Part shown: in pieces, positions 1-64,000 of the stretch | How the letters are laid out: the number at the start of each line of letters is the position of its first letter | Numbering within the stretch: the first letter of the stretch is position 1 | NCBI GenBank assembly: GCA_024278755.1 | Contig: JAJRSO010000002.1 | Location: forward strand, 1-64,000 | Reading direction: 5' to 3' | Origin: Calditrichota bacterium | GTDB lineage: Bacteria > Calditrichota > Calditrichia > Calditrichales > Calditrichaceae | DNA length: 64,000 nt | Notes under the pieces: generated by a model | What the model saw: the letters and a program-made list of their open reading frames with translations, nothing else | What the model was told of the DNA's origin: nothing | Databases searched by the model: none | Made by a program: the position numbers and the translations under genes

Positions 1-285
1 GCCATAAAGGATTTTAAAAAAATACCCGACTTGGATAAAAAGTCAGCTATAAAAATCCTGCAAAACCAGATACTTGAATTAAATAACAAACAAAAAAAAG
101 AACTCATAAAAATAGCATTGGAATATCCACCAAGAGTCAGAGCTTTTCTCGGAGCGTTAATCGAAGAGATTGATACTAAAACTAATGTAAAAATATTGAA
201 TGAGAGTTTAAATCCGCTGTCGGAATATAATTTAGAAATAACAAAAGACATCTTACCAACGGCAGAAAAATGGAATATTAGATGA
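1..285 (+). CDS. 3' end of AbiEi/DUF6088-like antitoxin (partial)
   Basis: The reading frame is already open at the left edge of the window, so this is the C-terminal end (about 94 residues) of a longer gene. An internal TTG at 31 is only the first possible start inside the window. The segment YPPRVRAFLGALIEEI followed by LPTAEKWNIR resembles the tail of DUF6088/AbiEi-type antitoxins, the partners of AbiEii nucleotidyltransferase toxins. The stop overlaps the ATG of the next gene by four bases (ATGA, 282-285), which is typical of such operons. In the family this protein represses the operon and neutralises the toxin. Here the toxin gene is broken, so the antitoxin may be a relic. The family call rests on the tail and on context only. 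Base composition is clearly more AT-rich than the genes from 1869 on. Confidence 0.5.
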   Translation, partial: AIKDFKKIPDLDKKSAIKILQNQILELNNKQKKELIKIALEYPPRVRAFLGALIEEIDTKTNVKILNESLNPLSEYNLEITKDILPTAEKWNIR

Positions 286-1146
286 AATTACACGAAAATA
301 AAGAACTTTTTAAAGATGCAATAATCGCCACATCACAATTGAAAGGCATAGCCGAAATCTATATTGAAAAAGATTTTCGGAAGATATAGACATTGTGCTA
401 TTAAAACAAGAAAATGAAAGCAGTAATCAACTAAAAAACAAACTCAAAAAGATTACCAAAATTCTTGAAGCTCAAATTCCTGAAATAGAGATTATCGGAA
501 TTACCAACAAAAAAGGAATGATAAGAAAAACAGCACATAATTATCCTAAAGTTTTTGAAGGACTATTTGGAGAAATTCGAGACAATTTAATTATCGAAGC
601 TACTTGGCTCGGAAGTTTCGAACCTTATGAAAAAGGGACAGTCAGTTCTTTAATTTATGAAATGATGATTGAAAAAATCAAGAGAAAACAGCCGATGAAT
701 ACAATCTAAAACCCTTTGAAGTAAATGTATTAAGTACGAAAAGAGCCTTTTGTGAAAAAATAATGAGTTTGGTTCGTTTTTCTCACACACAAAATTCAAT
801 CGTAGATCTGAACAATAAAATCAGACATATATACGACCTTAATCAGTTACTACAAAATAAAGAGATATACGATTTCTTTAACTCAAAAGAGTTTGATAAT
901 TTATTACTTACCGTAGCAAACGATGATAAATTGAGTTTTCAAACCGGAACTGAATGGTTAAAAATTCACCCGACAGAAGCGATGATATTTAAAAAAATTG
1001 ATGATACTTGGGATAAGCTCAAAACAACTTATTCTTCAACATTTAGAAAATTAGTTTACGGAGACCTACCAAAGGAAACGGAGATAAAGGAAACGCTAAA
1101 AATCATAAACAATAGAATGAAAAAAATGAAATGGGAAATAAAATAA
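282..1146 (+). pseudogene. decayed AbiEii-type nucleotidyltransferase toxin
   Basis: Three frames together spell one AbiEii/AbiGii-like protein. Frame 1 starts at ATG 282 and gives an N-terminus ending IYIEKDF. It then jumps near 375 to a second frame starting FSEDIDIVLL, and near 671-677 to a third frame running to the stop at 1146 (ADEYNLKPFEVNVL then RAFCEKIMSLVRFSH). At the first junction the family normally has about 35 more residues including the FKGGTSLSK nucleotide-binding motif, so an internal deletion has removed a catalytic motif. At the second junction the run in GAAAAAATC has six A; seven would restore the frame. Intact relatives are about 300 residues and block growth by nucleotidyl transfer. 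This copy should be inactive. It is coupled by ATGA to the antitoxin-like gene upstream. Confidence 0.8.
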
Positions 1147-1280
1147 CGAACGCAGAACACAGTATATACGCTATGGCGGTTAAGTGCTTATAAGCAAACT
1201 AATTGCATAAAACAAAAGTTCGTGATTTTTCATTAACTTTGTGCAATAAAAACCGCCACATTGCATATACAAAACCGTTA
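1144..1280. repeat. attC-like imperfect inverted repeat
   Basis: The element begins at the stop codon of the toxin relic. Outer boxes TAACG (1144-1148) and CGTTA (1276-1280) flank a 20-bp stem, 1162-1181 against 1251-1270, with 16 of 20 positions paired, including an unbroken GGCGGTT/AACCGCC block. The centre is an AT-rich spacer of about 70 bp. Position just after a cassette-like gene, the imperfect long palindrome and the terminal GTTAAAA resemble integron attC sites. The core does not match the GTTRRRY consensus fully, and similar palindromes also occur as dispersed repeats in Bacteroidota. No integrase is visible in the window. Confidence 0.4.
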
Positions 1281-1868
1281 AAACACATTCCGCTAAAGCG
1301 GAACTTTGTTTCTTCGTCCCGCCAGACGGGACTCTCGAACCAAAGTAAATGTGTTTGAACGAAGGCGCTAAACCAAATTGCTTATGATATCAAAAAAAAA
1401 ACCGCTTTAACGGGGGTATCGAGCCAAAACGTGGTTGAACATTTGCTAAACGCAATTTGGTCCCACATATACGGGCTCCCAGTCTTTTTGAGTAATCTTA
1501 AAAATCCTTCGCCCCTTTATGTGGAACTCCGTTTAGCGCCTTCGTTGTGCCGCATCAAAAGAAAGATTTCAGAAAAAAAACTAACTTTGTAACAGTAATG
1601 AAATGTAGCAATACAATTACGCTAACGACAGCATAGCGGGGGCCGTTGTGCGGAAAGATCGCGTCTATCATCGGCATTAAGTCTAATGTGCGCTGCGTCT
1701 GGTTTTTTGCAAGGTAGTAGTTTCTCGAGCGTGCCTGCGCAGCTCAATTGCAAACTGTTTTTTTGGGTTCAAATATGGAATAGCAAAAGGGCTTAATATG
1801 CCATTTTGAAAAACTCCCATCTGTGTATAAATTTAAAGTATTCTGAAACTACAAGCCAAAGGTACACA
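1281..1868. repeat. non-coding accessory DNA with inverted repeats
   Basis: No convincing gene was found. The stretch holds a palindrome TTCCGCTAAAGCGGAA (about 1288-1303), a short hairpin TCCCGCCAGACGGGA (about 1318-1332), and a perfect 16-bp inverted repeat AACGAAGGCGCTAAAC at 1358-1373 pairing with 1531-1546, with about 157 bp between the arms. The density of hairpins and the low GC content mark it as part of the accessory patch at 1-1146. Composition shifts to the window's normal value just before gmhA. Confidence 0.6.
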
Positions 1869-2453
1869 ATGAAAGAAATAGTAAACGCTGCTTTAAATGT
1901 GCATAAAGATGTCCTTGAAAAAGTAATGGAAACGCTGCAGGACGATATTCGGTCCGCTTGCCAAATGGCTGTGTCCGTGTTACAATCGGGCGGGAAAATC
2001 ATGTTCTGCGGTAACGGGGGCAGCGCGGCCGACGCCCAGCATCTCGCAGCCGAAATCAGCGGCCGGTTTGAAACCGAGCGGCGGGGACTCCCGGCGTTGG
2101 CCCTAACAACCGATTCTTCGGTTATGACGGCTGTCAGTAACGATTATGGATATGAACATGTGTTCAGGCGCCAGGTGGAGGCGCTGGCAAATTCCGGTGA
2201 CCTGCTGGTGGGAATTTCCACTTCCGGCAACAGCGCAAGCGTTATGGCCGCTTTCGAAGAAGCGCGAAAAACGGGATGTAAAACAATCGGTCTCAGTGGA
2301 AAGAACGGCGGAGCGTTTTCCGGAAAATGTGATTTGAATATAGTGGTGCCGTCGCCCTCGACCGCCCGCATCCAGGAGATGCATATTTTAATCGGCCATA
2401 TCATTTGTAAAGCGGTTGACACAGCATTTGAAGAAACACCAAAGGGGGAGTAA
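1869..2453 (+). CDS. gmhA: phosphoheptose isomerase GmhA
   Basis: This 194-residue SIS-domain protein converts sedoheptulose 7-phosphate to D-glycero-D-manno-heptose 7-phosphate, the first step of ADP-heptose synthesis for the LPS core. The signature GGKIMFCGNGGSAADAQHLA near residue 45-65, FETERRGLPALALTTD and the later GISTSGNS phosphosugar motif are present, and QEMHILIGHIIC supplies the metal and catalytic side chains of the family. The reading frame stays open upstream, but ATG 1869 fits the family start and has AAAGG about seven bases before it. A GTG-started hydrolase follows one base after the stop, so the two are probably co-transcribed. Together with lptD in this window it supports an LPS-bearing outer membrane. 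Confidence 0.93.
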   Translation: MKEIVNAALNVHKDVLEKVMETLQDDIRSACQMAVSVLQSGGKIMFCGNGGSAADAQHLAAEISGRFETERRGLPALALTTDSSVMTAVSNDYGYEHVFRRQVEALANSGDLLVGISTSGNSASVMAAFEEARKTGCKTIGLSGKNGGAFSGKCDLNIVVPSPSTARIQEMHILIGHIICKAVDTAFEETPKGE

Positions 2454-2454
2454 C

Positions 2455-3231
2455 GTGAAAAGGAAACCGGTACGTCCGTATTCGATAGTACTGTTTTTTA
2501 CGGTTCTGCTGATTTTGCAATCGGGCACAGCCCATGCGGCAGAAAAGAAAACCATTACATTCTCGTCGACGGACAGTCTTTTGGTTACGGCCGATTTATA
2601 TGCGCCCAATCCGCAGGAAGCGCCGTTTATCATTCTGTTCCACCAGGCGGGCTGGAGCCGCGGCGAATATCTGGAAACGGCGCCAAAACTGAATGCGCTT
2701 GGTTTTAACTGTCTTGCCGTGGATCAGCGCAGCGGGGGAGAAATAAACGGAGTTGTAAATGCAACAAAGACCCGGGCGGCGGAGGCGGGGCTGCCCACAA
2801 CATATCTTGATGCGCTACCCGATATGAAAGCGGCCATCGATTATATCAAAATAAACTATCCGCACAGTAAATTAATTTTATGGGGGAGTTCCTATTCTGC
2901 CGCCCTGGTTATAAAAATAGCCGGGGATCATCCTGTCTTTGTCGACGGCGTTCTGGCCTTTTCACCGGGAGAATATTTTAAGCGTTTTGGCGTTGGTGAT
3001 CATTTTATCGGTCAATCGGCTGCGTTTATAAAATGTCCCCTGTTTATTACGTCCAAAAGAAAAGAAGCCTCCGGCTGGAAGAAAATATATGCGGCGGTTC
3101 CCGGCCACCGGAAGCAGTTTTTTATTCCGCAGACGGAGGGGAATCACGGTTCCCGCGCTCTGTGGAGCAAATTTTCGGACAGCGGGGATTACTGGAAGGC
3201 CGTGGAGAGTTTTTTGAAACAGTACCGCTAA
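2455..3231 (+). CDS. exported alpha/beta hydrolase
   Basis: The protein has 258 residues and an N-terminal signal peptide (hydrophobic SIVLFFTVLLILQ, then GTAHAA-E). A GTG start at 2455 is chosen because GGGGGAG ends four bases before it and it follows the gmhA stop by one base. The fold shows the oxyanion-side segment LFHQAGWSRGEY, a nucleophile elbow WGSSYSAAL with Ser in a G-x-S-x-S context rather than the classic G-x-S-x-G, and a late EGNHGSRAL that would supply the catalytic His. This resembles the dienelactone-hydrolase/peptidase S9-like superfamily. Substrate is unknown. It should act in the periplasm or on the surface, and the link to gmhA may be positional only. Confidence 0.75.
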   Translation: MKRKPVRPYSIVLFFTVLLILQSGTAHAAEKKTITFSSTDSLLVTADLYAPNPQEAPFIILFHQAGWSRGEYLETAPKLNALGFNCLAVDQRSGGEINGVVNATKTRAAEAGLPTTYLDALPDMKAAIDYIKINYPHSKLILWGSSYSAALVIKIAGDHPVFVDGVLAFSPGEYFKRFGVGDHFIGQSAAFIKCPLFITSKRKEASGWKKIYAAVPGHRKQFFIPQTEGNHGSRALWSKFSDSGDYWKAVESFLKQYR

Positions 3232-3240
3232 TGCGGCTTA

Positions 3241-3897
3241 TTACATCCCGCTGTGCCGGCTTATTTTTCCGCTTACCATATACATCACATCTTCGGCAAT
3301 ATTAGTGGCGTGATCAGCAATGCGTTCCAGATGCCGGGAAAGACCCAGCTGAAACAAATAGAATTCAATATGCCCACTGTCTTGTGCGATTTTATCACGC
3401 ACATAGCCAAACATTTCTTTGTGCAGAGCATCTACCTCTTCGTCGGCTGCGCATACTTCCTGCGCCAGTTCGACATTCATATCGATTAAAGAGGTTAATA
3501 CGTCGCGCACCATTTTTTCGGCCAGGTCGGCCATTTTAAAAATACGTCCGGATAAATTTACCGTCCGGAATTTTACAACCGAAGGGATACGATGGGCAAT
3601 ATTGGCGGTCAAATCACCGATGCGTTCCAGGTCGCTGTTTAGTTTTATAACCGCAATAATAAAGCGTAAATCGATGGCCACCGGTTGGTGCAGGGCTAAA
3701 ATTTTTAGCGCTTCTTCTTCCACATCAATTTCCATCTGGTCAATTTTAGCATCGTCTTTATAAACTTCGTCGGCCAGATCGGCGTCGCTCTCTTTAAGGG
3801 CGCGAAGCGCTTTTTTTAAGCTGTCTTCCACAAAAGCGGCTTCGTTTAAAATCATTTTTTTAAGTTTATCAACTTCGCGCTGAAAATGTAAGGTCAT
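3241..3897 (-). CDS. phoU: phosphate transport regulator PhoU
   Basis: The 218-residue protein is made of two PhoU three-helix repeats. The metal-binding/consensus segments are visible as the MEIDVEEEALKIL type motif in the first repeat and VCAADEEVDALHKEMF in the second, with ERIGDLTANIAHR and ERIADHATNIAEDV closing each repeat. PhoU links the Pst transporter to the PhoR kinase and keeps PhoR in its phosphatase state when phosphate is plentiful. It is the last gene of the minus-strand pst cluster, about 160 bp downstream of pstB. The gap contains a dispersed repeat and no clear promoter. Confidence 0.95.
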   Translation of the reverse strand: MTLHFQREVDKLKKMILNEAAFVEDSLKKALRALKESDADLADEVYKDDAKIDQMEIDVEEEALKILALHQPVAIDLRFIIAVIKLNSDLERIGDLTANIAHRIPSVVKFRTVNLSGRIFKMADLAEKMVRDVLTSLIDMNVELAQEVCAADEEVDALHKEMFGYVRDKIAQDSGHIEFYLFQLGLSRHLERIADHATNIAEDVMYMVSGKISRHSGM

Positions 3898-3929
3898 AAC
3901 GGTGTCCTGATAATTAATTTATTTTACGA

Positions 3930-4058
3930 TATATAAATTACAAGTAACAAACCCCTAATCTCAAACAATCGACAAACGTTAGGATACAAAATATTTGACA
4001 TCGGTATCGGAATTTGTTTGTTATTTGGCGATTGTTTTTTGGAGATTTTCAAAGGAAT
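3930..4058. repeat. dispersed intergenic repeat between pstB and phoU
   Basis: Two half-complementary arms surround the middle of this gap. One includes CTCAAACAATCGACAAA (about 3960-3976) and the other TTTGTTATTTGGCGATTG (about 4016-4033). A very similar string, TTTGTTATTTGGCGCTTG, occurs at about 27645-27665 in another intergenic gap. Both copies are non-coding, so this looks like a dispersed palindromic repeat and not a site specific to phoU. Confidence 0.45.
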
Positions 4059-4835
4059 TTACCCAAATCTTCCTGTAATGTAATTTTCGGTCTGCTCCTT
4101 TTGCGGCCGGGTGAACAGCTCTTTTGTTTTGCCTGTTTCCACAATATGGCCTTCAAAAAAGAAAGCGGTGGTATCGGAAATGCGCGCCGCCTGCTGCATA
4201 TTGTGGGTTACAATTACGATTGTATATTTCCCTTTTAAGGTTTCAATCAAATCTTCAATTTTCGCGGTAGCCACCGGATCGATGGCCGAAGTGGGCTCGT
4301 CCATTAAGATAATTTCCGGTTCTACGGCCAGAGCGCGGGCAATACACAAACGCTGCTGCTGACCGCCGGAAAGCGCGCTGCCCGGTTTGTCTAATTTGTC
4401 TTTAACTTCATCCCATAGCGCCGCCTGCTGCAAAGCTGTTTCGATACGGCCGGCCATTTCGGATTTATTACATTTGTAGTGTAGTTTAAGGCCGTATGCT
4501 ACATTATCGTGAACGCTCATGGGGAAAGGCGTCGGTTTCTGGAAAATCATGCCCACTTTTTTACGTAGCTCAATTAAATCCTGATTTCCGGAAAGAATGT
4601 TTTCTTCATCGATTAAAACATCTCCTTCGGCCTTTTGGTCACGGTACAGTTCAAATATGCGGTTGTACACACGCAAATGAGTGGATTTCCCGCAGCCGGA
4701 AGGACCGATAATGGCGGTAACTTTTTTAGGCTCGATTTCGATGGTATTGTTAAACAGCGCCTGTTGGTCACCGTAAAAAAAATTAAGATTCCGGACGCTA
4801 ATCCGGCCTTTTTTGTTGTTTTGCTCACTTGTCAT
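4059..4835 (-). CDS. pstB: phosphate ABC transporter ATP-binding protein PstB
   Basis: This is a 258-residue ABC ATPase. Walker A is GPSGCGKST, the Q-loop lies in [11 protein letters not shown], the ABC signature is [16 protein letters not shown], Walker B is [12 protein letters not shown] and the switch His is in [13 protein letters not shown]. It drives phosphate import through PstC and PstA. ATG at 4835 (MTSEQNN) is chosen; the frame can be read ten codons further only to a TTG at 4865 without support. It is separated from pstA by about 150 bp that holds short repeats, so transcription may continue from the upstream pst genes. Confidence 0.96.
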
Positions 4836-4880
4836 AATTGTATTCTTTTTTATATTGCAATTCAAAAAACCAAATTTATT

Positions 4881-4988
4881 CCTAATTCCTAATTCCTAAT
4901 TCTCAATCCTACCCTTCGACAAGCGCAGGGTACGTTTTTTTGTGACGGACCTTCCCCTCGGCAAGCTTAGGATATGTTTTTCGGAGCG
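4881..4988. repeat. short tandem and hairpin repeats between pstA and pstB
   Basis: Three perfect copies of the heptamer CCTAATT lie at 4881-4901. They are followed by ACCCTTCGACAAGCGCAGGGT (about 4910-4931), a small hairpin with ACCCT/AGGGT arms, and a second related string CCCTCGGCAAGCTTAGG. Such CTTCGACAAGC-type strings are common dispersed intergenic repeats in Bacteroidota-like genomes. No gene or clear promoter is visible. Confidence 0.5.
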
Positions 4989-5834
4989 TTATTTTTTCAC
5001 TCTCAATAGTATGAATCGTGTAAACAGCGTTACCGACAAAACGCCAATGGAAATGAGCAGCGAGGCGCCCCAGGCCATCTGTTGCCAGTCTTCATAAGGC
5101 GACATGGCATAGTTAAAAATAGTGACCGTCAAATTAGCGGTGGATTCGTTTAGTCCGCTAAACCAATAGGGACTGTTTAGAGCCGTGAATAAAAGCGGCG
5201 CGGTTTCCCCGCTGATACGCGCCACGGCCAACAGTACGCCGGTAATCAATCCGGATTTAGCCGCCCGAAAAATGACATGTATGGTGGTTTTCCATCTTGG
5301 CGTCCCCATAGCCAGCGCCGCTTCTCTTAGCGCGTTGGGAACAAGCTGTAGCATGTCTTCGGTAGTACGTCCGATTACCGGCAGCATCATAATGGCCAGG
5401 GCAACCGCTCCGGCCCAGGCCGAAAAATGGCCGCTGGGAACAACCAGCAACGTGTATACAAAAATACCGATAATTATGGATGGCGTACCCATCAAAATAT
5501 TATTAAAAAAGCGTACCAATTCCGCAAATTTTGAATGTTGTCCGAATTCGCTGAGATAAATACCCGTGACCAGGCCCACCGGAACTCCGATAAAGGCGGC
5601 TAAAAGGGTAATGAGCAATGTGCCGGAAATGGCATTGGCCAGTCCGCCGCCTTCCATCCCGGGCGGTGTGGGGAGCTGCGTAAAAAAGTGCCAGTTAAAC
5701 GCGGCAATCCCCCGGCTGAAAACGGTGTATAAAATCCACCCGAGTATAAACAAACCCAGTGCAGATGCCAGAATAGCGGCGCCCGAAATGAGTGTATTGG
5801 TTAGTCTTCGGTAATGAGACGAACGCTTTTTCAT
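4989..5834 (-). CDS. pstA: phosphate ABC transporter permease PstA
   Basis: The 281-residue inner-membrane permease has about six membrane segments, beginning with LISGAAILASALGLFILGWIL. The binding-protein-dependent transport loop is seen in LREAALAMGTPRWKTTIHVIFRAAKSG, the EAA motif that contacts PstB. The start is ATG 5834, because this ATG overlaps the pstC stop by four bases (ATGA on the minus strand, 5831-5834); a longer reading (MASQSKK) would run into pstC. The coupling predicts translation together with pstC. Confidence 0.95.
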   Translation of the reverse strand: MKKRSSHYRRLTNTLISGAAILASALGLFILGWILYTVFSRGIAAFNWHFFTQLPTPPGMEGGGLANAISGTLLITLLAAFIGVPVGLVTGIYLSEFGQHSKFAELVRFFNNILMGTPSIIIGIFVYTLLVVPSGHFSAWAGAVALAIMMLPVIGRTTEDMLQLVPNALREAALAMGTPRWKTTIHVIFRAAKSGLITGVLLAVARISGETAPLLFTALNSPYWFSGLNESTANLTVTIFNYAMSPYEDWQQMAWGASLLISIGVLSVTLFTRFILLRVKK

Positions 5835-6769
5835 TGCGCTCCCATTGATTTTTTTACTTTGCGAAGCCATAACTGCGAAATCACCTGAATGATGAAGGTG
5901 ATGGCAAACAGTACCAGGCCTAATTCAATTAGTACGCTTAAATATAACGGTTCCGATGCTTCCGTGAACTCATTGGCCAGCGTTGCGGTAATGCTGTTGG
6001 CCGGGGCAAAGAGGGAAGCGGAAATACGGTGTGCATTACCAATAACAAAGGTTACGGCCATAGTTTCGCCGATGGCTCTTCCCAGTCCCAGAAAGGCAGC
6101 GCCGATAATACCCTGGATGCCATAACGAATGGTTACTTTTTGTGTGACCTCCCAGGTGGTGGAGCCCATGCCGTACGCGGATTCTTTAACTACGGAAGGT
6201 ACCATGGAAAAAACATCGCGCACCACGGCGGTAATAAAAGGTAAAATCATAAAGGCCAGGATAATACCGGCCGTTAGCATTCCAATACCGATGGGCGGAC
6301 CGTCGAAGAGCCCTGAATTTCCAAAGGAGGATTTAAGGAACGGCTGAATGTAACCGGCCATAAACGGTGCAAACACAAACAACCCCCACATACCGTAAAT
6401 GATGCTGGGTACAGCCGCCAACAACTCGATGCCGACGCTAATCCATTTACTAAAAACAGGATTGCTTAACTCGACGAGGAACAATGCAATTAAAATACTT
6501 AAGGGCACGGCTAACAACATCGCAATGAAGGTGGAAAGAAGCGTTCCGTAAATACTGCCGGCCGCGCCAAATTCCTGGCGAATCGGATCCCACACGTTGG
6601 TAATTAAAAACTTAAACCCGAATGTTTTAATGGACAGGGTTGCGCTCATTACCAACTGAATAAATAGCGCGGCCATAATCGCCAGAACAATTCCGGCGCC
6701 AACGATGGTTATGGTTTTAAAAACCGTATCGACAGGGTTTTGTGTGCTTGTTTCCTTAAAAAAGGTCAT
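5831..6769 (-). CDS. pstC: phosphate ABC transporter permease PstC
   Basis: The 312-residue membrane permease partners PstA. Membrane segments include ITIVGAGIVLAIMAALFIQLV and IGMLTAGIILAFMILPFIT. The EAA loop is VVKESAYGMGSTTWEVTQKVTIRYGI, and RAIGETMAVTFVIGN is typical of PstC. It lies 194 bp downstream of pstS and overlaps pstA by four bases. Confidence 0.95.
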   Translation of the reverse strand: MTFFKETSTQNPVDTVFKTITIVGAGIVLAIMAALFIQLVMSATLSIKTFGFKFLITNVWDPIRQEFGAAGSIYGTLLSTFIAMLLAVPLSILIALFLVELSNPVFSKWISVGIELLAAVPSIIYGMWGLFVFAPFMAGYIQPFLKSSFGNSGLFDGPPIGIGMLTAGIILAFMILPFITAVVRDVFSMVPSVVKESAYGMGSTTWEVTQKVTIRYGIQGIIGAAFLGLGRAIGETMAVTFVIGNAHRISASLFAPANSITATLANEFTEASEPLYLSVLIELGLVLFAITFIIQVISQLWLRKVKKSMGAQ

Positions 6770-6963
6770 GTTATCTCTATTGTTTTGTGATTCCCGCGCA
6801 TTAGCCTAAAAGACAACAGCCTGGCTTTCCCCCCTTAAAAAGGCGGACTGAGGGGGGTGTTCCCATATGCAAAATTTAAAAATGAACAAAATTTTGATAT
6901 TTTATGGGATTTTTACAACCCCTTAATCCCCTTTTCTAAGGGGAAATCAGCTTACTCTTGCAG
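6770..6963 (-). repeat. pstS-pstC spacer with C/G-rich hairpins
   Basis: The gap contains a CCCCCCTT...GGGGGG inverted pair (about 6829-6860) and the hairpin CCCCTTTTCTAAGGGG (about 6929-6944) close to the pstS stop. A hairpin here could stabilise the pstS mRNA end and lower expression of the permease genes relative to the binding protein, which is a common arrangement in pst operons. That role is an inference; only the hairpins are seen. Confidence 0.4.
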
Positions 6964-8034
6964 TTATTCCCAAACAGCCGAACCGCCTGCTTTAATTTCA
7001 TTTTTCCAACTGTTTTCAACCATTTTTACTAGCGATTCTGGCATGGGAACATAGTGCAGTTTAACTGCTAAATCCTGACCGTGTTTATAACTCCAGTCAA
7101 AAAAGGAAAGCGCCTGCCGGGCTATTTGGACGTCTGTTTGTTTTTTGTACATCAGGATAAACGAGGCGCCGGTAATGGGCCAGGATTGTTGGCCGGGCTG
7201 GTTCGTGAGCACCAGGTAGTACCCGGGGGCGTTTTCCCAGTCGGCGTTAGCCGCGGCAGCCTGAAACGATTCGATGGTCGGAGCAACAAAGTTGCCGGCC
7301 CTATTTTGTAGCAGGACATAGTTCATTTTATTTTGCAGGGCGTAAGCATATTCCACATAACCGATACCGCCGTTGATTTTTTTTACAAATACGGCAACGC
7401 CTTCATTCCCTTTACCGGCAACGGCATTGGTTTTCGGCCAGGCCGGGGCTTTTCCAAAGCCGACTTTTTCTTTCCATTCGGGCGAAATTTTTGCCAGGTA
7501 GTTGGTAAAAATCCAGGTGGTGCCGGAACCATCCGCACGGTGCACCGATGTAATATCAAGGTTCGGTAAGTTCAAATCCGGATTAGTGGATTTAATGGCC
7601 GCGTCGTTCCACTTGGTAATTTTACCAAGATAAATATCCGTCAGATTTTGAGCGGTTAGTTTTAGTTTGCCGGTTTCGATACCTTCCAGATTGACAACCG
7701 GAACCACGCCGCCGATGACCATCGGGAACTGCATTAGACCAAATTTCTCTAGTTCTTCCGCTTTCATCGGTGCGTCGGAAGCGCCAAAGTCGACGGTTCT
7801 TGCTTTAATCTGGGCAATGCCGCCTCCCGATCCGATAGACTGGTAATTAAGTTTTATCCGAGTCAGTTTTTCATATTTATGCGCCCACTGCCCGTAAATA
7901 GGGTAGGGAAAAGTGGCGCCTGCCCCGTTGATGGTTACGGACTTAGAGGCGCTTTCCTCCGATGAACAGGCCGTGATTGTGAACGTGAGTATAAAGGCAA
8001 GCAGCAGGGTTTTTAAAATAGATTGTGTTTTCAT
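6964..8034 (-). CDS. pstS: phosphate-binding lipoprotein PstS
   Basis: The 356-residue protein starts with a lipoprotein signal ending TFTITAC, with the lipobox Cys near residue 23. Phosphate-binding elements are seen as NGAGATFPYPIYGQW, YQSIGSGGGI, FGASDAPM and HRADGSGTTWIFTNYL. It binds phosphate in the periplasm and hands it to PstCA. Three 11-bp-spaced TTAACA-like hexamers lie 55-82 bases before the ATG, a candidate PhoB operator. The start is preceded by AAAAGGAAAAACCAA. Confidence 0.96.
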   Translation of the reverse strand: MKTQSILKTLLLAFILTFTITACSSEESASKSVTINGAGATFPYPIYGQWAHKYEKLTRIKLNYQSIGSGGGIAQIKARTVDFGASDAPMKAEELEKFGLMQFPMVIGGVVPVVNLEGIETGKLKLTAQNLTDIYLGKITKWNDAAIKSTNPDLNLPNLDITSVHRADGSGTTWIFTNYLAKISPEWKEKVGFGKAPAWPKTNAVAGKGNEGVAVFVKKINGGIGYVEYAYALQNKMNYVLLQNRAGNFVAPTIESFQAAAANADWENAPGYYLVLTNQPGQQSWPITGASFILMYKKQTDVQIARQALSFFDWSYKHGQDLAVKLHYVPMPESLVKMVENSWKNEIKAGGSAVWE

Positions 8035-8088
8035 TTGGTTTTTCCTTTTTATTAGTAATTATTTTCAGATCATAATTAAATGAATAAA

Positions 8089-8116
8089 TGTTAAGATTGT
8101 GTTAGGGTTTGGTTAG
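8089..8116 (-). promoter_or_regulatory. candidate Pho box upstream of pstS (three half-sites)
   Basis: Read on the minus strand, the hexamers CTAACC (8111-8116), CTAACA (8100-8105) and TTAACA (8089-8094) are spaced exactly 11 bp apart. PhoB/PhoP-family regulators bind direct repeats with an 11-bp period (Bacillus PhoP boxes are TTAACA-like). The site ends 55 bases before the pstS ATG and sits in the 95-bp gap after the porin gene. Confidence 0.65.
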
Positions 8117-8129
8117 AAGAGTGTTTTAT

Positions 8130-9074
8130 TTAGAAACGGTACTCAAAGTTGATTTTATAGCTTTGTTTTGTTTGTTTTTCCCGGGTAAGCCGGTAATTGG
8201 GAGCGATGTAAAACGATTTAAAGGGCTTAAAAAAAAATCCGGTAATCAGATAGTTCTCATTTTTTTCGTAACTATACTGGTCAATCCGAAGAAATAAGTC
8301 ATAATGCGTTAAAATCCGATAAGCGCCATAAACCGAAAATAGATATTGATTTTGCTCTGTAGCGGAATTTTTAAGAAAATTAATTTCCGCGCCCAATCTG
8401 AACCGATTTCAGGAATAGGCGGTAAAGAGGCCGGCCAAAATTTTGTTCTCCGTTTTTCTTTTTTTGTAGGGTTCAAAAGAGATAACGGCGCCCAGATTAA
8501 ACGCGTTTCCGGTGTTTAGTTTTTGGGATCCATAAAGGAATAAGGCGGAATATTTTTTATAAACATCTGTTTCGGGCTTTTTATATCCGCTGCCGTTGGT
8601 TACCAAAAAACTTACATAAGCGTTTTGTGTAAACTGGTTCGCATATCCAATGCCGAGATCTGCGGAGCCGCTGAATTTGTTTTTATCCATGGCCGACTTT
8701 TCAATGAAACGATAGCCCCAGTTTTTTTCCTGCATGCTAAAGATGTTTAGTCCCTGAAGTCCAAAGGTCAGTTGTCCGTATTCCGTTTTCCAGCTTATCA
8801 AGGCATTTTTTAAATAGGCGTATAGAGCGGTAGTTACAGAATCATCTTTAAAACGTCCCACATCGGCGGTGAATTTGAAATTAAACGCATTATTTAGACT
8901 TCGCTTGTAAGTAAGATAGGCCCTGCGCACATCAAATTCGTTTTTGTCGGGGACCCCTTCCGTCGTCTGGTAATTATATTCAAAATAGACCTTGCTGCCG
9001 AGCTTCCCGTTGTCGGCAGACAGGTATGTTAGTAAGCCGGCTAACAGGATAACGGTCAATCGAAAAGAGTACAT
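8130..9074 (-). pseudogene. phosphate-regulon outer-membrane porin with an in-frame TGA
   Basis: The frame encodes a signal peptide (LTVILLAGLLTYLSA-D) and a beta-barrel of OprO/OprP-like type (VYFEYNYQTTEGVPDKNEFDVRRAYLTYKRSL). It is interrupted by one TGA at 8409-8411, codon 222 of about 315. Reading through in the same frame gives LFTAYS-stop-NRFRLGAEINF and continues to a natural barrel end ...SYKINFEYRF, where the last residue is Phe as in barrel proteins. No frame change is needed, so a single base change (for example TGG to TGA) would explain it. Placed between phoR and pstS, it would admit phosphate through the outer membrane. It could be a recent mutation or a sequence error. Confidence 0.8.
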
Positions 9075-9141
9075 TACTTCTCTCCTTATATTGGTTGGGT
9101 TAAATAGACGCTTAGATTTTAATCCCGTTAAATGAGAGAAG

Positions 9142-9158
9142 TATTAGGGGCGTGTTAA
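9142..9158 (-). promoter_or_regulatory. candidate Pho box upstream of the porin
   Basis: On the minus strand, TTAACA (9153-9158) and CTAATA (9142-9147) are 11 bp apart, start to start, about 68-84 bases before the porin ATG. It matches the spacing and hexamer of the pstS site but has only two half-sites, one of them degenerate. Confidence 0.5.
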
Positions 9159-9185
9159 AAACGGATGCGGATTCGGGGAAAATAC

Positions 9186-10952
9186 TTATAAGGGTAGATG
9201 AATAGTAAATGTGCTGCCTGTTCCAACGTTGCTGGAAACCGAAATTTTGCCTCCGTGTACTTTGGCAATATGTTTAACAATGGCAAGTCCCAGCCCGGTG
9301 CCGCCCAGTTCGCGGCTGCGCGCTTTATCCACCCGGAAAAAGCGTTCGAACAGACGTTCGTGGTATTTGGGATCGATGCCGCAGCCCTGATCCTGGACAT
9401 GAATGCGCAGTTCATCTTCTTTTTGTTCGGCCCGGATCTGAACTTCACTGCCCGGTTCGCTGTATTTAAGAGCATTGTTGATTAAATTGATAAGCGCCTG
9501 TTCCAGTAAAGCCCTGTTGGCGAATACGGGAATCTCTTTATCCGCATCTGTTTGAATTGTTATCTTATTCTCATCTGCCAGTTTCTGGCAGTCTTCAACC
9601 GCATTGTGAATGATGGCGCTTAAGGCTTCTTTGTTTTTTATTAATTTCGAAGAGCCCTCCTGCTGCTCGATATGCGAAAGCTGCAACAGGTCGGTTACAA
9701 TGGCATTCATGCGGTCGGCCTGACGGGCGACAATGGCGTGAAATTTTGCAATGGTTTGGGGATCCTCTACCTGCCCCTCCCGCAGGGTTTCCATATAGCC
9801 TTTGATGGATGTAATGGGGGTTTTCAGCTCGTGGGAAACGTTGGCCACAAAATCCTGACGCATTTTATCCAGTTTTTTTAACTGGGTAATTTCATTAATA
9901 AGAATTAATGCGCCGATTATTTGTCCCTCGGAATTTTGTAACGGATCCGAACTGATACGCAGAATATGCTGCATTTCAGATCGAATGCTGATATCCTGTT
10001 CCAAATGTTTATTTTGTTTAAGAGCGTCCCGAATAAAATCCAAAACCGCACTATGACGGATGGCTTCGTGAATGAGCCGTTTTTCCGGATTTTCGGTAAG
10101 AACGTTAAAAAACTGCACTGCCGCTTTATTAACCCGGATAATGCGCTCATTTTTATCTACGGCCAGTACGCCTTCTTTCATACTGGCAAACATGGCTTCC
10201 TGTTCGCTGCGTTGCAATGAGATGGTTTGTATGCGGGCGTTAATTTCGCGGGCCATTTGATTAAGCGTGGCAGCCAAAGCGGTAATCTCGCTGCTGCCGC
10301 GTTCCGGAAGCGGCGGTTCAAAAACGCCGGCGGCAAAACGTTGTGCGCCCTGTTTGATTTCTTCCAGCGGCTTACTGATTCTGCGGGAGATAAAATAACT
10401 GAATAGAGCGCCCAGCAGCAAAATAAACAAACCTCCGACTAAAACTCTCTTTTGCAGACTGTCAATGGAGGATTCGTAGGACGATAGCGGAAAAGCGACC
10501 CGCACGGCGCCCACGATTTTGTTTTTAATTTTCAATGGGACGGCAAGGTAGATCAATTGTTTTTGTAAGGTGTAGCTGTAGCGAACAGAATGCCCCACAG
10601 CATCCTTAAACGCGTGTTTGATCTCGGGCCGGTCGGCATGGTTGTCCATTTTATTTTTATCTTTATGAGAATCGGCAATGACCTGCCCGCTATTACGGAT
10701 AATGGTGATACGCACCTGTCCGCTTTGGCGCAGCATATGCACAACGGAATCGCGAACGGCATCCGGAGCGTTAAAATAGTCGCGGACATGCTCGCTAATT
10801 AGCCGGGCGCGTGCCGATAAATCCTGACGAATTTCAGCGGCGTAAAAATCTTTAAGAATTTTTTGTTCGTATCCGGCAAAAAAAACGATGATAATTAAAA
10901 TTAATGTCAGATAGGAAGGGAAAATTTGGGTAAATATTTTTTTTGTTTTCAT
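9186..10952 (-). CDS. phoR: phosphate-sensing histidine kinase PhoR
   Basis: This 588-residue membrane kinase has an N-terminal membrane segment (SYLTLILIIIVFFAGY), a periplasmic or extracytoplasmic stretch, a second membrane segment (VLVGGLFILLLGALFSYFI), HAMP (SRRISKPLEEIKQGA), PAS (MFASMKEGVLAVDKNERII) and a kinase core. The phospho-acceptor is His374 in VANVSHELKTPITS. N-box LINNALKYS, G1 DQGCGID and G2 GGTGLGLAIV are all present. It phosphorylates PhoB when phosphate is scarce. It overlaps phoB by four bases (10949-10952), so the pair is translationally coupled. Confidence 0.94.
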   Translation of the reverse strand: MKTKKIFTQIFPSYLTLILIIIVFFAGYEQKILKDFYAAEIRQDLSARARLISEHVRDYFNAPDAVRDSVVHMLRQSGQVRITIIRNSGQVIADSHKDKNKMDNHADRPEIKHAFKDAVGHSVRYSYTLQKQLIYLAVPLKIKNKIVGAVRVAFPLSSYESSIDSLQKRVLVGGLFILLLGALFSYFISRRISKPLEEIKQGAQRFAAGVFEPPLPERGSSEITALAATLNQMAREINARIQTISLQRSEQEAMFASMKEGVLAVDKNERIIRVNKAAVQFFNVLTENPEKRLIHEAIRHSAVLDFIRDALKQNKHLEQDISIRSEMQHILRISSDPLQNSEGQIIGALILINEITQLKKLDKMRQDFVANVSHELKTPITSIKGYMETLREGQVEDPQTIAKFHAIVARQADRMNAIVTDLLQLSHIEQQEGSSKLIKNKEALSAIIHNAVEDCQKLADENKITIQTDADKEIPVFANRALLEQALINLINNALKYSEPGSEVQIRAEQKEDELRIHVQDQGCGIDPKYHERLFERFFRVDKARSRELGGTGLGLAIVKHIAKVHGGKISVSSNVGTGSTFTIHLPL

Positions 10953-11638
10953 AATTCCTGCATTCTATATCCGACGCCGCGCACGGTTTCGATATATTTT
11001 CCGGCTGTTCCCAGTTTTTTTCGTAAGCCGACAATTTGAACATCAATGGAGCGGTCGGTTACCGGATAGTTGTCACCATGTACATTATCCACGATATCAT
11101 TGCGGGTAAAAACCCAGCCGGGGTGTGTGCACAAAAAATGGAGTATTTCGAATTCGGTAAAAGTGAGTTCGGTGGATTGGTTGTTTATGGTTACTTTTCG
11201 TTTACCCGGATCGATGGTGATTTCCCGGTATCTTGTAAGTTGCGTCCGTTCGGAAACGCTGTTTTTGCGTCGGATAACACTGTTTAAGCGGGCCATAAGA
11301 ATTTTGGGGCTAAACGGTTTTGTCACATAGTCGTCGGCGCCCAATTCCAGCCCTTTTACAATATCTGTTTCTTCTCCTCTGGCCGTGAGCATGATAATGG
11401 GAATTTGCGCCGTTGCGGGCTCTGTTTTTAAATACTTACAGACATCCAAACCGTCGATTCCGGGAAGCATCAGATCTAAAATAATCAAATCGGGTTTTTC
11501 ATTTCGGGCCAGTTTAAGAGCTGTTTCGCCGCTTCCGGCTGTGAGAGTTTTATAACCTTGCTGTTTTACATGAAACTCCACCAGGCCAAGGATGTCTTCT
11601 TCGTCATCGACAATAAGCACTGCTTTCTGTTTTTCCAT
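10949..11638 (-). CDS. phoB: phosphate response regulator PhoB
   Basis: The 229-residue OmpR-type regulator has an acidic pocket (IVDDEED), phospho-acceptor Asp55 in IILDLMLPG, Thr in MLTARGEE and Lys in VTKPFSP. The C-terminal winged helix is seen in LTFTEFEILHFLCTHPGWVFTRNDIVD and DRSIDVQIVGLRKKLG, ending with VRGVGYRM. It activates the phosphate regulon. A two-half-site Pho box lies about 91-107 bases upstream, consistent with autoregulation. PhoB assignment rests on the coupled phoR and on the following pst genes. Confidence 0.94.
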   Translation of the reverse strand: MEKQKAVLIVDDEEDILGLVEFHVKQQGYKTLTAGSGETALKLARNEKPDLIILDLMLPGIDGLDVCKYLKTEPATAQIPIIMLTARGEETDIVKGLELGADDYVTKPFSPKILMARLNSVIRRKNSVSERTQLTRYREITIDPGKRKVTINNQSTELTFTEFEILHFLCTHPGWVFTRNDIVDNVHGDNYPVTDRSIDVQIVGLRKKLGTAGKYIETVRGVGYRMQEL

Positions 11639-11728
11639 TTATTCCTCACAGGACCGGTATTTTTTTGATAAACACTTAGATACAATATACTATTTCATAG
11701 TAACATAATAAATAAAAAGGAAGAATTC

Positions 11729-11745
11729 TGTTAGAATTGTGTTAG
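11729..11745 (-). promoter_or_regulatory. candidate Pho box upstream of phoB
   Basis: On the minus strand, two identical CTAACA hexamers (11740-11745 and 11729-11734) are 11 bp apart, with CAATT between them. They sit in the 111-bp gap between the HDOD gene and phoB. The pstS site has the same pair (CTAACA, CAATC, TTAACA), so the two share 14 of 17 or more positions. Confidence 0.6.
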
Positions 11746-11749
11746 CGGG

Positions 11750-12760
11750 TCAATCGGACGGTTTTTGTGTTTTCAGGTCTTTTAATTGTTTGGAAGCATG
11801 TACGTAATTACTGTACATCTTTTGCATTCTGGAACGGATGGCCGGAAGTTCCTGTAATGCGGCAGCCATTGAATCATCGTAATGCGCTCCCTCTTTTAGA
11901 TTTATACCCAGCGCGCTGTTCATATCCGAAAACTGCTTCGGTAATGTTTTAAGCATTTCAATTGCGGTGTCGCCGTTAATCGAAAAGGAAGTTTTCATTT
12001 CCAGCAGAAAAAATCCGTGGCTCTGAAGTTTGTTCCAACTGAGATAAAAATCCGCCGCATACCGGGCGGCGCGGGTGACCTTAATTAGCGCAGACTGGGT
12101 TTCATTCAATTCTTTGTTTTTTTTAGGATCCGGCTGATCGTACCAGTTAAGAGTTGAAATTACGGTGGAAGGCAATTTCCAGCGTTCTGCAATCAAACCG
12201 CCGATTTTAATGAAATCGATGCCCAGATACAGGTTTTCTGCCGTGCGGATATCAATATTATTTACCTGCGCCTCATGAATAACACGGATGTATTTTTCTT
12301 CGAGATAACGTAAAAAAAGTAACCGTCCCGAATTGAGAAGCAAGCCGGTAAAAAAAGCGTCCGAACGGAGCCCCGGCTGTATTTTATCGGCAATGCCCTC
12401 GGCCGCGAGAGCCGTATAAATGGAAGAATGGAAAATCTGGTTGTAGTGTTCGCTGTAAATCCGCGGAAAAACGTCCAGCAGGGAAAGGGTTAACAGGATA
12501 TTGCGAATGGTATCGATGCCCAAGCGCGCCGTTGCGGATTCTATAGATTTTATCTCTTCTACCGGACTGTAAAAAGCGGAATTCGCTGTTTTTAAGATAC
12601 GTGCCGTTAGTCCGACGTCGTGCGCAATGAGTCCGGCGATTTCTTTAAGCGAAACATCTTTATCGGAAGAGCGTCGCAGTACTTCCGTTAGCGTTTCGGG
12701 CAAGGGCGGAAGATTGTCGGCGGCTTCAATAATAAATTGTACTTCTTTTGATATGGTCAT
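11750..12760 (-). CDS. HDOD-domain signalling protein
   Basis: The 336-residue protein has an N-terminal HDOD domain (NLPPLPETLTEVLRRSSD...IAGLIAHDVGLTARILKTANSAFYSP, then IESATARLGIDTIRNILLTLSL). HDOD domains are HD-related, usually without the metal ligands, and act in signalling by binding partners or nucleotides. The C-terminal 100 residues match nothing I recognise. It precedes phoB on the same strand, but the gap contains a Pho box, so it is probably a separate unit. Confidence 0.8.
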   Translation of the reverse strand: MTISKEVQFIIEAADNLPPLPETLTEVLRRSSDKDVSLKEIAGLIAHDVGLTARILKTANSAFYSPVEEIKSIESATARLGIDTIRNILLTLSLLDVFPRIYSEHYNQIFHSSIYTALAAEGIADKIQPGLRSDAFFTGLLLNSGRLLFLRYLEEKYIRVIHEAQVNNIDIRTAENLYLGIDFIKIGGLIAERWKLPSTVISTLNWYDQPDPKKNKELNETQSALIKVTRAARYAADFYLSWNKLQSHGFFLLEMKTSFSINGDTAIEMLKTLPKQFSDMNSALGINLKEGAHYDDSMAAALQELPAIRSRMQKMYSNYVHASKQLKDLKTQKPSD

Positions 12761-13070
12761 TCTTACACTCTGTATTTTAATAGCAATTACATTGTCGGAA
12801 ATAATTCGGGAAACTTCAAAAAAAAATGTTCTGCCGGTATTTTTATGGGTGATATTTAGTGAAGTAAGATGGACGACTTGCGTATTTTAGAGTGAAAAGT
12901 CCCGGATTTTGTTTAAAAAAAGTGACGCAGATTACAAAAACGTAAGTTAGTTCATAAAACTAACAAATATTTTATTTTGTTGTTGGAAGCATTTTTTTTT
13001 GTGGTTATATTCAAAATACCTTACAACAAATCATAAACAGAACGTTTAAACACTACTTTTGGAGGAATGT
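12761..13070. promoter_or_regulatory. divergent intergenic region with a 7-bp palindrome
   Basis: This gap lies between the minus-strand HDOD gene and the plus-strand secreted protein. It holds GTTAGTT/AACTAAC at 12946-12952 and 12958-12964 with a five-base loop, then an A/T-rich run (about 12965-13012) that probably contains the promoter of the plus-strand gene. TTTGGAGGAATGT directly precedes ATG 13071. No gene is seen. Confidence 0.4.
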
Positions 13071-14306
13071 ATGAAAAGAATTTTACTGTTTGTTTTTATG
13101 TTATCACTTACGGCATTTGCCACCGACTATACGGAATCATTTGAAGATGATTCCGATATATCAAACTGGAGCCACTTTGACGAAGGAAATGTGTACACGA
13201 CCGAAACATGGAATTCCACCGGCGGCGTCGGCGGTAGTGGCGCATTGGAACTGGGAGACGGCGGTTATGATTTACTGGACAAACATGAAATTACAGCGAC
13301 GGTTGGAACAAATTACAAGCTGACTCTGGACATTAAAACCGAGAACTGGGACGACCAGGCAAATTATCCCATTTATGTAACCGTTCAGAATATTGACAGC
13401 AATCCGGATACTGTTTATGTGAATGGTTCTACAGCTTTTACAACAATTACACTCACGGGGACAGCCTCTTCTGGGAGCGGATATATTCGCATCAAGGGAA
13501 GCAATACCGCTTTGGCAAATAAAGTGTGGATTGACAATGTGAATTTTGATGATGATACACAAAATAATGATTACGTGGAAGCTTTTGAAACGGATGCTGA
13601 TATTTCGAACTGGAGCCACTTTGACGAAGGAAATGTGTATACGAGTGAAACATGGAATTCCACCGGCGGCGTCGGCGGCAGTGGCGCATTGGAACTGGGA
13701 GACGGCGGTTACGATTTACTGGACAAACATGAAATTACAGCGACGGTGGGAACAAATTACAAGCTCACTCTGGATATTAAAACCGAAAACTGGGACGACC
13801 AAACAAATTATCCCATTTATGTAACCGTTCAGAATATTGACAGCAATCCGGATACTGTTTATGTGAATGGTTCTACGAGTTTTACAACCATTACGCTTAG
13901 CGGAACCGCCTCTGCCGGGTCTGGTTATATTCGCATCAAGGGAAGCAATACCGCTTTGGCAAATAAAGTGTGGATTGACAATGTGAATTTTGACGATAAT
14001 TATGCACCTTCTTCCATTAATGATACAAAATCCGGTATAGTTCGTCAATTTAACTTGTTGCAAAATTATCCCAATCCGTTTAATCCTACAACAACCATTC
14101 CCTTTGAAATTTCCAAAGCTTCTAATGTTCGGATTAGGGTATTTGATATGGCCGGAAAAAAAGTAGCCGATTTGTGCGATGAATTCTTTCAGACAGGGAA
14201 ACACGAAATTTCTTTTAATGCAAGCAATTTAAGCTCGGGTATTTATTTTTACAGCATTCAGGCAGATAATTTTACCACAACCCGCAAAATGACAATTTTA
14301 AAATAA
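13071..14306 (+). CDS. secreted protein with two near-identical beta-sandwich repeats and a sorting tail
   Basis: The 411-residue protein starts at ATG 13071, six bases after GGAGG. A signal peptide (ILLFVFMLSLTAFA) is followed by two tandem units of 148 residues starting near residues 19 and 167. The core NWSHFDEGNVYT...ETWNST and the end ANKVWIDNVNFDD are shared. At DNA level the repeat period is 444 bp and the copies differ at only scattered positions, so the duplication is recent or kept alike by conversion. Each unit looks like a carbohydrate-binding-module-type beta-sandwich. The end is a T9SS-type tail, LLQNYPNPFNPTTTIPFEIS to ...RKMTILK. A surface binding role is inferred; ligand unknown. 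Confidence 0.85.
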   Translation: MKRILLFVFMLSLTAFATDYTESFEDDSDISNWSHFDEGNVYTTETWNSTGGVGGSGALELGDGGYDLLDKHEITATVGTNYKLTLDIKTENWDDQANYPIYVTVQNIDSNPDTVYVNGSTAFTTITLTGTASSGSGYIRIKGSNTALANKVWIDNVNFDDDTQNNDYVEAFETDADISNWSHFDEGNVYTSETWNSTGGVGGSGALELGDGGYDLLDKHEITATVGTNYKLTLDIKTENWDDQTNYPIYVTVQNIDSNPDTVYVNGSTSFTTITLSGTASAGSGYIRIKGSNTALANKVWIDNVNFDDNYAPSSINDTKSGIVRQFNLLQNYPNPFNPTTTIPFEISKASNVRIRVFDMAGKKVADLCDEFFQTGKHEISFNASNLSSGIYFYSIQADNFTTTRKMTILK

Positions 14307-14320
14307 ATAGGTAGATATAT

Positions 14321-14359
14321 AGGTATGGAAATGTATTGATTTCAGCCATTTCCATACCT
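14321..14359 (+). terminator. hairpin between two secreted-protein genes
   Basis: AGGTATGGAAATG (14321-14333) pairs perfectly with CATTTCCATACCT (14347-14359), a 13-bp stem with a 13-base loop, 15 bases after the stop of the preceding gene. Only a weak T-rich stretch follows, so it may act as a terminator or an mRNA 3' end stabiliser. Confidence 0.55.
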
Positions 14360-14384
14360 TATTTCCAGAGTTTAAGGTACCTTC

Positions 14385-15824
14385 ATGAAATATATTATTC
14401 TATTTCTGTTGCTAATTCAGTTTGGATTTGGCCAGCAGTATAAATCCATTCATCAAATAGACAGCGAATCCCACCGGTATTTACCGAAACATGGGTCGTA
14501 TTTTGATATTTCCGGGAAGGGGATTATTCCGTTAAGTCCGCAAAAAAAGGCGGCGCTAACCAAAACGGTATTCGGCTATCTGCCTTACTGGGAATATCAA
14601 ACAGCGCCCGACAATCTGCAATATGATTTGTTAAGCCATATCGCGGCATTTGAATTTCCGGTTGCAACGGACGGTTCGGTTAGTTATCCGTCCTACTGGC
14701 CCTGGACAGATGTGATTAATGACGCCCACAGTAACGGGGTAAACGTGGTGATGTGTGCTACCAATTTTGAGACGGATGAAATTCATACCATTCTTACCAA
14801 TACGACCACACAAAACACGTTTTTTAATAATGTGAAATCCATTATCCAAACCTATGATTTGCAGGGTGTGAATATCGATTTCGAAAATATTGCATCGGAT
14901 GATCGCGGCGCGCTGCTTAACAGTTTTATGGCCGACTTAACTTCCTTTATGCATTCAGAGGTACCGGGTTCCGAAGTTTCCGTTGCCGGGCCGGCCGTTA
15001 ACTGGGGCGGCTGGGATTTTAGCGGGTTGGCAGCCTCCTGTGATTATATTTTTATCATGGGGTATGATTTTTACGGAAGCTGGAGCGCAACGAGCGGGCC
15101 CTGCGCGCCGCTGACCGGAGGAAGCCACAATGTAACCAATACGGTGGAAGTGCAGTATGCCCCGGTTACGCAAAACAATCCGGAAAAACTGATTCTCGGA
15201 GTACCATATTATGGCAGCCGCTGGGAAACGGAATCCTCGGAACCGTATGCAGCCGTTATTGATTATATCAACCATCCGCGCTACCGAGACGCCTGGCCGC
15301 AATCGGCTACCTACGGCCTGCTATGGGATGAGGAGAGTCAGACGCCGTGGTACCGCTATCCGGAAAGCTCCGTTTGGCGTCAGGTTTGGTTTGATACCGA
15401 TTCCAGCCTGGGCCTGAAATACGACCTGGCGGATGTTCATGCGCTGCTGGGCGTCGGCATGTGGGCCCTGGGCTATGACGGCGCCTATCCCGAGTTGTGG
15501 GATGAATTACGGAAACGGTATGGCGAACCTTCTGCAATCAGGCAACATGCGCAAAATCCTCAGAAATTTGAGTTGTTACAAAACTATCCGAATCCGTTTA
15601 ATCCGGAAACGACAATTCATTTTCGTTTGGCGGCAAAAAGTCAGGTGCGGCTGGAAGTCTATAATATGCTGGGGCAAAAAATTCAGACTTTGCTAAACGG
15701 CGAACAAAAGGTGGGAATTCATTCCGTTCGTTTTAACGCATCTGCTTTAGCGAGCGGCGTTTATTTTTATAAATTGTCCGGACCGGATTTTGTACGGATT
15801 CGGAAAATGATTGTTATGCAATAA
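14385..15824 (+). CDS. secreted GH18-type glycosidase with a sorting tail
   Basis: The 479-residue protein has a signal peptide (KYIILFLLLIQFGFG-Q) and a GH18 barrel from about residue 60 to 385. FGYLPYWE opens the barrel, the catalytic strand is GVNIDFEN with Asp165 and Glu167 in the D-x-E positions, and YIFIMGYDFYGSWS and LLGVGMWALGYDGAY are late barrel strands. Members hydrolyse chitin or peptidoglycan-type amino sugars. The tail LLQNYPNPFNPETTIHF directs T9SS-type export and surface attachment. A close paralogue with extra domains is at 50261-52717. Substrate cannot be told from sequence. Confidence 0.85.
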   Translation: MKYIILFLLLIQFGFGQQYKSIHQIDSESHRYLPKHGSYFDISGKGIIPLSPQKKAALTKTVFGYLPYWEYQTAPDNLQYDLLSHIAAFEFPVATDGSVSYPSYWPWTDVINDAHSNGVNVVMCATNFETDEIHTILTNTTTQNTFFNNVKSIIQTYDLQGVNIDFENIASDDRGALLNSFMADLTSFMHSEVPGSEVSVAGPAVNWGGWDFSGLAASCDYIFIMGYDFYGSWSATSGPCAPLTGGSHNVTNTVEVQYAPVTQNNPEKLILGVPYYGSRWETESSEPYAAVIDYINHPRYRDAWPQSATYGLLWDEESQTPWYRYPESSVWRQVWFDTDSSLGLKYDLADVHALLGVGMWALGYDGAYPELWDELRKRYGEPSAIRQHAQNPQKFELLQNYPNPFNPETTIHFRLAAKSQVRLEVYNMLGQKIQTLLNGEQKVGIHSVRFNASALASGVYFYKLSGPDFVRIRKMIVMQ

Positions 15825-15956
15825 TGAATCCAGTCTAAAAAGGCATAGCCACTGATTTCCACAGAAAGACACGGATTGTTTTTATTGAAATTACATTGAA
15901 TAGATTCGTGTAAATTCGTGATTTTTATAGTGAACTCAATAATAAAAAAGAGATTT

Positions 15957-17801
15957 TTATCTGTTTTTAAATGCGGGAATGTTTATCTGGGTAGTTTTCT
16001 CTTTGCGCGGGAAATCCAGAATAAATTTGGTCCCTTTTCCGGGCATACTGGTAAAACTTATCCGTCCTTCATGGGCCTGTAAAATATTACGGCTGACCGC
16101 CAGTCCGATTCCGCCGCCGTCCTGCTTGGTGGTAAAATATAAATCAAAAACATGCTGCTGCACCGCTTCGCTCATTCCGGCGCCGTTGTCTTCGATCTCT
16201 GCGATAACCCGTCGGTCTTCCTGTTTGGTTGTTACCCGAACCGCCCCGTTTTGATCAATGGCCTGAAAGGCATTCAGTAGAATATTTAAAAACACCTGCT
16301 TCAGTTGATCCGGATCGCCGTAGATAAAATCAATATTAGTGTCGAGGTTTGATTTCAATTGAATATTGCGCTCAATGCTCTGCTGCTGAATCAGAAATAA
16401 AACGTCTTTGACGACGGCATTTAAATTGATCAGCGATAAATCGGCCTGTTTTACCCGGGCCAGATTAAAAAATTGGCTGGTGATACGGTTAAGCCGTTTA
16501 ACCTCGTTTTGCAGCACTTCGAGTGATTTCTTTATTTTTATATCATCGGGCAGAGCAATTTTACTCAGACGGCTGTTGAGGATTTCGGCGTGAATAGCCA
16601 TGGAAGAGAGGGGGTTTTTTATTTCATGGCTAATAGAAGAGGCCAGCCCGGCAATGACGCCGAATTTCATAGAGCGGTTTAAATTATTCTGTAATTCCTG
16701 CAGGGAATAAATGTCTTTAAACGATAGCAGACAGCTGGCGGCGCCTTCGCTTTCGAGGTAGAGTTGCAGAGAGAGTTGTGTAAAAACTTCCCGGCCGTCC
16801 GGAAGCCACAGGGTTAAATCCCGTTTCTGAATACCCTGCCCGGTCTGTTTTGCTTCGCGGATAAGGGCGCGCAGTTCCGGGTTTTCGCTAAGAACAGATG
16901 TAAAGTATTTTGAAAAAGATTCCTCGGCCGGTGTATGAAAAAAACGCAGAGCCGCCTCATTAAAACTGCTGACACTTTCCGTATGATCCAGTACCACAAT
17001 ACTCTCGTCAACCGCCTTAAGCAGGGTGGAAATCCGTTTTGCCGCCTGTTTGTAACTTTCGTCGAGAATACCCACCTTTTCGATGGTCTTGTTTAGCTGC
17101 TCAAAAGCGCTGGTAAATTCGTCATTGCGCGCATAATCGATACGGTAGGAATAATCGCCCTTTTTTAATTGTGAGGCCATGTTTTTAATGGATTCCAGCG
17201 GCGTCCGATAAGCGCGTCCGGCGAGATAGAAGGTGAAAATCAGCAACAGTCCGAAGAGGATAATGACCGGAATGAAAAATACAGGCAGATCCTTATAAAA
17301 TCCGCTTACGCCGCCGCGGGAAAGAACCAAACGTAAATAACCGAATATTTCGTTTTCGGTGTTGGTAAGCGGCAGAATCACATCCAGTACTTTGATGCCG
17401 CCTTCCCAGGTTTTTTCCAGAACCAGGGGCTGATTGCTAAGCAGGTTGGCCAGTTCCACGGATGATTTATACTGACGGCCTTCTATTTTCTGATCGGAAC
17501 TGAGCAGAATTTTCATTTTTGTGTTAATCAACAGAATATGAATAATACTACCCGATTCGGTGGTCATATTATTCATTAAAGCCCGCAGGCGTTTTTTTTC
17601 GGAGTAGGTAAGCTTGTCTAAACTTTTATCGGCGGTATTGCGCAGAGCGTCTTCCACGGCGCGGCTTAAAAGCAGGGCCGTACGGGTGACTAACTGACGG
17701 TTTAATCCGGAGTAGGCGTTATAGATAAGGTACCCGCTGGCGGCCGTAATTAAAATGAAAACGGAAAGGATTATAATGATTCTTTTATAGAGGCGCTTCA
17801 T
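15957..17801 (-). CDS. orphan membrane sensor histidine kinase
   Basis: The 614-residue kinase has two membrane segments (IIIILSVFILITAASGYLI and FFIPVIILFGLLLIFTFYLAG) around an extracytoplasmic sensor domain of about 150 residues. HAMP (YRTPLESIKNMASQLKKG), a PAS-like domain (LLKAVDESIVVLDHTESVSSFN) and a kinase core follow. The phospho-acceptor is in ASSISHEIKNPLSS, an HEIKNPL box as in NtrB-type kinases. N-box ILLNAFQAI, G1 DNGAGM and G2 GGGIGLAVSRNIL are present. No response regulator is adjacent; the next minus-strand genes upstream are a DUF1232 protein and a DnaJ/TerB protein. Signal unknown. Confidence 0.88.
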   Translation of the reverse strand: MKRLYKRIIIILSVFILITAASGYLIYNAYSGLNRQLVTRTALLLSRAVEDALRNTADKSLDKLTYSEKKRLRALMNNMTTESGSIIHILLINTKMKILLSSDQKIEGRQYKSSVELANLLSNQPLVLEKTWEGGIKVLDVILPLTNTENEIFGYLRLVLSRGGVSGFYKDLPVFFIPVIILFGLLLIFTFYLAGRAYRTPLESIKNMASQLKKGDYSYRIDYARNDEFTSAFEQLNKTIEKVGILDESYKQAAKRISTLLKAVDESIVVLDHTESVSSFNEAALRFFHTPAEESFSKYFTSVLSENPELRALIREAKQTGQGIQKRDLTLWLPDGREVFTQLSLQLYLESEGAASCLLSFKDIYSLQELQNNLNRSMKFGVIAGLASSISHEIKNPLSSMAIHAEILNSRLSKIALPDDIKIKKSLEVLQNEVKRLNRITSQFFNLARVKQADLSLINLNAVVKDVLFLIQQQSIERNIQLKSNLDTNIDFIYGDPDQLKQVFLNILLNAFQAIDQNGAVRVTTKQEDRRVIAEIEDNGAGMSEAVQQHVFDLYFTTKQDGGGIGLAVSRNILQAHEGRISFTSMPGKGTKFILDFPRKEKTTQINIPAFKNR

Positions 17802-17813
17802 GAATAGTTCAGT

Positions 17814-18263
17814 CTATTCCGGGGAGCCGGTTTGCTGAAAATTATTTTTAATCGTTTGCCATAGTCCCTGCCCAAGATATTTATCGGCGATGGTCAGTAC
17901 GTTTTGAATGCCGGCTAAAATATCGCCTTCACCGGCCCAGTGTTCGTACAAAATGTCTATATCGCCGGTGTTGATGTAATCGTTGAGCACATAAGCGGCC
18001 ACGGCAATGTCATCCATGTAGCCGATAGGGCCCAGAAAGGCTTCGGGCAGTAAATCGATGGGACTGATAAAATAAGCAACGGCCGCGCCCAGTTTCACCT
18101 TTTTTTCGGTAGGCACCCGCGGGTCGAGCGAAAGCTTTACCAGCAGATGAAAAAAATCCGGCCCCATAAGCAGAATATCACTGTGTTTAAAATTTTTCTT
18201 TTCCAAAAAAGCGCTGATCTGAGCGCGTAGTTTTATATAAAAATCGTTATGTTTTTTTTCCAT
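17814..18263 (-). CDS. DUF1232 (YkvA-type) membrane protein
   Basis: The 149-residue protein has the YkvA signature KVKLGAAVAYFISPIDLLPEAFLGPIGYMDDIAVAAYVLNDYI in its middle, a short membrane-associated helix pair with the SPIDLLPE turn. Function of the family is not established. It ends 12 bases before the sensor kinase gene on the same strand, suggesting an operon with it. Confidence 0.82.
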   Translation of the reverse strand: MEKKHNDFYIKLRAQISAFLEKKNFKHSDILLMGPDFFHLLVKLSLDPRVPTEKKVKLGAAVAYFISPIDLLPEAFLGPIGYMDDIAVAAYVLNDYINTGDIDILYEHWAGEGDILAGIQNVLTIADKYLGQGLWQTIKNNFQQTGSPE

Positions 18264-18341
18264 TTTAACACCTGCTCATTTTTTTTAAAATCAGAGTCTG
18301 TTTTAATTTAAAATTTACCATCTAAAATTCATAATAAATAT

Positions 18342-19181
18342 TTAAAGCCCCCGTTCCTTGCTTATCTGATCGTAGGCGCTGTTAATCTCGGCCATTTTTT
18401 CGTTGGCGATTTTAATAAAATCTTCGGGAACGCCTTTGGCCATCAGTTTATCGGGATGATATTCGAGGACTAATTTTTTATAGGCTGCTTTAACCTGATC
18501 ATCGGAGGCTTTCGAGGAAATACCGAGAATCGTGTAAGCCTGATCATTCTTCTTAATAAACAGCGCTTTTATCTGCTCGTAGGCCGTTTGAGAAATGCCG
18601 AAAATTTGGGAAACCTGTAATATAAATTGTTCTTCTGCCGGATGAAATTTCCCATCGGCCATAGCAATGCGGAACAGTAAATGTATCATCATCTGCAGGA
18701 CCTGGGGCTGATTTCCCATCAGGTTTTTAAACTGGCGGGCAACCGCAGCGGCGTCATCCTGTGTGTTTTTGGCCTGGTTAAATAATCCGGCGATGATCTT
18801 ACGGTCTTCACTGCTAATATGCAGCTCGGTACGGATAAAGGTATCAAAAGCCCGTATTTCATCGGCGGTTACCACGCCGTCGGCTTTAGCCATCTTTGCG
18901 GCCAAAGAAGCCATACTTACATAAAAGACAAACTGCCGGTCGCTGTTATTTTGCAGAGGTTGGTTGGTTAAATCCATTCCGCAGGCCGGACAGTGTCCGT
19001 CCATGGTCGGTTTAATGTGATGGCCGCAATGGGGGCAGCGCATACCGAGCCCCGCACCGGCGGGACCTCTTTCCGCGGCATTATCAAACATATTTCCCAA
19101 AAAACCGCCCATAATGGCGCCTATCGGTCCGCCGATCATAAATCCGAATCCGACACCGATCGCTTTGCCTAAAAACCCCAT
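18342..19181 (-). CDS. DjlA-like protein: zinc ribbon, TerB and J-domain
   Basis: The 279-residue protein begins with a Gly-rich hydrophobic stretch (GKAIGVGFGFMIGGPIGAIMGGFLG) that may insert in the membrane. A zinc ribbon follows (CPHCGHH and CPACGM, residues about 49-70), then a TerB-like helical domain (AKMAKADGVVTADEI and FRIAMADGKFHPAEEQFI, two repeats of an acidic loop), and a C-terminal J-domain (YTILGISSKASDDQVKAAYKKL, HPD in YHPDKL). It resembles DjlA-type co-chaperones that stimulate DnaK. It is the first gene of a minus-strand group with the DUF1232 protein and the kinase. Confidence 0.85.
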   Translation of the reverse strand: MGFLGKAIGVGFGFMIGGPIGAIMGGFLGNMFDNAAERGPAGAGLGMRCPHCGHHIKPTMDGHCPACGMDLTNQPLQNNSDRQFVFYVSMASLAAKMAKADGVVTADEIRAFDTFIRTELHISSEDRKIIAGLFNQAKNTQDDAAAVARQFKNLMGNQPQVLQMMIHLLFRIAMADGKFHPAEEQFILQVSQIFGISQTAYEQIKALFIKKNDQAYTILGISSKASDDQVKAAYKKLVLEYHPDKLMAKGVPEDFIKIANEKMAEINSAYDQISKERGL

Positions 19182-19220
19182 TTATTTCCTTCCTAAATTT
19201 TTTAATTATTTACATTTTTT

Positions 19221-19288
19221 GCCGCAGAGATCACAGAGAATTTTCAATAACCATTTTTTTTCTCAGTTTACTCTGTGCCCTCTGTGGC
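19221..19288. repeat. imperfect hairpin repeat, CAGAG family
   Basis: CCGCAGAGATCACAGAG (about 19222-19238) pairs with CTCTGTGCCCTCTGTGG (about 19271-19287) at 14 of 17 positions. It lies in the divergent gap between the DnaJ-like gene and the next secreted protein. A related string, GTGCCCTCTGTC, recurs near 23089. Such strings are dispersed intergenic repeats. Confidence 0.45.
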
Positions 19289-19452
19289 TAACTAACGAAA
19301 CCAAAATTTACACGACATACCGTAAAAAGCAAATGGATATTTCATTTTCATTGCGGGGGGGATTTTTTTTGTACCATACATTATTGATCTGAATTTCCTT
19401 TTATATTCTTCTCTGCCTCTGTAATACACAAAAATTGTTTGGGAGAAACGAT

Positions 19453-21231
19453 ATGAAAATATTTCTGCTTTCATCAATGGTGTTTACCGCCCTGTTGTCT
19501 GCTCAGACTCAAATTGCCCCCATAGATATTAATGATTGGATCTATTGGCAATCTTGTGCCGGGTTTTCAACAACGGGTCCTAACTATTCTGAAAGCGGTA
19601 TTTTCCCTTCGGGAAAAGCACCTGTGGTTTATGCGGATTTTACACCGTGGACAGGAATTGTACGTGACACACGGCCAGGCGCCGTTCCGTTGCGTGCAGG
19701 GGGCAGCTATTATAATTCCGGAACACAACCGGGCTGGATTGTTACGCCGGGTACCATAGAAAATGATCCGGTTCCGGTTGACTTGCATGATCCCAGGGCG
19801 CGGATTTACCGTATACGGAATGATTTTGACACCGCTCCCGACGATTCGCTCATTCACGATGCCGCCGTTACGTTTAATTTACCCGATTCGGAAGTAACCG
19901 CGGACATAATCGAAACACTGCGTACAAACTACAGGCGTGACTGGCAGAAATGGCCGGTGGACCTCGGCGCTCCCTGGTACGATCGTGACCGCGACGGGCA
20001 ATGGAACCCGGATGTGGACGAACCGGGTATTGCCGGTGCAGACCAGGTTATCTGGTATGTGGTTAATGATATGAATAAGGCACATACATTAAAACTGTTT
20101 GCTTCGCCACCCATAGGATTGGAAGTACAGGTGACCGTCTGGGCCTATAAGAATCAACCGCACGTAGGTGGACAGGCGGTTTATAAACGTTTCCGGTTAA
20201 TCAATAAATCCGCCTTCCCGATTGATTCCATGTATTTCGGGCAATTTTCTGATACCGATGTCGGCGACTATGCGGATGATTATGCTGGCTGTGACAGTGT
20301 TTGGCAGATGGGTTATGCTTATAACAGCACAGAGCCGGATAAAATTTATGAAGCGTTAAACATGCCCTCACCGGCGGCAGCCTATATTCTGCTGCAGGGG
20401 CCGCTTGTTGAGCAGCCGGGTGTACGGGCTGTGCAGGATTTCCAAAATATCGATGATTATGAAAATTTAAAAATGACTTCCTTCTGGTTTCATGCAACCG
20501 GATTAGGTTATCCATCTCCGGAACTGGGAAGTTATGACGGAGCTATTTTGATGAATGCGCTTCTCCAAGGTTATGCCGGATTTTACTGGAACGAAAACCA
20601 TCCTTTTTACCATTACTATTGGCAGTATCCGCCTAAGGGTGCGCCAACAAAGTATCCGCTGAATGGGGATCCGGTCTTATTAACCGGGGATATTGAGGGG
20701 GATTTCTATCCCGGCAATAGAAGTATTATGATCAACACCGGTCCGTTCAGTATGCAGTCCGGTCAAATGCAGGAAATCGTAATTGGTGTTTTGGGCGGAT
20801 ACGGTATCGAAAATACGCGCAATGCCCTGGCTGTGTTTGACCTGCAGCAAAAAGCTCCCTATGTGCACTGGCTTTACCAGGACATGGCCAATTTTGAGGA
20901 ACCACAGGGCCTGCGTGATACGACACGCTTTACGGAACCATACATCGGACCATGCGAATTCTATTTAGGACAAAACTATCCCAATCCATTCAATGGCGTC
21001 ACGCAGTTTGATATTGATATACCGCAGGAAATGCCTGTAGATTTAACCGTTTATAATGTGTTAGGGCAGCGGGTTAAAACCATTTACCAAGGAAGGCTTG
21101 CACAGGGTGTTTATCCTTTTGCCTGGCAGGGTAAAAATACGGCAGGAATTCAGGTAAGTGGTGGACTCTATTTTATCCGCTTAAGTGGTTCCGGTTTGAC
21201 TCGGGTACGCAAAGCTGTTTATCTTCCCTGA
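19453..21231 (+). CDS. large secreted protein with calcium-type loop and sorting tail
   Basis: The 592-residue protein starts at ATG 19453, with GGGAGAAACGAT before it, and has a signal peptide (FLLSSMVFTALLSA-Q). Near residue 180 is YDRDRDGQWNPDVDEPG, an Asp-rich loop of calcium-binding type, followed by a beta-rich segment (VQVTVWAYKNQPHVGGQAVYKRFRLINKS). The C-terminus is a T9SS-type tail (LGQNYPNPFNGVTQFDIDIP ... RKAVYLP). The main body is a family often seen in Calditrichota/Ignavibacteria but without assigned function. No catalytic motif was recognised. Confidence 0.75.
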   Translation: MKIFLLSSMVFTALLSAQTQIAPIDINDWIYWQSCAGFSTTGPNYSESGIFPSGKAPVVYADFTPWTGIVRDTRPGAVPLRAGGSYYNSGTQPGWIVTPGTIENDPVPVDLHDPRARIYRIRNDFDTAPDDSLIHDAAVTFNLPDSEVTADIIETLRTNYRRDWQKWPVDLGAPWYDRDRDGQWNPDVDEPGIAGADQVIWYVVNDMNKAHTLKLFASPPIGLEVQVTVWAYKNQPHVGGQAVYKRFRLINKSAFPIDSMYFGQFSDTDVGDYADDYAGCDSVWQMGYAYNSTEPDKIYEALNMPSPAAAYILLQGPLVEQPGVRAVQDFQNIDDYENLKMTSFWFHATGLGYPSPELGSYDGAILMNALLQGYAGFYWNENHPFYHYYWQYPPKGAPTKYPLNGDPVLLTGDIEGDFYPGNRSIMINTGPFSMQSGQMQEIVIGVLGGYGIENTRNALAVFDLQQKAPYVHWLYQDMANFEEPQGLRDTTRFTEPYIGPCEFYLGQNYPNPFNGVTQFDIDIPQEMPVDLTVYNVLGQRVKTIYQGRLAQGVYPFAWQGKNTAGIQVSGGLYFIRLSGSGLTRVRKAVYLP

Positions 21232-21278
21232 CAAGATTGGTTGAGGAGTAACATTTTTTACTTCAACATTTGATCAAT

Positions 21279-21495
21279 AGTGTCCGGTTAAAATTTGATA
21301 AATATCTGAAAACCCTGCAATACCAATGTATTAAGGGAAATACAAATTAACAGGACTTGATTAGGAACCCACCCCCGTTTCCCCCTCCCTAGAAGCGTCA
21401 AGGGAGGGGGTGAGCCTCGTGAAATCAGGGCTCGGGGGAGAGTTTGTAAAACAATCTCTTTACCAGAATAAACCGTCCAAATTTAACCGGATACG
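21279..21495. mobile_element. possible MITE-like element
   Basis: The ends are near-perfect inverted repeats. The left end GTGTCCGGTTAAAATTTG (21280-21297) matches the complement of CAAATTTAACCGGATAC (21478-21494). The interior of about 180 bp is non-coding and contains a C/G hairpin, CCCCTCCCT...AGGGAGGGG (about 21382-21407). GTGTCCGGTTAAA-type ends are typical of transposable-element termini. I see no clear target-site duplication and no transposase. Confidence 0.4.
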
Positions 21496-21643
21496 AAGGA
21501 CATTTGATATTATAAATTATTTTGGTACTTATAATAATTACGATTCAATGATTAATTAAAGAAGACTTACCTTGAAGCAAATGAAGCTAATGAAGAAAAA
21601 TTTCTTCAGTCACTTCCTGCTCTTCAAGGTATTAAGGATTTAT

Positions 21644-23077
21644 ATGAAAAAATACGCCATTCTAATTAATTTAGTTTTTCTAGTTCTTCTTCAACCGCTG
21701 TTTGCACAAACTGATTTCGATCTACTGTTCAACGACCGCACCATGCGCGTGGACTATTTTCATCACGGCAATGCCGCGGAAGATGATATCTCACTGGATC
21801 ATATTTATGTGTACGGGCAGTGGGCAGGCAGCCCTAATCATTTAATCGATCCCTTTAATAACGGGCGTTATTATGTAAAGCTGTATGACGCTGCCCGGAA
21901 CCGCCTGATTTTTTCCAAAGGATTTGACAGTTATTTCGCCGAATACCGCACCACTAATCCGGCTTTGGAGGGCATAAAACGTACCTTTCATGAATCGGTG
22001 CTGATCCCGGAACCCAAACATAAATGCATTCTGGTGTTGGAAGAACGCCAGAGGAATAATATTTATAAACCCGTTTTCGTAAAGGAAATCGACCCGGCCG
22101 ATGTGCATATCATCCGCGAAGATTTCAAGAATACCGAAAAAATTATTACGTCGCTTAAAAATGGAAATCCGCACGATAAGGTAGACGTCGTTTTTCTGGC
22201 CGAAGGCTACACCCAGGCGGAATTTATTCGCTTTAAAGAAGATTTAAAAAAGCGTACCGACCTGCTGTTTTCTGTGGAGCCGTACAAATCAAATAAGAAA
22301 AATTTTAATGTGTACGGCGTCTTCCGTCCCTCGGCCGATCCGGGCGTGGACGAACCGGACAAGGGAATCTACCGGCGCACTGCTTTGAACAGCACCTTTT
22401 ATTCACTGGATTTGAACCGCTACCTGCTTACCGAAGACAACCGTACCCTGCGTGATATGGCGGCCTGCGTTCCTTACGATGCCATCTTTATCATGGTAAA
22501 CAGCAAGCGGTATGGCGGCGGCGGAATTTATAATCAGTTTGCCGTGTTCACCGCGCATAGTCCGGTTTCGGCGCTGGTTTTTGTGCATGAATTCGGCCAT
22601 TCCTTTGCCGGGCTTGCCGATGAATATTACACCTCTTCAACCGCTTACAATGACTTCTATCCCAAAGGAGTGGAACCGGTGGAACCCAATATTACCGCTT
22701 TGCTCGACCCGACATTTTTAAAATGGAAAAACGAGGTAAATCCGGGCAAAGCAATTCCCAGTCAATGGAATAAAGCCGAATATGACAGTTTAAGTGTCAA
22801 GCGCCAAAAATTCCGGCGACGTCTGCGCACAGAATTGAATTCCGATGAACAGGCCAAGATCAAAAGAGAGATGAACCGCTTAGATAGGAAATTAAAAGAT
22901 TTTATCGCGACCCATCCTCTTAAAAATAAAACCGGTTTCTTTGAAGGCGCGGGTTATTCCTCCAAAGGCCTTTACCGGCCTATGCTCAACTGCCTCATGT
23001 TTTCCAACCGTGAAAAGAAATTTTGCACGGTTTGCCAAAACGCTATTTTACGTATGATCCATTTTTATAGCCGCTAA
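21644..23077 (+). CDS. exported M64-family (IgA-type) metallopeptidase
   Basis: The 477-residue protein has a signal peptide (YAILINLVFLVLLQPLFA-Q). The catalytic zinc motif is HEFGHSFAGLADEYY: two His and the downstream Asp, with Glu as base, as in peptidase family M64. DVVFLAEGYTQAEF and FNVYGVFRPSADPGVDEP are the conserved N-terminal strands of the family. ATG 21644 is preferred, with AAGGA five bases before; the frame can be extended 24 codons to a TTG without better support. Unlike its neighbours it lacks the NPFNP tail, so it may stay periplasmic or use another route. It precedes a secreted subtilisin-like protease. Confidence 0.85.
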   Translation: MKKYAILINLVFLVLLQPLFAQTDFDLLFNDRTMRVDYFHHGNAAEDDISLDHIYVYGQWAGSPNHLIDPFNNGRYYVKLYDAARNRLIFSKGFDSYFAEYRTTNPALEGIKRTFHESVLIPEPKHKCILVLEERQRNNIYKPVFVKEIDPADVHIIREDFKNTEKIITSLKNGNPHDKVDVVFLAEGYTQAEFIRFKEDLKKRTDLLFSVEPYKSNKKNFNVYGVFRPSADPGVDEPDKGIYRRTALNSTFYSLDLNRYLLTEDNRTLRDMAACVPYDAIFIMVNSKRYGGGGIYNQFAVFTAHSPVSALVFVHEFGHSFAGLADEYYTSSTAYNDFYPKGVEPVEPNITALLDPTFLKWKNEVNPGKAIPSQWNKAEYDSLSVKRQKFRRRLRTELNSDEQAKIKREMNRLDRKLKDFIATHPLKNKTGFFEGAGYSSKGLYRPMLNCLMFSNREKKFCTVCQNAILRMIHFYSR

Positions 23078-23209
23078 GGTTGACAATGTGCCCTCTGTCT
23101 GATATTTTACTTTGACAAGCCGGAATTGATACGGCAAAAAGCAATTATTATTTACGGATAATTTAGAACCTTTGGTTATTTATAATCATAACAGATCAGG
23201 ACAGAAGCA

Positions 23210-24976
23210 ATGAATGTACAAAAATTAGCCCGCTTTGTTTTTCTGCTCGTTTTCTTGTTTTCGTTTGCTTTGGCTCAAAACCAGAATAAAAGGGAAGAAA
23301 ACACATCCGGCAGGCTGCAACCGTACTGGGTCTTTTTTAAAGACAAAGGGCCGCAGGCGTTATTAAAAACACAGAAAGCCGAAGATCTGCTTAGCGCCCG
23401 CGCTCTGAAACGCCGGCAAAAAACAAGAGACAACGAGGCGCTGGTAGATTATAGCGACAAACGGCTGTATGAACCGTATGTGGAACAGATTAAACAAGCG
23501 GTTAAAAAAATTCGTGTACGCTCGCGCTGGCTGAATGCGGTTAGCGTGGAAGTATCTCCCGGGCAGTTGCACAACATCAGCGGATTTGCTTCGGTGGAAA
23601 AAATAGCTCCGGTGCGCTTGTATCGGAAAAAAGCGCCGCCAAAAGAGACGCAACCGGTTTTGATCAATAATGGAAGCCTGACCAAAATCAGCGGTTTGGA
23701 TTATGGGCAGGCCGGGAATCAGATATCAATTATTAATGCCGATGTCCTGCATGAAAAAGGCCTTTCCGGAAAAGGCGTGCTCATTGCCATGTTGGATGAC
23801 GGATATAATTTGTTAAACAGCCACATTGCCTTCGACAGTCTGCGCAATGATGACAGAATAGAAGATACCTGGGATTTTATCCACAATGATGTTTCGGTAG
23901 ACGACCACAATTATTCCTCTGACGGAACGCATGGTACCAAAACCCTGTCGGTAATTGCCGGAAATACCCCCGGAAAGTTGATCGGGACGGCTTATGGCGC
24001 GTCTTTTTTATTGGCTAAGACGGAGATGGATTCCACCGAAGTGCCGGCAGAGGAAGACACCTGGGTAGCCGGTCTGGAATGGGCGGAACAAAACGGCGCC
24101 GATATTGTGAGCAGTTCGCTGGGTTATGGGTATTATGCCACCGATCCGGCCTCCTCCTGGTACACCTGGGAAGATATGGACGGCGAAACCGCTGTGGTTA
24201 CCATTGCCGCCGATTTGGCTGCCGGTAAAGGACTGTTGATTTTTAATGCGGCCGGAAATGAAAATGACAATGCGGATCATAACACACTTATTGCGCCCGC
24301 TGATGGAAATAATGTACTGGCCGTTGCGGCAGTCACTTCGTCGGGCGCCCGTTCCTCTTTTTCTTCGGTAGGCCCAACCGCAGACGGACGGATAAAACCG
24401 GATATTGCCGCCATGGGCAGCGGCGTTACTTATGCATCATCATCCTATGACTCTGTTTTTTCCACAGGAAACGGCACTTCATTTGCCTGTCCTTTGGCCG
24501 CCGGAGCAACCGCTTTACTGCTGGAAGCTTTTCCCACTGCTTCCGCAGGTCAGATTCAACAAGCCTTGCGCACCACGGCGTCACAGGCCAATACACCGGA
24601 TAAATATCTGGGCTGGGGCATTGTCGATATGGCTGCCGCTTACGATTATCTTAAAACCAGTGGAATTGGCGCTCCCTCTGCAACGCGGTATCCGGCACAC
24701 CTGGAGCTTTATGCGAACTATCCGAATCCGTTTAATCCGCTTACGACACTTAATTATCGTATTCATACCGCTGCAAAAATATCTATCCGGGTTTTTGATC
24801 AAAGCGGCAAGCGTGTATTGTCCCTGGGTACAATGAATAAAGCGGCCGGAACATACACGCAGACAATTACAATGAACCGGTTCGCATCCGGCATTTATTA
24901 TTATCGGATTACAGCAACCGAATTCGCGTCGGGACGCCAATATATAAAATCAGGTAAAATGATATTGTTGAAATAA
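23210..24976 (+). CDS. secreted subtilisin-like (S8) protease with a sorting tail
   Basis: The 588-residue protein carries a signal peptide (FVFLLVFLFSFALA-Q), a prodomain-like region to about residue 150 and an S8 catalytic domain. The triad is Asp in LIAMLDDGYN, His in GTHGTKTLSVIAG and Ser in GNGTSFACPLAAG, with the oxyanion Asn in FNAAGNENDN. The end is a T9SS-type tail (LYANYPNPFNPLTTLNYRI ... GKMILLK). It should be a surface or secreted endopeptidase. Together with the M64 gene upstream it suggests extracellular protein degradation. Confidence 0.9.
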   Translation: MNVQKLARFVFLLVFLFSFALAQNQNKREENTSGRLQPYWVFFKDKGPQALLKTQKAEDLLSARALKRRQKTRDNEALVDYSDKRLYEPYVEQIKQAVKKIRVRSRWLNAVSVEVSPGQLHNISGFASVEKIAPVRLYRKKAPPKETQPVLINNGSLTKISGLDYGQAGNQISIINADVLHEKGLSGKGVLIAMLDDGYNLLNSHIAFDSLRNDDRIEDTWDFIHNDVSVDDHNYSSDGTHGTKTLSVIAGNTPGKLIGTAYGASFLLAKTEMDSTEVPAEEDTWVAGLEWAEQNGADIVSSSLGYGYYATDPASSWYTWEDMDGETAVVTIAADLAAGKGLLIFNAAGNENDNADHNTLIAPADGNNVLAVAAVTSSGARSSFSSVGPTADGRIKPDIAAMGSGVTYASSSYDSVFSTGNGTSFACPLAAGATALLLEAFPTASAGQIQQALRTTASQANTPDKYLGWGIVDMAAAYDYLKTSGIGAPSATRYPAHLELYANYPNPFNPLTTLNYRIHTAAKISIRVFDQSGKRVLSLGTMNKAAGTYTQTITMNRFASGIYYYRITATEFASGRQYIKSGKMILLK

Positions 24977-24991
24977 AATAAGGAGGCAGCC

Positions 24992-25423
24992 TTGTCGGAA
25001 ATTTACAAAGTGGAAGACTATATGGATAAAACCTTCCTCACCCTAAGTGCGGATATGGATGTGTATCAGGCCGTGGATTTATTGTTGGAAAAAGTACAGA
25101 CCAGTGCGGTTGTGATTGATGAAAACAAAAAAGTGGTTGGGATATTATCAGAGAAAGACTGCCTTAAACTACTTACCGGCGGCTCCTATTTTCAGCTTCC
25201 GGGAGGGAAGGTAAAAAACTTTATGACAACAGATGTATTTTGCGTACCGCCTTACACGGATATTTTTCAGCTTGCCGATATGTTTATGAAGCACTATTTC
25301 CGGCGTATCGTTATTACCGATCCTAAAAATCGTGTATTAGGACAGATTACACGTCGGGATTTACTGCGCATTATTAAAGAGCTGCATAAGAAAAGTGAAA
25401 CCAAGATTGCCCCCATCATGTAA
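24992..25423 (+). CDS. two-CBS-domain protein
   Basis: The 143-residue protein consists of two CBS repeats. The first includes VYQAVDLLLEKVQTSAVVID...VVGILSEKDCLKL and the second IFQLADMFMKHYFRRIVITD...VLGQITRRDLLRI. CBS pairs bind adenine nucleotides and act as energy sensors. The TTG start at 24992 is chosen because AGGAGG (24981-24986) lies five bases before it; the first ATG (25022) has no such site. Partner unknown. Confidence 0.85.
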   Translation: MSEIYKVEDYMDKTFLTLSADMDVYQAVDLLLEKVQTSAVVIDENKKVVGILSEKDCLKLLTGGSYFQLPGGKVKNFMTTDVFCVPPYTDIFQLADMFMKHYFRRIVITDPKNRVLGQITRRDLLRIIKELHKKSETKIAPIM

Positions 25424-25434
25424 CCGGGTGTTAA

Positions 25435-25749
25435 ATGAATCCGCAGATAAAAGAGTTTAAAAAACTACCGGGGGTTGGTAAAAGCATCGCGCAGGATTTT
25501 ATCGACCTCGGTTTTTCGGTCATTCCAGAGCTTCGGGGGGAAAACCCGCAACGCTTATTTGACGAACTTTGCAAGCTCAGGAACGAACGAATTGACCGCT
25601 GTGTGCTTTATGTGTTTCGTGGCGCGGTATATTTTGCAGGACAGGAAACACACAAACCGGAATTACTGAAATGGTGGAACTGGCAGGATAAAAATCTAAA
25701 AAATTTATCCCCCGCAGAATTGGCAGTTATCCACGTGAAACCGGCATAG
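25435..25749 (+). CDS. Cdd1-like helix-hairpin-helix protein
   Basis: The 104-residue protein opens with a helix-hairpin-helix (FKKLPGVGKSIAQDFIDLGF) followed by the family core PQRLFDELCKLRNERIDRCVLYVFRGAVYFA. This matches the small 'pathogenicity locus' Cdd1 family, whose function is not established; DNA binding is likely from the hairpin. It follows the CBS gene by 11 bases. Its last 23 bases overlap the 3' end of the convergent arginine deiminase gene. Confidence 0.8.
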   Translation: MNPQIKEFKKLPGVGKSIAQDFIDLGFSVIPELRGENPQRLFDELCKLRNERIDRCVLYVFRGAVYFAGQETHKPELLKWWNWQDKNLKNLSPAELAVIHVKPA

Positions 25750-26962
25750 TCATGCAGCGACAGCCGCCGCCCCCACGGGTTAATTCATTTCCCGAAATGG
25801 CCACCGCATATTTATCCATTGTATTCAAATCAACTTTTCCTTCAATTACGTCCGCCGCTTCTACGCGGGGAATACCAGCCTTTGTCAGTTCTTCGTAAGT
25901 AAACGTATTCATACCGTAGCCGATTATTTTACCGGGGCCGATAGTAAAAAAGTTGGCGCCGGACTGCCATTGTTCCCGGCGCTGATATAATTCGTTCTGT
26001 CCACCGCAAAAAACAGGCTCCAGGTTGATGTCTACGCGGCGTAGCGCTTCCAGTAAATACGGAACCCGTTCCAGCTTGGGATGCTCGGGGTCGGAGATAT
26101 TCATATGAATCACATCCACGCCGTCCTTCGCTAAAATAAGCGGGGGAAAGACCACCGCCTTATCGTAATCGATCATCGTAAAAACCATATCAAGATGAAT
26201 GGCCGCCCGAATTTTAGGCAGGATAACCACAAAAATATGTTTAATTTTGCGGTTTGCCTTAAACTGCTCAACAAGATAATCGATGCCGGGAATGCTGGTA
26301 CGCTCGCTCATGCCGATGAGCACCGTATCTTCCCGAAGAATTAAAATATCGCCGCCCTCAAAAGTCGCCCGTGAGGTAGGCTCTTTTACGCCGTCCGCGA
26401 GAAATTTCTTACATTTAACTATGGAATGATGGCGAAAAATATAGCTCATCAAAACCGCCTCGGCGGTACGGATGGGGTTGGCCATGGTACCGATAAAAAC
26501 CCGTTCGTTAATAACCATGGCGGCATCTCTGGTAAAAAACAGGTTGGGCAGCGGAGGCAATGCAAAATGACGGGGTGATAGAAAACGACCCAGGGTATCC
26601 CGTTTTAGCGGTGTGCCGGTAATCAGCTGATTGGCCAACAGCTCCGGCTCGGTTTCCCGGAGCTGTTTTTCCATTTCCGGCGTATTTAAGAGGGTGCAAA
26701 AATCATGGATTAAATGATGTTTTATTTTCTCATCTTTTAACACTTCGCTTAATAAGGATTTTACCTGCAACGGCCGCGCTGTTTTTTGCAATACGCCTTC
26801 CAACTGGGCATGCTGACTGCGCGCCGCTTCGAGATTTAGGATATCATCGTATAAAAGTTCTTCGGCGGTTTCGGGCGTCATTTGATTTAATTCCGCTCCC
26901 GGTGTATGAATCAGTACGGTTTTGAGCGGAGCGATTTCGGAGGAGACCTGAATGTTTTTCAT
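25727..26962 (-). CDS. arcA: arginine deiminase
   Basis: The 411-residue enzyme hydrolyses L-arginine to citrulline and ammonia. Family motifs are present: LKTVLIHTPGAELNQMTPE at the N-terminus, LFFTRDAAMVIN, TFEGGDILIL, HLDMVFTMIDYD with catalytic His, and the nucleophile Cys in GGGGCRCMTMPVSRG at the C-terminus. No arcB or arcC lies next to it, so it may serve arginine use or acid protection, not a linked fermentative pathway. It converges on and overlaps the Cdd1-like gene by 23 bp. Confidence 0.93.
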   Translation of the reverse strand: MKNIQVSSEIAPLKTVLIHTPGAELNQMTPETAEELLYDDILNLEAARSQHAQLEGVLQKTARPLQVKSLLSEVLKDEKIKHHLIHDFCTLLNTPEMEKQLRETEPELLANQLITGTPLKRDTLGRFLSPRHFALPPLPNLFFTRDAAMVINERVFIGTMANPIRTAEAVLMSYIFRHHSIVKCKKFLADGVKEPTSRATFEGGDILILREDTVLIGMSERTSIPGIDYLVEQFKANRKIKHIFVVILPKIRAAIHLDMVFTMIDYDKAVVFPPLILAKDGVDVIHMNISDPEHPKLERVPYLLEALRRVDINLEPVFCGGQNELYQRREQWQSGANFFTIGPGKIIGYGMNTFTYEELTKAGIPRVEAADVIEGKVDLNTMDKYAVAISGNELTRGGGGCRCMTMPVSRG

Positions 26963-27201
26963 ATAAGTTCCATTCGTTTCGGGAAAATTCTTTCTGTGCG
27001 CTTTTTTATAGCCGCGGAGAAGTACGGAAGGCCTTTTTTTACGGGCTCACCCTGGAAAATCTGCGACTGTTTGAATATATCACAGTCTTTGGTAAAGTTA
27101 AAGCCAGATTCCAAAGATCAATAATCAGGTGTGAAGTTATCATTAGAAGCGGTATTTAGCAAGAGGGATCGTGTACAGAAGTTCGGGGTAGCGCCTTCGT
27201 T

Positions 27202-27417
27202 TCAGGTTTGGCCGATACCGTCAGGGAAACGCATTTCCATGGTCATGCGATAAGGCGAAATTTTAATACGGTAGTTCTCATCGGAAAAGTAAAAGAAATC
27301 ATCCTCTTTTAAATGGATCTCCTTCATAGCATTTTCCACCTGTTCAAACATCGAACGCATCCGTTCATTCTGTTGGGAGTTGCCAATGCCGGTACTGTTT
27401 AAAGGTAAATGCTGCAT
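27202..27417 (-). CDS. small hypothetical protein
   Basis: The 71-residue acidic protein has no recognised family. ATG 27417 is chosen because GGAG lies six bases before it; an ATG four codons upstream overlaps that site. The N-half is Gln/Asn-rich and helical (NSQQNERMRSMFEQVENAMKEIHL); the C-half (DDFFYFSDENYRIKISPYRMTMEMRF) is strand-like. It stands alone between arcA and the hybrid regulator. Coding status rests on the ribosome site and ordinary codon use. Confidence 0.5.
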   Translation of the reverse strand: MQHLPLNSTGIGNSQQNERMRSMFEQVENAMKEIHLKEDDFFYFSDENYRIKISPYRMTMEMRFPDGIGQT

Positions 27418-27775
27418 AAAAGTCTCCATAATAAAATACGGGGTGTATTAATAAAATTCGGCAAAAACAAGAAATACTTTAATCTTTTCCTGTCCAAACA
27501 AATATCTAACGGGTCTGACAAGGTTTTATTTTACTACCTTAAATTCTAAAGTACAAACAACAAAATCGAAAAAAGCAATAACTTAAATCTCAAATAAAAA
27601 CCACCCTGTAGATGGATGTATAAATTTTAGAATCTGGTGTTTATTTGTTATTTGGCGCTTGTATTTTGGTATTTCCTAAATTTTACTTTAGAAATTTTGG
27701 TTTAACTTCTTTTTGTCTGTTTTTTTTACTATTGTTAACTGTTCTTGCATACGATAATAAATTATAGCGGATAAA
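27418..27775. other. intergenic region before the hybrid regulator
   Basis: This AT-rich stretch has no gene. A copy of the dispersed TTTGTTATTTGGCG string seen at about 4016 lies at about 27645-27665, with a loosely complementary CAAACAACAAAATCG at about 27556-27570. The last 60 bases (poly-T, then TGTTAACTGTTCTTGCATACGATAATAAAT) would hold the promoter of the hybrid regulator, but no clear boxes can be fixed. Confidence 0.5.
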
Positions 27776-30700
27776 ATGAGGGTTTTTGTGTATATGAAAC
27801 TATACTATGCGATGCTGTTTTTTTACATTCTGTTTTTCTATACCGGAAAGGTGGTTGGTTTTCCAGCCGCGAAAATTTCCTGTGATAAAGACCTTGGTCT
27901 TCCGCTTATTCGTAACTATTCGGCCCGGGAATACGGAGCTGCCGATCAGAACTGGGCGATTATCCAGGATCGGCAGGGTATCATGTATTTCGGTAACAAT
28001 TTTGGCGTTCTGGAATATGACGGCAGCAGTTGGCGACTGATTTCCGTCCCCAATGAAGTGGTGCGCTCCCTTGCAATGGATTCCACGGGCTGTATTTATC
28101 TGGGTGGTTATAATGAGATAGGTTATTTAGCTGCCGATTCTGCCGGTAATCTGAAATATCATTCTTTGCTGCATCTAATTCCGGTTGGTGACCGGAAATT
28201 TGGGCATGTATGGAACACTTTAGTCAGTGAAAATGAAATCTATTTCCAAAGCTATTCTCATATTTTTCGCATCAAAACAAACCAGAGAGAAAGCCGCAGC
28301 CATCCAATACAAGCCGTTAAAATCTGGCGTCCCGTTACTAATTTTCATCTTAGTTTTGTGGTTAACGGGCAGTATTTTGTACTGGAGCAGAACCGCGGAT
28401 TATTTACTATAGACGAAGACAGTCTGCGCCTTACTCCGGGTGGTGCGCGCTTCGATCATGACACTGTTTTTCTGATGCACCCCCGTTTCGGAGCGGGTGA
28501 TAGCGATTCTGTATCTGCTCGCAAACATATTTTAGTTTATTCCAAACCGTCCGGTTTTTTTCTTTATGACGGTAAAACCTTTACTCCTTTTAAAACAGAA
28601 GCAGATGCTTATTTAAAGGAAAATATTCTTTATATGAAAAGTAGTGTCCTACCCGACGGCAGACTGGCGCTGGGTACGGTCCACGGCGGATTAGTATTAA
28701 TGAATCAGGAAGGAAAAATAACGCAGATTGTCGACCCGCAGGCCGGACTGGCCGATCCCACTGTTTACGCTACTTTTGTAGATAGAAACGGGACCTTGTG
28801 GCTGGCTCTGCAAAACGGAATTACCCGGTTTAGTACAAGTCTGCCTTTTACCCTGTTTGATAAGCGTCTGGGAATTGAAAGTGAAGTGAATTCCATTATT
28901 CGTTTTAAAGGGCGCCTGTATTGTGCCACGATGCGCGGGATCCGGATTTTATCACCTAAAACAGGTTCTGGCAAAGCGCCGTCCTTCACAAAAGTGCCGG
29001 GCATTGCTTTGCAAAGCTGGGACTTGTTAGAGGCAAATAAGCATTTACTTGCCGCTTCTACGGATGGGGTAGCTGAAATTGACGGGGAACAGGCTGTAAA
29101 AATTCCAACATCGTGGCATAATGCCTTATCGCTTTATCATTCACGGCGCGACAGCACTATTCTGTTTGTTGGTCTGCTGGACGGATTGGCCGTACTAAAA
29201 TTTCGCAACGGTACGTGGCAGGACGCAGGGCGGATTAATGAAGTTACAGAGGATATTCGTTACATCACCGAAGACAGTAAAGGAAATTTGTGGCTGGGCG
29301 CCATGCTGCAAAAGGTAATAAAACTATCCCCGCTTCCTGACGGCACATTCGCTGTCAGGCGCTATGATGGGGGCGGACGAATCAGTGGGGTATACAGCCT
29401 GTATAATATACATAACCAAATTATTGTAGCAACAGGGAAAGGCTTTTTGCGCTATGACACGCTAAGCGATTGTTTCGTAAAAGACTCGGATATTCCGTTT
29501 AGTTATCAGGAGGACGTCCGGCGTTCCTTCCAGGTTGTAACGGATAAAGAGAACCGTACCTGGATTCAAGAAGAGACAATGAATAACGCCCGGATATTTG
29601 TTCTGAAAAATGGCGTATTAAAGCCGCTGCCACTTTTGCAGCTTGCAGGCGATCGCAATCTGGGACACAGCATTTATCCATCCCCCCGGTACAGCCGGGT
29701 TTTCTGGTTGGGCGGATCGGAAAAAATTGTGCGTTTTACATATTCTGAGCCGGAAACGCTCAGTTATCCTGTTCAGAATACAGTATTGCTGCGAAAAATT
29801 ACTGTAAATAACGATTCACTGCTTTTTGGCGGCAGCGGCGTTCCCGGAGCAGTAAACGAACTGCCGTTCCATAACAATACACTTTCTTTTGAATTTGCCC
29901 TGCCCGGCGCTGTTGATGAATCCATGGTACGCTATCAATATTTTTTGCTTGGCTTCAACAAAGGATGGTCCGACTGGACTTCTCAGCATATAAAGCTGTT
30001 CGAGCAATTACCGTCCGGCGCCTATGTTTTTAAGGTACGCGCCAGAGATGTCTTGGGGCGGGTTAGCAATGCTGCTTCCTTTGCATTTAAAATTCGTCCG
30101 CCCTGGTACCGCGCCTGGTGGGCTTATACGTTTTATCTGTTTCTTATAATTCTAATTATATATGCGATGCTTCGCAGTCGCTTCCGCTATCTGGAACGTA
30201 AAGCAAAAAAGCTGGAACTCTTGGTAGCCAAACGTACTCAAAAGATTCGCGAGCAGTCAGAAAAGCTAAAGGAAATGGATCGTTTAAAATCCCGTTTCTT
30301 TGCCAATATTACCCATGAGTTCCGCACGCCGCTCACCCTGATTATGGGGCAGATTGAAAGTGTTCTGGCCTCCGGCGGAAAAGAAACCGCCAAACTCAAA
30401 ATGGCGGCCCGCAATACCCGCCGCCTGCAGCAGTTGATCAATCAATTGCTCGATCTGGCAAAAATAGAAGTTCAGGGCCTAAAGCTGAATCGTGCCGCTC
30501 ACGAACTGGTTCCCTTCCTGCGCGGTTTGGTATATTCCTTTGAATCGCTGGCCAAACAGAAAATGATTACCCTTAATTTTTACAGTGAGTCGGAAAATAT
30601 TGTTCTGGAATTTGATTCTAAAAAGATGGAGGAAGTGTTCGAAAACCTGCTGTCCAATGCCCTTAAATTTACGCCCCGCGGCGGCGCGGTTTCTGTTACA

Positions 30701-31858
30701 CTACAGATTACTGAAAACGAAGATGAAAAGCTCACTGAATCCGCAGGAAAATTCACGGAAATTCATGTGAAAGATACCGGACTGGGAATTGCCGCTGACA
30801 AACTGCCACATATATTTGACCGTTTCTACCAGGCAGACAGTTCAAAAACACGTGACTATGAAGGCACCGGACTGGGTCTGGCTTTAGTAAAAGAACTGGT
30901 GGAATTGCACCACGGGCGGATCACCGTGCGCAGCAAACCGGGACTGGGTACGGATTTTACAATTAAACTCCCCTTTCAGGAACAGAGTACTGTTTCCGCT
31001 CAGCCTGCAATTCCGAATTATAAGCCGCAGAAAAAGACCATGCTGTCAGATATAACAGAAGATGCGGCGATTAATCAGACCGCAGGACAAGATGAAGTAA
31101 AACAACTCGAAACGATTCTGATTATAGAGGATAACGCTGATATGCGCGTTTACCTGCGTCAGAACCTGGAAAGTGAATTCCATATCCGGGAAGCCGAAAA
31201 CGGAAAAACCGGCCTTCAGCGCGCCGCGGAAATCATGCCCGATCTGATTATTTCCGATGTGATGATGCCGGTAATGGATGGTTTTGAGCTGGTTAAAGAA
31301 TTGAAAAAAAATGAAAGAACCAGCCACATTCCTGTTATTTTACTTACAGCGCGGGCTTCTCTGGATGATAAGATTGACGGCATTGAGTCGGGGGCGGACG
31401 CCTATTTAAGCAAACCCTTTAATCAGCAGGAGTTATTGGCCCGGGCTAAAAATCTGATACACTCGCGACAGCAGTTACGTAAGCGTTTTAGCAAAGCTAC
31501 CGTCATCAGGCCTTCAGAAATCAGCGCGGTTTCCGCCGACCAGGCTTTCCTGGAAAAAGTTGTTACTATCATCGACGCCCGTATCAGCGACGAAACATTT
31601 AGCGTGGAAGTTCTTGCCGAGGAAGCTGCCTTCAGTGTAACCCACCTTAACCGTAAACTGCGGGCGCTGATCGACCAGTCAGCCGGGCAGCTCATCCGTT
31701 CCATGCGTATGCAGCGTGCTGCGAATCTGTTAAAAAAACATGCCGGCAATGTGGCTCAGATTGCTTTAAAGGTCGGTTTTTCGGATCAGGCAAGTTTTAC
31801 ACGCAGTTTCAAGAAGCAATTTGGGTGTCCGCCAGGCGCTTATAATAAAAAGCAATAA
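27776..31858 (+). CDS. hybrid two-component system regulator (propeller, kinase, receiver, AraC)
   Basis: The 1360-residue single-protein signalling chain has an N-terminal signal/membrane segment and a long periplasmic region of two-component-regulator propeller repeats (DRQGIMYFGNNFGVLEYDG, DRNGTLWLALQNGITRF, DSKGNLWLGAML). A Y_Y_Y-type domain follows (YQYFLLGFNKGWSDWTSQ), then a membrane helix (YTFYLFLIILIIYAML) and a kinase core with His847 in ANITHEFRTPLTL. N-box LLSNALKFT and G2 GTGLGLALV are present. A receiver domain has Asp1161 (LIISDVMMPVMDG), and the C-terminus is an AraC-type helix-turn-helix (VAQIALKVGFSDQASFTRSFKKQFG). In Bacteroidota such proteins sense saccharides and switch on nearby uptake genes. 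ATG 27794 is an alternative start. The next gene is a secreted protein. Confidence 0.92.
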   Translation: MRVFVYMKLYYAMLFFYILFFYTGKVVGFPAAKISCDKDLGLPLIRNYSAREYGAADQNWAIIQDRQGIMYFGNNFGVLEYDGSSWRLISVPNEVVRSLAMDSTGCIYLGGYNEIGYLAADSAGNLKYHSLLHLIPVGDRKFGHVWNTLVSENEIYFQSYSHIFRIKTNQRESRSHPIQAVKIWRPVTNFHLSFVVNGQYFVLEQNRGLFTIDEDSLRLTPGGARFDHDTVFLMHPRFGAGDSDSVSARKHILVYSKPSGFFLYDGKTFTPFKTEADAYLKENILYMKSSVLPDGRLALGTVHGGLVLMNQEGKITQIVDPQAGLADPTVYATFVDRNGTLWLALQNGITRFSTSLPFTLFDKRLGIESEVNSIIRFKGRLYCATMRGIRILSPKTGSGKAPSFTKVPGIALQSWDLLEANKHLLAASTDGVAEIDGEQAVKIPTSWHNALSLYHSRRDSTILFVGLLDGLAVLKFRNGTWQDAGRINEVTEDIRYITEDSKGNLWLGAMLQKVIKLSPLPDGTFAVRRYDGGGRISGVYSLYNIHNQIIVATGKGFLRYDTLSDCFVKDSDIPFSYQEDVRRSFQVVTDKENRTWIQEETMNNARIFVLKNGVLKPLPLLQLAGDRNLGHSIYPSPRYSRVFWLGGSEKIVRFTYSEPETLSYPVQNTVLLRKITVNNDSLLFGGSGVPGAVNELPFHNNTLSFEFALPGAVDESMVRYQYFLLGFNKGWSDWTSQHIKLFEQLPSGAYVFKVRARDVLGRVSNAASFAFKIRPPWYRAWWAYTFYLFLIILIIYAMLRSRFRYLERKAKKLELLVAKRTQKIREQSEKLKEMDRLKSRFFANITHEFRTPLTLIMGQIESVLASGGKETAKLKMAARNTRRLQQLINQLLDLAKIEVQGLKLNRAAHELVPFLRGLVYSFESLAKQKMITLNFYSESENIVLEFDSKKMEEVFENLLSNALKFTPRGGAVSVTLQITENEDEKLTESAGKFTEIHVKDTGLGIAADKLPHIFDRFYQADSSKTRDYEGTGLGLALVKELVELHHGRITVRSKPGLGTDFTIKLPFQEQSTVSAQPAIPNYKPQKKTMLSDITEDAAINQTAGQDEVKQLETILIIEDNADMRVYLRQNLESEFHIREAENGKTGLQRAAEIMPDLIISDVMMPVMDGFELVKELKKNERTSHIPVILLTARASLDDKIDGIESGADAYLSKPFNQQELLARAKNLIHSRQQLRKRFSKATVIRPSEISAVSADQAFLEKVVTIIDARISDETFSVEVLAEEAAFSVTHLNRKLRALIDQSAGQLIRSMRMQRAANLLKKHAGNVAQIALKVGFSDQASFTRSFKKQFGCPPGAYNKKQ

Positions 31859-31994
31859 CCCTTCCACGATCCTGCATATTTATACAAATGTTCGGTTTTG
31901 TATAAATTTTGTGCGGTTCTGCAAAGAACGTCCGGCTTATTTAGTTTATATTGGGTTCAAATATTGTAATTTTCATTTAGCAAGGGGCTTGAAA

Positions 31995-33314
31995 ATGAGA
32001 AAATTAGTTGCTTTTATATTCGTTTCTTTTATTCTTTTTGCCTGGGGAACCGTTGGCGCCCAGCCGGTAAACACGTTGGTTGACGTGGGCACATCCAACA
32101 CGAACGCCATGTCCCCTAACGGTAATGTGCTGATTGGCGAGACGGGTTGGTACTGGACCTATAACGACGGCAAAATCTTTTTGAGTGACGATGCGGTATC
32201 TATTGATGATGTCACTAATGATACCCTTATCGTCGGTTCTTTTCGCGATCCCAATGCGCTCACGCCCGACGGCGACACATCGGCCGTTGCCGGATACTGG
32301 AAAAACGATGTTTGGACCGCTTTGGGACAGATGCCAGGGGTACCCTATTTTGATTATGATTCTGACGATTACAGCAGGGCCTGGGGAATTTCCAATAACG
32401 GGCAATATATTGTCGGACATCAAAAGTTTTCTAACGGTGATTTTGAAGCTTGGGTATGGGATGAAATCAATGGATATACTCTGCTTGGTCATCGTTACCG
32501 CGGCAGCCGGGCTAATGCGGTAAGTGACGACGGCAGTATTATTGTTGGCTGGGATGAAATGGAATCCGGGCCAAGAGAAGCTGTATTTTGGGACCCCGAT
32601 ACCAATTTTATTAACCCCGGATATGCCGGAGAAATATTTAATATAACTCCTGACGGAACCTGGATGGTGGGAAAGACCGATGGCTATGCCTTCCGCTGGA
32701 GCGAAGCAGGGGGAATTGAGAATCTTACGGAAGGAATCACGAAAACAGGGTGGGCTATAACCTGTTCTGCTAATGGCAGTGTAGTCGGCGGCGGTGTTGG
32801 TTCGGGAGGCTATGATTCGGAAGCATTTATCTGGACCGAAAGCGAAGGCTTTGAATATTTTCAGGATTATTTGGATGCGAAAGGTATCAGTACTATTGCC
32901 TGGCAAAGCCTGTACTGGATAACTGGAATTTCGGGAGATGGGACGATCTTTAGCGGCTATGGACGCTATAAGCCTGATCTGGCAGTACACTCTTTTTGGG
33001 TTAAAATAGACGATGGCTCTGCGATTGAAGATGCAGGGGCTGTTCATGTTACAGATTTCCGTTTAGAACAGAATTATCCCAATCCATTTAATCCTGTCAC
33101 AACAATTCGGTATGAACTACCCATTACGAATTTTGTGGAATTGAATATTTACAACATACTTGGCCAGAAGATAGCTGTGTTGGTATCGGAAAGGCAGCGA
33201 GCGGGACAGCACGTCATACAATGGGACGCCGCTAGATTTAATTCCGGAATATATTTTTGTCAGATGCACAGCGGGTCTTTTTCTGCGAAACAAAAGCTTA
33301 TATTACTTAAATAG
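31995..33314 (+). CDS. secreted HAF-repeat-like protein with a sorting tail
   Basis: The 439-residue protein starts at ATG 31995, preceded by AAGGGG, and has a signal peptide (LVAFIFVSFILFAWGTVGA-Q). The body is made of repeated blades of the 'AWGISNNGQYIVGHQ ... AWVWDEINGYTLLG' and 'ANAVSDDGSIIVGWD ... AVFWDPDT' type, as in HAF-family extracellular repeats, which form a propeller. The end is a T9SS-type tail (LEQNYPNPFNPVTTIRYEL ... KLILLK). It follows the hybrid regulator by 136 bp and may be its target. No enzymatic motif was recognised. Confidence 0.8.
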   Translation: MRKLVAFIFVSFILFAWGTVGAQPVNTLVDVGTSNTNAMSPNGNVLIGETGWYWTYNDGKIFLSDDAVSIDDVTNDTLIVGSFRDPNALTPDGDTSAVAGYWKNDVWTALGQMPGVPYFDYDSDDYSRAWGISNNGQYIVGHQKFSNGDFEAWVWDEINGYTLLGHRYRGSRANAVSDDGSIIVGWDEMESGPREAVFWDPDTNFINPGYAGEIFNITPDGTWMVGKTDGYAFRWSEAGGIENLTEGITKTGWAITCSANGSVVGGGVGSGGYDSEAFIWTESEGFEYFQDYLDAKGISTIAWQSLYWITGISGDGTIFSGYGRYKPDLAVHSFWVKIDDGSAIEDAGAVHVTDFRLEQNYPNPFNPVTTIRYELPITNFVELNIYNILGQKIAVLVSERQRAGQHVIQWDAARFNSGIYFCQMHSGSFSAKQKLILLK

Positions 33315-33440
33315 AAAGCTTTAAATTCCGGAAATAAGCAGGTCTGTTTTTCTCTGTTGTTTTAATTTGGGAAATAGATTGTATTTGTGCAAAATGCTTT
33401 TTAATTTCACTTCTCAAGCTAATAAACAGAGGAGCACATT

Positions 33441-34364
33441 ATGCCGAAAGTACTTGTCGCCACAGAAAAACCGTTTGCCCCGGCAGCGGTAGAACAGATA
33501 AAAAAAGTATTTGATCAGGCCGGATACGAACTAGCTTTGCTGGAAAAATACAGCGATCCCAGCGAATTTCTTGCAGCCGCTGCCGATGTGGACGCGATGA
33601 TCATCCGTAGCGATAAAGCCACCAAGGAAGTATTGGATGCGGCAAAAAATTTAAAGGTAATTGTCCGCGCCGGCGCCGGTTATGATAATATTGATTTACA
33701 AGCCGCAACCGCCAATGGCGTTGTGGCCATGAATACGCCGGGACAAAATTCCAATGCCGTTGCCGAGCTGGCCTTGGGAATGATGGTCTTTATGGCGCGG
33801 AATCAGTACAACGGCAAAGCGGGAACGGAACTGCGCGGGAAAAAGCTGGGCATTCACGCCTATGGTCATGTGGGTAAACTGGTCGGGGATATCACCCGGG
33901 GTTTTGGAATGGAAGTGTTCGCTTTTGATCCGTTTGTTCCGAAAGAAGAAATTGAAAAAGACGGGGTAACGGTAGTCACATCGGCGGACGCATTGTATGA
34001 AACCTGCCAATATATTTCGCTTCATATTCCGGCCAATGATAAAACGAAAAAATCCATTAATTATGAATTACTGTCAAAAATGCCGGCGAATGCCGTATTG
34101 GTCAATACAGCCCGTAAGGAAGTAATTGATGAAGATGGCCTGATAAAGCTGATGGCCGACCGGGAAGATTTCACCTATATTTCGGATATCGCTCCAGATT
34201 GTAAAGATGAAATTGCCGAAAAATTTGCAGGCCGTTTTTTCTTTACGCCTAAAAAGATGGGCGCGCAAACGGCAGAAGCCAATATTAACGCCGGAATTGC
34301 GGCGGCGACGCAGATTGTCAATTTTCTGGAAAAAGGCGATACCACTTTTCAGGTAAATAAGTAA
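33441..34364 (+). CDS. serA: D-3-phosphoglycerate dehydrogenase-like SerA
   Basis: The 307-residue enzyme is of the D-2-hydroxyacid dehydrogenase family and should oxidise 3-phosphoglycerate, the first step of serine synthesis; serC is elsewhere in the window (59248). Catalytic-domain and NAD-domain motifs are IVRAGAGYDNIDLQAA, LGIHAYGHVGKLVG and the Arg motif LVNTARKEVIDEDGL. The usual catalytic His segment (HxGAxT) reads TPKKMGAQTAEAN, with Lys at the His place. I recall this variant from Bacteroidota SerA proteins. No ACT or intervening domain follows. GAGGAGC precedes the ATG. Confidence 0.85.
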   Translation: MPKVLVATEKPFAPAAVEQIKKVFDQAGYELALLEKYSDPSEFLAAAADVDAMIIRSDKATKEVLDAAKNLKVIVRAGAGYDNIDLQAATANGVVAMNTPGQNSNAVAELALGMMVFMARNQYNGKAGTELRGKKLGIHAYGHVGKLVGDITRGFGMEVFAFDPFVPKEEIEKDGVTVVTSADALYETCQYISLHIPANDKTKKSINYELLSKMPANAVLVNTARKEVIDEDGLIKLMADREDFTYISDIAPDCKDEIAEKFAGRFFFTPKKMGAQTAEANINAGIAAATQIVNFLEKGDTTFQVNK

Positions 34365-34415
34365 GATACCTTGCTGGATACAGGTAAATCTCTTTTCTGT
34401 AATAACCTAAAACTG

Positions 34416-34446
34416 AAAAAGGCGTCCACAATCTGAACGCCTTTTT
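34416..34446. terminator. bidirectional terminator between serA and the cytochrome gene
   Basis: AAAAAGGCGT (34416-34425) pairs with ACGCCTTTTT (34437-34446) with an 11-base loop. A T-run follows on the plus strand and an A-run precedes, so it can end both the serA transcript and the convergent cytochrome transcript. Confidence 0.85.
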
Positions 34447-34449
34447 TTG

Positions 34450-35946
34450 TTATTCCGAATAAGATTCCAGAAATTCATTTTGCAGATAGCGGTGCATCTG
34501 GTAGGTCTTGTCCTTTTTATCCGGCGGTTGCAGATATTTAAACGGCTGATCTTCTTCCTGCGCCAGGATGGAATGGCAGGTGGTGCATTCGTAAGAAATA
34601 GCCTGTCCCGAATCGTTAACCATGTTTTCATTGTGGCAACGAAAGCACCCGCTGTTTTGGCGGTGCCCGATAAAATTAGGGTAGCTGCCCCAGACGATAT
34701 TCATACCCGGATGAATATTGCGGTTGTAAATGGACTGAAGCGTTTCGACGGCGTCATCAATTTTATCCATCTGTGTAGCGGCCAGCGCAGGATAGTTACG
34801 TCTGTAAAATCCTTCCAGTTGTTTGCGGACGCCCTCCATTCCCTCTTCCTTGGTTTTATACGAACCGGAAATGGCAGCCAGCCCCTCTTTTTTAATATAA
34901 GGCAAAGTACGATCGATGAGTCCTTTGTGTATCCGATCATCAATGGCCATAGACGGATCTTCGTAAATATGTGTAGCTCGATTATGGCAGTCCACACAGT
35001 CCATTATTCGCGTCGCCGGATTCTCCTGACGTTCGGAATCCAACAGTTTACGGTTGTTGTAGCGGGTTACGGAACCATCCGCTCGCACCGCTTCCACCCA
35101 AATCATTTCCAGCCGTTTATCATCCACAGAAGTATAACGGACTTCGTTCTCTTTGGCAATGTGCCAGTGAATGCCCGCTTTTTCCTTCCCCTTACCGGCG
35201 TCAATTTTAAGACTCAGCGTAGTATATTTTGGCGTGGAGGCTTCGTCCATCTGATAACGGGCGTAGGATTTAATGCGGCTGCCGTAAAATTTTTCCGGCC
35301 AATGGCATTTTTCGCAGGTTTCCCGGGCCGGACGTAGTTGATGGACTGGTGTGGGAATCGGTTTTTCATACAGGTTAAATGTAATGGACAGCATCTGATA
35401 AGCGCCGTTTAGCTTGCTTTGGATTAAAGCGCCGGCGCCTTCGCCCACATGGCATTCAACGCAATGCACCCGGGCGTGGGGAGACTGTTGATACGAAATC
35501 CATTCCGGATGCATAGTGCTGTGGCAGGCGGTTCCGCAGAATACCGGTTCATCCATAAATCCCAACATTTGGGTGCTGGCGATTAATAAAAAGAGAACAT
35601 TGATAAGGGTCAGAGCGATTATGGAAAGCACCACTTTTGATCCGAAAAAACTGGCGGCGGTCTCATCCTCATTAAACTGTTCATCCAAAAGTTGGCGGGT
35701 TGTTTTACCGCTGCTCTTTTTCTGCTGACTCCAGGAGATGGGAATCATTATCAACCCGATTACAAAAAGAGTGGGAAACAGCAGATAGGTGATCAAACCG
35801 ATATAAGCGTTGGTCAAAATACCCACCATCCGAGCCAGCTCCATAATGACAAAAACCAGAAAAGAGGACGTCGTTAAAATGACGCCCCATTTTCCCAAAC
35901 GGTTTACGGATACTTTATTTATAAAATTAAAATAATCTTTCAGCAT
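34450..35946 (-). CDS. membrane multiheme cytochrome c, NapC/NrfH-like
   Basis: The 498-residue protein has three hydrophobic helices near the N-terminus (GVILTTSSFLVFVIMELARM, YIGLITYLLFPTLFVIGLIMI, VVLSIIALTLINVLFLLIAS) and six heme-binding sites. These are CGTACH (a CX3CH spacing), CVECH, CEKCH, CVDCH, CFRCH and CTTCH. The first site in the context FCGTACHSTMHPEW with SPHARVHCVECHVGEG is typical of NapC/NirT-type quinol dehydrogenases that pass electrons from menaquinol to a periplasmic reductase. It begins ten bases after the octaheme gene stop, so the two should form one operon and complex. Confidence 0.88.
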   Translation of the reverse strand: MLKDYFNFINKVSVNRLGKWGVILTTSSFLVFVIMELARMVGILTNAYIGLITYLLFPTLFVIGLIMIPISWSQQKKSSGKTTRQLLDEQFNEDETAASFFGSKVVLSIIALTLINVLFLLIASTQMLGFMDEPVFCGTACHSTMHPEWISYQQSPHARVHCVECHVGEGAGALIQSKLNGAYQMLSITFNLYEKPIPTPVHQLRPARETCEKCHWPEKFYGSRIKSYARYQMDEASTPKYTTLSLKIDAGKGKEKAGIHWHIAKENEVRYTSVDDKRLEMIWVEAVRADGSVTRYNNRKLLDSERQENPATRIMDCVDCHNRATHIYEDPSMAIDDRIHKGLIDRTLPYIKKEGLAAISGSYKTKEEGMEGVRKQLEGFYRRNYPALAATQMDKIDDAVETLQSIYNRNIHPGMNIVWGSYPNFIGHRQNSGCFRCHNENMVNDSGQAISYECTTCHSILAQEEDQPFKYLQPPDKKDKTYQMHRYLQNEFLESYSE

Positions 35947-35955
35947 GTTTACACT

Positions 35956-37284
35956 CTATTTTTGCTGGAAAAGTTTTTGATAGATTTTTTGCATCTGACC
36001 CGAACGGATTTTTTCTTTCAGCTTTTTTGTGTCCATCGAAAGCCATTGATGCATCGGATCGTCTTTTAACAGTTTGTCAATCATGGCGTTTACTTCCGGA
36101 TCGTTTAATTCACGGGCCTGCGGAATAAACTTAAAATAGAAATTATGCGCCACATCGTAAATGCCATGCCACCAGGTGTAATCCGGCCCCATCATGGCGG
36201 CGCCATGCCGCGCGCGGCGGCCTTCGTGATGCCAGAGTTCCCAATAAACCCAATCAAGCTCATTGGCAAACGCGGCGGGGTTTTCGAGTAGATTTTTTTT
36301 CTTAATCAGTTTATATATTTGGGTTGCCGGTTTTGCAAATTTTTCGTTATACAGTTCCACGAGCGCGTCAAACTGGTAATAATGCCCGTCGACAAATGCC
36401 TGGCTATGGCAGCTTGTGCAAACCTGCTGCATATTTTTACGTTTCTTCTGCCAGTCTTTTTTATGCTTGGAAACCGGCGGACGTAATGTCCAGCTGATTC
36501 GTTTGCCCACATCGTGAGTAACCGGCGCCTCTGTATTGGCGGACATATGACAGGTAGCGCAGGTAGGCGCTTCGAAATAATCCTGACCCACAATCCAGCG
36601 GTCGGCGTCGAGGTTCATTTTGTCCTTGTTTGTATAATAGGCGTTGCCGTGTTTAGACTCGGCGTAAATCTCTTTTTGTGGATGATCCGGGCCGAGGTGA
36701 CATTTGGAGCATGCTTCCGGCTGGCGGGCCTGCGCTTTGGAAAAAGAATGACGGGTATGACAAACGTTACAGTTACCAAGGGAACCGTCCACATTGATAC
36801 GTCCCACACCGGAATTCGGCCAGCTTTTTTTAGATAATTTATTGGGCGCTTTAGGATCGACCTGTACAACGCCTCCATGACACTGCTCGCACCCGGCCAC
36901 AGCCACCGGCTCCCCTCCGGCCACATGGGCCAAATAGGCGTCTTTAGAATCCAGAATTTTCCCGGCGGTGGCGTGATAGGAAGCTTGCACCTCTTTTGCT
37001 TCTTTTTCGTGGCAGCTTCCGCAGTCTTTCGGTGTAACCATGGTGGCGATTAAAGCGCCTTCGTGCATAAATGCATCTTTGTCCCCTTTGTTGGCGGCGT
37101 GGCAGCTAATACAGGTTACATCATGCTCGGCATGGGCGGAGCCAAACCACTGCTTATATATTCCCGGGGATTTTTCCTTATGGCAGGTCATACATTTTCC
37201 AGCCACTTTCGGATTAACCTGATTGGCGGCATAGCTGAATACAACCATAAAAAGGAAAACGAATAACATAATAAAACGACGCAT
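35956..37284 (-). CDS. octaheme cytochrome c, hydroxylamine-oxidoreductase-like
   Basis: The 442-residue periplasmic protein has a signal peptide (FIMLFVFLFMVVFSYA-A) and eight CXXCH sites in order: CMTCH, CISCH, CGSCH, CEQCH, CNVCH, CSKCH, CATCH, CTSCH. The C-terminal helical part includes ELWHHEGRRARHGAAMMGPDYTWWHG, characteristic of the HAO/multiheme family. HAO-like octahemes either oxidise hydroxylamine or, when paired with a NapC/NrfH-type protein as in Campylobacterota, reduce nitrite. The adjacent quinol-oxidising cytochrome favours reduction. Whether the Tyr that cross-links the P460 heme is present must be settled by alignment. Confidence 0.85.
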   Translation of the reverse strand: MRRFIMLFVFLFMVVFSYAANQVNPKVAGKCMTCHKEKSPGIYKQWFGSAHAEHDVTCISCHAANKGDKDAFMHEGALIATMVTPKDCGSCHEKEAKEVQASYHATAGKILDSKDAYLAHVAGGEPVAVAGCEQCHGGVVQVDPKAPNKLSKKSWPNSGVGRINVDGSLGNCNVCHTRHSFSKAQARQPEACSKCHLGPDHPQKEIYAESKHGNAYYTNKDKMNLDADRWIVGQDYFEAPTCATCHMSANTEAPVTHDVGKRISWTLRPPVSKHKKDWQKKRKNMQQVCTSCHSQAFVDGHYYQFDALVELYNEKFAKPATQIYKLIKKKNLLENPAAFANELDWVYWELWHHEGRRARHGAAMMGPDYTWWHGIYDVAHNFYFKFIPQARELNDPEVNAMIDKLLKDDPMHQWLSMDTKKLKEKIRSGQMQKIYQKLFQQK

Positions 37285-37586
37285 AAAAATTCCTTTCTGA
37301 AAATTTAAACAACAAACGGACTTAAAATAATATTTTACCGGAAGTTTTTTGACACGTATTATTTACGGCACATAAAAATAAAATTCAAGGAATAAATATT
37401 GTTTTTGAAAAATAAATCGGGCGAAGCACGGTAGTGTACCATCCGGATTGCTTCCGCATCAAAGTTGCATACAGGAAATTTTTTTAGTAAAAATCAGTTA
37501 CAAATAACAAGCCCATATTCTATCCCTTGCCAACCCATAAGGGATATGGCCTCTGTAAAAACTATTGAAAATGAGGAATGAAAACT
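37285..37586. promoter_or_regulatory. divergent promoter region with a hairpin
   Basis: This AT-rich gap lies between the octaheme cytochrome (minus) and a small Cys protein (plus). TATCCCTT (37521-37528) pairs with AAGGGATA (37539-37546). A redox-responsive site could be expected for the cytochrome operon, but I find no convincing FNR-type palindrome. No gene is visible. Confidence 0.4.
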
Positions 37587-37787
37587 ATGCCAAAATCCAA
37601 ACAAGCCATGTGTCCCTTATTCGAAGATGTCGTTTGTCCGCAGGGTGACGAAGCGGCCGCAGGCTGCAGTGTGCGGCTGGAGGGAGATTACGATCCCATT
37701 AATGATTTTAAAGATTATATTTTTATGAATTGTGCCATCCGACGGGCCAGGGAACAGGAAGCGGGATATAAAAACGAAACAGAATAA
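37587..37787 (+). CDS. small Cys-containing hypothetical protein
   Basis: The 66-residue acidic protein has four Cys, in MCPLFEDVVCPQGD, AAGCSVRL and FMNCAIRR, in an arrangement that could bind a metal or cluster. No family is recognised. ATG 37587 has AGGA nine bases before it; an ATG three codons earlier sits directly on that site. It lies 32 bases before the E1 gene on the same strand and may be co-transcribed with it. Confidence 0.6.
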   Translation: MPKSKQAMCPLFEDVVCPQGDEAAAGCSVRLEGDYDPINDFKDYIFMNCAIRRAREQEAGYKNETE

Positions 37788-37819
37788 AACAGATGCTGAA
37801 GAGAAGCGGGAGAAAATAA

Positions 37820-39856
37820 ATGCCGGAAACAAAGAAGCAGAAAAAAACAATCGAAGGTTTACATAAAAAGACGTTATTGAGTTTATATCGCAATATGGTG
37901 ACATCGCGTTTCATGGATGAAAAAATGATGATCCTGCTCAAACAGGGAAAGAGTTTTTTTCATATCGGCGCGGCCGGCCACGAAGCCATTCAGACGGCCG
38001 CCGCTTTTGCCCTACAACCCGGATACGATTACGCCTATCCCTATTACCGCGATCTGAGCTTTGTGATGCAGTTCGGCGTAACGCCCGAAGAAATATTTTT
38101 AAATTTTCTGGCAAAAGAAGCCGATCCCAGTTCCGGCGGACGGCAGATGCCTAACCACTATGGTCACCGTGAACATCATATTGTATCGCAATCCAGCCCT
38201 ACGGGTACGCAGTACCTACAATCGGTGGGTACGGCGCTGGCCGCTGTAAAAGCGGGAAAAGACGAGGTGGTTTACGTATCGTCCGGCGAAGGAACCACCA
38301 GTCAGGGCGATTTCCACGAGGCCCTAAACTGGGCTTCCCGCGCCAAACTGCCGGTTATTTTTGTGATTCAGAATAATAAATATGCAATTTCGACCCATAT
38401 TTCCGATCAGATGTCCGGAGAATCGGTGTATAAATTTTCCGCCGGATATGAGGGACTAAACCGCTATCAAATCGACGGCACCAACTTCTTTGAATCCTAT
38501 AAAATCGTTAAACAGGCCGCGGCCGACGCCCGGGTCGGGAAGGGACCGGCACTTATCGAAGCCGATACGGTACGCCTCTTTCCGCATTCTTCTTCCGATT
38601 CGCAAAAAAAATACCGTACCCACGAAGACCTGGAAAAAGATAAAGAACGCGATCCCATTCCCTCATTTGAGGCGGATCTGCTGGAAAACGGAATTGTAAC
38701 GGCGGACGAACTGGATACGCTGCGCAAAGACTGCAAGACCGAGGTGGACAAAGCGGCCGATGCGGCGGCGGAGTACGCCAATCCCGATAAGGGCTCCGTG
38801 TCGCAGTATTTATATGCGCCGGAAGCGGAATATGCCGACCTGGAATTTGAAAAAAATGAACCTTCCGGTGAAAGGGCCGTGCTGGTAGATGCCATCAATC
38901 ATGCCTTAAAAGAAGAGATGGCCTTAAATGAAAAGATGCATATCTTCGGGCAGGATGTGGCCGACGGCAAAGGCGGCGTTTTCACCGCCACCACGGGAAT
39001 CTCCACACAGTTTGGTAAAGAGCGCTGTTTCAATGCACCGCTGGCAGAAGCCAGTATCGTGGGTGTGGCCATCGGGATGGCGGTGTACGGGCTGCGTCCG
39101 GTCGTTGAAATCCAGTTTGGTGATTATATCTGGACGGCCATGATGCAAATCCGCAACGAACTTTCGGTAATGCGCTGGCGTTCCTTTAATCACTGGACGG
39201 CGCCCGTGGTTTTACGTGTGCCTGTGGGTGGGTACATTCATGGCGCGTTGTGTCATTCCCAGAATATCGAAGGGTTTTTCGCGCATATTCCCGGTATTAA
39301 AATTGCCTATCCCGCCAATGCGGCCGACGCCAAGGGCCTGCTGAAAGCGGCCATTCGCTGCCCGGATCCGGTTTTGTTTCTGGAGCATAAAGGGTTGTAT
39401 CGACAGAGTTTTGCCGCCTCTCCCGAACCGGATGCCGAATATCTGCTGCCTTTTGGCAAGGCACGGATTGCCCGCGAAGGAAGCGATATTACCGTGGTCA
39501 CCTGGGGCGCGCTGGTTCAGAAATCACTGGAAGCGGCCCGGCAAATGGAAAAAGAAGGCATAAGCGTAGAAGTAATCGATATCCGTACCATAAACCCGTT
39601 GGATACCGAAGCCATTATCAATTCCGTAAAAAAGACGAATAAGGTTTTAGTGGCCCACGAGGATACCCGTTTTCAGGGTTTCGGCGCTGAAATTTCCGCG
39701 CAGATTGCCGAAATTGCTTTTGAATATCTGGATGGACCGGTACGCCGCCTCGGCGGAACAGACACGCCCATTCCATACAGCCCTGTGCTGGAGGAGGAAG
39801 CGCTGCCACAAACGGAAAATATAACCGAAGCGCTGCGGGATTTGGCGGCATACTAA
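37820..39856 (+). CDS. 2-oxoacid dehydrogenase E1, fused alpha and beta subunits
   Basis: The 678-residue protein joins E1-alpha (about 1-335) and E1-beta (about 350-678). The thiamine-diphosphate motif is SSGEGTTSQGDFHEALN ... VIFVIQNNKYAIS, with GEG where many members have GDG. A Ser-rich phosphorylation-loop-like segment (RLFPHSSSDSQKKYR) follows, and beta-subunit motifs include FNAPLAEASIVGVAIGMA and PVGGYIHGALCHSQ. It decarboxylates a 2-oxoacid (branched-chain 2-oxoacid or pyruvate) and transfers the acyl group to E2, encoded downstream. No E3 gene is nearby. Confidence 0.9.
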   Translation: MPETKKQKKTIEGLHKKTLLSLYRNMVTSRFMDEKMMILLKQGKSFFHIGAAGHEAIQTAAAFALQPGYDYAYPYYRDLSFVMQFGVTPEEIFLNFLAKEADPSSGGRQMPNHYGHREHHIVSQSSPTGTQYLQSVGTALAAVKAGKDEVVYVSSGEGTTSQGDFHEALNWASRAKLPVIFVIQNNKYAISTHISDQMSGESVYKFSAGYEGLNRYQIDGTNFFESYKIVKQAAADARVGKGPALIEADTVRLFPHSSSDSQKKYRTHEDLEKDKERDPIPSFEADLLENGIVTADELDTLRKDCKTEVDKAADAAAEYANPDKGSVSQYLYAPEAEYADLEFEKNEPSGERAVLVDAINHALKEEMALNEKMHIFGQDVADGKGGVFTATTGISTQFGKERCFNAPLAEASIVGVAIGMAVYGLRPVVEIQFGDYIWTAMMQIRNELSVMRWRSFNHWTAPVVLRVPVGGYIHGALCHSQNIEGFFAHIPGIKIAYPANAADAKGLLKAAIRCPDPVLFLEHKGLYRQSFAASPEPDAEYLLPFGKARIAREGSDITVVTWGALVQKSLEAARQMEKEGISVEVIDIRTINPLDTEAIINSVKKTNKVLVAHEDTRFQGFGAEISAQIAEIAFEYLDGPVRRLGGTDTPIPYSPVLEEEALPQTENITEALRDLAAY

Positions 39857-39966
39857 ATTAGGTAAGAGAAATATTACCATGAAGAAAACGAAGCGTCTGA
39901 ACTGCTCCTCCCTTCATAAGCTTTATGGTAAATAAATTTTAAGAATGTAACGTTTATGAGGAAAAT

Positions 39967-41223
39967 ATGAAATTCGAAATGGTGATGCCTAAAATGGGCG
40001 AGTCGATTACAGAAGGCACGGTTTTAAAATGGCTAAAAGGACCCGGCGATACGGTAGAAAAGGATGAAACCATTCTGGAAATAAGCACTGATAAAGTAGA
40101 TTCGGAAATTCCCACGCCGGTTCCAGGTAAAATAATTGAGCTGCTGGTTCAGGAAAACGATACGGTAGACGTGGGCACGGTGATCGCGCTGATAGAAACC
40201 GAAGCCGAAGTTGATACGGGCGTGGATGTTGTTAAGACGGAAGATGTTTCGCAAAGCGCGCCGACTCCTGCCGATACACCTATAGCAGAAACGATTCGAC
40301 CGAATCCGGTTCCTAAAAAATCCGGAAACCATTTTTACTCTCCAGTTGTAATGCGTATAGCGGCGGAAGAAAATATTTCCATGGATGAATTGGAATTGGT
40401 GAATGGCAGCGGCTTAAACGGCCGGGTTACTAAAAATGATGTAATGACCTGGATGAAAACCAGGAAAAGCGGAGCCGGGAGAACGGAAACCGGATACCGA
40501 AAAGCGGAAACAGCTTCTTTCGCGTCAGGGGAAACAGAAGTGGCGCCAATGGATAATATGCGCAAGATGATTGCGGAACACATGATCCATTCCAAGCATA
40601 CCGCCGCTCATGTTAATTTATATACCGAAGTGGATATGTATAACATTTTCCAAATTCGGGAACAAAATAAAAAAGCCTTTAAAAAGCGCGAAGGATTTAG
40701 CTTAACGTATACGGCCTTTCTTGTGGAAGCGGTGGTAAAGGTTTTAAAAGAATTTCCCATTGTAAACGCTTCCATCGAAAACGATACCATTTTATATAAA
40801 AAGTTTTATAATATCGGAATCGCCGTTGCCGTGGAAAATGGCCTGATTGTGCCCAATATTTTTAACGCGGACGAAAAGAATCTTATCGGTCTGGCCCGTT
40901 CGGTAAATGATCTGGCGCGGCGGGCGCGCACTAAAAAACTGTTGCCGGACGAAATGACCAACGGTACTTTTTCCATTTCGAATTTTGGCGTTTATGGCGT
41001 AACGGCAGGTTTTCCCATAATTAACCAGCCACAGTCGGCCATTCTGGGAGTGGGAGCTGTTAAAAAGCGAGCGGTTGTTATAAATGACGCCATTGCCATC
41101 CGCCCGGTCATGTATCTGGCTTTAACCATCGATCATCGACTGATTGACGGAGCGGCGGGTTCACAGTTTCTGGAACGCATCCGTGAATATCTCGAATCGT
41201 ATGATCCGGAGATGACGATTTAA
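39967..41223 (+). CDS. 2-oxoacid dehydrogenase E2 acyltransferase
   Basis: The 418-residue protein has an N-terminal lipoyl domain (MGESITEGTVLKW, lipoyl-Lys in EISTDKVDSEIPTP), a linker, an E3/E1-binding domain (FYSPVVMRIAAEENISMDELELVNGSGLNGRVTKNDV), a second linker and a catalytic domain. The active site is ALTIDHRLIDGAAGSQFL with the catalytic His in DHR. It carries acyl groups from E1 to CoA. It lies 110 bp downstream of the fused E1 gene, so both form the complex core. Substrate class (branched-chain or pyruvate) is not settled by sequence. Confidence 0.92.
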   Translation: MKFEMVMPKMGESITEGTVLKWLKGPGDTVEKDETILEISTDKVDSEIPTPVPGKIIELLVQENDTVDVGTVIALIETEAEVDTGVDVVKTEDVSQSAPTPADTPIAETIRPNPVPKKSGNHFYSPVVMRIAAEENISMDELELVNGSGLNGRVTKNDVMTWMKTRKSGAGRTETGYRKAETASFASGETEVAPMDNMRKMIAEHMIHSKHTAAHVNLYTEVDMYNIFQIREQNKKAFKKREGFSLTYTAFLVEAVVKVLKEFPIVNASIENDTILYKKFYNIGIAVAVENGLIVPNIFNADEKNLIGLARSVNDLARRARTKKLLPDEMTNGTFSISNFGVYGVTAGFPIINQPQSAILGVGAVKKRAVVINDAIAIRPVMYLALTIDHRLIDGAAGSQFLERIREYLESYDPEMTI

Positions 41224-41279
41224 AGGGGTGGTTGACGAGGCGGTTTCTTTTATGTATTTTCCCGAAAGGAAGGCTGGTT

Positions 41280-41621
41280 TTGACCGGTTATAAAAAACAT
41301 GTTTTTGTCTGTCAACATGAACGCTCCTCCGAAAGCGGCAGAAAATCCTGTGGCGGATCGGGTTCCGCAGAACTGCGTAGCGATTTAAAAAAACAGATTA
41401 CTTCCCTGGGACTAAATTCTGAAATTCGAATTAATGTTTCCGGCTGTCTCGGGCAGTGTGCGCACGGCCCGGCGATGGTTATTTATCCGCAGGGAATCTG
41501 GTACGGAAATATTCAGCCGTCCGATTTAAATGAAATCCTGAATCAATCTATCCTCGATGATAAAATCATCGGGCGGCTTAAGATAAAGCAGGATAAAAAT
41601 GAAGAAACTTCCTCTTGCTGA
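41280..41621 (+). CDS. thioredoxin-like [2Fe-2S] ferredoxin
   Basis: The 113-residue protein begins with a TTG at 41280 (LTGYKKHVFVCQHE), chosen because GAAAGGAAGG ends about six bases before it and homologues start with this KHVFVC strand; an upstream TTG at 41232 is possible. Four Cys ligands sit in VFVCQHE, RKSCGGSG and VSGCLGQCAHGP. This is the thioredoxin-fold ferredoxin type also found as NuoE-like domains. Its partner is unknown. Its last 23 bases overlap the start of the next gene, suggesting coupled translation. Confidence 0.82.
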   Translation: MTGYKKHVFVCQHERSSESGRKSCGGSGSAELRSDLKKQITSLGLNSEIRINVSGCLGQCAHGPAMVIYPQGIWYGNIQPSDLNEILNQSILDDKIIGRLKIKQDKNEETSSC

Positions 41622-42681
41622 TTTTCATACCTTAAACGAAGCCCGGTTTTTCGCCCAGGAAGACTGGGTGATGCCGCAACATTACGGCGATACGGCCCGG
41701 GAAGTACAACTTGCCTTTTCCACCACCGGACTGATTGACCGCTCCTACCTTGGCAAAGTATTATTGAAGGGCGATGACGCTATCAATTTGCTGAATCGGA
41801 TTTCTACCAACGACATGAACAAGCTTTTGGCCGGAACCGTATGTGATACTATTTTTAGCACGCCGCGGGGTAAAATTGTCGATTACTGCCGCGTGGCGCA
41901 TCTTGGCGATATGTATCTGATTGTTTCCAATTATCTGAACAGCGCCCATCTGATCGAGTGGATCAATCGTTTTATTATTATGGAAGATGTGGAGACAGAG
42001 GATGTTTCCGAAGCGTATATCTGGCTGACTCTTACCGGCCCGGCAAGTTTTGAAGCGCTGCAAAATTTAGTGCGGGAATCCGTGACTCGTAAGGATGAAA
42101 CCATTTGGCTGGATTTTGACGGCGAACTTTCTCCTGCTTTTAAAAATGGAAATTATGCAACGGAAACCTATGATATTTGTTTGCCCGACAGGTATGCCGT
42201 GGAAGCGGCGGACCGACTGCTGGAAGAGGCGAAGAAACAGGGCGGCGGCCTCATTGGTCAGGAGGCGTTTGAAGTAATTCGTATTCAAAGCGGAATGCCG
42301 GCCCGGGGGCGGGAATTAACGGAGGAATACAACCCGTACGAAGCGCGATTGTTGAATGCGGTAAGCTTTACTAAGGGCGCTTATACGGGTCAGGAAACCA
42401 TCTCCTGGTTAGATACCACCGACCAGGTGCAACGCTATTTAATGATTGTGGAAATGGAAGAGAAACCGCAGCAGAAATTGCCCTTACGCGTGATGTTTAA
42501 CGAAGATCCCATTGGGAATCTAACCAGCTGCACCTACGATCCGCTGGTAAAGAAACACGTGGGACTGGCGTATATCAAACGTTCCTATACCATCGAGGGT
42601 CTGAATCTTCCGGTGGAAGTGGAGCAAAGTAATAAGCGCATTTCCTGTGGATTAAAATACCCATCCCGAATTAATAAATAA
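41599..42681 (+). CDS. folate-binding YgfZ/GcvT-type protein
   Basis: The 360-residue protein has the aminomethyltransferase fold (LIDRSYLGKVLLKGDDAINLLNRISTND, YLIVSNYLNSAHLIEWI) and a C-terminal barrel. YgfZ proteins help Fe-S enzyme assembly with tetrahydrofolate and carry a KGCYxGQE motif; here the motif reads TKGAYTGQETISWL, with Ala at the Cys place. This makes it either a variant YgfZ or a GcvT-like protein without glycine-cleavage partners in view. It overlaps a [2Fe-2S] ferredoxin gene by 23 bp, which fits a role in Fe-S biology. Confidence 0.78.
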   Translation: MKKLPLADFHTLNEARFFAQEDWVMPQHYGDTAREVQLAFSTTGLIDRSYLGKVLLKGDDAINLLNRISTNDMNKLLAGTVCDTIFSTPRGKIVDYCRVAHLGDMYLIVSNYLNSAHLIEWINRFIIMEDVETEDVSEAYIWLTLTGPASFEALQNLVRESVTRKDETIWLDFDGELSPAFKNGNYATETYDICLPDRYAVEAADRLLEEAKKQGGGLIGQEAFEVIRIQSGMPARGRELTEEYNPYEARLLNAVSFTKGAYTGQETISWLDTTDQVQRYLMIVEMEEKPQQKLPLRVMFNEDPIGNLTSCTYDPLVKKHVGLAYIKRSYTIEGLNLPVEVEQSNKRISCGLKYPSRINK

Positions 42682-42742
42682 TCTATTTTCCCCCCCTCTT
42701 TTTTTATAATTGCATATTTTGTGCTTTCGCAATATTTTTCTT

Positions 42743-42770
42743 AATAACCAATAACCAATAACCAATAACC
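42743..42770 (+). repeat. four tandem heptamers directly before the dus start
   Basis: AATAACC is repeated four times (42743-42770), and the ATG at 42772 falls inside the next partial unit. No purine-rich ribosome site exists before the ATG. Copy-number changes of a 7-bp unit could alter the leader and expression of the gene, which is an inference. Confidence 0.8.
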
Positions 42771-42771
42771 A

Positions 42772-43809
42772 ATGAAAATAGAATACGGAACCTATAGTAT
42801 TGAAAAGGGATTGTTTCTGGCGCCCATGGAAGCGGTGACGGATTACCCCTTTCGCATGATCTGCAAAGAGCTGGGAGCGGACGTGGTTTATTCGGAATTT
42901 ATCAGTTCCGAGGCGCTGATCCGCGATGCGGACCGGGCCTTTAAAAAGATGACCATCCAGCCGCAGGAGCATCCCATCGGCATTCAAATTTACGGCAGCC
43001 GCGTGGAAGCCATGGTACTGGCCGCGCAGATGGCCGAGGAAAAGGGGCCGGATTTTATCGATATAAATTTCGGCTGTCCGGTGAAAAAAGTGGCCTTGAA
43101 AGGCGCCGGCGCCGGATTGTTGAAAGATGTGCCGCAGATGGTAGCAATCAGCAAAGCGGTAGCGCGTTCGGTGGAACTGCCCGTAACGGCCAAAACCCGC
43201 CTGGGCTGGGACGCCGATTCTATCGAAATTGTAGATGTGGCCCGTCGGTTGGAAGAGGTGGGTATCGAAGCGCTGGCCATTCACGGACGCACCCGGGCGC
43301 AAGGGTACAAAGGGCAGGCCGACTGGGAGTGGATTGCAAAAGTAAAAGAGGCGGTTACCATTCCGGTTATCGGCAACGGCGATGTAACCGAACCGCAGCA
43401 TGCCAAAGAGATGTTTGAACAAACCGGTTGTGACGCGGTGATGATCGGCCGCGGAGCCATTCACAATCCCTGGCTTTTCCGCGATGCAAAACGGTTTATG
43501 GAAAACGGGCAAATCGCCGAGGTGCCGACGCTGGAAGAGCGCATTGCGCTGCTTAAAAAGCATTATCGGTATAATGTGGCGTCCAAAGGCGAGCGTGTGG
43601 GAGTGCTGGAGATGCGTAAACATCTTAGCGGCTATTTAAAAGGATTGCCGCATATCGCTAAGTTCCGTTTGAGCCTGATGCAATTTGATGCGCTGGAACC
43701 CGTTTTCGAACGGCTGGACCAGCTGCAGAATACGGATCAGTACCGTGAGTTGGTGCTCAGCTATCAAGATGCGCAGAACGACGTTAAGTCGATTAGCTGC
43801 GAGTCTTAG
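42772..43809 (+). CDS. dusB: tRNA-dihydrouridine synthase, DusB-like
   Basis: The 345-residue FMN enzyme reduces uridine in tRNA D-loops. Family motifs are FLAPMEAVTDYPFRMICKELGAD, QIYGSR, IDINFGCPVKKV with catalytic Cys, KTRLGWD, IHGRTRAQGYKGQADW, VIGNGDV and VMIGRGAIHNPWLF. The GCPVKKV form and C-terminal helical domain fit DusB. Translation begins at ATG 42772 in a tandem heptamer repeat, with no visible Shine-Dalgarno site. Confidence 0.92.
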   Translation: MKIEYGTYSIEKGLFLAPMEAVTDYPFRMICKELGADVVYSEFISSEALIRDADRAFKKMTIQPQEHPIGIQIYGSRVEAMVLAAQMAEEKGPDFIDINFGCPVKKVALKGAGAGLLKDVPQMVAISKAVARSVELPVTAKTRLGWDADSIEIVDVARRLEEVGIEALAIHGRTRAQGYKGQADWEWIAKVKEAVTIPVIGNGDVTEPQHAKEMFEQTGCDAVMIGRGAIHNPWLFRDAKRFMENGQIAEVPTLEERIALLKKHYRYNVASKGERVGVLEMRKHLSGYLKGLPHIAKFRLSLMQFDALEPVFERLDQLQNTDQYRELVLSYQDAQNDVKSISCES

Positions 43810-43941
43810 TTCCCCCCTGAAAAAAGAAAACAGAAGGTTCTTTTTGTGGTAAACGGCAGTGCGTTAAAAATCGGGTAGCCAATGGGTTCGCCCCTGGCAA
43901 AAACAGGCAAACGGTTTTTTATCGGGCCGTAATACCGGAGA

Positions 43942-43964
43942 GGGAGGAGCGGCTTGCTCCTCCC
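43942..43964 (-). terminator. GC-rich hairpin after katA
   Basis: GGGAGGAGC (43942-43950) pairs perfectly with GCTCCTCCC (43956-43964) around a five-base loop, 23 bases beyond the katA stop on the minus strand. No T-run follows, so termination may be factor-assisted or the hairpin may protect the mRNA end. Confidence 0.5.
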
Positions 43965-43986
43965 GCGAACGGAATATTAATTATTT

Positions 43987-45444
43987 TTATTTGTTAACGT
44001 CTTCCATCGAAATTCCCACTGCCTTGGCAATTCCCTCTCCATAGGTGTTATCGGCTTTCAAGCAGTTCGAAATATGTCTGATTTTAATGTGTACGGGAGC
44101 GTCTCCCATCGCTCTGGCCGTATTTTCAAATAGTACATTCTTCTGCGCATCGCTCATCATACGGAACAGGGCGCCGGGCTGGGAATAGTAGTCGTCATCA
44201 TCTTCACGATGGTTCCAGCGGTCGGCAGCGCCATAGACGGCGAGGGGAGGTTCGCCAAATTCCGGCTGTTCTTTCCATTCATTATAACTGTTGGGCTCGT
44301 AGCCGGGCGTTGCACCCTGGTTATCGTCAACACGCATGGCACCGTCACGGTGAAATCCATGTACCGGGCAGCGTGCTTGATTAACCGGAATGAGGTGGTG
44401 GTTTACGCCGAGACGGTAGCGTTGAGCGTCGCCATAAGAAAAGAGCCGACCTTGCAACATCTTATCCGGAGAAAAGCCAATACCGGGTACGATATTGGCC
44501 GGATTAAAGGCGGCCTGCTCAACCTCTGCAAAATAGTTTTCGGGATTCTTGTTGAGTTCCAGTACGCCCACATCCATTAAGGGATAGTCTTTGTGAGGCC
44601 AGACCTTGGTAAGATCGAATGGGTTAAAGGGAAAATTAGCCGCCTCGGCTTCCGGCACAACCTGAATCTTAAGATCCCATTTAGGATACATGTTTTGTTC
44701 GATATTTTCAAAAAGGTCCCGCTGATGGCTTTCGCGGTCTTTCGCAATAATCGCTTCGGCTTCCTGGTCGGTAAGATTTTTGATACCCTGCCGGGTTTTA
44801 AAATGGAATTTAACCCAAAACCGTTCGTTATCAGCGTTAATCAGACTGTATGTATGGCTGCCATATCCGTTCATATGACGGTATGAAAAAGGGATGCCCC
44901 GGTCGCTCATGGTGATAGTAACCTGGTGTAGGGCTTCGGGTAAAAGAGTCCAGAAATCCCAATTGTTTCGCGCGCTGCGCAGGTTGGTTTTGGGATCGCG
45001 TTTAACGGCGTGGTTCAGGTCGGGAAATTTTAACGGGTCTCTTAAAAAAAATACCGGCGTGTTATTACCCACAAGATCCCAGTTTCCTTCTTCGGTGTAA
45101 AACTTTATGGCAAAGCCGCGGATGTCGCGTTCGGCGTCGGCTGCGCCGCGCTCGCCTGCCACGGTGGAAAAACGGACAAAGAGTTCGGTTGTTTTACCCA
45201 CTTCGGAAAAGATTTTGGCCTTGGTGAACTGGCTGATATCGTGGGTCACAGTAAAAGAGCCATAGGCGCCCGAACCTTTGGCGTGCATGCGGCGTTCGGG
45301 AATTACTTCACGGTCGAAATGCGCCAGTTTTTCCAGGAACCAGGTATCCTGAAGCAACTGCGGGCCACGGGGGCCTGCTGTTACAATATTTTGATTGTCA
45401 GACACGGGTGCCCCGGCATTGGTCGTTAGTTTCTTTTTTTTCAT
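43987..45444 (-). CDS. katA: monofunctional heme catalase KatA
   Basis: The 485-residue small-subunit catalase disproportionates hydrogen peroxide. Active-site His is in [13 protein letters not shown], Asn in [19 protein letters not shown] and the proximal heme-ligand Tyr in [31 protein letters not shown] is the NADPH-region segment typical of clade 3. AAAAGGAGAACCAAA precedes the ATG. It is the last gene in the perR-peroxiredoxin-dps-katA block, and unlike the others has no clear PerR-type palindrome. Confidence 0.96.
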
Positions 45445-45614
45445 TTTGGTTCTCCTTTTGGATTAAATCCATTTACGAACGCTTTCTAAATAGTAATATA
45501 TCTCTTTAAATTGGCTTTTCAAGGTGTTAATTAATAAAGCTGTCACAAATAGAATGAAAAGAGCTGCCTGCCAGAGAAAAAGATTTCCGTTTGGCAGACA
45601 ACTCGTAAAACGCA

Positions 45615-46058
45615 CTATTTTTGGCTGCTGGCTTTTAACATCCAAAGCGCTTTTTCCAGCCATTGGATTGTATCGGAAGCAATATTGGCAGTGGCGCTAT
45701 CCTGCATGGCTTCCGCCAGGCTGAGCATCTCGCTGTATGCCGAAAGAAGATATTTAAAGTCGGCGATTACACCGCTCAGCACTTCTTCTGCACTGAAAGC
45801 ATTGTTATCTTCTTCCTGAATCTGAGCCCGTTTGATATATTCTTTTACCGAACTCAGCGGTTTTGCACCCAGTTGCAGCACACGCTCGGCAATGGTATCG
45901 TACAATTCCGCCACATATTCGTAATACTCTTCGGTCATGTTGTGGATGGGAAAGAACTGCATGCCTTTCACATTCCAGTGATAGTTATGTAGTTTAACAT
46001 ATAAAATTTGCAGGTCGGCAATGTTTTGATTTAAATGGTTGATAAGATTGTTCTTCAT
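45615..46058 (-). CDS. dps: Dps-family ferritin-like protein
   Basis: The 147-residue protein forms DNA-binding or mini-ferritin 12-mers that oxidise iron with peroxide. Ferroxidase residues are in KLHNYHWNVKGMQF (His) and MTEEYYEYVAELYDTIAERVLQLG (Asp/Glu). ATG 46058 is chosen because AGGAGAGG lies four bases before it; the frame extends only to a TTG within that site. A 17-bp PerR-type palindrome lies 32-48 bases before the start. Confidence 0.92.
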   Translation of the reverse strand: MKNNLINHLNQNIADLQILYVKLHNYHWNVKGMQFFPIHNMTEEYYEYVAELYDTIAERVLQLGAKPLSSVKEYIKRAQIQEEDNNAFSAEEVLSGVIADFKYLLSAYSEMLSLAEAMQDSATANIASDTIQWLEKALWMLKASSQK

Positions 46059-46089
46059 TCTACCTCTCCTCAATGTTGATTTTCTATTA

Positions 46090-46106
46090 GATAATAAATA
46101 TTATTC
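46090..46106 (-). promoter_or_regulatory. candidate PerR operator before dps
   Basis: GATAATAAATATTATTC (46090-46106) is a near-perfect palindrome with GATAATA half-sites, typical of Fur/PerR boxes. It recurs with few changes before the peroxiredoxin and perR genes. Confidence 0.6.
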
Positions 46107-46116
46107 TTTATCAGGT

Positions 46117-46149
46117 TAAAAAAACCGACGCTCAAAGACGCCGGTTTTT
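46117..46149 (-). terminator. terminator of the peroxiredoxin gene
   Basis: AAAAACCGACG (about 46120-46130) pairs with CGCCGGTTTTT (about 46139-46149), one mismatch, loop of eight bases. On the minus strand a T-run follows the stem, 4 bases after the peroxiredoxin stop. Confidence 0.85.
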
Positions 46150-46152
46150 CCG

Positions 46153-46794
46153 TTACAGTTCTTTTTTGCTGAAATACCAATCGGTGTATTCGTATCCTTC
46201 GCTTTTCCGCTTGGCGGCGGCTTCCTGCGTTGCCGGCGGCGGAACGATTACTTTGTCACCCGGCTGCCAGTTTTCCGGAGTGGCGACGCCATTTTTATCG
46301 GAGGTCTGAAGCGCTTCCACGAGACGCAATACTTCGTCAATACTGCGGCCGTTGCTGAGTGGATAGTAAATCATGGCCCGTAAAATTCCTTTGTCGTCGA
46401 TGACGAACACCGCGCGTACGGCAGATGTATCCGCGGCGCCGGGATGAATCATTCCATACAGGTTAGCCACGTTCATATCCAAATCGGCAATTACCGGAAA
46501 GGGGATTTCCACATCAAAATTATCCTTGATGTTACGCACCCAGGCCAGGTGAGAATAAACACTGTCGATACTCAGGCCAATGACCTTGGTGTTTAATTTT
46601 TCAAACTGCGGATTTCGTTTGGCAAAGGCGATAAACTCCGTGGTACAGACCGGGGTAAAATCCGCCGGATGTGAAAAGAGCACAACCCATTTGCCTTTGA
46701 AATCACTCAGCGTCCGATCGCCGTGTGTGGTTTTGGCCGTAAAATCCGGTGCGGGTTCGTTGATGCGTGGTAAACTTCTTACTTGTTCTTCCAT
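46153..46794 (-). CDS. 1-Cys peroxiredoxin (Prx6 type)
   Basis: The 213-residue peroxidase reduces hydrogen peroxide and organic peroxides. The peroxidatic Cys is in FSHPADFTPVCTTEF and is the only Cys in the protein, so it is a 1-Cys enzyme. The long C-terminal arm (NWQPGDKVIVPP ... YEYTDWYFSKKEL) is typical of the Prx6 subfamily. ATG 46794 is chosen with AAGGAG about eight bases before; the frame continues upstream into the operator region. A PerR-type palindrome lies 42-58 bases before it, and a strong terminator follows. Confidence 0.93.
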   Translation of the reverse strand: MEEQVRSLPRINEPAPDFTAKTTHGDRTLSDFKGKWVVLFSHPADFTPVCTTEFIAFAKRNPQFEKLNTKVIGLSIDSVYSHLAWVRNIKDNFDVEIPFPVIADLDMNVANLYGMIHPGAADTSAVRAVFVIDDKGILRAMIYYPLSNGRSIDEVLRLVEALQTSDKNGVATPENWQPGDKVIVPPPATQEAAAKRKSEGYEYTDWYFSKKEL

Positions 46795-46835
46795 TTTGTT
46801 TCTCCTTAATGGTTTTATCTGTTTAATTATTATTA

Positions 46836-46852
46836 GATAATAAAAATTATTA
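46836..46852 (-). promoter_or_regulatory. candidate PerR operator before the peroxiredoxin
   Basis: GATAATAAAAATTATTA (46836-46852) is a palindrome of the same type as that before dps, differing at two of 17 positions. It lies between perR and the peroxiredoxin ATG. Confidence 0.6.
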
Positions 46853-46868
46853 TAAATAGGCAAAAAAA

Positions 46869-47303
46869 TTATTGCTTTGCCCGGCACGTGCTGCAAATAA
46901 CATTAAACTGGATGGAAAAATCCAAAAACTGGTTTTCTTTGGCGATGCTTTCGGGAATTTTTATCTGATTCAGTTCCTCGTCCACCAGATCAATTACTTT
47001 TTTACATTTGATGCAAACGATATGGTGGTGCTGTTGCAGCATCGGGTCGTAACGCACCGTATTATGCAGGGAAGTAACCACTTTTATTATGCCGTTCCGT
47101 TCAAAAGTTTCCAACGCTTTATAAACGGTGGCAAACGAAACGGTAGGGTTTTCTTCCTTAATCCGCTTATAAATGGTTTCGGGATTCGGATGGCTGTCGT
47201 CATTCATCATCGCCTTAAAAATCGAAAGGCGCTGCGGTGTGACGCTTAGTCCTTTGTCCCGACATTTCTGCATAAACCGCTTAATTTTTTCCTGATCGCT
47301 CAT
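46869..47303 (-). CDS. perR: Fur-family peroxide regulator PerR
   Basis: The 144-residue regulator has an N-terminal winged helix (LSVTPQRLSIFKAMMNDDSHPNPETIYKRI, TVSFATVYKALETFERNGII) and a C-terminal metal domain (QQHHHIVCIKCKKVIDL, ICSTCRAKQ) with two CXXC pairs for structural zinc. Its neighbours are catalase, Dps and peroxiredoxin, which marks it as PerR rather than Fur. A GATAATA palindrome 17-33 bases before its ATG suggests autorepression. Confidence 0.92.
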   Translation of the reverse strand: MSDQEKIKRFMQKCRDKGLSVTPQRLSIFKAMMNDDSHPNPETIYKRIKEENPTVSFATVYKALETFERNGIIKVVTSLHNTVRYDPMLQQHHHIVCIKCKKVIDLVDEELNQIKIPESIAKENQFLDFSIQFNVICSTCRAKQ

Positions 47304-47319
47304 TGATATTTTTCTAATT

Positions 47320-47336
47320 GATAATATTTATTATTT
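47320..47336 (-). promoter_or_regulatory. candidate PerR operator before perR
   Basis: GATAATATTTATTATTT (47320-47336) is the third copy of the palindrome. Its spacing to perR (17 bases) would put it over the promoter or transcription start. Confidence 0.6.
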
Positions 47337-47384
47337 AATAATGATTTGAATATAGAGCATAGGAATAGGGAATGCAAATTTTTT

Positions 47385-48398
47385 TTATTTCGATGAAATA
47401 AGTGATTCAAAACCCGAACTGCTCCTTTCGCCAAATGCGTTTCCATTGTGGGTAATAATAAGAGCCTCCACCTCCGTTTTTGATTCTACCCAGGCCATTC
47501 CCTTTTCGGCGCCCATCACCATGATGGCTGTGGCCATGGCGTCTGCCAGCATGCACGACGGGGCGATAATCGTTACGGAAGCCATATTGTTGCGCACCGG
47601 CCTTCCGTTTCGCGGGTCAATTTCATGGGAATAAGATGAATCTCCGCTGGTAAAGAAATTGCGGTAATCCCCGCTGGTGGCCATGGCGGCATTGCGTAGT
47701 TTCAGAACCTTTTCCAAATTGGTCCCCGGCAGAGCCCCGGGCAGTGGCCGGTCAATGCCGATTCTCCATGGGTTTCCGTTTTTTCTGCCCCGGGTTACCA
47801 CCTCGCCGCCGATTTCCACCAGAAAATTCGAATATCCGATTTTTTCCAGCAGTTCTGCCACGGCATCCACCCCATAACCTTTGGCGATTGCGCTGAAATC
47901 CAGTTGGAGTTCAGGATTTATTTTACGGATAGTCGTATCATCCACAACTTCCATAAACCGGCTGCCTACTCGCTGAAGTATTTCGCGGATTTGTTCCGGG
48001 TCGGGCGGCGTTGTGCGCTGTCCTTTAGTGCCAAAGCCCCACAGATTGACCAGCGGGCCAACGGTCACATCAAACAGGCCTCCGGATTCGGAATAAATTT
48101 GTAAAGCGAGTTTCAGCACCCGGGTAAAAGCCGCAGATACCCGAAACGGTTCGCTGGTGTTTAAACGGTTAAAGCGCGCAATCTCGCTTTCCGGAATATA
48201 GGTGGACATTTGCAGATTGACCGTTTGCAGGAGGGAATCGATTTTTTGCTTAACCGTTCCAACCGTATTTCCCCTGGGCTGAGGAGCGGCCAAAACAACA
48301 TGGTAGGTTGTACCCATGGTTCGTCCGCTGATAGTTTCCGGCGCCTGCTGACAGGCGTTTAAGGCGAATAAGGATAGAAACAGAAGAATAGGACGCAT
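47385..48398 (-). CDS. apbE: FAD:protein FMN transferase ApbE
   Basis: The 337-residue lipoprotein (signal LLFLSLFALNAC) attaches FMN covalently to target flavoproteins such as Rnf/Nqr subunits in the periplasm. Family motifs are GRTMGTTYHVV, QKIDSLLQTVNLQMSTYIPESEIARFN, LDFSAIAKGYGVDAVAELL, LVEIGGEVVTRGRK and EIDPRNGRPV. It precedes perR on the same strand but no Rnf/Nqr genes are in the window. No PerR-type site is seen before it. Confidence 0.92.
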   Translation of the reverse strand: MRPILLFLSLFALNACQQAPETISGRTMGTTYHVVLAAPQPRGNTVGTVKQKIDSLLQTVNLQMSTYIPESEIARFNRLNTSEPFRVSAAFTRVLKLALQIYSESGGLFDVTVGPLVNLWGFGTKGQRTTPPDPEQIREILQRVGSRFMEVVDDTTIRKINPELQLDFSAIAKGYGVDAVAELLEKIGYSNFLVEIGGEVVTRGRKNGNPWRIGIDRPLPGALPGTNLEKVLKLRNAAMATSGDYRNFFTSGDSSYSHEIDPRNGRPVRNNMASVTIIAPSCMLADAMATAIMVMGAEKGMAWVESKTEVEALIITHNGNAFGERSSSGFESLISSK

Positions 48399-48480
48399 TG
48401 TATTTCCTTGTTTTTTTTAAAAGTTTAAAAACTGAACCGTATAAAACAATAGCAAATTAAAAAAAGAGGCAATTATTTAG

Positions 48481-48747
48481 TTTTCAGATTCTGCAGATAA
48501 AATGATAGCCGGAGGCCAGGCCGGTATTTCCTGGGTCGCTTTCGGTGCAAAAAGCGGTAGCTCTAAAGAAGAAACTTCATCCAGTATTGCCTTTGGTAGC
48601 GGAGTGGGAACCCGATATTATTTTACCGATAAATTAGCCGTTTTGGGTGAAGGTAAATACCGCTTTGCTTCATTTATAACAGACAGCTATACTTTGGCCT
48701 TGACCTGGTACAGTATTTATGCCGGCGTCAGCTTTGCTATCAACTAA
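48481..48747 (+). pseudogene. C-terminal remnant of an outer-membrane beta-barrel protein
   Basis: About 89 codons are open from a TAG at 48478 to the stop at 48747. The readable part (IAFGSGVGTRYYFTDKLAVLGEGKYRFAS ... YSIYAGVSFAIN) resembles the last three strands of a small barrel protein. No signal peptide or N-terminal strands fit in the 82 bp between apbE and here, so it is truncated. ATG 48502 could allow translation, but a functional protein is unlikely. Confidence 0.6.
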
Positions 48748-48776
48748 TCCCACCTTCCGTTAATTTCGGAAGCAGG

Positions 48777-48808
48777 AAGGCGGGCTATTTTAGGGCTTGC
48801 CTTTTTTT
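48777..48808 (+). terminator. terminator after the barrel fragment
   Basis: AAGGCGGGC (48777-48785) pairs with GCTTGCCTT (48795-48803), with two G-U pairs, and is followed by a T-run. Confidence 0.7.
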
Positions 48809-48941
48809 GTTTAAATTTTTTCATTTTATGACGACTGTTACATTGTTACACAGATTTCATCTGTTTTTTTTGTTTTCCACGCATCAAATGGCATTGGTAC
48901 TGTTTTTGCCATGGAAAACGAGTAAAAAAAAGGAGAATACA

Positions 48942-50060
48942 ATGAAAACAATGATAACGGTTAGTTTTGTAAGTTTTATCTTTTTTGTTTCAGCTTTTTC
49001 AATAAGCCGGACGGAACCGCTGATTATCGATCACACCTGCTTAAATATTGCAGAAATCCCGACAATCTGGATTGAAAATATCCAGAAGGATGTAAAATGG
49101 CATTATGCGCATACATCACACGGCGGTCAGTTAACAACGGGACTACAAAGAATTGAAGACAACGACTCCACTTACAGCGTTGCAATCGGTTCAAGTACGC
49201 TTCCTGCAGAAACGGGCGCTTTCTGCGTTTTTGACGGGCAGGAAAGCCACACCTATATAACGCCGGAACGTTATTGGGAACGAAATGACGGTATGGGGCA
49301 GACGCGGAATGTATTGAATCATAATCCAAATATTGCCTATTCACAATGGGCATGGTGCACGCAGCTTAACGGTTATTCGGAAAGCGAAGTAACCGCCTAT
49401 CTGGATTCTATGCAGGTTTTAGAAGCGGAGTTTCCGGGAGTGACGTTTATTTACATGACCGGAAACGCGCAGGCGGACGGTAGTGAAGGACTGAACCGTT
49501 TCCGGAGAAATGAACAAATCCGTCAATTTTGTCGAGATAATAACAAAGTGCTGTTTGATTTTGCAGATATCGATGCCTGGTGGTTCAATCCGGATACAGG
49601 GCTTTGGGAGCAGAATACCACAACTTATGGCACAGAGACCTTTCCCATTGAGCATACGCAGTACAACGGAGACGAATCGGGGCATACAACCTACGAGAGT
49701 TGTGAGCAAAAAGGAAAGGCTGTTTGGTGGATGATGGCCAAATTAGACGGATGGGATGAAGGAACCAGTCTGATAGATGGCAGAACAGCGCCTCCGGAAC
49801 ATTTTAAACTGGAACAAAACTATCCGAATCCGTTTAATCCCGGCACAACTATCGGCTATCAGCTTTCGTCACGGAGCAGAGTTCGATTGACGGTATATAA
49901 TGTATTGGGGCAAAAAGTGCGCACCCTGGTCAATGAAAAACAGGGTCCGGGAAGGTATTCCAAGGTCTTTAACGCATCGGATTTACCGGGGGGCCTCTAC
50001 TGGTATAATTTAACAGTGGACAATATACAGCAGGTCAAAAAGATGATTTTGATAAAATAA
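48942..50060 (+). CDS. secreted protein of unknown family with a sorting tail
   Basis: The 372-residue protein starts at ATG 48942, preceded by AAGGAG. It has a signal peptide (TVSFVSFIFFVSAFS). A central domain of about 270 residues shows conserved-looking His motifs, WHYAHTSHGGQL near residue 45 and EHTQYNGDESGHTTY near residue 235, plus FIYMTGNAQADG. This arrangement recalls SGNH-like esterase folds, but I cannot assign it. The tail is LEQNYPNPFNPGTTIGYQL ... KKMILIK. A perfect terminator follows at 50075. Confidence 0.75.
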   Translation: MKTMITVSFVSFIFFVSAFSISRTEPLIIDHTCLNIAEIPTIWIENIQKDVKWHYAHTSHGGQLTTGLQRIEDNDSTYSVAIGSSTLPAETGAFCVFDGQESHTYITPERYWERNDGMGQTRNVLNHNPNIAYSQWAWCTQLNGYSESEVTAYLDSMQVLEAEFPGVTFIYMTGNAQADGSEGLNRFRRNEQIRQFCRDNNKVLFDFADIDAWWFNPDTGLWEQNTTTYGTETFPIEHTQYNGDESGHTTYESCEQKGKAVWWMMAKLDGWDEGTSLIDGRTAPPEHFKLEQNYPNPFNPGTTIGYQLSSRSRVRLTVYNVLGQKVRTLVNEKQGPGRYSKVFNASDLPGGLYWYNLTVDNIQQVKKMILIK

Positions 50061-50074
50061 ACAGAAAAAAAATT

Positions 50075-50100
50075 AAACCCGGACTCTCCGGGTTTTTTTT
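50075..50100 (+). terminator. rho-independent terminator
   Basis: AAACCCGGA (50076-50084) pairs with TCCGGGTTT (50087-50095) and is followed by a T-run. It lies 15 bases after the preceding stop. Confidence 0.9.
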
Positions 50101-50260
50101 AGACAAAAAGGAATTTTAACGGTAACTTGGTTACTATTTATTTCGAAGTTGAATAGCGGGTATGTGCGCCGGGTCGCTACTTTGCCGGAGAGTCTTTTTT
50201 ATATTGCTATTCTTAATTATAATAGTAGCCGAAAAATTAATCGGGAAGGTAAAAGAATTA

Positions 50261-52717
50261 ATGAAAAATAAAAGATTCTTGATAAGTATTGTAAGTATTG
50301 TATTATTTACTGTTATACTGGTATTTGGCCAAAACGAGCCTCGTTCCATTCACTATCGGCAATGGCTTGAACACCGGAATTTAACCAAAGTGCCCTCGGA
50401 ATTCGATCCGTCGGGCCGAGGTATCCGCCCGATGGAAAAACGAACAACAGGCAGTGATTCTCTGTTAGCCAAAGTATTCGGTTATTTACCGGACTGGTTG
50501 TATAAAGGCGCCCGGGATTATATGCAGTATGATCTACTTACCCACATTGCCGCCTTTGATTTTGCGGTAAGTGCAAACGGCAGCATCAGTAATCCGGCTT
50601 ACTGGCCCTGGACCGACGTAATAAACGCCGCCCACGACAGCAGTGTAAAAGTGATTTTGACAGCCGTAAATTTTGACGCCGATGAAATCCATACAATACT
50701 CACAACTGCCAAAACAAGTTTTTTTAGCAATGCTAAAAATAAAATTTTAACATATAATCTCGACGGTATTAATATCGATTTTGAAGGACTGCATTCGGAC
50801 GACCGCGGTTCACTGCTCAATGGATTTATGTCGGAGTTAACCGCTTATATGCACAGCGAAATTCCGGGTTCGGAAGTCTCCTTTGCCGGACCTTCCGTTA
50901 ACTGGGGCGGTTGGGATTTAGCGGGGCTGGCCGCTTCGTGTGATTATATTTTTATCATGGGATATTCGTTTTACGGAAGTTGGAGCAGTACCAGCGGACC
51001 CTGCGCGCCATTGACCGGCGGCAGTTATAATATAACCAATACGGTGGAGGTTCAGTATGCCAGTGTAACCGGAAGCCATCCGGAAAAACTAATTCTTGGT
51101 GTGCCCTATTACGGTAATCGCTGGCAGACAAAATCCGGTGACGCCCGGTCCGAAGCGGTCGATTATATCGGCTCGGTTTCTTATAAAGCGGCGATACAGG
51201 AAGCCAATTATAACGGAGCAAGCTGGGATTCGCAAAGTCAGACGCCCTGGTTTTCGTATAAAGACGGTTCTAAATGGTACCAGGTCTGGTACGACAATGT
51301 GGAGAGTTTAAGCCGTAAATACGACCTGGCGGATTCTAAAAATCTGCTGGGCGTGGGTATGTGGGCCCTTGGTTATGACGATGGGCGTGTGGAACTGTGG
51401 AATGAACTGCGCCAGCGTTATCTGCCCGGTACACAGCCCATGCCTGAGAAACCGGAAGGTGTTGCCGTGACGCCGGTCAGGGGAGAAAATTCGGTTCATA
51501 TCGTCATGCGTTCGGCAACATTTACGGATGGCTTTATGGCATACTGGGGGATAGATGGACAAACCTATCCGGATTCCGTTTATATGGATGGCAATTCGGG
51601 TACGATTAGCGGTTTGGCAGACAGCCTGATCTATTTTTTTAAACTGCGCGCAAAAAATGAACGCGGTCTGAGCGCTTACTCGGCGGTGTTGGCCTCCAGC
51701 GTGGGCGATTCTCTTCCCGTATTGATTGTGGACGGCTTTGATCGTAACGATAAAGGATACAATCAGTTTAATTACGCCATTCGTCACGCCAAAGCGCTGC
51801 AAGCCGCAGGGTATGCCGTGGCCACAGCACAAAATGAAGCGGTCACCGACGGTCGGGTGGCGCTGCATGATTTCAAAGCGGTGGACTGGTACCTTGGCAA
51901 TGAAAGTACGGCAGATGTTACGTTTAGCACCGCAGAAAAAAACAGTGTGCGGGATTATCTGGAAACAGGCGGTTGGCTATTTGTTTCCGGCGCAGAAATT
52001 GGCTGGGACTTGGTAGAAAAAGGTTCAGACGATGACAAAGCATTTTATAAGAACTATTTTAAGGCACATTATATTGCCGACGCTCCGAATAACCGTTCCA
52101 GTGAATACTATACGGTAGTTCCTGAGAACGGAGCCATTTTTGATGGCATTGCCTCGTTTAGCTTTGACGACGGCTCTCATGGTACATACAACATTGCCTG
52201 GCCGGATGCTATTGGGGCCGACGGCGGCAGTACGCTTGCTTTAAGCTTTGCAGGTGTTCCCGTTAGCAATGGAGGCGCGGCGGTCAGTTATGCCGGATAT
52301 TTTGGCAGCGCCATGCAAACTGGAAAACTGGTGTATATGAGTTTCCCCCTGGAATCCATAAATACCGAGAGCGCCCGCAATGCCGTAATGAAAAAAGTGA
52401 TGGATTCCTTTATTGATCCTACGGCGATTACAGGCTCAAACCTGTTGCCATCGGAGTTTTGTTTGGAACAGAATTATCCCAACCCGTTTAATCCGAGTAC
52501 AACTATTAATTACGAATTACCAATTACGAATGAAGTGAAACTGGCTGTTTATAATATACTGGGGCAGAGAGTGCGGACGCTGGAAAACGGGAGAAAGGAA
52601 GCCGGAAAACATTCAGTAACATTTAATGCTTCCGGTTTGGCCGGCGGCGTGTATATTTACAAATTAACAACCGCCAGCGGATTTTCACAGACAAAAAAAA
52701 TGACACTTATTCGGTAA
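50261..52717 (+). CDS. large secreted GH18-type protein with extra domains and a sorting tail
   Basis: The 818-residue paralogue of the protein at 14385 starts at ATG 50261 with a signal peptide (ISIVSIVLFTVILVFG-Q). The GH18 barrel spans about 70-400, with FGYLPDWLY, the catalytic GINIDFEGL and LLGVGMWALGYDDGR. A fibronectin-III-like module follows (SVHIVMRSATFTDG ... IYFFKLRAKNERGLSAYS), then a glutamine-amidotransferase-like or golvesin-associated domain (VLIVDGFDRNDKGYNQFNYAIRHAKALQAAGY ... VRDYLETGGWLFVSGAE), and a T9SS-type tail (LEQNYPNPFNPSTTINYEL). It should degrade amino-sugar polymers at the surface; the extra modules suggest binding or positioning. Confidence 0.85.
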   Translation: MKNKRFLISIVSIVLFTVILVFGQNEPRSIHYRQWLEHRNLTKVPSEFDPSGRGIRPMEKRTTGSDSLLAKVFGYLPDWLYKGARDYMQYDLLTHIAAFDFAVSANGSISNPAYWPWTDVINAAHDSSVKVILTAVNFDADEIHTILTTAKTSFFSNAKNKILTYNLDGINIDFEGLHSDDRGSLLNGFMSELTAYMHSEIPGSEVSFAGPSVNWGGWDLAGLAASCDYIFIMGYSFYGSWSSTSGPCAPLTGGSYNITNTVEVQYASVTGSHPEKLILGVPYYGNRWQTKSGDARSEAVDYIGSVSYKAAIQEANYNGASWDSQSQTPWFSYKDGSKWYQVWYDNVESLSRKYDLADSKNLLGVGMWALGYDDGRVELWNELRQRYLPGTQPMPEKPEGVAVTPVRGENSVHIVMRSATFTDGFMAYWGIDGQTYPDSVYMDGNSGTISGLADSLIYFFKLRAKNERGLSAYSAVLASSVGDSLPVLIVDGFDRNDKGYNQFNYAIRHAKALQAAGYAVATAQNEAVTDGRVALHDFKAVDWYLGNESTADVTFSTAEKNSVRDYLETGGWLFVSGAEIGWDLVEKGSDDDKAFYKNYFKAHYIADAPNNRSSEYYTVVPENGAIFDGIASFSFDDGSHGTYNIAWPDAIGADGGSTLALSFAGVPVSNGGAAVSYAGYFGSAMQTGKLVYMSFPLESINTESARNAVMKKVMDSFIDPTAITGSNLLPSEFCLEQNYPNPFNPSTTINYELPITNEVKLAVYNILGQRVRTLENGRKEAGKHSVTFNASGLAGGVYIYKLTTASGFSQTKKMTLIR

Positions 52718-52972
52718 AAATTGAAACGGTCGGTTCCGGAATAAAGGGGAAATATACTTTTACATAAAAGAGATGAAAAAACGGCCTGTTTTTGGAACAG
52801 GTCGTTGCGTATAGCTATTGAACTACAATTTCAAATATTCTACATTTATTGTCTAAACCGATACGGATGTTTTTAGTAAAAAATATTTTCATTGCTTCCT
52901 AAATTCGATTTATTTTGGAGAGTAGCGTTTTTACCGTACATTCCCAACGAATATAAAACCTGTAAAAAAAAT

Positions 52973-53857
52973 ATGTCTCAAAATAAAACCTGGAAAATTC
53001 TGGATCTACTCAATACCACCACTGCTTTTTTCGAACAAAAAGGCATCGAAAATCCCCGCCTGAATACGGAACAACTACTGGGAAAAACGCTCAATATGAA
53101 CCGTGTAGACCTGTATCTTTCGTTCGAGCGTCCTTTATCCGTATCCGAACTCGATATATTTCGTGAATATGTGCGCCGACGCAGCCAAAGAGAGCCGTTA
53201 CAGTATATCCTCGGCGAAAGCGAATTTATGGGGCTTCCCTTTAATGTCAATCCCTCCGTACTGATTCCCCGGCCGGAAACGGAGGCGCTGGTGGAGGAGG
53301 TACTGAAATTAAAAGAAACATTTAGCGCTATTCCGCCGTTAATTGTAGACGTCGGTACGGGCAGCGGCTGCATTCCGCTGAGTCTGGCCCATTTCTGGAA
53401 AGAGGCAAAATGTATTGGGTTGGATATTTCGGAAGAGGCTTTAAAAACAGCGCGAAAAAATGCGCGGCTGAATCAGCTTGAAGAACAGACAGAATTTGTG
53501 GCGCATGATATTTTTACCGAATGGAAGGGCCATTTCCCGGATAAAATTCAGATTCTGATTTCCAATCCGCCATATATTTCGGCGGAGGAGATGCAGGAGC
53601 TACAACCGGAAGTCCGAGATTATGAGCCGCGCATCGCCTTAAGCGACGATGGAGACGGACTGCGTTTTTACAGACGGTTGTTCGAAATGGCCGCCTCGGA
53701 GAGTGCGCCGCTTTGCGATTATCTGTTTGTGGAAATGAGCGGTAGTCAGCCGGAACGCATTACCGAACTGGCCGGCCGGTATAAATTTAATAAAATCGAA
53801 AATATTAATGATTTAAACGGCATCCCCAGGGTGCTGAAAGTGAAAAGGAAAAAATGA
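52973..53857 (+). CDS. prmC: release-factor glutamine methyltransferase PrmC
   Basis: The 294-residue enzyme methylates the GGQ glutamine of release factors. The N-terminal helical domain (LNTEQLLGKTLNMNRVDLYLSFERPLS) precedes a Rossmann methyltransferase domain with SAM motif VDVGTGSGCIPLSLA and the substrate motif ISNPPYISAEE. ATG 52973 fits the family start although the ribosome site is weak. It overlaps rnr by four bases (ATGA). Confidence 0.93.
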   Translation: MSQNKTWKILDLLNTTTAFFEQKGIENPRLNTEQLLGKTLNMNRVDLYLSFERPLSVSELDIFREYVRRRSQREPLQYILGESEFMGLPFNVNPSVLIPRPETEALVEEVLKLKETFSAIPPLIVDVGTGSGCIPLSLAHFWKEAKCIGLDISEEALKTARKNARLNQLEEQTEFVAHDIFTEWKGHFPDKIQILISNPPYISAEEMQELQPEVRDYEPRIALSDDGDGLRFYRRLFEMAASESAPLCDYLFVEMSGSQPERITELAGRYKFNKIENINDLNGIPRVLKVKRKK

Positions 53858-56040
53858 ATAGAAAAATCTCAGTAAAAATTCAACAAAGAATTATCAATCT
53901 TCTTAAAGAAACGCCGGGCGTTCCGGTTAACCGCAAGCAGATGAGCCACACCCTGAAAATCGGAAAACATGAATATAAGATTTTTATGAATAGCCTTGTG
54001 GCCCTGGCGAAGTCCGGTAAAATTACCCACGTGCGTAAATTTATGTATGCCTGGCCGCAGAAAAACGAACAGATGATCGGCGAGCTGCGCACCACCCGCG
54101 CCGGATACGGTTTTGTTATCATCGAGGGGCGTGAGGTGGATGTCTTTGTGGCCCAACCCAATTTAAATACAGCCTTCGACCGCGATATTGTGGAGATACA
54201 GCTCTATGCTTCTTCGCGCGGACGACGGCTGGAAGGCTTTGTTACAAAAGTGGTGGAACGCTTCCGCAAACAGATTGTGGGTACCTATCACCTGACCGAG
54301 TATTACAGTTATGTGGTTCCGGACGATCCGAAAATTTATCGTGATATTATCGTTCGTAAGGATGATAACCTGCAGGCAAAGGATGGCCAAAAGGTATTGG
54401 TCTCTTTTGAACGATGGGAACGTGATCAGCACAATCCCGAGGGCGCCATTATCGAAGTGCTTGGTAATCCCGGCGACAAAGGCGTCGATATCGCCTCAGT
54501 GGCTTATTCTTATAATTTGGCGATGAAGTTTTCGGACAAGCTGGAAAAGGAAGCGCAAAAAATTCAACTGGAAGCCACGGCAAAAATAGCAAAGGACCGG
54601 GAAGATCTGCGCGATTTGGTCTGTTTTACCATCGACCCGGTGGACGCGCGTGATTTTGACGATGCCGTTTCATTGACGACGCTTAAAAACGGCAACCGGG
54701 AGCTGGGCGTACATATCGCCGATGTGAGCCATTTTGTGCGCGACGGTTCGGAGCTGGACAAGGAGGCCTATAAAAGAAGTGTGAGCGTCTATCTCGTCGA
54801 TCAGGTCATTCCTATGCTGCCGGAGCATCTTTCCAATAATTTATGCAGTTTAAAACCGGATGAAGACCGCCTGGCCTTTTCCTGTTTTATGGAATTTAAT
54901 CCGGATTTGGAAATTGTGAATTACCGTATTAAACCGTCGGTCATTCGTAGCAAACGCCGTTTTAACTACCAGGAAGTACAGGATATTTTAGATGGAATTG
55001 TTGATGATGCACTTCTGCCGGTTTTAAAAGAGATGGACGCCTTACGGGCGCAACTGATGAAAAAACGCTTCGAAAACGGAGGGATTGATTTTGATACGCC
55101 GGAGGTACGCTTTGTCTTGGATGAAAAGGGACATCCGGTCGAAATTGTTCCCAAGCCACGTTTAAATGCGCACCGTCTCGTGGAAGAATTTATGCTTATG
55201 GCCAATCAAACCACGGCGCGGCATATTCGTAATATCAGCAAGGATAAAAAGAATTTGCTGCCCTTTTTATACCGCATTCATGAGACACCCGATGAAAAGA
55301 AAATGGATAATTTTTATAATTTTCTATCGGCTCTCGAGGTACCCTTTAAACCGGTAAAAAAGATGACCTCAAAATACTTTCAGAGCATTCTCGAATCTAT
55401 TAAAGGCAGTAAAGAAGAGCAGATTATCGAGGAAGTAGCTCTGCGTTCCATGATGCGGGCGGTTTATTCAGAGAAAAATGTGGGGCATTTCGGGTTGGGA
55501 TTCCGGGATTATTCGCATTTTACTTCGCCTATCCGGCGCTATCCCGATCTGGTGGTACACCGTTTGTTAAAAATGTATGCAAAGGATGAAATGACACCGC
55601 CAAAGGATTTGCGAAATAAATTAAAGAAGATTGCGGCGCAGACCACTAAGATGGAACGGCTTGCCGTGGAGGCGGAACGGGAATCGATTAAGCTGAAACA
55701 GGCCGAGTACATCAGCCGCTATGTGGGCGAGACCTTTACTGGCATCGTTTCCGGCGTAACCGCCTTTGGTGTTTTTGTGGAATTAAAAGATATCATTGTG
55801 GAAGGTTTGATTCGCATTGCCGATTTAACCGATGATTTTTATATCTATGATGAAGCCGCTTATTCGCTGATTGGCCGCGATACGGAGCAGAGTATCCGCC
55901 TGGCGGATGAAGTGGAAGTACGGGTGGAAGCGGTGGATATGGAAAAGAAGCAGGCCGAGTTTTCTTTGCTGCGGAATTTTAGCGACGAGCCGCTTCGTCA
56001 GACAAAAACCAAACGCAAACCGCGGCGCAAAAAAAGATAA
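53854..56040 (+). CDS. rnr: ribonuclease R
   Basis: The 728-residue 3'-5' exoribonuclease has an N-terminal winged helix (RIINLLKETPGVPVNRKQMSHTL), two cold-shock-type domains (GELRTTRAGYGFVIIEGREVDVFVA), an RNB catalytic domain (FTIDPVDARDFDDAVSL, with the Asp cluster that binds magnesium, and GLGFRDYSHFTSPIRRYPDLVVHRLL) and a C-terminal S1 domain (YVGETFTGIVSGVTAFGVFVEL). It ends in a basic tail (KTKRKPRRKKR). Coupled to prmC by four overlapping bases. Confidence 0.94.
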   Translation: MNRKISVKIQQRIINLLKETPGVPVNRKQMSHTLKIGKHEYKIFMNSLVALAKSGKITHVRKFMYAWPQKNEQMIGELRTTRAGYGFVIIEGREVDVFVAQPNLNTAFDRDIVEIQLYASSRGRRLEGFVTKVVERFRKQIVGTYHLTEYYSYVVPDDPKIYRDIIVRKDDNLQAKDGQKVLVSFERWERDQHNPEGAIIEVLGNPGDKGVDIASVAYSYNLAMKFSDKLEKEAQKIQLEATAKIAKDREDLRDLVCFTIDPVDARDFDDAVSLTTLKNGNRELGVHIADVSHFVRDGSELDKEAYKRSVSVYLVDQVIPMLPEHLSNNLCSLKPDEDRLAFSCFMEFNPDLEIVNYRIKPSVIRSKRRFNYQEVQDILDGIVDDALLPVLKEMDALRAQLMKKRFENGGIDFDTPEVRFVLDEKGHPVEIVPKPRLNAHRLVEEFMLMANQTTARHIRNISKDKKNLLPFLYRIHETPDEKKMDNFYNFLSALEVPFKPVKKMTSKYFQSILESIKGSKEEQIIEEVALRSMMRAVYSEKNVGHFGLGFRDYSHFTSPIRRYPDLVVHRLLKMYAKDEMTPPKDLRNKLKKIAAQTTKMERLAVEAERESIKLKQAEYISRYVGETFTGIVSGVTAFGVFVELKDIIVEGLIRIADLTDDFYIYDEAAYSLIGRDTEQSIRLADEVEVRVEAVDMEKKQAEFSLLRNFSDEPLRQTKTKRKPRRKKR

Positions 56041-56271
56041 TCACTGTAAGCCCATCCGTCGGACAGGCAGATGAGTATTCCGAACCGGCAGTTCGGGAAA
56101 CAGGGATGATTTCTTACACAATCGCCCGATTATCCGTAACGGCTGGTCCGGCGATTTGAATACAGAGATGCGTCGTTTTTAGGCAATCTTGCCGGAGTGT
56201 TATTTGATGTCCGAACCGGTGGTTCGGGTTACGAGTTTCTATAAAAAATCAATAATGTCCTGGAAGCGGTA
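56041..56271. repeat. intergenic region with two copies of an 18-bp hairpin
   Basis: CCGAACCGGCAGTTCGGG (56080-56097) and CCGAACCGGTGGTTCGGG (56211-56228) are near-identical palindromic strings 131 bp apart, before lptD. A related ATCCGTCGGACAGGCAGAT string precedes them. No gene; they look like dispersed repeats. Confidence 0.6.
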
Positions 56272-58815
56272 GTGGAACGAATTGAAAAAATAAAAAATTT
56301 TACGCGGAAACAATGTGGACGGACAATTGTTGCGTTGTTTCTAATTTGCAATTCCGCTTCTATATGGGCAGCGGATTCGGATTCGCTTACCGTTAGTAGC
56401 CGCTTAGACAGCACATTTACTAAAAAGAAAAAAAGCGCCCTAAGCAGTAAGGTTCAGTATTGGGCAGATGATATTCTGTTAAGCGATCATGGACACGTGA
56501 TCACGTTAAAGAACAATGCGAAAATTATTTACGAAACGATGACGCTTACGGCCGGGCATATTAAGATTAATCAGAATGAGAAAAAACTGTATGCCTGGGG
56601 TCTGAGGGATTCTCTCGACGCCGACAGTAATTGGGTGGTGCGCGCCAAACCGGTGTTTGATGAAAAGGGACAGGAACCGCTGCGGGGCGATTCCATTGAA
56701 TATAATTTCGAAACCGAGCGCGGTAAGATAACCATGGGCAAGACCGAAATGGAACCGGGCTACTACCGCGGCAAAAAAATCTACCGCATTGCCGATAGCA
56801 CCATGTTGGTGAAAGACGGCATTTTTACCTCTTGCGAAAATATCGATCATCCCCATTACTATTTTCAGAGCAATAAAATCCGTTTAAAAGTAAAAGACAA
56901 GGTAATCGCCGAACCCATCGTGTTTTATATTGCCGACGTACCGCTGGCCTGGATGCCCTTTGGCGTCTTTCCCAATAAACGCGGGCGCCATTCGGGCATC
57001 ATTACGCCGAGTTACGGACAGAATCGCACGGGCGGTCGCTTCCTGCGCGGCATGGGTTACTACTGGGCGCCCAATGATTATTTTGACGCCACAATGCTTG
57101 TAGATTATTATGATAAACTGGACTTTGCCTACCGGGCCAGCGCGCGGTATATCAAACGTTATAGTTTAAACGGTTCGGTTTCCGCCGAATACTATCCACG
57201 GGATCCGCGCAGCGGTGGCAACAGCGAACGCTGGCAATTCCGCTTTAACCACCGGCAGATTATTGATCCTACTATGTCGCTTTCCGGAAGCGGCAGCTTT
57301 GTTAGCGATCGCCGTTTTTCGCGGGAGCTCTCACCCAATGTGGACGACCGCCTGAATCAGAATATTACTTCCAGTATGAATTTCAGTAAACGCTGGAAGG
57401 GATCAAAAAACAGTTTAAGCGCCAGCGTCAGCCGAAATGAAAACCTGCAAACTGGGCGGGTCAGTTACACACTGCCCAGCGTTTCCTTTAACCGCGGCAG
57501 CAGCACCATTTACGAAACGCTCACCGGCGAACGTCTGAGCGGTAAACGAAATTGGTATCAAAATATTTTCTTCTCATATAATTCCAGTCTCATTCGTAAG
57601 GGCGCAAAAATACCCGCAACCGACAGCACATTTACGGAATCACTGACCCAGGGCATCCAGCACCGTATGTCGTTTTCATCTCCGCAAAAACTTTTTAAAT
57701 ATATTTCATTAAATCCTTCACTGTCTTTTAAAGAGGACTGGGTGGATGAAATTCAAAAGGCCTCTTACAATGAAGAGACTCAATTAATCGAAACGAAAAA
57801 AATAAAACAGTTTGCCGCCAGCCATACCTTTAGCGCCAGCGTAAATGCCAAAACAACCGTGTACGGATTGTTCGAACCGAATATGGGCTCTTTTAAATAT
57901 CTGCGCCATAAGATGGATCCTTCGGTTAGCTTTTCGTACACACCGGATTTTTCTTCGCCTTTTTACGGCTATTTCGATTCGGTTCGGGACAGCAACGGAG
58001 TGGTTCAAAAAAAGGATAAATTTGCCTATTCGCCCTATGGCGGCACAGGAAGCCGCGAATCGAGACGTATGAGTCTGCGCCTCGGTAATATTTTTCAGGG
58101 AAAATTTATCGATGAAAATGGCAAAGAAACGAAGCGGGATTTAATGACGATCAATTTTGCATCGGCGTATGATTTTATGGCCGACAGTCTGGGCTGGTCC
58201 AATATTACCACTAATTTCCGTACGAAACTCTTTGGGAAAAATATCAGTGTGCGTATGGTACACGATATTTATCAGACAGACGCCGAAAATCATAAAATAA
58301 ATAAGTTTAAACCGTATCCGGAACTGCTGTCCTTAAATACGTCCTTTGGCTTTACCATAAACAATAAAACATTTTCCCGGGAAAAGGAAAAACCTAAAGA
58401 ACAAAAAAATCCGGATGAGACGGAAGGAATTTTAAAAGACAATTCTTTTCGGGTGCAGCGCCGGGATTTGAACGAGGAGACTAAAAATATTTCCATTCCC
58501 TGGTCTACTAATTTCAGTTTAACCTATTCTTACAATCGCGAGCGTATTGAACCGCAAAATATCGACCTTTCGGCCCGGGCCAATTTTCAGCTTACCCGAA
58601 ACTGGAAGATAAGCTGGAACGCGCGGATTGATTTAAAGGAAATGGATGTTGCCTATCAGAGTTTTAATATCTACCGCGATCTGCACTGCTGGGAAATGTC
58701 TTTTGGCTGGCAGCCCACTCGCGATTACTATGATTTCAGAATCAATATTAAATCCAGCGCCCTGCAGGATATTAAATTGACCCGCCATCCGGCCCGCAGT
58801 TCTTATTTACGCTAA
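56272..58815 (+). CDS. lptD: LPS-assembly outer-membrane protein LptD-like
   Basis: The 847-residue protein inserts LPS into the outer membrane. A signal segment (TIVALFLICNSASIWAA-D) is followed by an OstA/LptA-like beta-jellyroll (LSDHGHVITLKNNAKIIYETMTLTAGHIKINQNEKKLYAWG) and a large barrel with the family motif PLAWMPFGVFPNKRGRHSGIITPSYG. The start is a GTG at 56272 because a TAG lies just upstream in frame; an internal start is possible. The family's C-terminal Cys pairs were not found, so disulfide-controlled assembly as in Escherichia coli is doubtful. Confidence 0.85.
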   Translation: MERIEKIKNFTRKQCGRTIVALFLICNSASIWAADSDSLTVSSRLDSTFTKKKKSALSSKVQYWADDILLSDHGHVITLKNNAKIIYETMTLTAGHIKINQNEKKLYAWGLRDSLDADSNWVVRAKPVFDEKGQEPLRGDSIEYNFETERGKITMGKTEMEPGYYRGKKIYRIADSTMLVKDGIFTSCENIDHPHYYFQSNKIRLKVKDKVIAEPIVFYIADVPLAWMPFGVFPNKRGRHSGIITPSYGQNRTGGRFLRGMGYYWAPNDYFDATMLVDYYDKLDFAYRASARYIKRYSLNGSVSAEYYPRDPRSGGNSERWQFRFNHRQIIDPTMSLSGSGSFVSDRRFSRELSPNVDDRLNQNITSSMNFSKRWKGSKNSLSASVSRNENLQTGRVSYTLPSVSFNRGSSTIYETLTGERLSGKRNWYQNIFFSYNSSLIRKGAKIPATDSTFTESLTQGIQHRMSFSSPQKLFKYISLNPSLSFKEDWVDEIQKASYNEETQLIETKKIKQFAASHTFSASVNAKTTVYGLFEPNMGSFKYLRHKMDPSVSFSYTPDFSSPFYGYFDSVRDSNGVVQKKDKFAYSPYGGTGSRESRRMSLRLGNIFQGKFIDENGKETKRDLMTINFASAYDFMADSLGWSNITTNFRTKLFGKNISVRMVHDIYQTDAENHKINKFKPYPELLSLNTSFGFTINNKTFSREKEKPKEQKNPDETEGILKDNSFRVQRRDLNEETKNISIPWSTNFSLTYSYNRERIEPQNIDLSARANFQLTRNWKISWNARIDLKEMDVAYQSFNIYRDLHCWEMSFGWQPTRDYYDFRINIKSSALQDIKLTRHPARSSYLR

Positions 58816-59247
58816 TATGTTTTGAATATGAAATATCGTTGAGTATTGGATATAAAAGTTGATTAAACCCAAAATGACCACTCAATATCCGGCAGAGAAT
58901 ATCCACTAATCAACGTATAATGAGCATCGGAATTTTTAATATTCCCAGGAATAATTTATCTCGCAGGCTGCTACAGGATAAAGAACGAAACCCGGAAAAT
59001 GCAAAAGCTCTTATTTTTTAACGATCTTTGCGCCCTTTACGGTTTGAATAGAAACGGTAACGACCTGCTTGTTAAGAAATGTTAGCGCTATATTAATTTA
59101 TATCAGGGGGAGAGTTTCTTTTTTTCATTAAGCGGGCACATATTTAATGAAGGTATTAAAAAAAATTAAAATTTTAGTTCAATTTATTTTTATTAATTTG
59201 TATATTTCAAAACATTTTTGAAATTGAAAAAGGGAGGATACATTTAA
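58816..59247. other. intergenic region before serC
   Basis: No gene was found. GTTGATTA (58858-58865) pairs with TAATCAAC (58907-58914), and ACTCAATATCC/GAGTATTGGATAT strings overlap this pair, another dispersed-repeat-like palindrome. The AT-rich stretch 59160-59225 should hold the serC promoter. GGGAGG lies 11 bases before the serC ATG. Confidence 0.5.
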
Positions 59248-60330
59248 ATGAGCAATCGTATTTATAATTTCAATGCAGGGCCGTCTGCCTTGCCGCTGGC
59301 TGTTCTGGAAAAAGCGCAGAAAGATTTTGTTAATTATAACGACGAAGGCCTTTCCGTAATGGAAATGAGCCACCGTTCCAAAACCTTCGACGGGATTATA
59401 AAAGACGCCGAACGGTTGATGAAAGAAGTAATGGGTATCCCCGACGGGTATAAAGTTATCTTTATGCAGGGCGGCGCCACACTGCATTTTGCGGCCATTC
59501 CGCTGAATCTGCTTCCGGACGGAAAATCAGCCGATTACATTAATACGGGCACCTGGTCTAAAAAGGCCATCGCCGAGGCTAAAAAACTGGGCAAAAACGT
59601 TAACGTAATCGCTAGCTCGGAGGATAAAAATTTTACCTATATTCCCAAAGAGTATACGGCAAATCCGGATGCGGCTTACCTGCATTTTACTTCCAATAAT
59701 ACCATTGCCGGCACCCAGTTTCATACCTTTCCGAAACGGGGCAGCGTCCCGATTATCTGCGATATGTCCTCGGATATTAACTGCCGTAAACTGGATATTA
59801 ATAATTTTGATATGATCTATGCCGGGGCGCAGAAAAATATGGGCCCTGCCGGGGTAACGGTAGTGATAATGCGCGAAGCGCTGATGGAAAAGAGTCCGGA
59901 TAATATTCCCACCATGACCAGTTATAAAATTATTGGCGGGAAGGATTCCTTATTGAATACACCGCCCACTTTCAGTATTTATATGATTAAACTGGTACTG
60001 GAATGGATGCAGGAAAACGGCGGCGTGGCAGGCATTGAAAAAATCAATCAGCAAAAAGCGGATCTTCTGTATGGAGCGTTGGACAAAAGCAGTTTCTATA
60101 ACGGTACGGCAGCCGAAGACAGCCGTTCGATTATGAACGTTACCTTCCGTTTGCCCAATGAAGATTTGGAAAAGAAATTTGTGGCCGAGGCCATCGAAAA
60201 TAATATGATCGGCTTAAAGGGCCATCGTTCGGTGGGCGGCTGCCGCGCGTCTATTTACAACGCGGTTCCCTTGCAGGCCGTGGAAGCGCTGGTTTCCTTT
60301 ATGGAAAAATTCGAAAAAGCAAACAGCTAA
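59248..60330 (+). CDS. serC: phosphoserine aminotransferase SerC
   Basis: The 360-residue PLP enzyme converts 3-phosphohydroxypyruvate to phosphoserine, the second step of serine synthesis, and its substrate comes from SerA (33441). Motifs are YNFNAGPSALPLAVLEKAQ, MEMSHRSKTFDGI, MQGGATLHFAA, the PLP-Lys segment YAGAQKNMGPAGVTVV and GLKGHRSVGGCRASIYNAV. Length is normal. The gene stands alone, ended by a palindrome and a terminator. Confidence 0.95.
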   Translation: MSNRIYNFNAGPSALPLAVLEKAQKDFVNYNDEGLSVMEMSHRSKTFDGIIKDAERLMKEVMGIPDGYKVIFMQGGATLHFAAIPLNLLPDGKSADYINTGTWSKKAIAEAKKLGKNVNVIASSEDKNFTYIPKEYTANPDAAYLHFTSNNTIAGTQFHTFPKRGSVPIICDMSSDINCRKLDINNFDMIYAGAQKNMGPAGVTVVIMREALMEKSPDNIPTMTSYKIIGGKDSLLNTPPTFSIYMIKLVLEWMQENGGVAGIEKINQQKADLLYGALDKSSFYNGTAAEDSRSIMNVTFRLPNEDLEKKFVAEAIENNMIGLKGHRSVGGCRASIYNAVPLQAVEALVSFMEKFEKANS

Positions 60331-60337
60331 TAAATGG

Positions 60338-60431
60338 CCCTTCTAAACTTTTAAAGTTTAGAAGGGTTAAACAATGGCGGGAAATTATTCAGGGCTTCCA
60401 TACATTTAAATTTTGGAAGCCTTTCTTTTAT
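60338..60431. terminator. palindrome and bidirectional terminator between serC and gpmI
   Basis: CCCTTCTAAACTT (60338-60350) pairs perfectly with AAGTTTAGAAGGG (60354-60366). A second hairpin, GGCTTCCA (60393-60400) with TGGAAGCC (60414-60421), is followed by a T-rich run and would end the serC transcript; the convergent gpmI gene ends at 60435. Confidence 0.75.
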
Positions 60432-60434
60432 ATT

Positions 60435-61991
60435 TTACTTCTTCTCAATTAACACATCGGCGGTCATTTCTTTGGGAATTTCTAATCCCATCAAATTTAA
60501 AATGGTCGGCGCAATGTCGGCTAGTTTTCCTCCCTCTGCCAATTTCTTGTCTTCTGCGTCCCGGGCGATATATATCAGTTCCACCGGAAAAGTCGTATGG
60601 CTTGTCTTCACAAGTCCGGTTTCATAATCCCTCATCTGTTCCGAATTACCGTGATCGGCGGTGATTAAAATATGAGCGTCTAAATCCAGCATACGGTTTA
60701 CGACCCGGCCGATATTTTCATCCACAATTTCCACTGCTTTCACCGCCGCGTCAAAATCTCCGGTATGGCCCACCATATCGCCATTCGGATAATTCATAAT
60801 AATCAGCGCATAGGGATTATCTTCCATGCGTTTTAGCAATTCATCGGTAATAGCAAAAGCCTCCATTTCCGGGTGGCTGGCAAAGGCCGAGGGATCGATG
60901 TCGCTTTTTATTTCGACCTGGTCTTCCAGCGGGTAGGGTGTGGTGGATTTCCCGTTAAAGAAGCTGGTTACATGGCGGAATTTTTGCGTTTCCGAAAGAC
61001 GCAGCTGACGTAGACCGGCGTTGGAAACTATCTCACCAAGCAGGCGGTTCATACTGCCGCCGGCGCTCATGGAACTCATTAAAAAATCGTTGAACTCATC
61101 GTAATACTGGGTAAAACCGAGGTAGGTGACGGAGGGTCGCCGTAAGGGTTTTCCCGGATATTCTTTTTCTACAAAGGCCATGGAAAGCTGAATAGCCCGA
61201 TCCTGGCGATAGTTGGTATGAAAGACACAGTCGCTGTCTTTAATGCCGTCGTAATCTCCAATGCAATAGGGCGGGATGTATTCGTCCACCATCTCTGTAC
61301 CATCCGGCGTTTTATCGTTCAAATAGGATTCGGAAACGGCATCTTCGGCGCAATCGGATTTTCGGCCCTTTGCGCTCACCAAACAATCGAATGCGATGTC
61401 GGTAAGCGCCCAGTCCTTTGAACGGTCCATGGCGTAATAACGTCCCATTACCGAACCGATGCGGCAGCCTCCGGCTTCTTCCATTACTTTTTTCAGTTTT
61501 GCAATATATTCCAGCGTGCTGCGCGGCGGCGTGTCCCGTCCATCGAGAAAGGGATGAATAATTATTCTTCCCTGCGGGTTTTCCCGCCGGGCGCGGCGAA
61601 TAATTTTAAACAGATGATCCATATGGGCGTGAACGCCTTCATCCTGCAACAGACCCAGCAGGTGTAGGGTGGAATGTTTTTGCTTCCACTGCAAAACTAA
61701 GTTTTTCCATTTATCCGATTCAAATAATGCGCCGTTTTTAAAGCCTTCGTCAATGCGTTTTAGTTCCTGAACAACCACGCGTCCGGCGCCCATGTTGAGG
61801 TGCCCCACTTCACTGGAACCCTGAAAGCCTTCCGGCAAACCTACGGCTTCTCCGGAGGTTTTTATTAAAGTCCATGGATAGCGTTGTTTATAGGAATCGA
61901 TATTTGGTGTTTTGGCGGCGGCCACGGCGTTGTATTTGGGGTTTTCATTATAGCCCCAGCCATCGCGAATAATTAAAGCAACAGGACGCAT
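60435..61991 (-). CDS. gpmI: 2,3-bisphosphoglycerate-independent phosphoglycerate mutase
   Basis: The 518-residue manganese enzyme interconverts 3- and 2-phosphoglycerate in glycolysis. The N-terminal metal Asp lies in ALIIRDGWGYNENP. The phosphoserine nucleophile is in FQGSSEVGHLNMGAGR (SSEVGH where many have NSEVGH). RIIIHPFLDGRDTPPRS, GRYYAMDR and LITADHGNSEQM are further signature motifs. ATG 61991 is chosen with AAAGGA five bases before; an ATG five codons earlier overlaps that site. Confidence 0.95.
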   Translation of the reverse strand: MRPVALIIRDGWGYNENPKYNAVAAAKTPNIDSYKQRYPWTLIKTSGEAVGLPEGFQGSSEVGHLNMGAGRVVVQELKRIDEGFKNGALFESDKWKNLVLQWKQKHSTLHLLGLLQDEGVHAHMDHLFKIIRRARRENPQGRIIIHPFLDGRDTPPRSTLEYIAKLKKVMEEAGGCRIGSVMGRYYAMDRSKDWALTDIAFDCLVSAKGRKSDCAEDAVSESYLNDKTPDGTEMVDEYIPPYCIGDYDGIKDSDCVFHTNYRQDRAIQLSMAFVEKEYPGKPLRRPSVTYLGFTQYYDEFNDFLMSSMSAGGSMNRLLGEIVSNAGLRQLRLSETQKFRHVTSFFNGKSTTPYPLEDQVEIKSDIDPSAFASHPEMEAFAITDELLKRMEDNPYALIIMNYPNGDMVGHTGDFDAAVKAVEIVDENIGRVVNRMLDLDAHILITADHGNSEQMRDYETGLVKTSHTTFPVELIYIARDAEDKKLAEGGKLADIAPTILNLMGLEIPKEMTADVLIEKK

Positions 61992-62092
61992 ATATTTCCT
62001 TTCCATAAAAAGACATAAGAAACAAGACGGACTTCAATAAAGGCAATGTTTTTTGAAAATCTTGTATCTTGCGTCTTTTGTCATTTGTCTTT

Positions 62093-62632
62093 TTATTTAT
62101 CTGCCAACATGCCTATGGTGTGTATAATCGTTTCATCATCGGCCAAACCGCCCATACCTTCGTCGCCGTCGGCTAATTTTTTAGACACCGGCTGAATGAG
62201 AGTCACATCGTATATTTCGGCGACCTGCCGGATATGCCGAGCTGTTAAGGGATTCTCCCACATGGCCGTATTCATGGCCGGCGCTAATAGAAGCGGTTTG
62301 TTGTCCAAAGCCCGTACGGTGGATGTGAGCAGATTATCGCAAAGACCGTTAGCGATTTTTGCCAGGGTGTTGGCCGTAAGCGGAGCGATTAAAAGTATAT
62401 CGCACCATTTGGCCAGTTCGATATGCGGTACTTGTTTTGTGTTGCCCCATTCTTGCGCATCCGTGTAACAGGTGTTTTTACTCATTACGGCCAGCGCCTG
62501 CGGGGCAACAAAGGCTCTGGCGTGTTCAGTGACAATGGTATTAATTTCGTGTCCCTGCTTGCTGAGCTGCGAAATTAGATTCGGCAAACGGTAGGCGGCG
62601 ATGGATGAGGTAATTCCGATGAGAATGTTCAT
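62093..62632 (-). CDS. CoaC-like flavoprotein (phosphopantothenoylcysteine decarboxylase type)
   Basis: The 179-residue flavoprotein has the HFCD-fold motifs GITSSIAAYRLPNLI, the catalytic-type His in VPHIELA, APLTANTLAKIANGLCDNLL and PAMNTAMWENPLT. It is a stand-alone decarboxylase domain, without the CoaB synthetase half of Dfp. The family normally has a LACGD/MACGD segment with a Cys that reduces the intermediate; here it reads KKLADGDEGMGG, without Cys. It may be a CoaC variant or a flavoprotein of another use. Confidence 0.8.
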   Translation of the reverse strand: MNILIGITSSIAAYRLPNLISQLSKQGHEINTIVTEHARAFVAPQALAVMSKNTCYTDAQEWGNTKQVPHIELAKWCDILLIAPLTANTLAKIANGLCDNLLTSTVRALDNKPLLLAPAMNTAMWENPLTARHIRQVAEIYDVTLIQPVSKKLADGDEGMGGLADDETIIHTIGMLADK

Positions 62633-62876
62633 AAGGTTCTTTATCTTTTAATTATACGAAACCGCAGTATATTGATTTTTAAGAAGGGAAGCAACAACCT
62701 GCGGAAAAATTTAAATGGTAGGTTTTGGGTTTTAAATGGGAAAAAATCCCCATGCGGTTTACCTTCTTGGTGAAAAAGTAACGATGGGATTCGGAAAGCG
62801 TTACAAACCGCTTAAGAATTTGTACTAATTGATTGCAGGAATGAACTTTACGAATCTTCTAAGGATTCCGTATAGG

Positions 62877-63503
62877 CTAAGTAATTTTTAAGATGCCGCG
62901 TAAAATGGGCGTTAAACCGCCGAAGAAAAATTCCACGGCGATTACCATTACAATTAATCCCATGATGCGCATTAGTACTTTATTGCCGTTATCGCCGAGA
63001 AAGTCGAAAATGCGTCGGGCGCTTAACAGTACAATCCATGTAAGCAGGATAACGAATAAAATGGAAAGCAGTAAAATTCCTTTTTGTTCCCAGTTGGCGC
63101 TTTCCTGCATAAACACGATAACGGCGGTAATGGCGCCAGGTCCGCAAATAACAGGGATGGCCAACGGCGTAATGGCCACATCGTGATCGGTCACCTCCTC
63201 GGTGCTGGCGGTTTTGGTTTTACTGATCCGGGCCAGCAGCATATCGTAGCCCATAATAAAAAAGATAATACCGCCGACAATCTTTAAGCTATTTACGGAA
63301 ATAGCAAAGAAATCGAAAATAAACTTTCCGCTGAAAGCAAAAATAATGAGAATGATAAAAGCGGTGATTGTGGCTTTAAAAGCAATAAAACGCGCCTCTT
63401 TAACCGGCAGATCCTCGGTAAGGGCAATATAAACCGGGATGACCCCCAGCGGGTTCATCATGGTGAAGAGAGAAGTAAAAGTAAGTAAGGCAAATTCTAA
63501 CAT
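62877..63503 (-). CDS. MarC-family integral membrane protein
   Basis: The 208-residue protein has six membrane segments and the family start FTSLFTMMNPLGVIPVYIALTEDL, repeated near the middle as ITPLAIPVICGPGAITAVIVFM. MarC (UPF0056) proteins are of uncertain transport function. It lies next to a POT transporter gene on the same strand, separated by a terminator. Confidence 0.88.
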   Translation of the reverse strand: MLEFALLTFTSLFTMMNPLGVIPVYIALTEDLPVKEARFIAFKATITAFIILIIFAFSGKFIFDFFAISVNSLKIVGGIIFFIMGYDMLLARISKTKTASTEEVTDHDVAITPLAIPVICGPGAITAVIVFMQESANWEQKGILLLSILFVILLTWIVLLSARRIFDFLGDNGNKVLMRIMGLIVMVIAVEFFFGGLTPILRGILKIT

Positions 63504-63511
63504 AGAATATC

Positions 63512-63544
63512 AAAAAGCAGGGAATGCATACGTGCATTCCCTGC
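63512..63544 (-). terminator. terminator of the POT transporter gene
   Basis: GCAGGGAATGCA (63517-63528) pairs perfectly with TGCATTCCCTGC (63533-63544) around TACG. On the minus strand a T-run follows, 15 bases after the transporter stop. Confidence 0.92.
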
Positions 63545-63558
63545 GGACAAATAATGTG

Positions 63559-64000
63559 TTAAGCGCCTTCTGTGGCGTGTTTTAGTTTATTTAGTACGAT
63601 TCGCACCATTAACGCAGACAGAAATAGCAGAACGGTAAGGATGGTAAAAAACATCGTATGCGATAAGGTATTATAAAATCCTCCGATAAAACCGGAAAGA
63701 TAATTACCGATCGCCGTTGCGCCAAACCAGCCGCCCATCATCAAGCCGCGCATGCGAGCCGGCGCTACTTTGGAGACAAATGAAAGCCCCATAGGGCTTA
63801 AAAACAATTCACCGATGGTTACCACAAAATAGGATGAAATCAGCCAGTTTGGCGACATATTGTTGGCGTCTGCGTTTCCACCCATACTGGAAGCTACTAC
63901 CATTATAACCATTGCCAGTCCGGAAATAAACATTCCAATACCGATTTTCGCCGGGCTGGACGGTTCTTTATCCCGTTTGCGGAGCCAGTTAAAGAAAGGT
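63559..64000 (-). CDS. POT-family peptide transporter, C-terminal part (partial)
   Basis: The frame is open to the right edge (upstream codons read FFNWLRKRDKEPSSPAKIGIG), so only the last about 147 residues are seen. Four membrane segments remain, including LISSYFVVTIGELFLSPMGLSFVSKVAPARMRGLMMGGWFGATAIGNYLSG, which is the conserved end of proton-dependent oligopeptide transporters (PTR2/POT). It would import di- and tripeptides, fitting the secreted proteases in this genome. Confidence 0.88.
   Translation of the reverse strand, partial: PFFNWLRKRDKEPSSPAKIGIGMFISGLAMVIMVVASSMGGNADANNMSPNWLISSYFVVTIGELFLSPMGLSFVSKVAPARMRGLMMGGWFGATAIGNYLSGFIGGFYNTLSHTMFFTILTVLLFLSALMVRIVLNKLKHATEGA

Follow-up and report, generated by a model that had tools for sequence, protein, structure and literature searches.

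The PhoP box of Bacillus subtilis is composed of TTAACA-like hexamers that follow one another at 11-bp steps. In Escherichia coli, the PhoB box reads CTGTCAT N4 CTGTCAY (PMC4415409, PMC1906773) and is located 10 bp upstream of the -10 hexamer (PMC1906773). The cyanobacterial SphR/PhoB box, as described for Synechocystis, consists of three 8-bp repeats of CTTAACCT joined by 3-bp linkers (PMC1906773), and the PhoB box of Desulfovibrio vulgaris is built from (c/t)GT(n)AC repeats with a 4-bp spacer (PMC3333781). In the crystal structure of E. coli PhoB bound to DNA, Arg201 forms a hydrogen bond to a guanine, Thr194 and Val197 make contact with thymines, and the bases lying between the half-sites are contacted by Arg219; W184, E177 and E191 are residues of the surface that contacts sigma (PMC3973317). 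No description of Pho boxes was found for Caldithrix in the literature searched, and PhoB goes unmentioned in the paper on the C. abyssi genome.

The DNA analyzed here, termed the window, comprises the first 64,000 nucleotides of contig JAJRSO010000002.1 from a Calditrichota bacterium. It encodes phoB, a phoR/pnpS-like sensor kinase, a Porin_O_P gene, pstS, pstC, pstA, pstB and phoU, all on the minus strand. The phosphate-binding protein gene pstS (6964..8034) is assigned with the NCBIfam PstS equivalog, as its product exceeds the curated cut-offs of both PRK10918 (396.1 over 339) and TIGR00975 (382.2 over 205). The genes pstC (5831..6769), pstA (4989..5870), pstB for the ABC ATPase (4059..4865) and phoU (3241..3897) were identified as open reading frames with orthologues in relatives. 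On the other side of pstS lie the reading frame of the phosphate-selective porin (8130..9074), the sensor kinase gene (9186..10952) and phoB, which encodes an OmpR/PhoB-family response regulator (10949..11638). The porin frame contains an in-frame TGA at 8409-8411, beyond which it runs unbroken to 8130; this could reflect a pseudogene, a sequencing error or recoding.

Upstream of pstS and on the same strand, positions 8116 to 8089 hold three hexamers at steps of exactly 11 bp, namely CTAACC (8111..8116), CTAACA (8100..8105) and TTAACA (8089..8094), separated by the spacers AAACC and CAATC. The final half-site, which is found at the -35 position as judged by promoter geometry, lies 55 bp from the ATG of pstS (8034). 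The first-pass annotation had described these three phased hexamers correctly; they read on the minus strand. A candidate -10 hexamer, TTAATT (8074..8079, minus strand), begins 9 bp past the third half-site; it is weak in this promoter, while the same spacing is a strong rule in relatives. Two further boxes occur in the window, both on the minus strand. The second, TTAACA-N5-CTAATA (9142..9158), precedes the porin gene and is followed by a weak third half-site, CTCATT (9136..9131), and after 9 bp by TAAAAT (9121..9116). The third, CTAACA-N5-CTAACA (11729..11745), precedes phoB and would point to autoregulation. The pstS element shares with recognized Pho boxes the succession of two or more direct repeats every 11 bp, the location upstream of pst, of further phosphate genes and of phoB, and the overlap with the -35 region about 10 bp upstream of the -10, the latter being seen in the promoters of relatives, as the window's own pstS hexamer is weak. 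The TGTCA core of the E. coli type is absent from the pstS element, the core of which is TAACA or TAACC.

To estimate how often such elements arise by chance, a first-order Markov model derived from the 64-kb window was applied to both strands. The strict two-box pattern YTAACA-N5-YTAAYA is expected 0.043 times per window and was observed three times, each time preceding the gene that opens a phosphate transcription unit. In the whole genome of 3,941,423 bases only six strict sites exist: the promoters of pstS, the porin gene and phoB, the promoter of one TonB receptor gene, and two sites inside open reading frames (C17:33359 and C41:16781), which were dismissed for lying within coding sequence. 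Set against the check proposed in the first-pass annotation, the genome matches of this strict form are not scattered: three of the six sites are promoters of the pho locus and the clear off-targets fall within coding ORFs. A model that used sequence alone and had been trained on relatives (R1) gave just three genome matches at an E-value near 1, i.e., the TonB site, one position inside an ORF on C17 and, ranked third, the pstS site. It failed to recover the porin and phoB sites, so that the motif alone is weak without its context.

The TonB receptor gene in question is located on contig 61 and has three perfect boxes upstream (G000:C61:14922-14949; L023 5923-5950, minus strand). Its product belongs to another family than the boxed receptor of relatives, with only the N-terminal part being similar. 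No clear -10 hexamer is seen at +9 in this promoter, and the boxes are followed by a TTTG...TACATTTG stretch that recalls promoters of Bacteroidota.

Conservation of the element was assessed in orthologous promoters. Phased boxes of the same kind lie a short way upstream of the pstS start in three relatives (G020, G006 and G012) and in the distant genome G053 (4/4); in another genome, G004, the contig begins inside the box region. Upstream of phoB, 13 of 18 orthologues exhibit a perfect two-box site and 16 of 18 a site with at most one mismatch, compared to 0.2% and 3%, respectively, in shuffled versions of these regions. Likewise, the upstream regions of a TonB receptor family are perfect in 8 of 11 cases and carry at most one mismatch in 10 of 11 (shuffles, 0.45% and 4%). 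Many relatives do not have this type of PstS, and their double and triple boxes precede phoB and other phosphate genes. Genes behind boxes in relatives further include those for PstS-like proteins, Na_Pi_cotrans, PHO4, DUF47/PhoU_div, Porin_O_P and PAP2 proteins besides the TonB receptor family. The box is hence kept in front of pstS and phoB among relatives, as would be expected if the initial reading were right. Its further suggestion that the hexamers define a Pho box for this lineage gains ground as well, with YTAACA repeats also preceding phoB, the porin gene and the phosphate genes of relatives.

Phasing and promoter geometry were determined on a set of 33 promoters, comprising 18 of phoB, 11 of the TonB receptor and 4 of pstS. 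Among all pairs of YTAAYA words separated by 6-40 bp, a distance of 11 bp occurred 36 times and one of 22 bp 14 times, with any other distance being seen at most four times. For the box alignment, ungapped 28-mers were used, since MAFFT introduced gaps into 43-mers. When the promoters were aligned on the last box, TANNNT was found at exactly +9 in 14 of 30, including all 10 TonB promoters, and at any other offset in no more than three. This arrangement matches the one described for E. coli and suggests that the last half-site replaces the -35 hexamer. Within the window, the porin promoter follows the +9 rule well (TAAAAT), the pstS promoter poorly (TTAATT), and the -10 of phoB is ambiguous.

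Three other explanations of the pstS element were considered. An AT-rich intergenic region might contain three TAAC words at 11-bp steps by mere coincidence, and the loosest form of the pattern lends this idea some weight: exact matches to YTAAYM x3 are expected 0.011 times per 64 kb and 0.66 times per genome, and when two mismatches were allowed, the scan became uninformative, returning 54 genome matches against 93 for the reversed control. Of exact YTAAYM x3 matches, two were found in the genome of the window and none with the reversed-pattern control. The stricter YTAACM x3 did not occur at all in 12 Mb of simulated sequence. The concentration of the strict two-box form on phosphate promoters, together with position and phase being conserved in the orthologous promoters of relatives, the very finding that was set to refute chance, leaves coincidence extremely improbable. 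The same low probability applies to the notion that the words are -35-like hexamers of overlapping ordinary promoters, involving no regulator at all. Here the last box does lie where a -35 would be expected from the place of a -10-like hexamer, but sigma-70 has no need for two to four repeats at strict distances of 11 or 22 bp upstream of the -35, and the intergenic strict sites in this genome lie almost exclusively upstream of Pho-type genes.

A different member of the OmpR/PhoB family, rather than the adjacent PhoB, could also bind the repeats. Binding to direct repeats is common to all OmpR/PhoB regulators (PMC4832192), and 105 PhoB-like candidates were obtained from the genome at first look. 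Yet it is phoB itself that the box precedes in 16 of 18 genomes, in addition to the classical Pho set, whereas the distant PhoB-like proteins (L075-L078 and L080), which carry Arg or another helix, have no box upstream; we regard another regulator as very unlikely. Our preferred reading is that of a three-half-site Pho box, very probably bound by the PhoB encoded next to it and switching on pstSCAB-phoU when phosphate is scarce. The selectivity within the genome and the conservation in relatives argue in favor of the PhoB/PhoP-type operator that had been put forward from the hexamers themselves.

The predicted binder was examined more closely. The solved structures closest to its DNA-binding domain are those of E. 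coli PhoB (3t72, 1qqi and 1gxp). The protein scores below the cut-off of the NCBIfam PhoB equivalog TIGR02154 (252.8 vs 296.2 bits); nonetheless, this family ranks top of the 74 that match, and the gene adjoins phoR and pst. In the alignment, the positions of E. coli Arg201, Thr194, Val197 and Arg219 are occupied by Gly, Ser, Val and Arg, respectively. Every close orthologue of this PhoB within the lineage has glycine at position 201, as does the PhoB of G053. The loss of the guanine-reading arginine fits a box that has lost its G. The sigma-contact residues are not conserved either: H or R stands in place of W184, N in place of E177 and T in place of E191. As this surface differs from that of E. 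coli, the activation of RNA polymerase may differ too, and the activation step is deduced here from promoter geometry only.

To relate position 201 to the type of box, pstS loci from many phyla with an assigned PhoB and a classifiable box were surveyed. Arg201 coincided with boxes of the TGTCA type in all 33 classifiable cases, and residues other than Arg with boxes of the TAACA type in 8 of 10. Of the two exceptions, one genome holds a Gly-type PhoB alongside an Arg-type one, and the PhoB call of the other is doubtful. Fisher's test of Arg201 against box type gives p = 3e-7, a value to be read with caution, since the tree contains only about two independent changes. With just two changes of residue class and three of box class on the PhoB tree, shared ancestry might account for the association, which therefore constitutes a structurally motivated hypothesis and no statistical proof. 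We tentatively propose, at somewhat less than even odds, that a single position of the recognition helix, Arg201 in E. coli, sets the Pho box of a lineage, with Arg reading TGTCA and Gly, Ala or Ser reading TAACA. If this were true, the TAACA code would be widespread, covering Fibrobacterota, Thermodesulfobacteriota, several 'deltaproteobacterial' groups and the lineage of the window, and a swap at residue 201 of PhoB might underlie the differences in Pho boxes from one bacterium to another.

Taken as a whole, the locus suggests the following mechanism. When phosphate becomes scarce, the PhoR-like kinase would phosphorylate the PhoB encoded beside it. PhoB molecules would then bind the YTAACA direct repeats head-to-tail, one per 11-bp turn of the helix. 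With the last half-site taking the place of the -35, PhoB would recruit RNA polymerase to the -10 about 9 bp downstream and thereby turn on pstSCAB-phoU. The box upstream of phoBR would render the regulator self-amplifying, and the one upstream of the porin gene would co-induce phosphate uptake across the outer membrane. We infer the identity of PhoB as the binder, its dependence on phosphorylation and the activation by phosphate starvation from this arrangement of sites and genes.

Regulatory data on this lineage are very scarce, and the results provide it with a usable Pho-box rule: YTAACA-N5-YTAACA, 9 bp before TANNNT. With this rule, the Pho regulon can be recognized directly in genome sequences; its members include a family of TonB receptors and genes for lipid remodelling, both unusual as Pho targets. 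The TonB-dependent receptors L081-L092 are 44-83% identical to the copy of G004 and are absent from the genome of the window; nearly all their promoters combine a Pho box with a -10 at +9. The family is a candidate for the import of some phosphorus source across the outer membrane. In the same relative, a cluster rich in Pho boxes (L047; G004:C34, 58-14441) encodes PhoBR, a PstS-like protein, an OlsF-like ornithine-lipid synthase, a PAP2 phosphatase, an HpnI/GT21-like glycosyltransferase, a metallophosphoesterase and a TonB receptor, and looks like a phosphate-starvation lipid-remodelling cluster. In several relatives, the genes for the glycosyltransferase and OlsF are preceded by phased boxes, and TA-rich hexamers follow 9 bp after these. 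No orthologue of either the L047-type glycosyltransferase or OlsF was found in the window's genome. Separately, the palindrome TTAACATATTGTTAATA occurs at least eight times in G006 (e.g., C1 846119-846137, 1912769-1912787 and 4826116-4826134) and inflates the pattern counts of this genome; it is probably the site of another regulator or a repeat.

In comparison with described systems, the element resembles the consensus of the Bacillus subtilis PhoP box in core hexamer and spacing; it differs in that the promoters and the regulator of Bacillus are Gram-positive. With Desulfovibrio vulgaris it has in common a direct-repeat Pho box outside the classical models, whereas the Desulfovibrio box retains G-T and has a shorter published step (PMC3333781). 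E. coli offers the same 11-bp direct repeats in place of the -35, about 10 bp to the -10, an autoregulated phoB and the pst operon as a target (PMC4415409, PMC1906773). The two boxes diverge where A-A of TAACA stands for G-T of TGTCA, and the regulators where glycine takes the position of the guanine-bonding Arg201 (PMC3973317). The cyanobacterial SphR box has the TAAC core in common with the element, as well as the 11-bp step of its three tandem repeats and the location upstream of pstS operons (PMC1906773). Unlike the latter, the boxes of this lineage mostly read YTAACA instead of CTTAACCT, stem from another phylum and have a fixed 9-bp distance to the -10 that is clear in relatives' promoters. 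The window's 8-mers TCTAACCA, CCTAACAC and CTTAACAT agree with three copies of CTTAACCT in core and spacing, though not in the full consensus. The first-pass view that the motif is nearer to Bacillus TTAACA than to E. coli CTGTCAT consequently stands as regards the non-E. coli core and the Bacillus likeness, and needs amending in that cyanobacterial CTTAACCT is as close or closer. Among published consensus sequences, the CTTAACCT triple of cyanobacteria comes nearest, and not that of Bacillus alone; the element represents an operator of a known type, now located in a lineage that has received little study.
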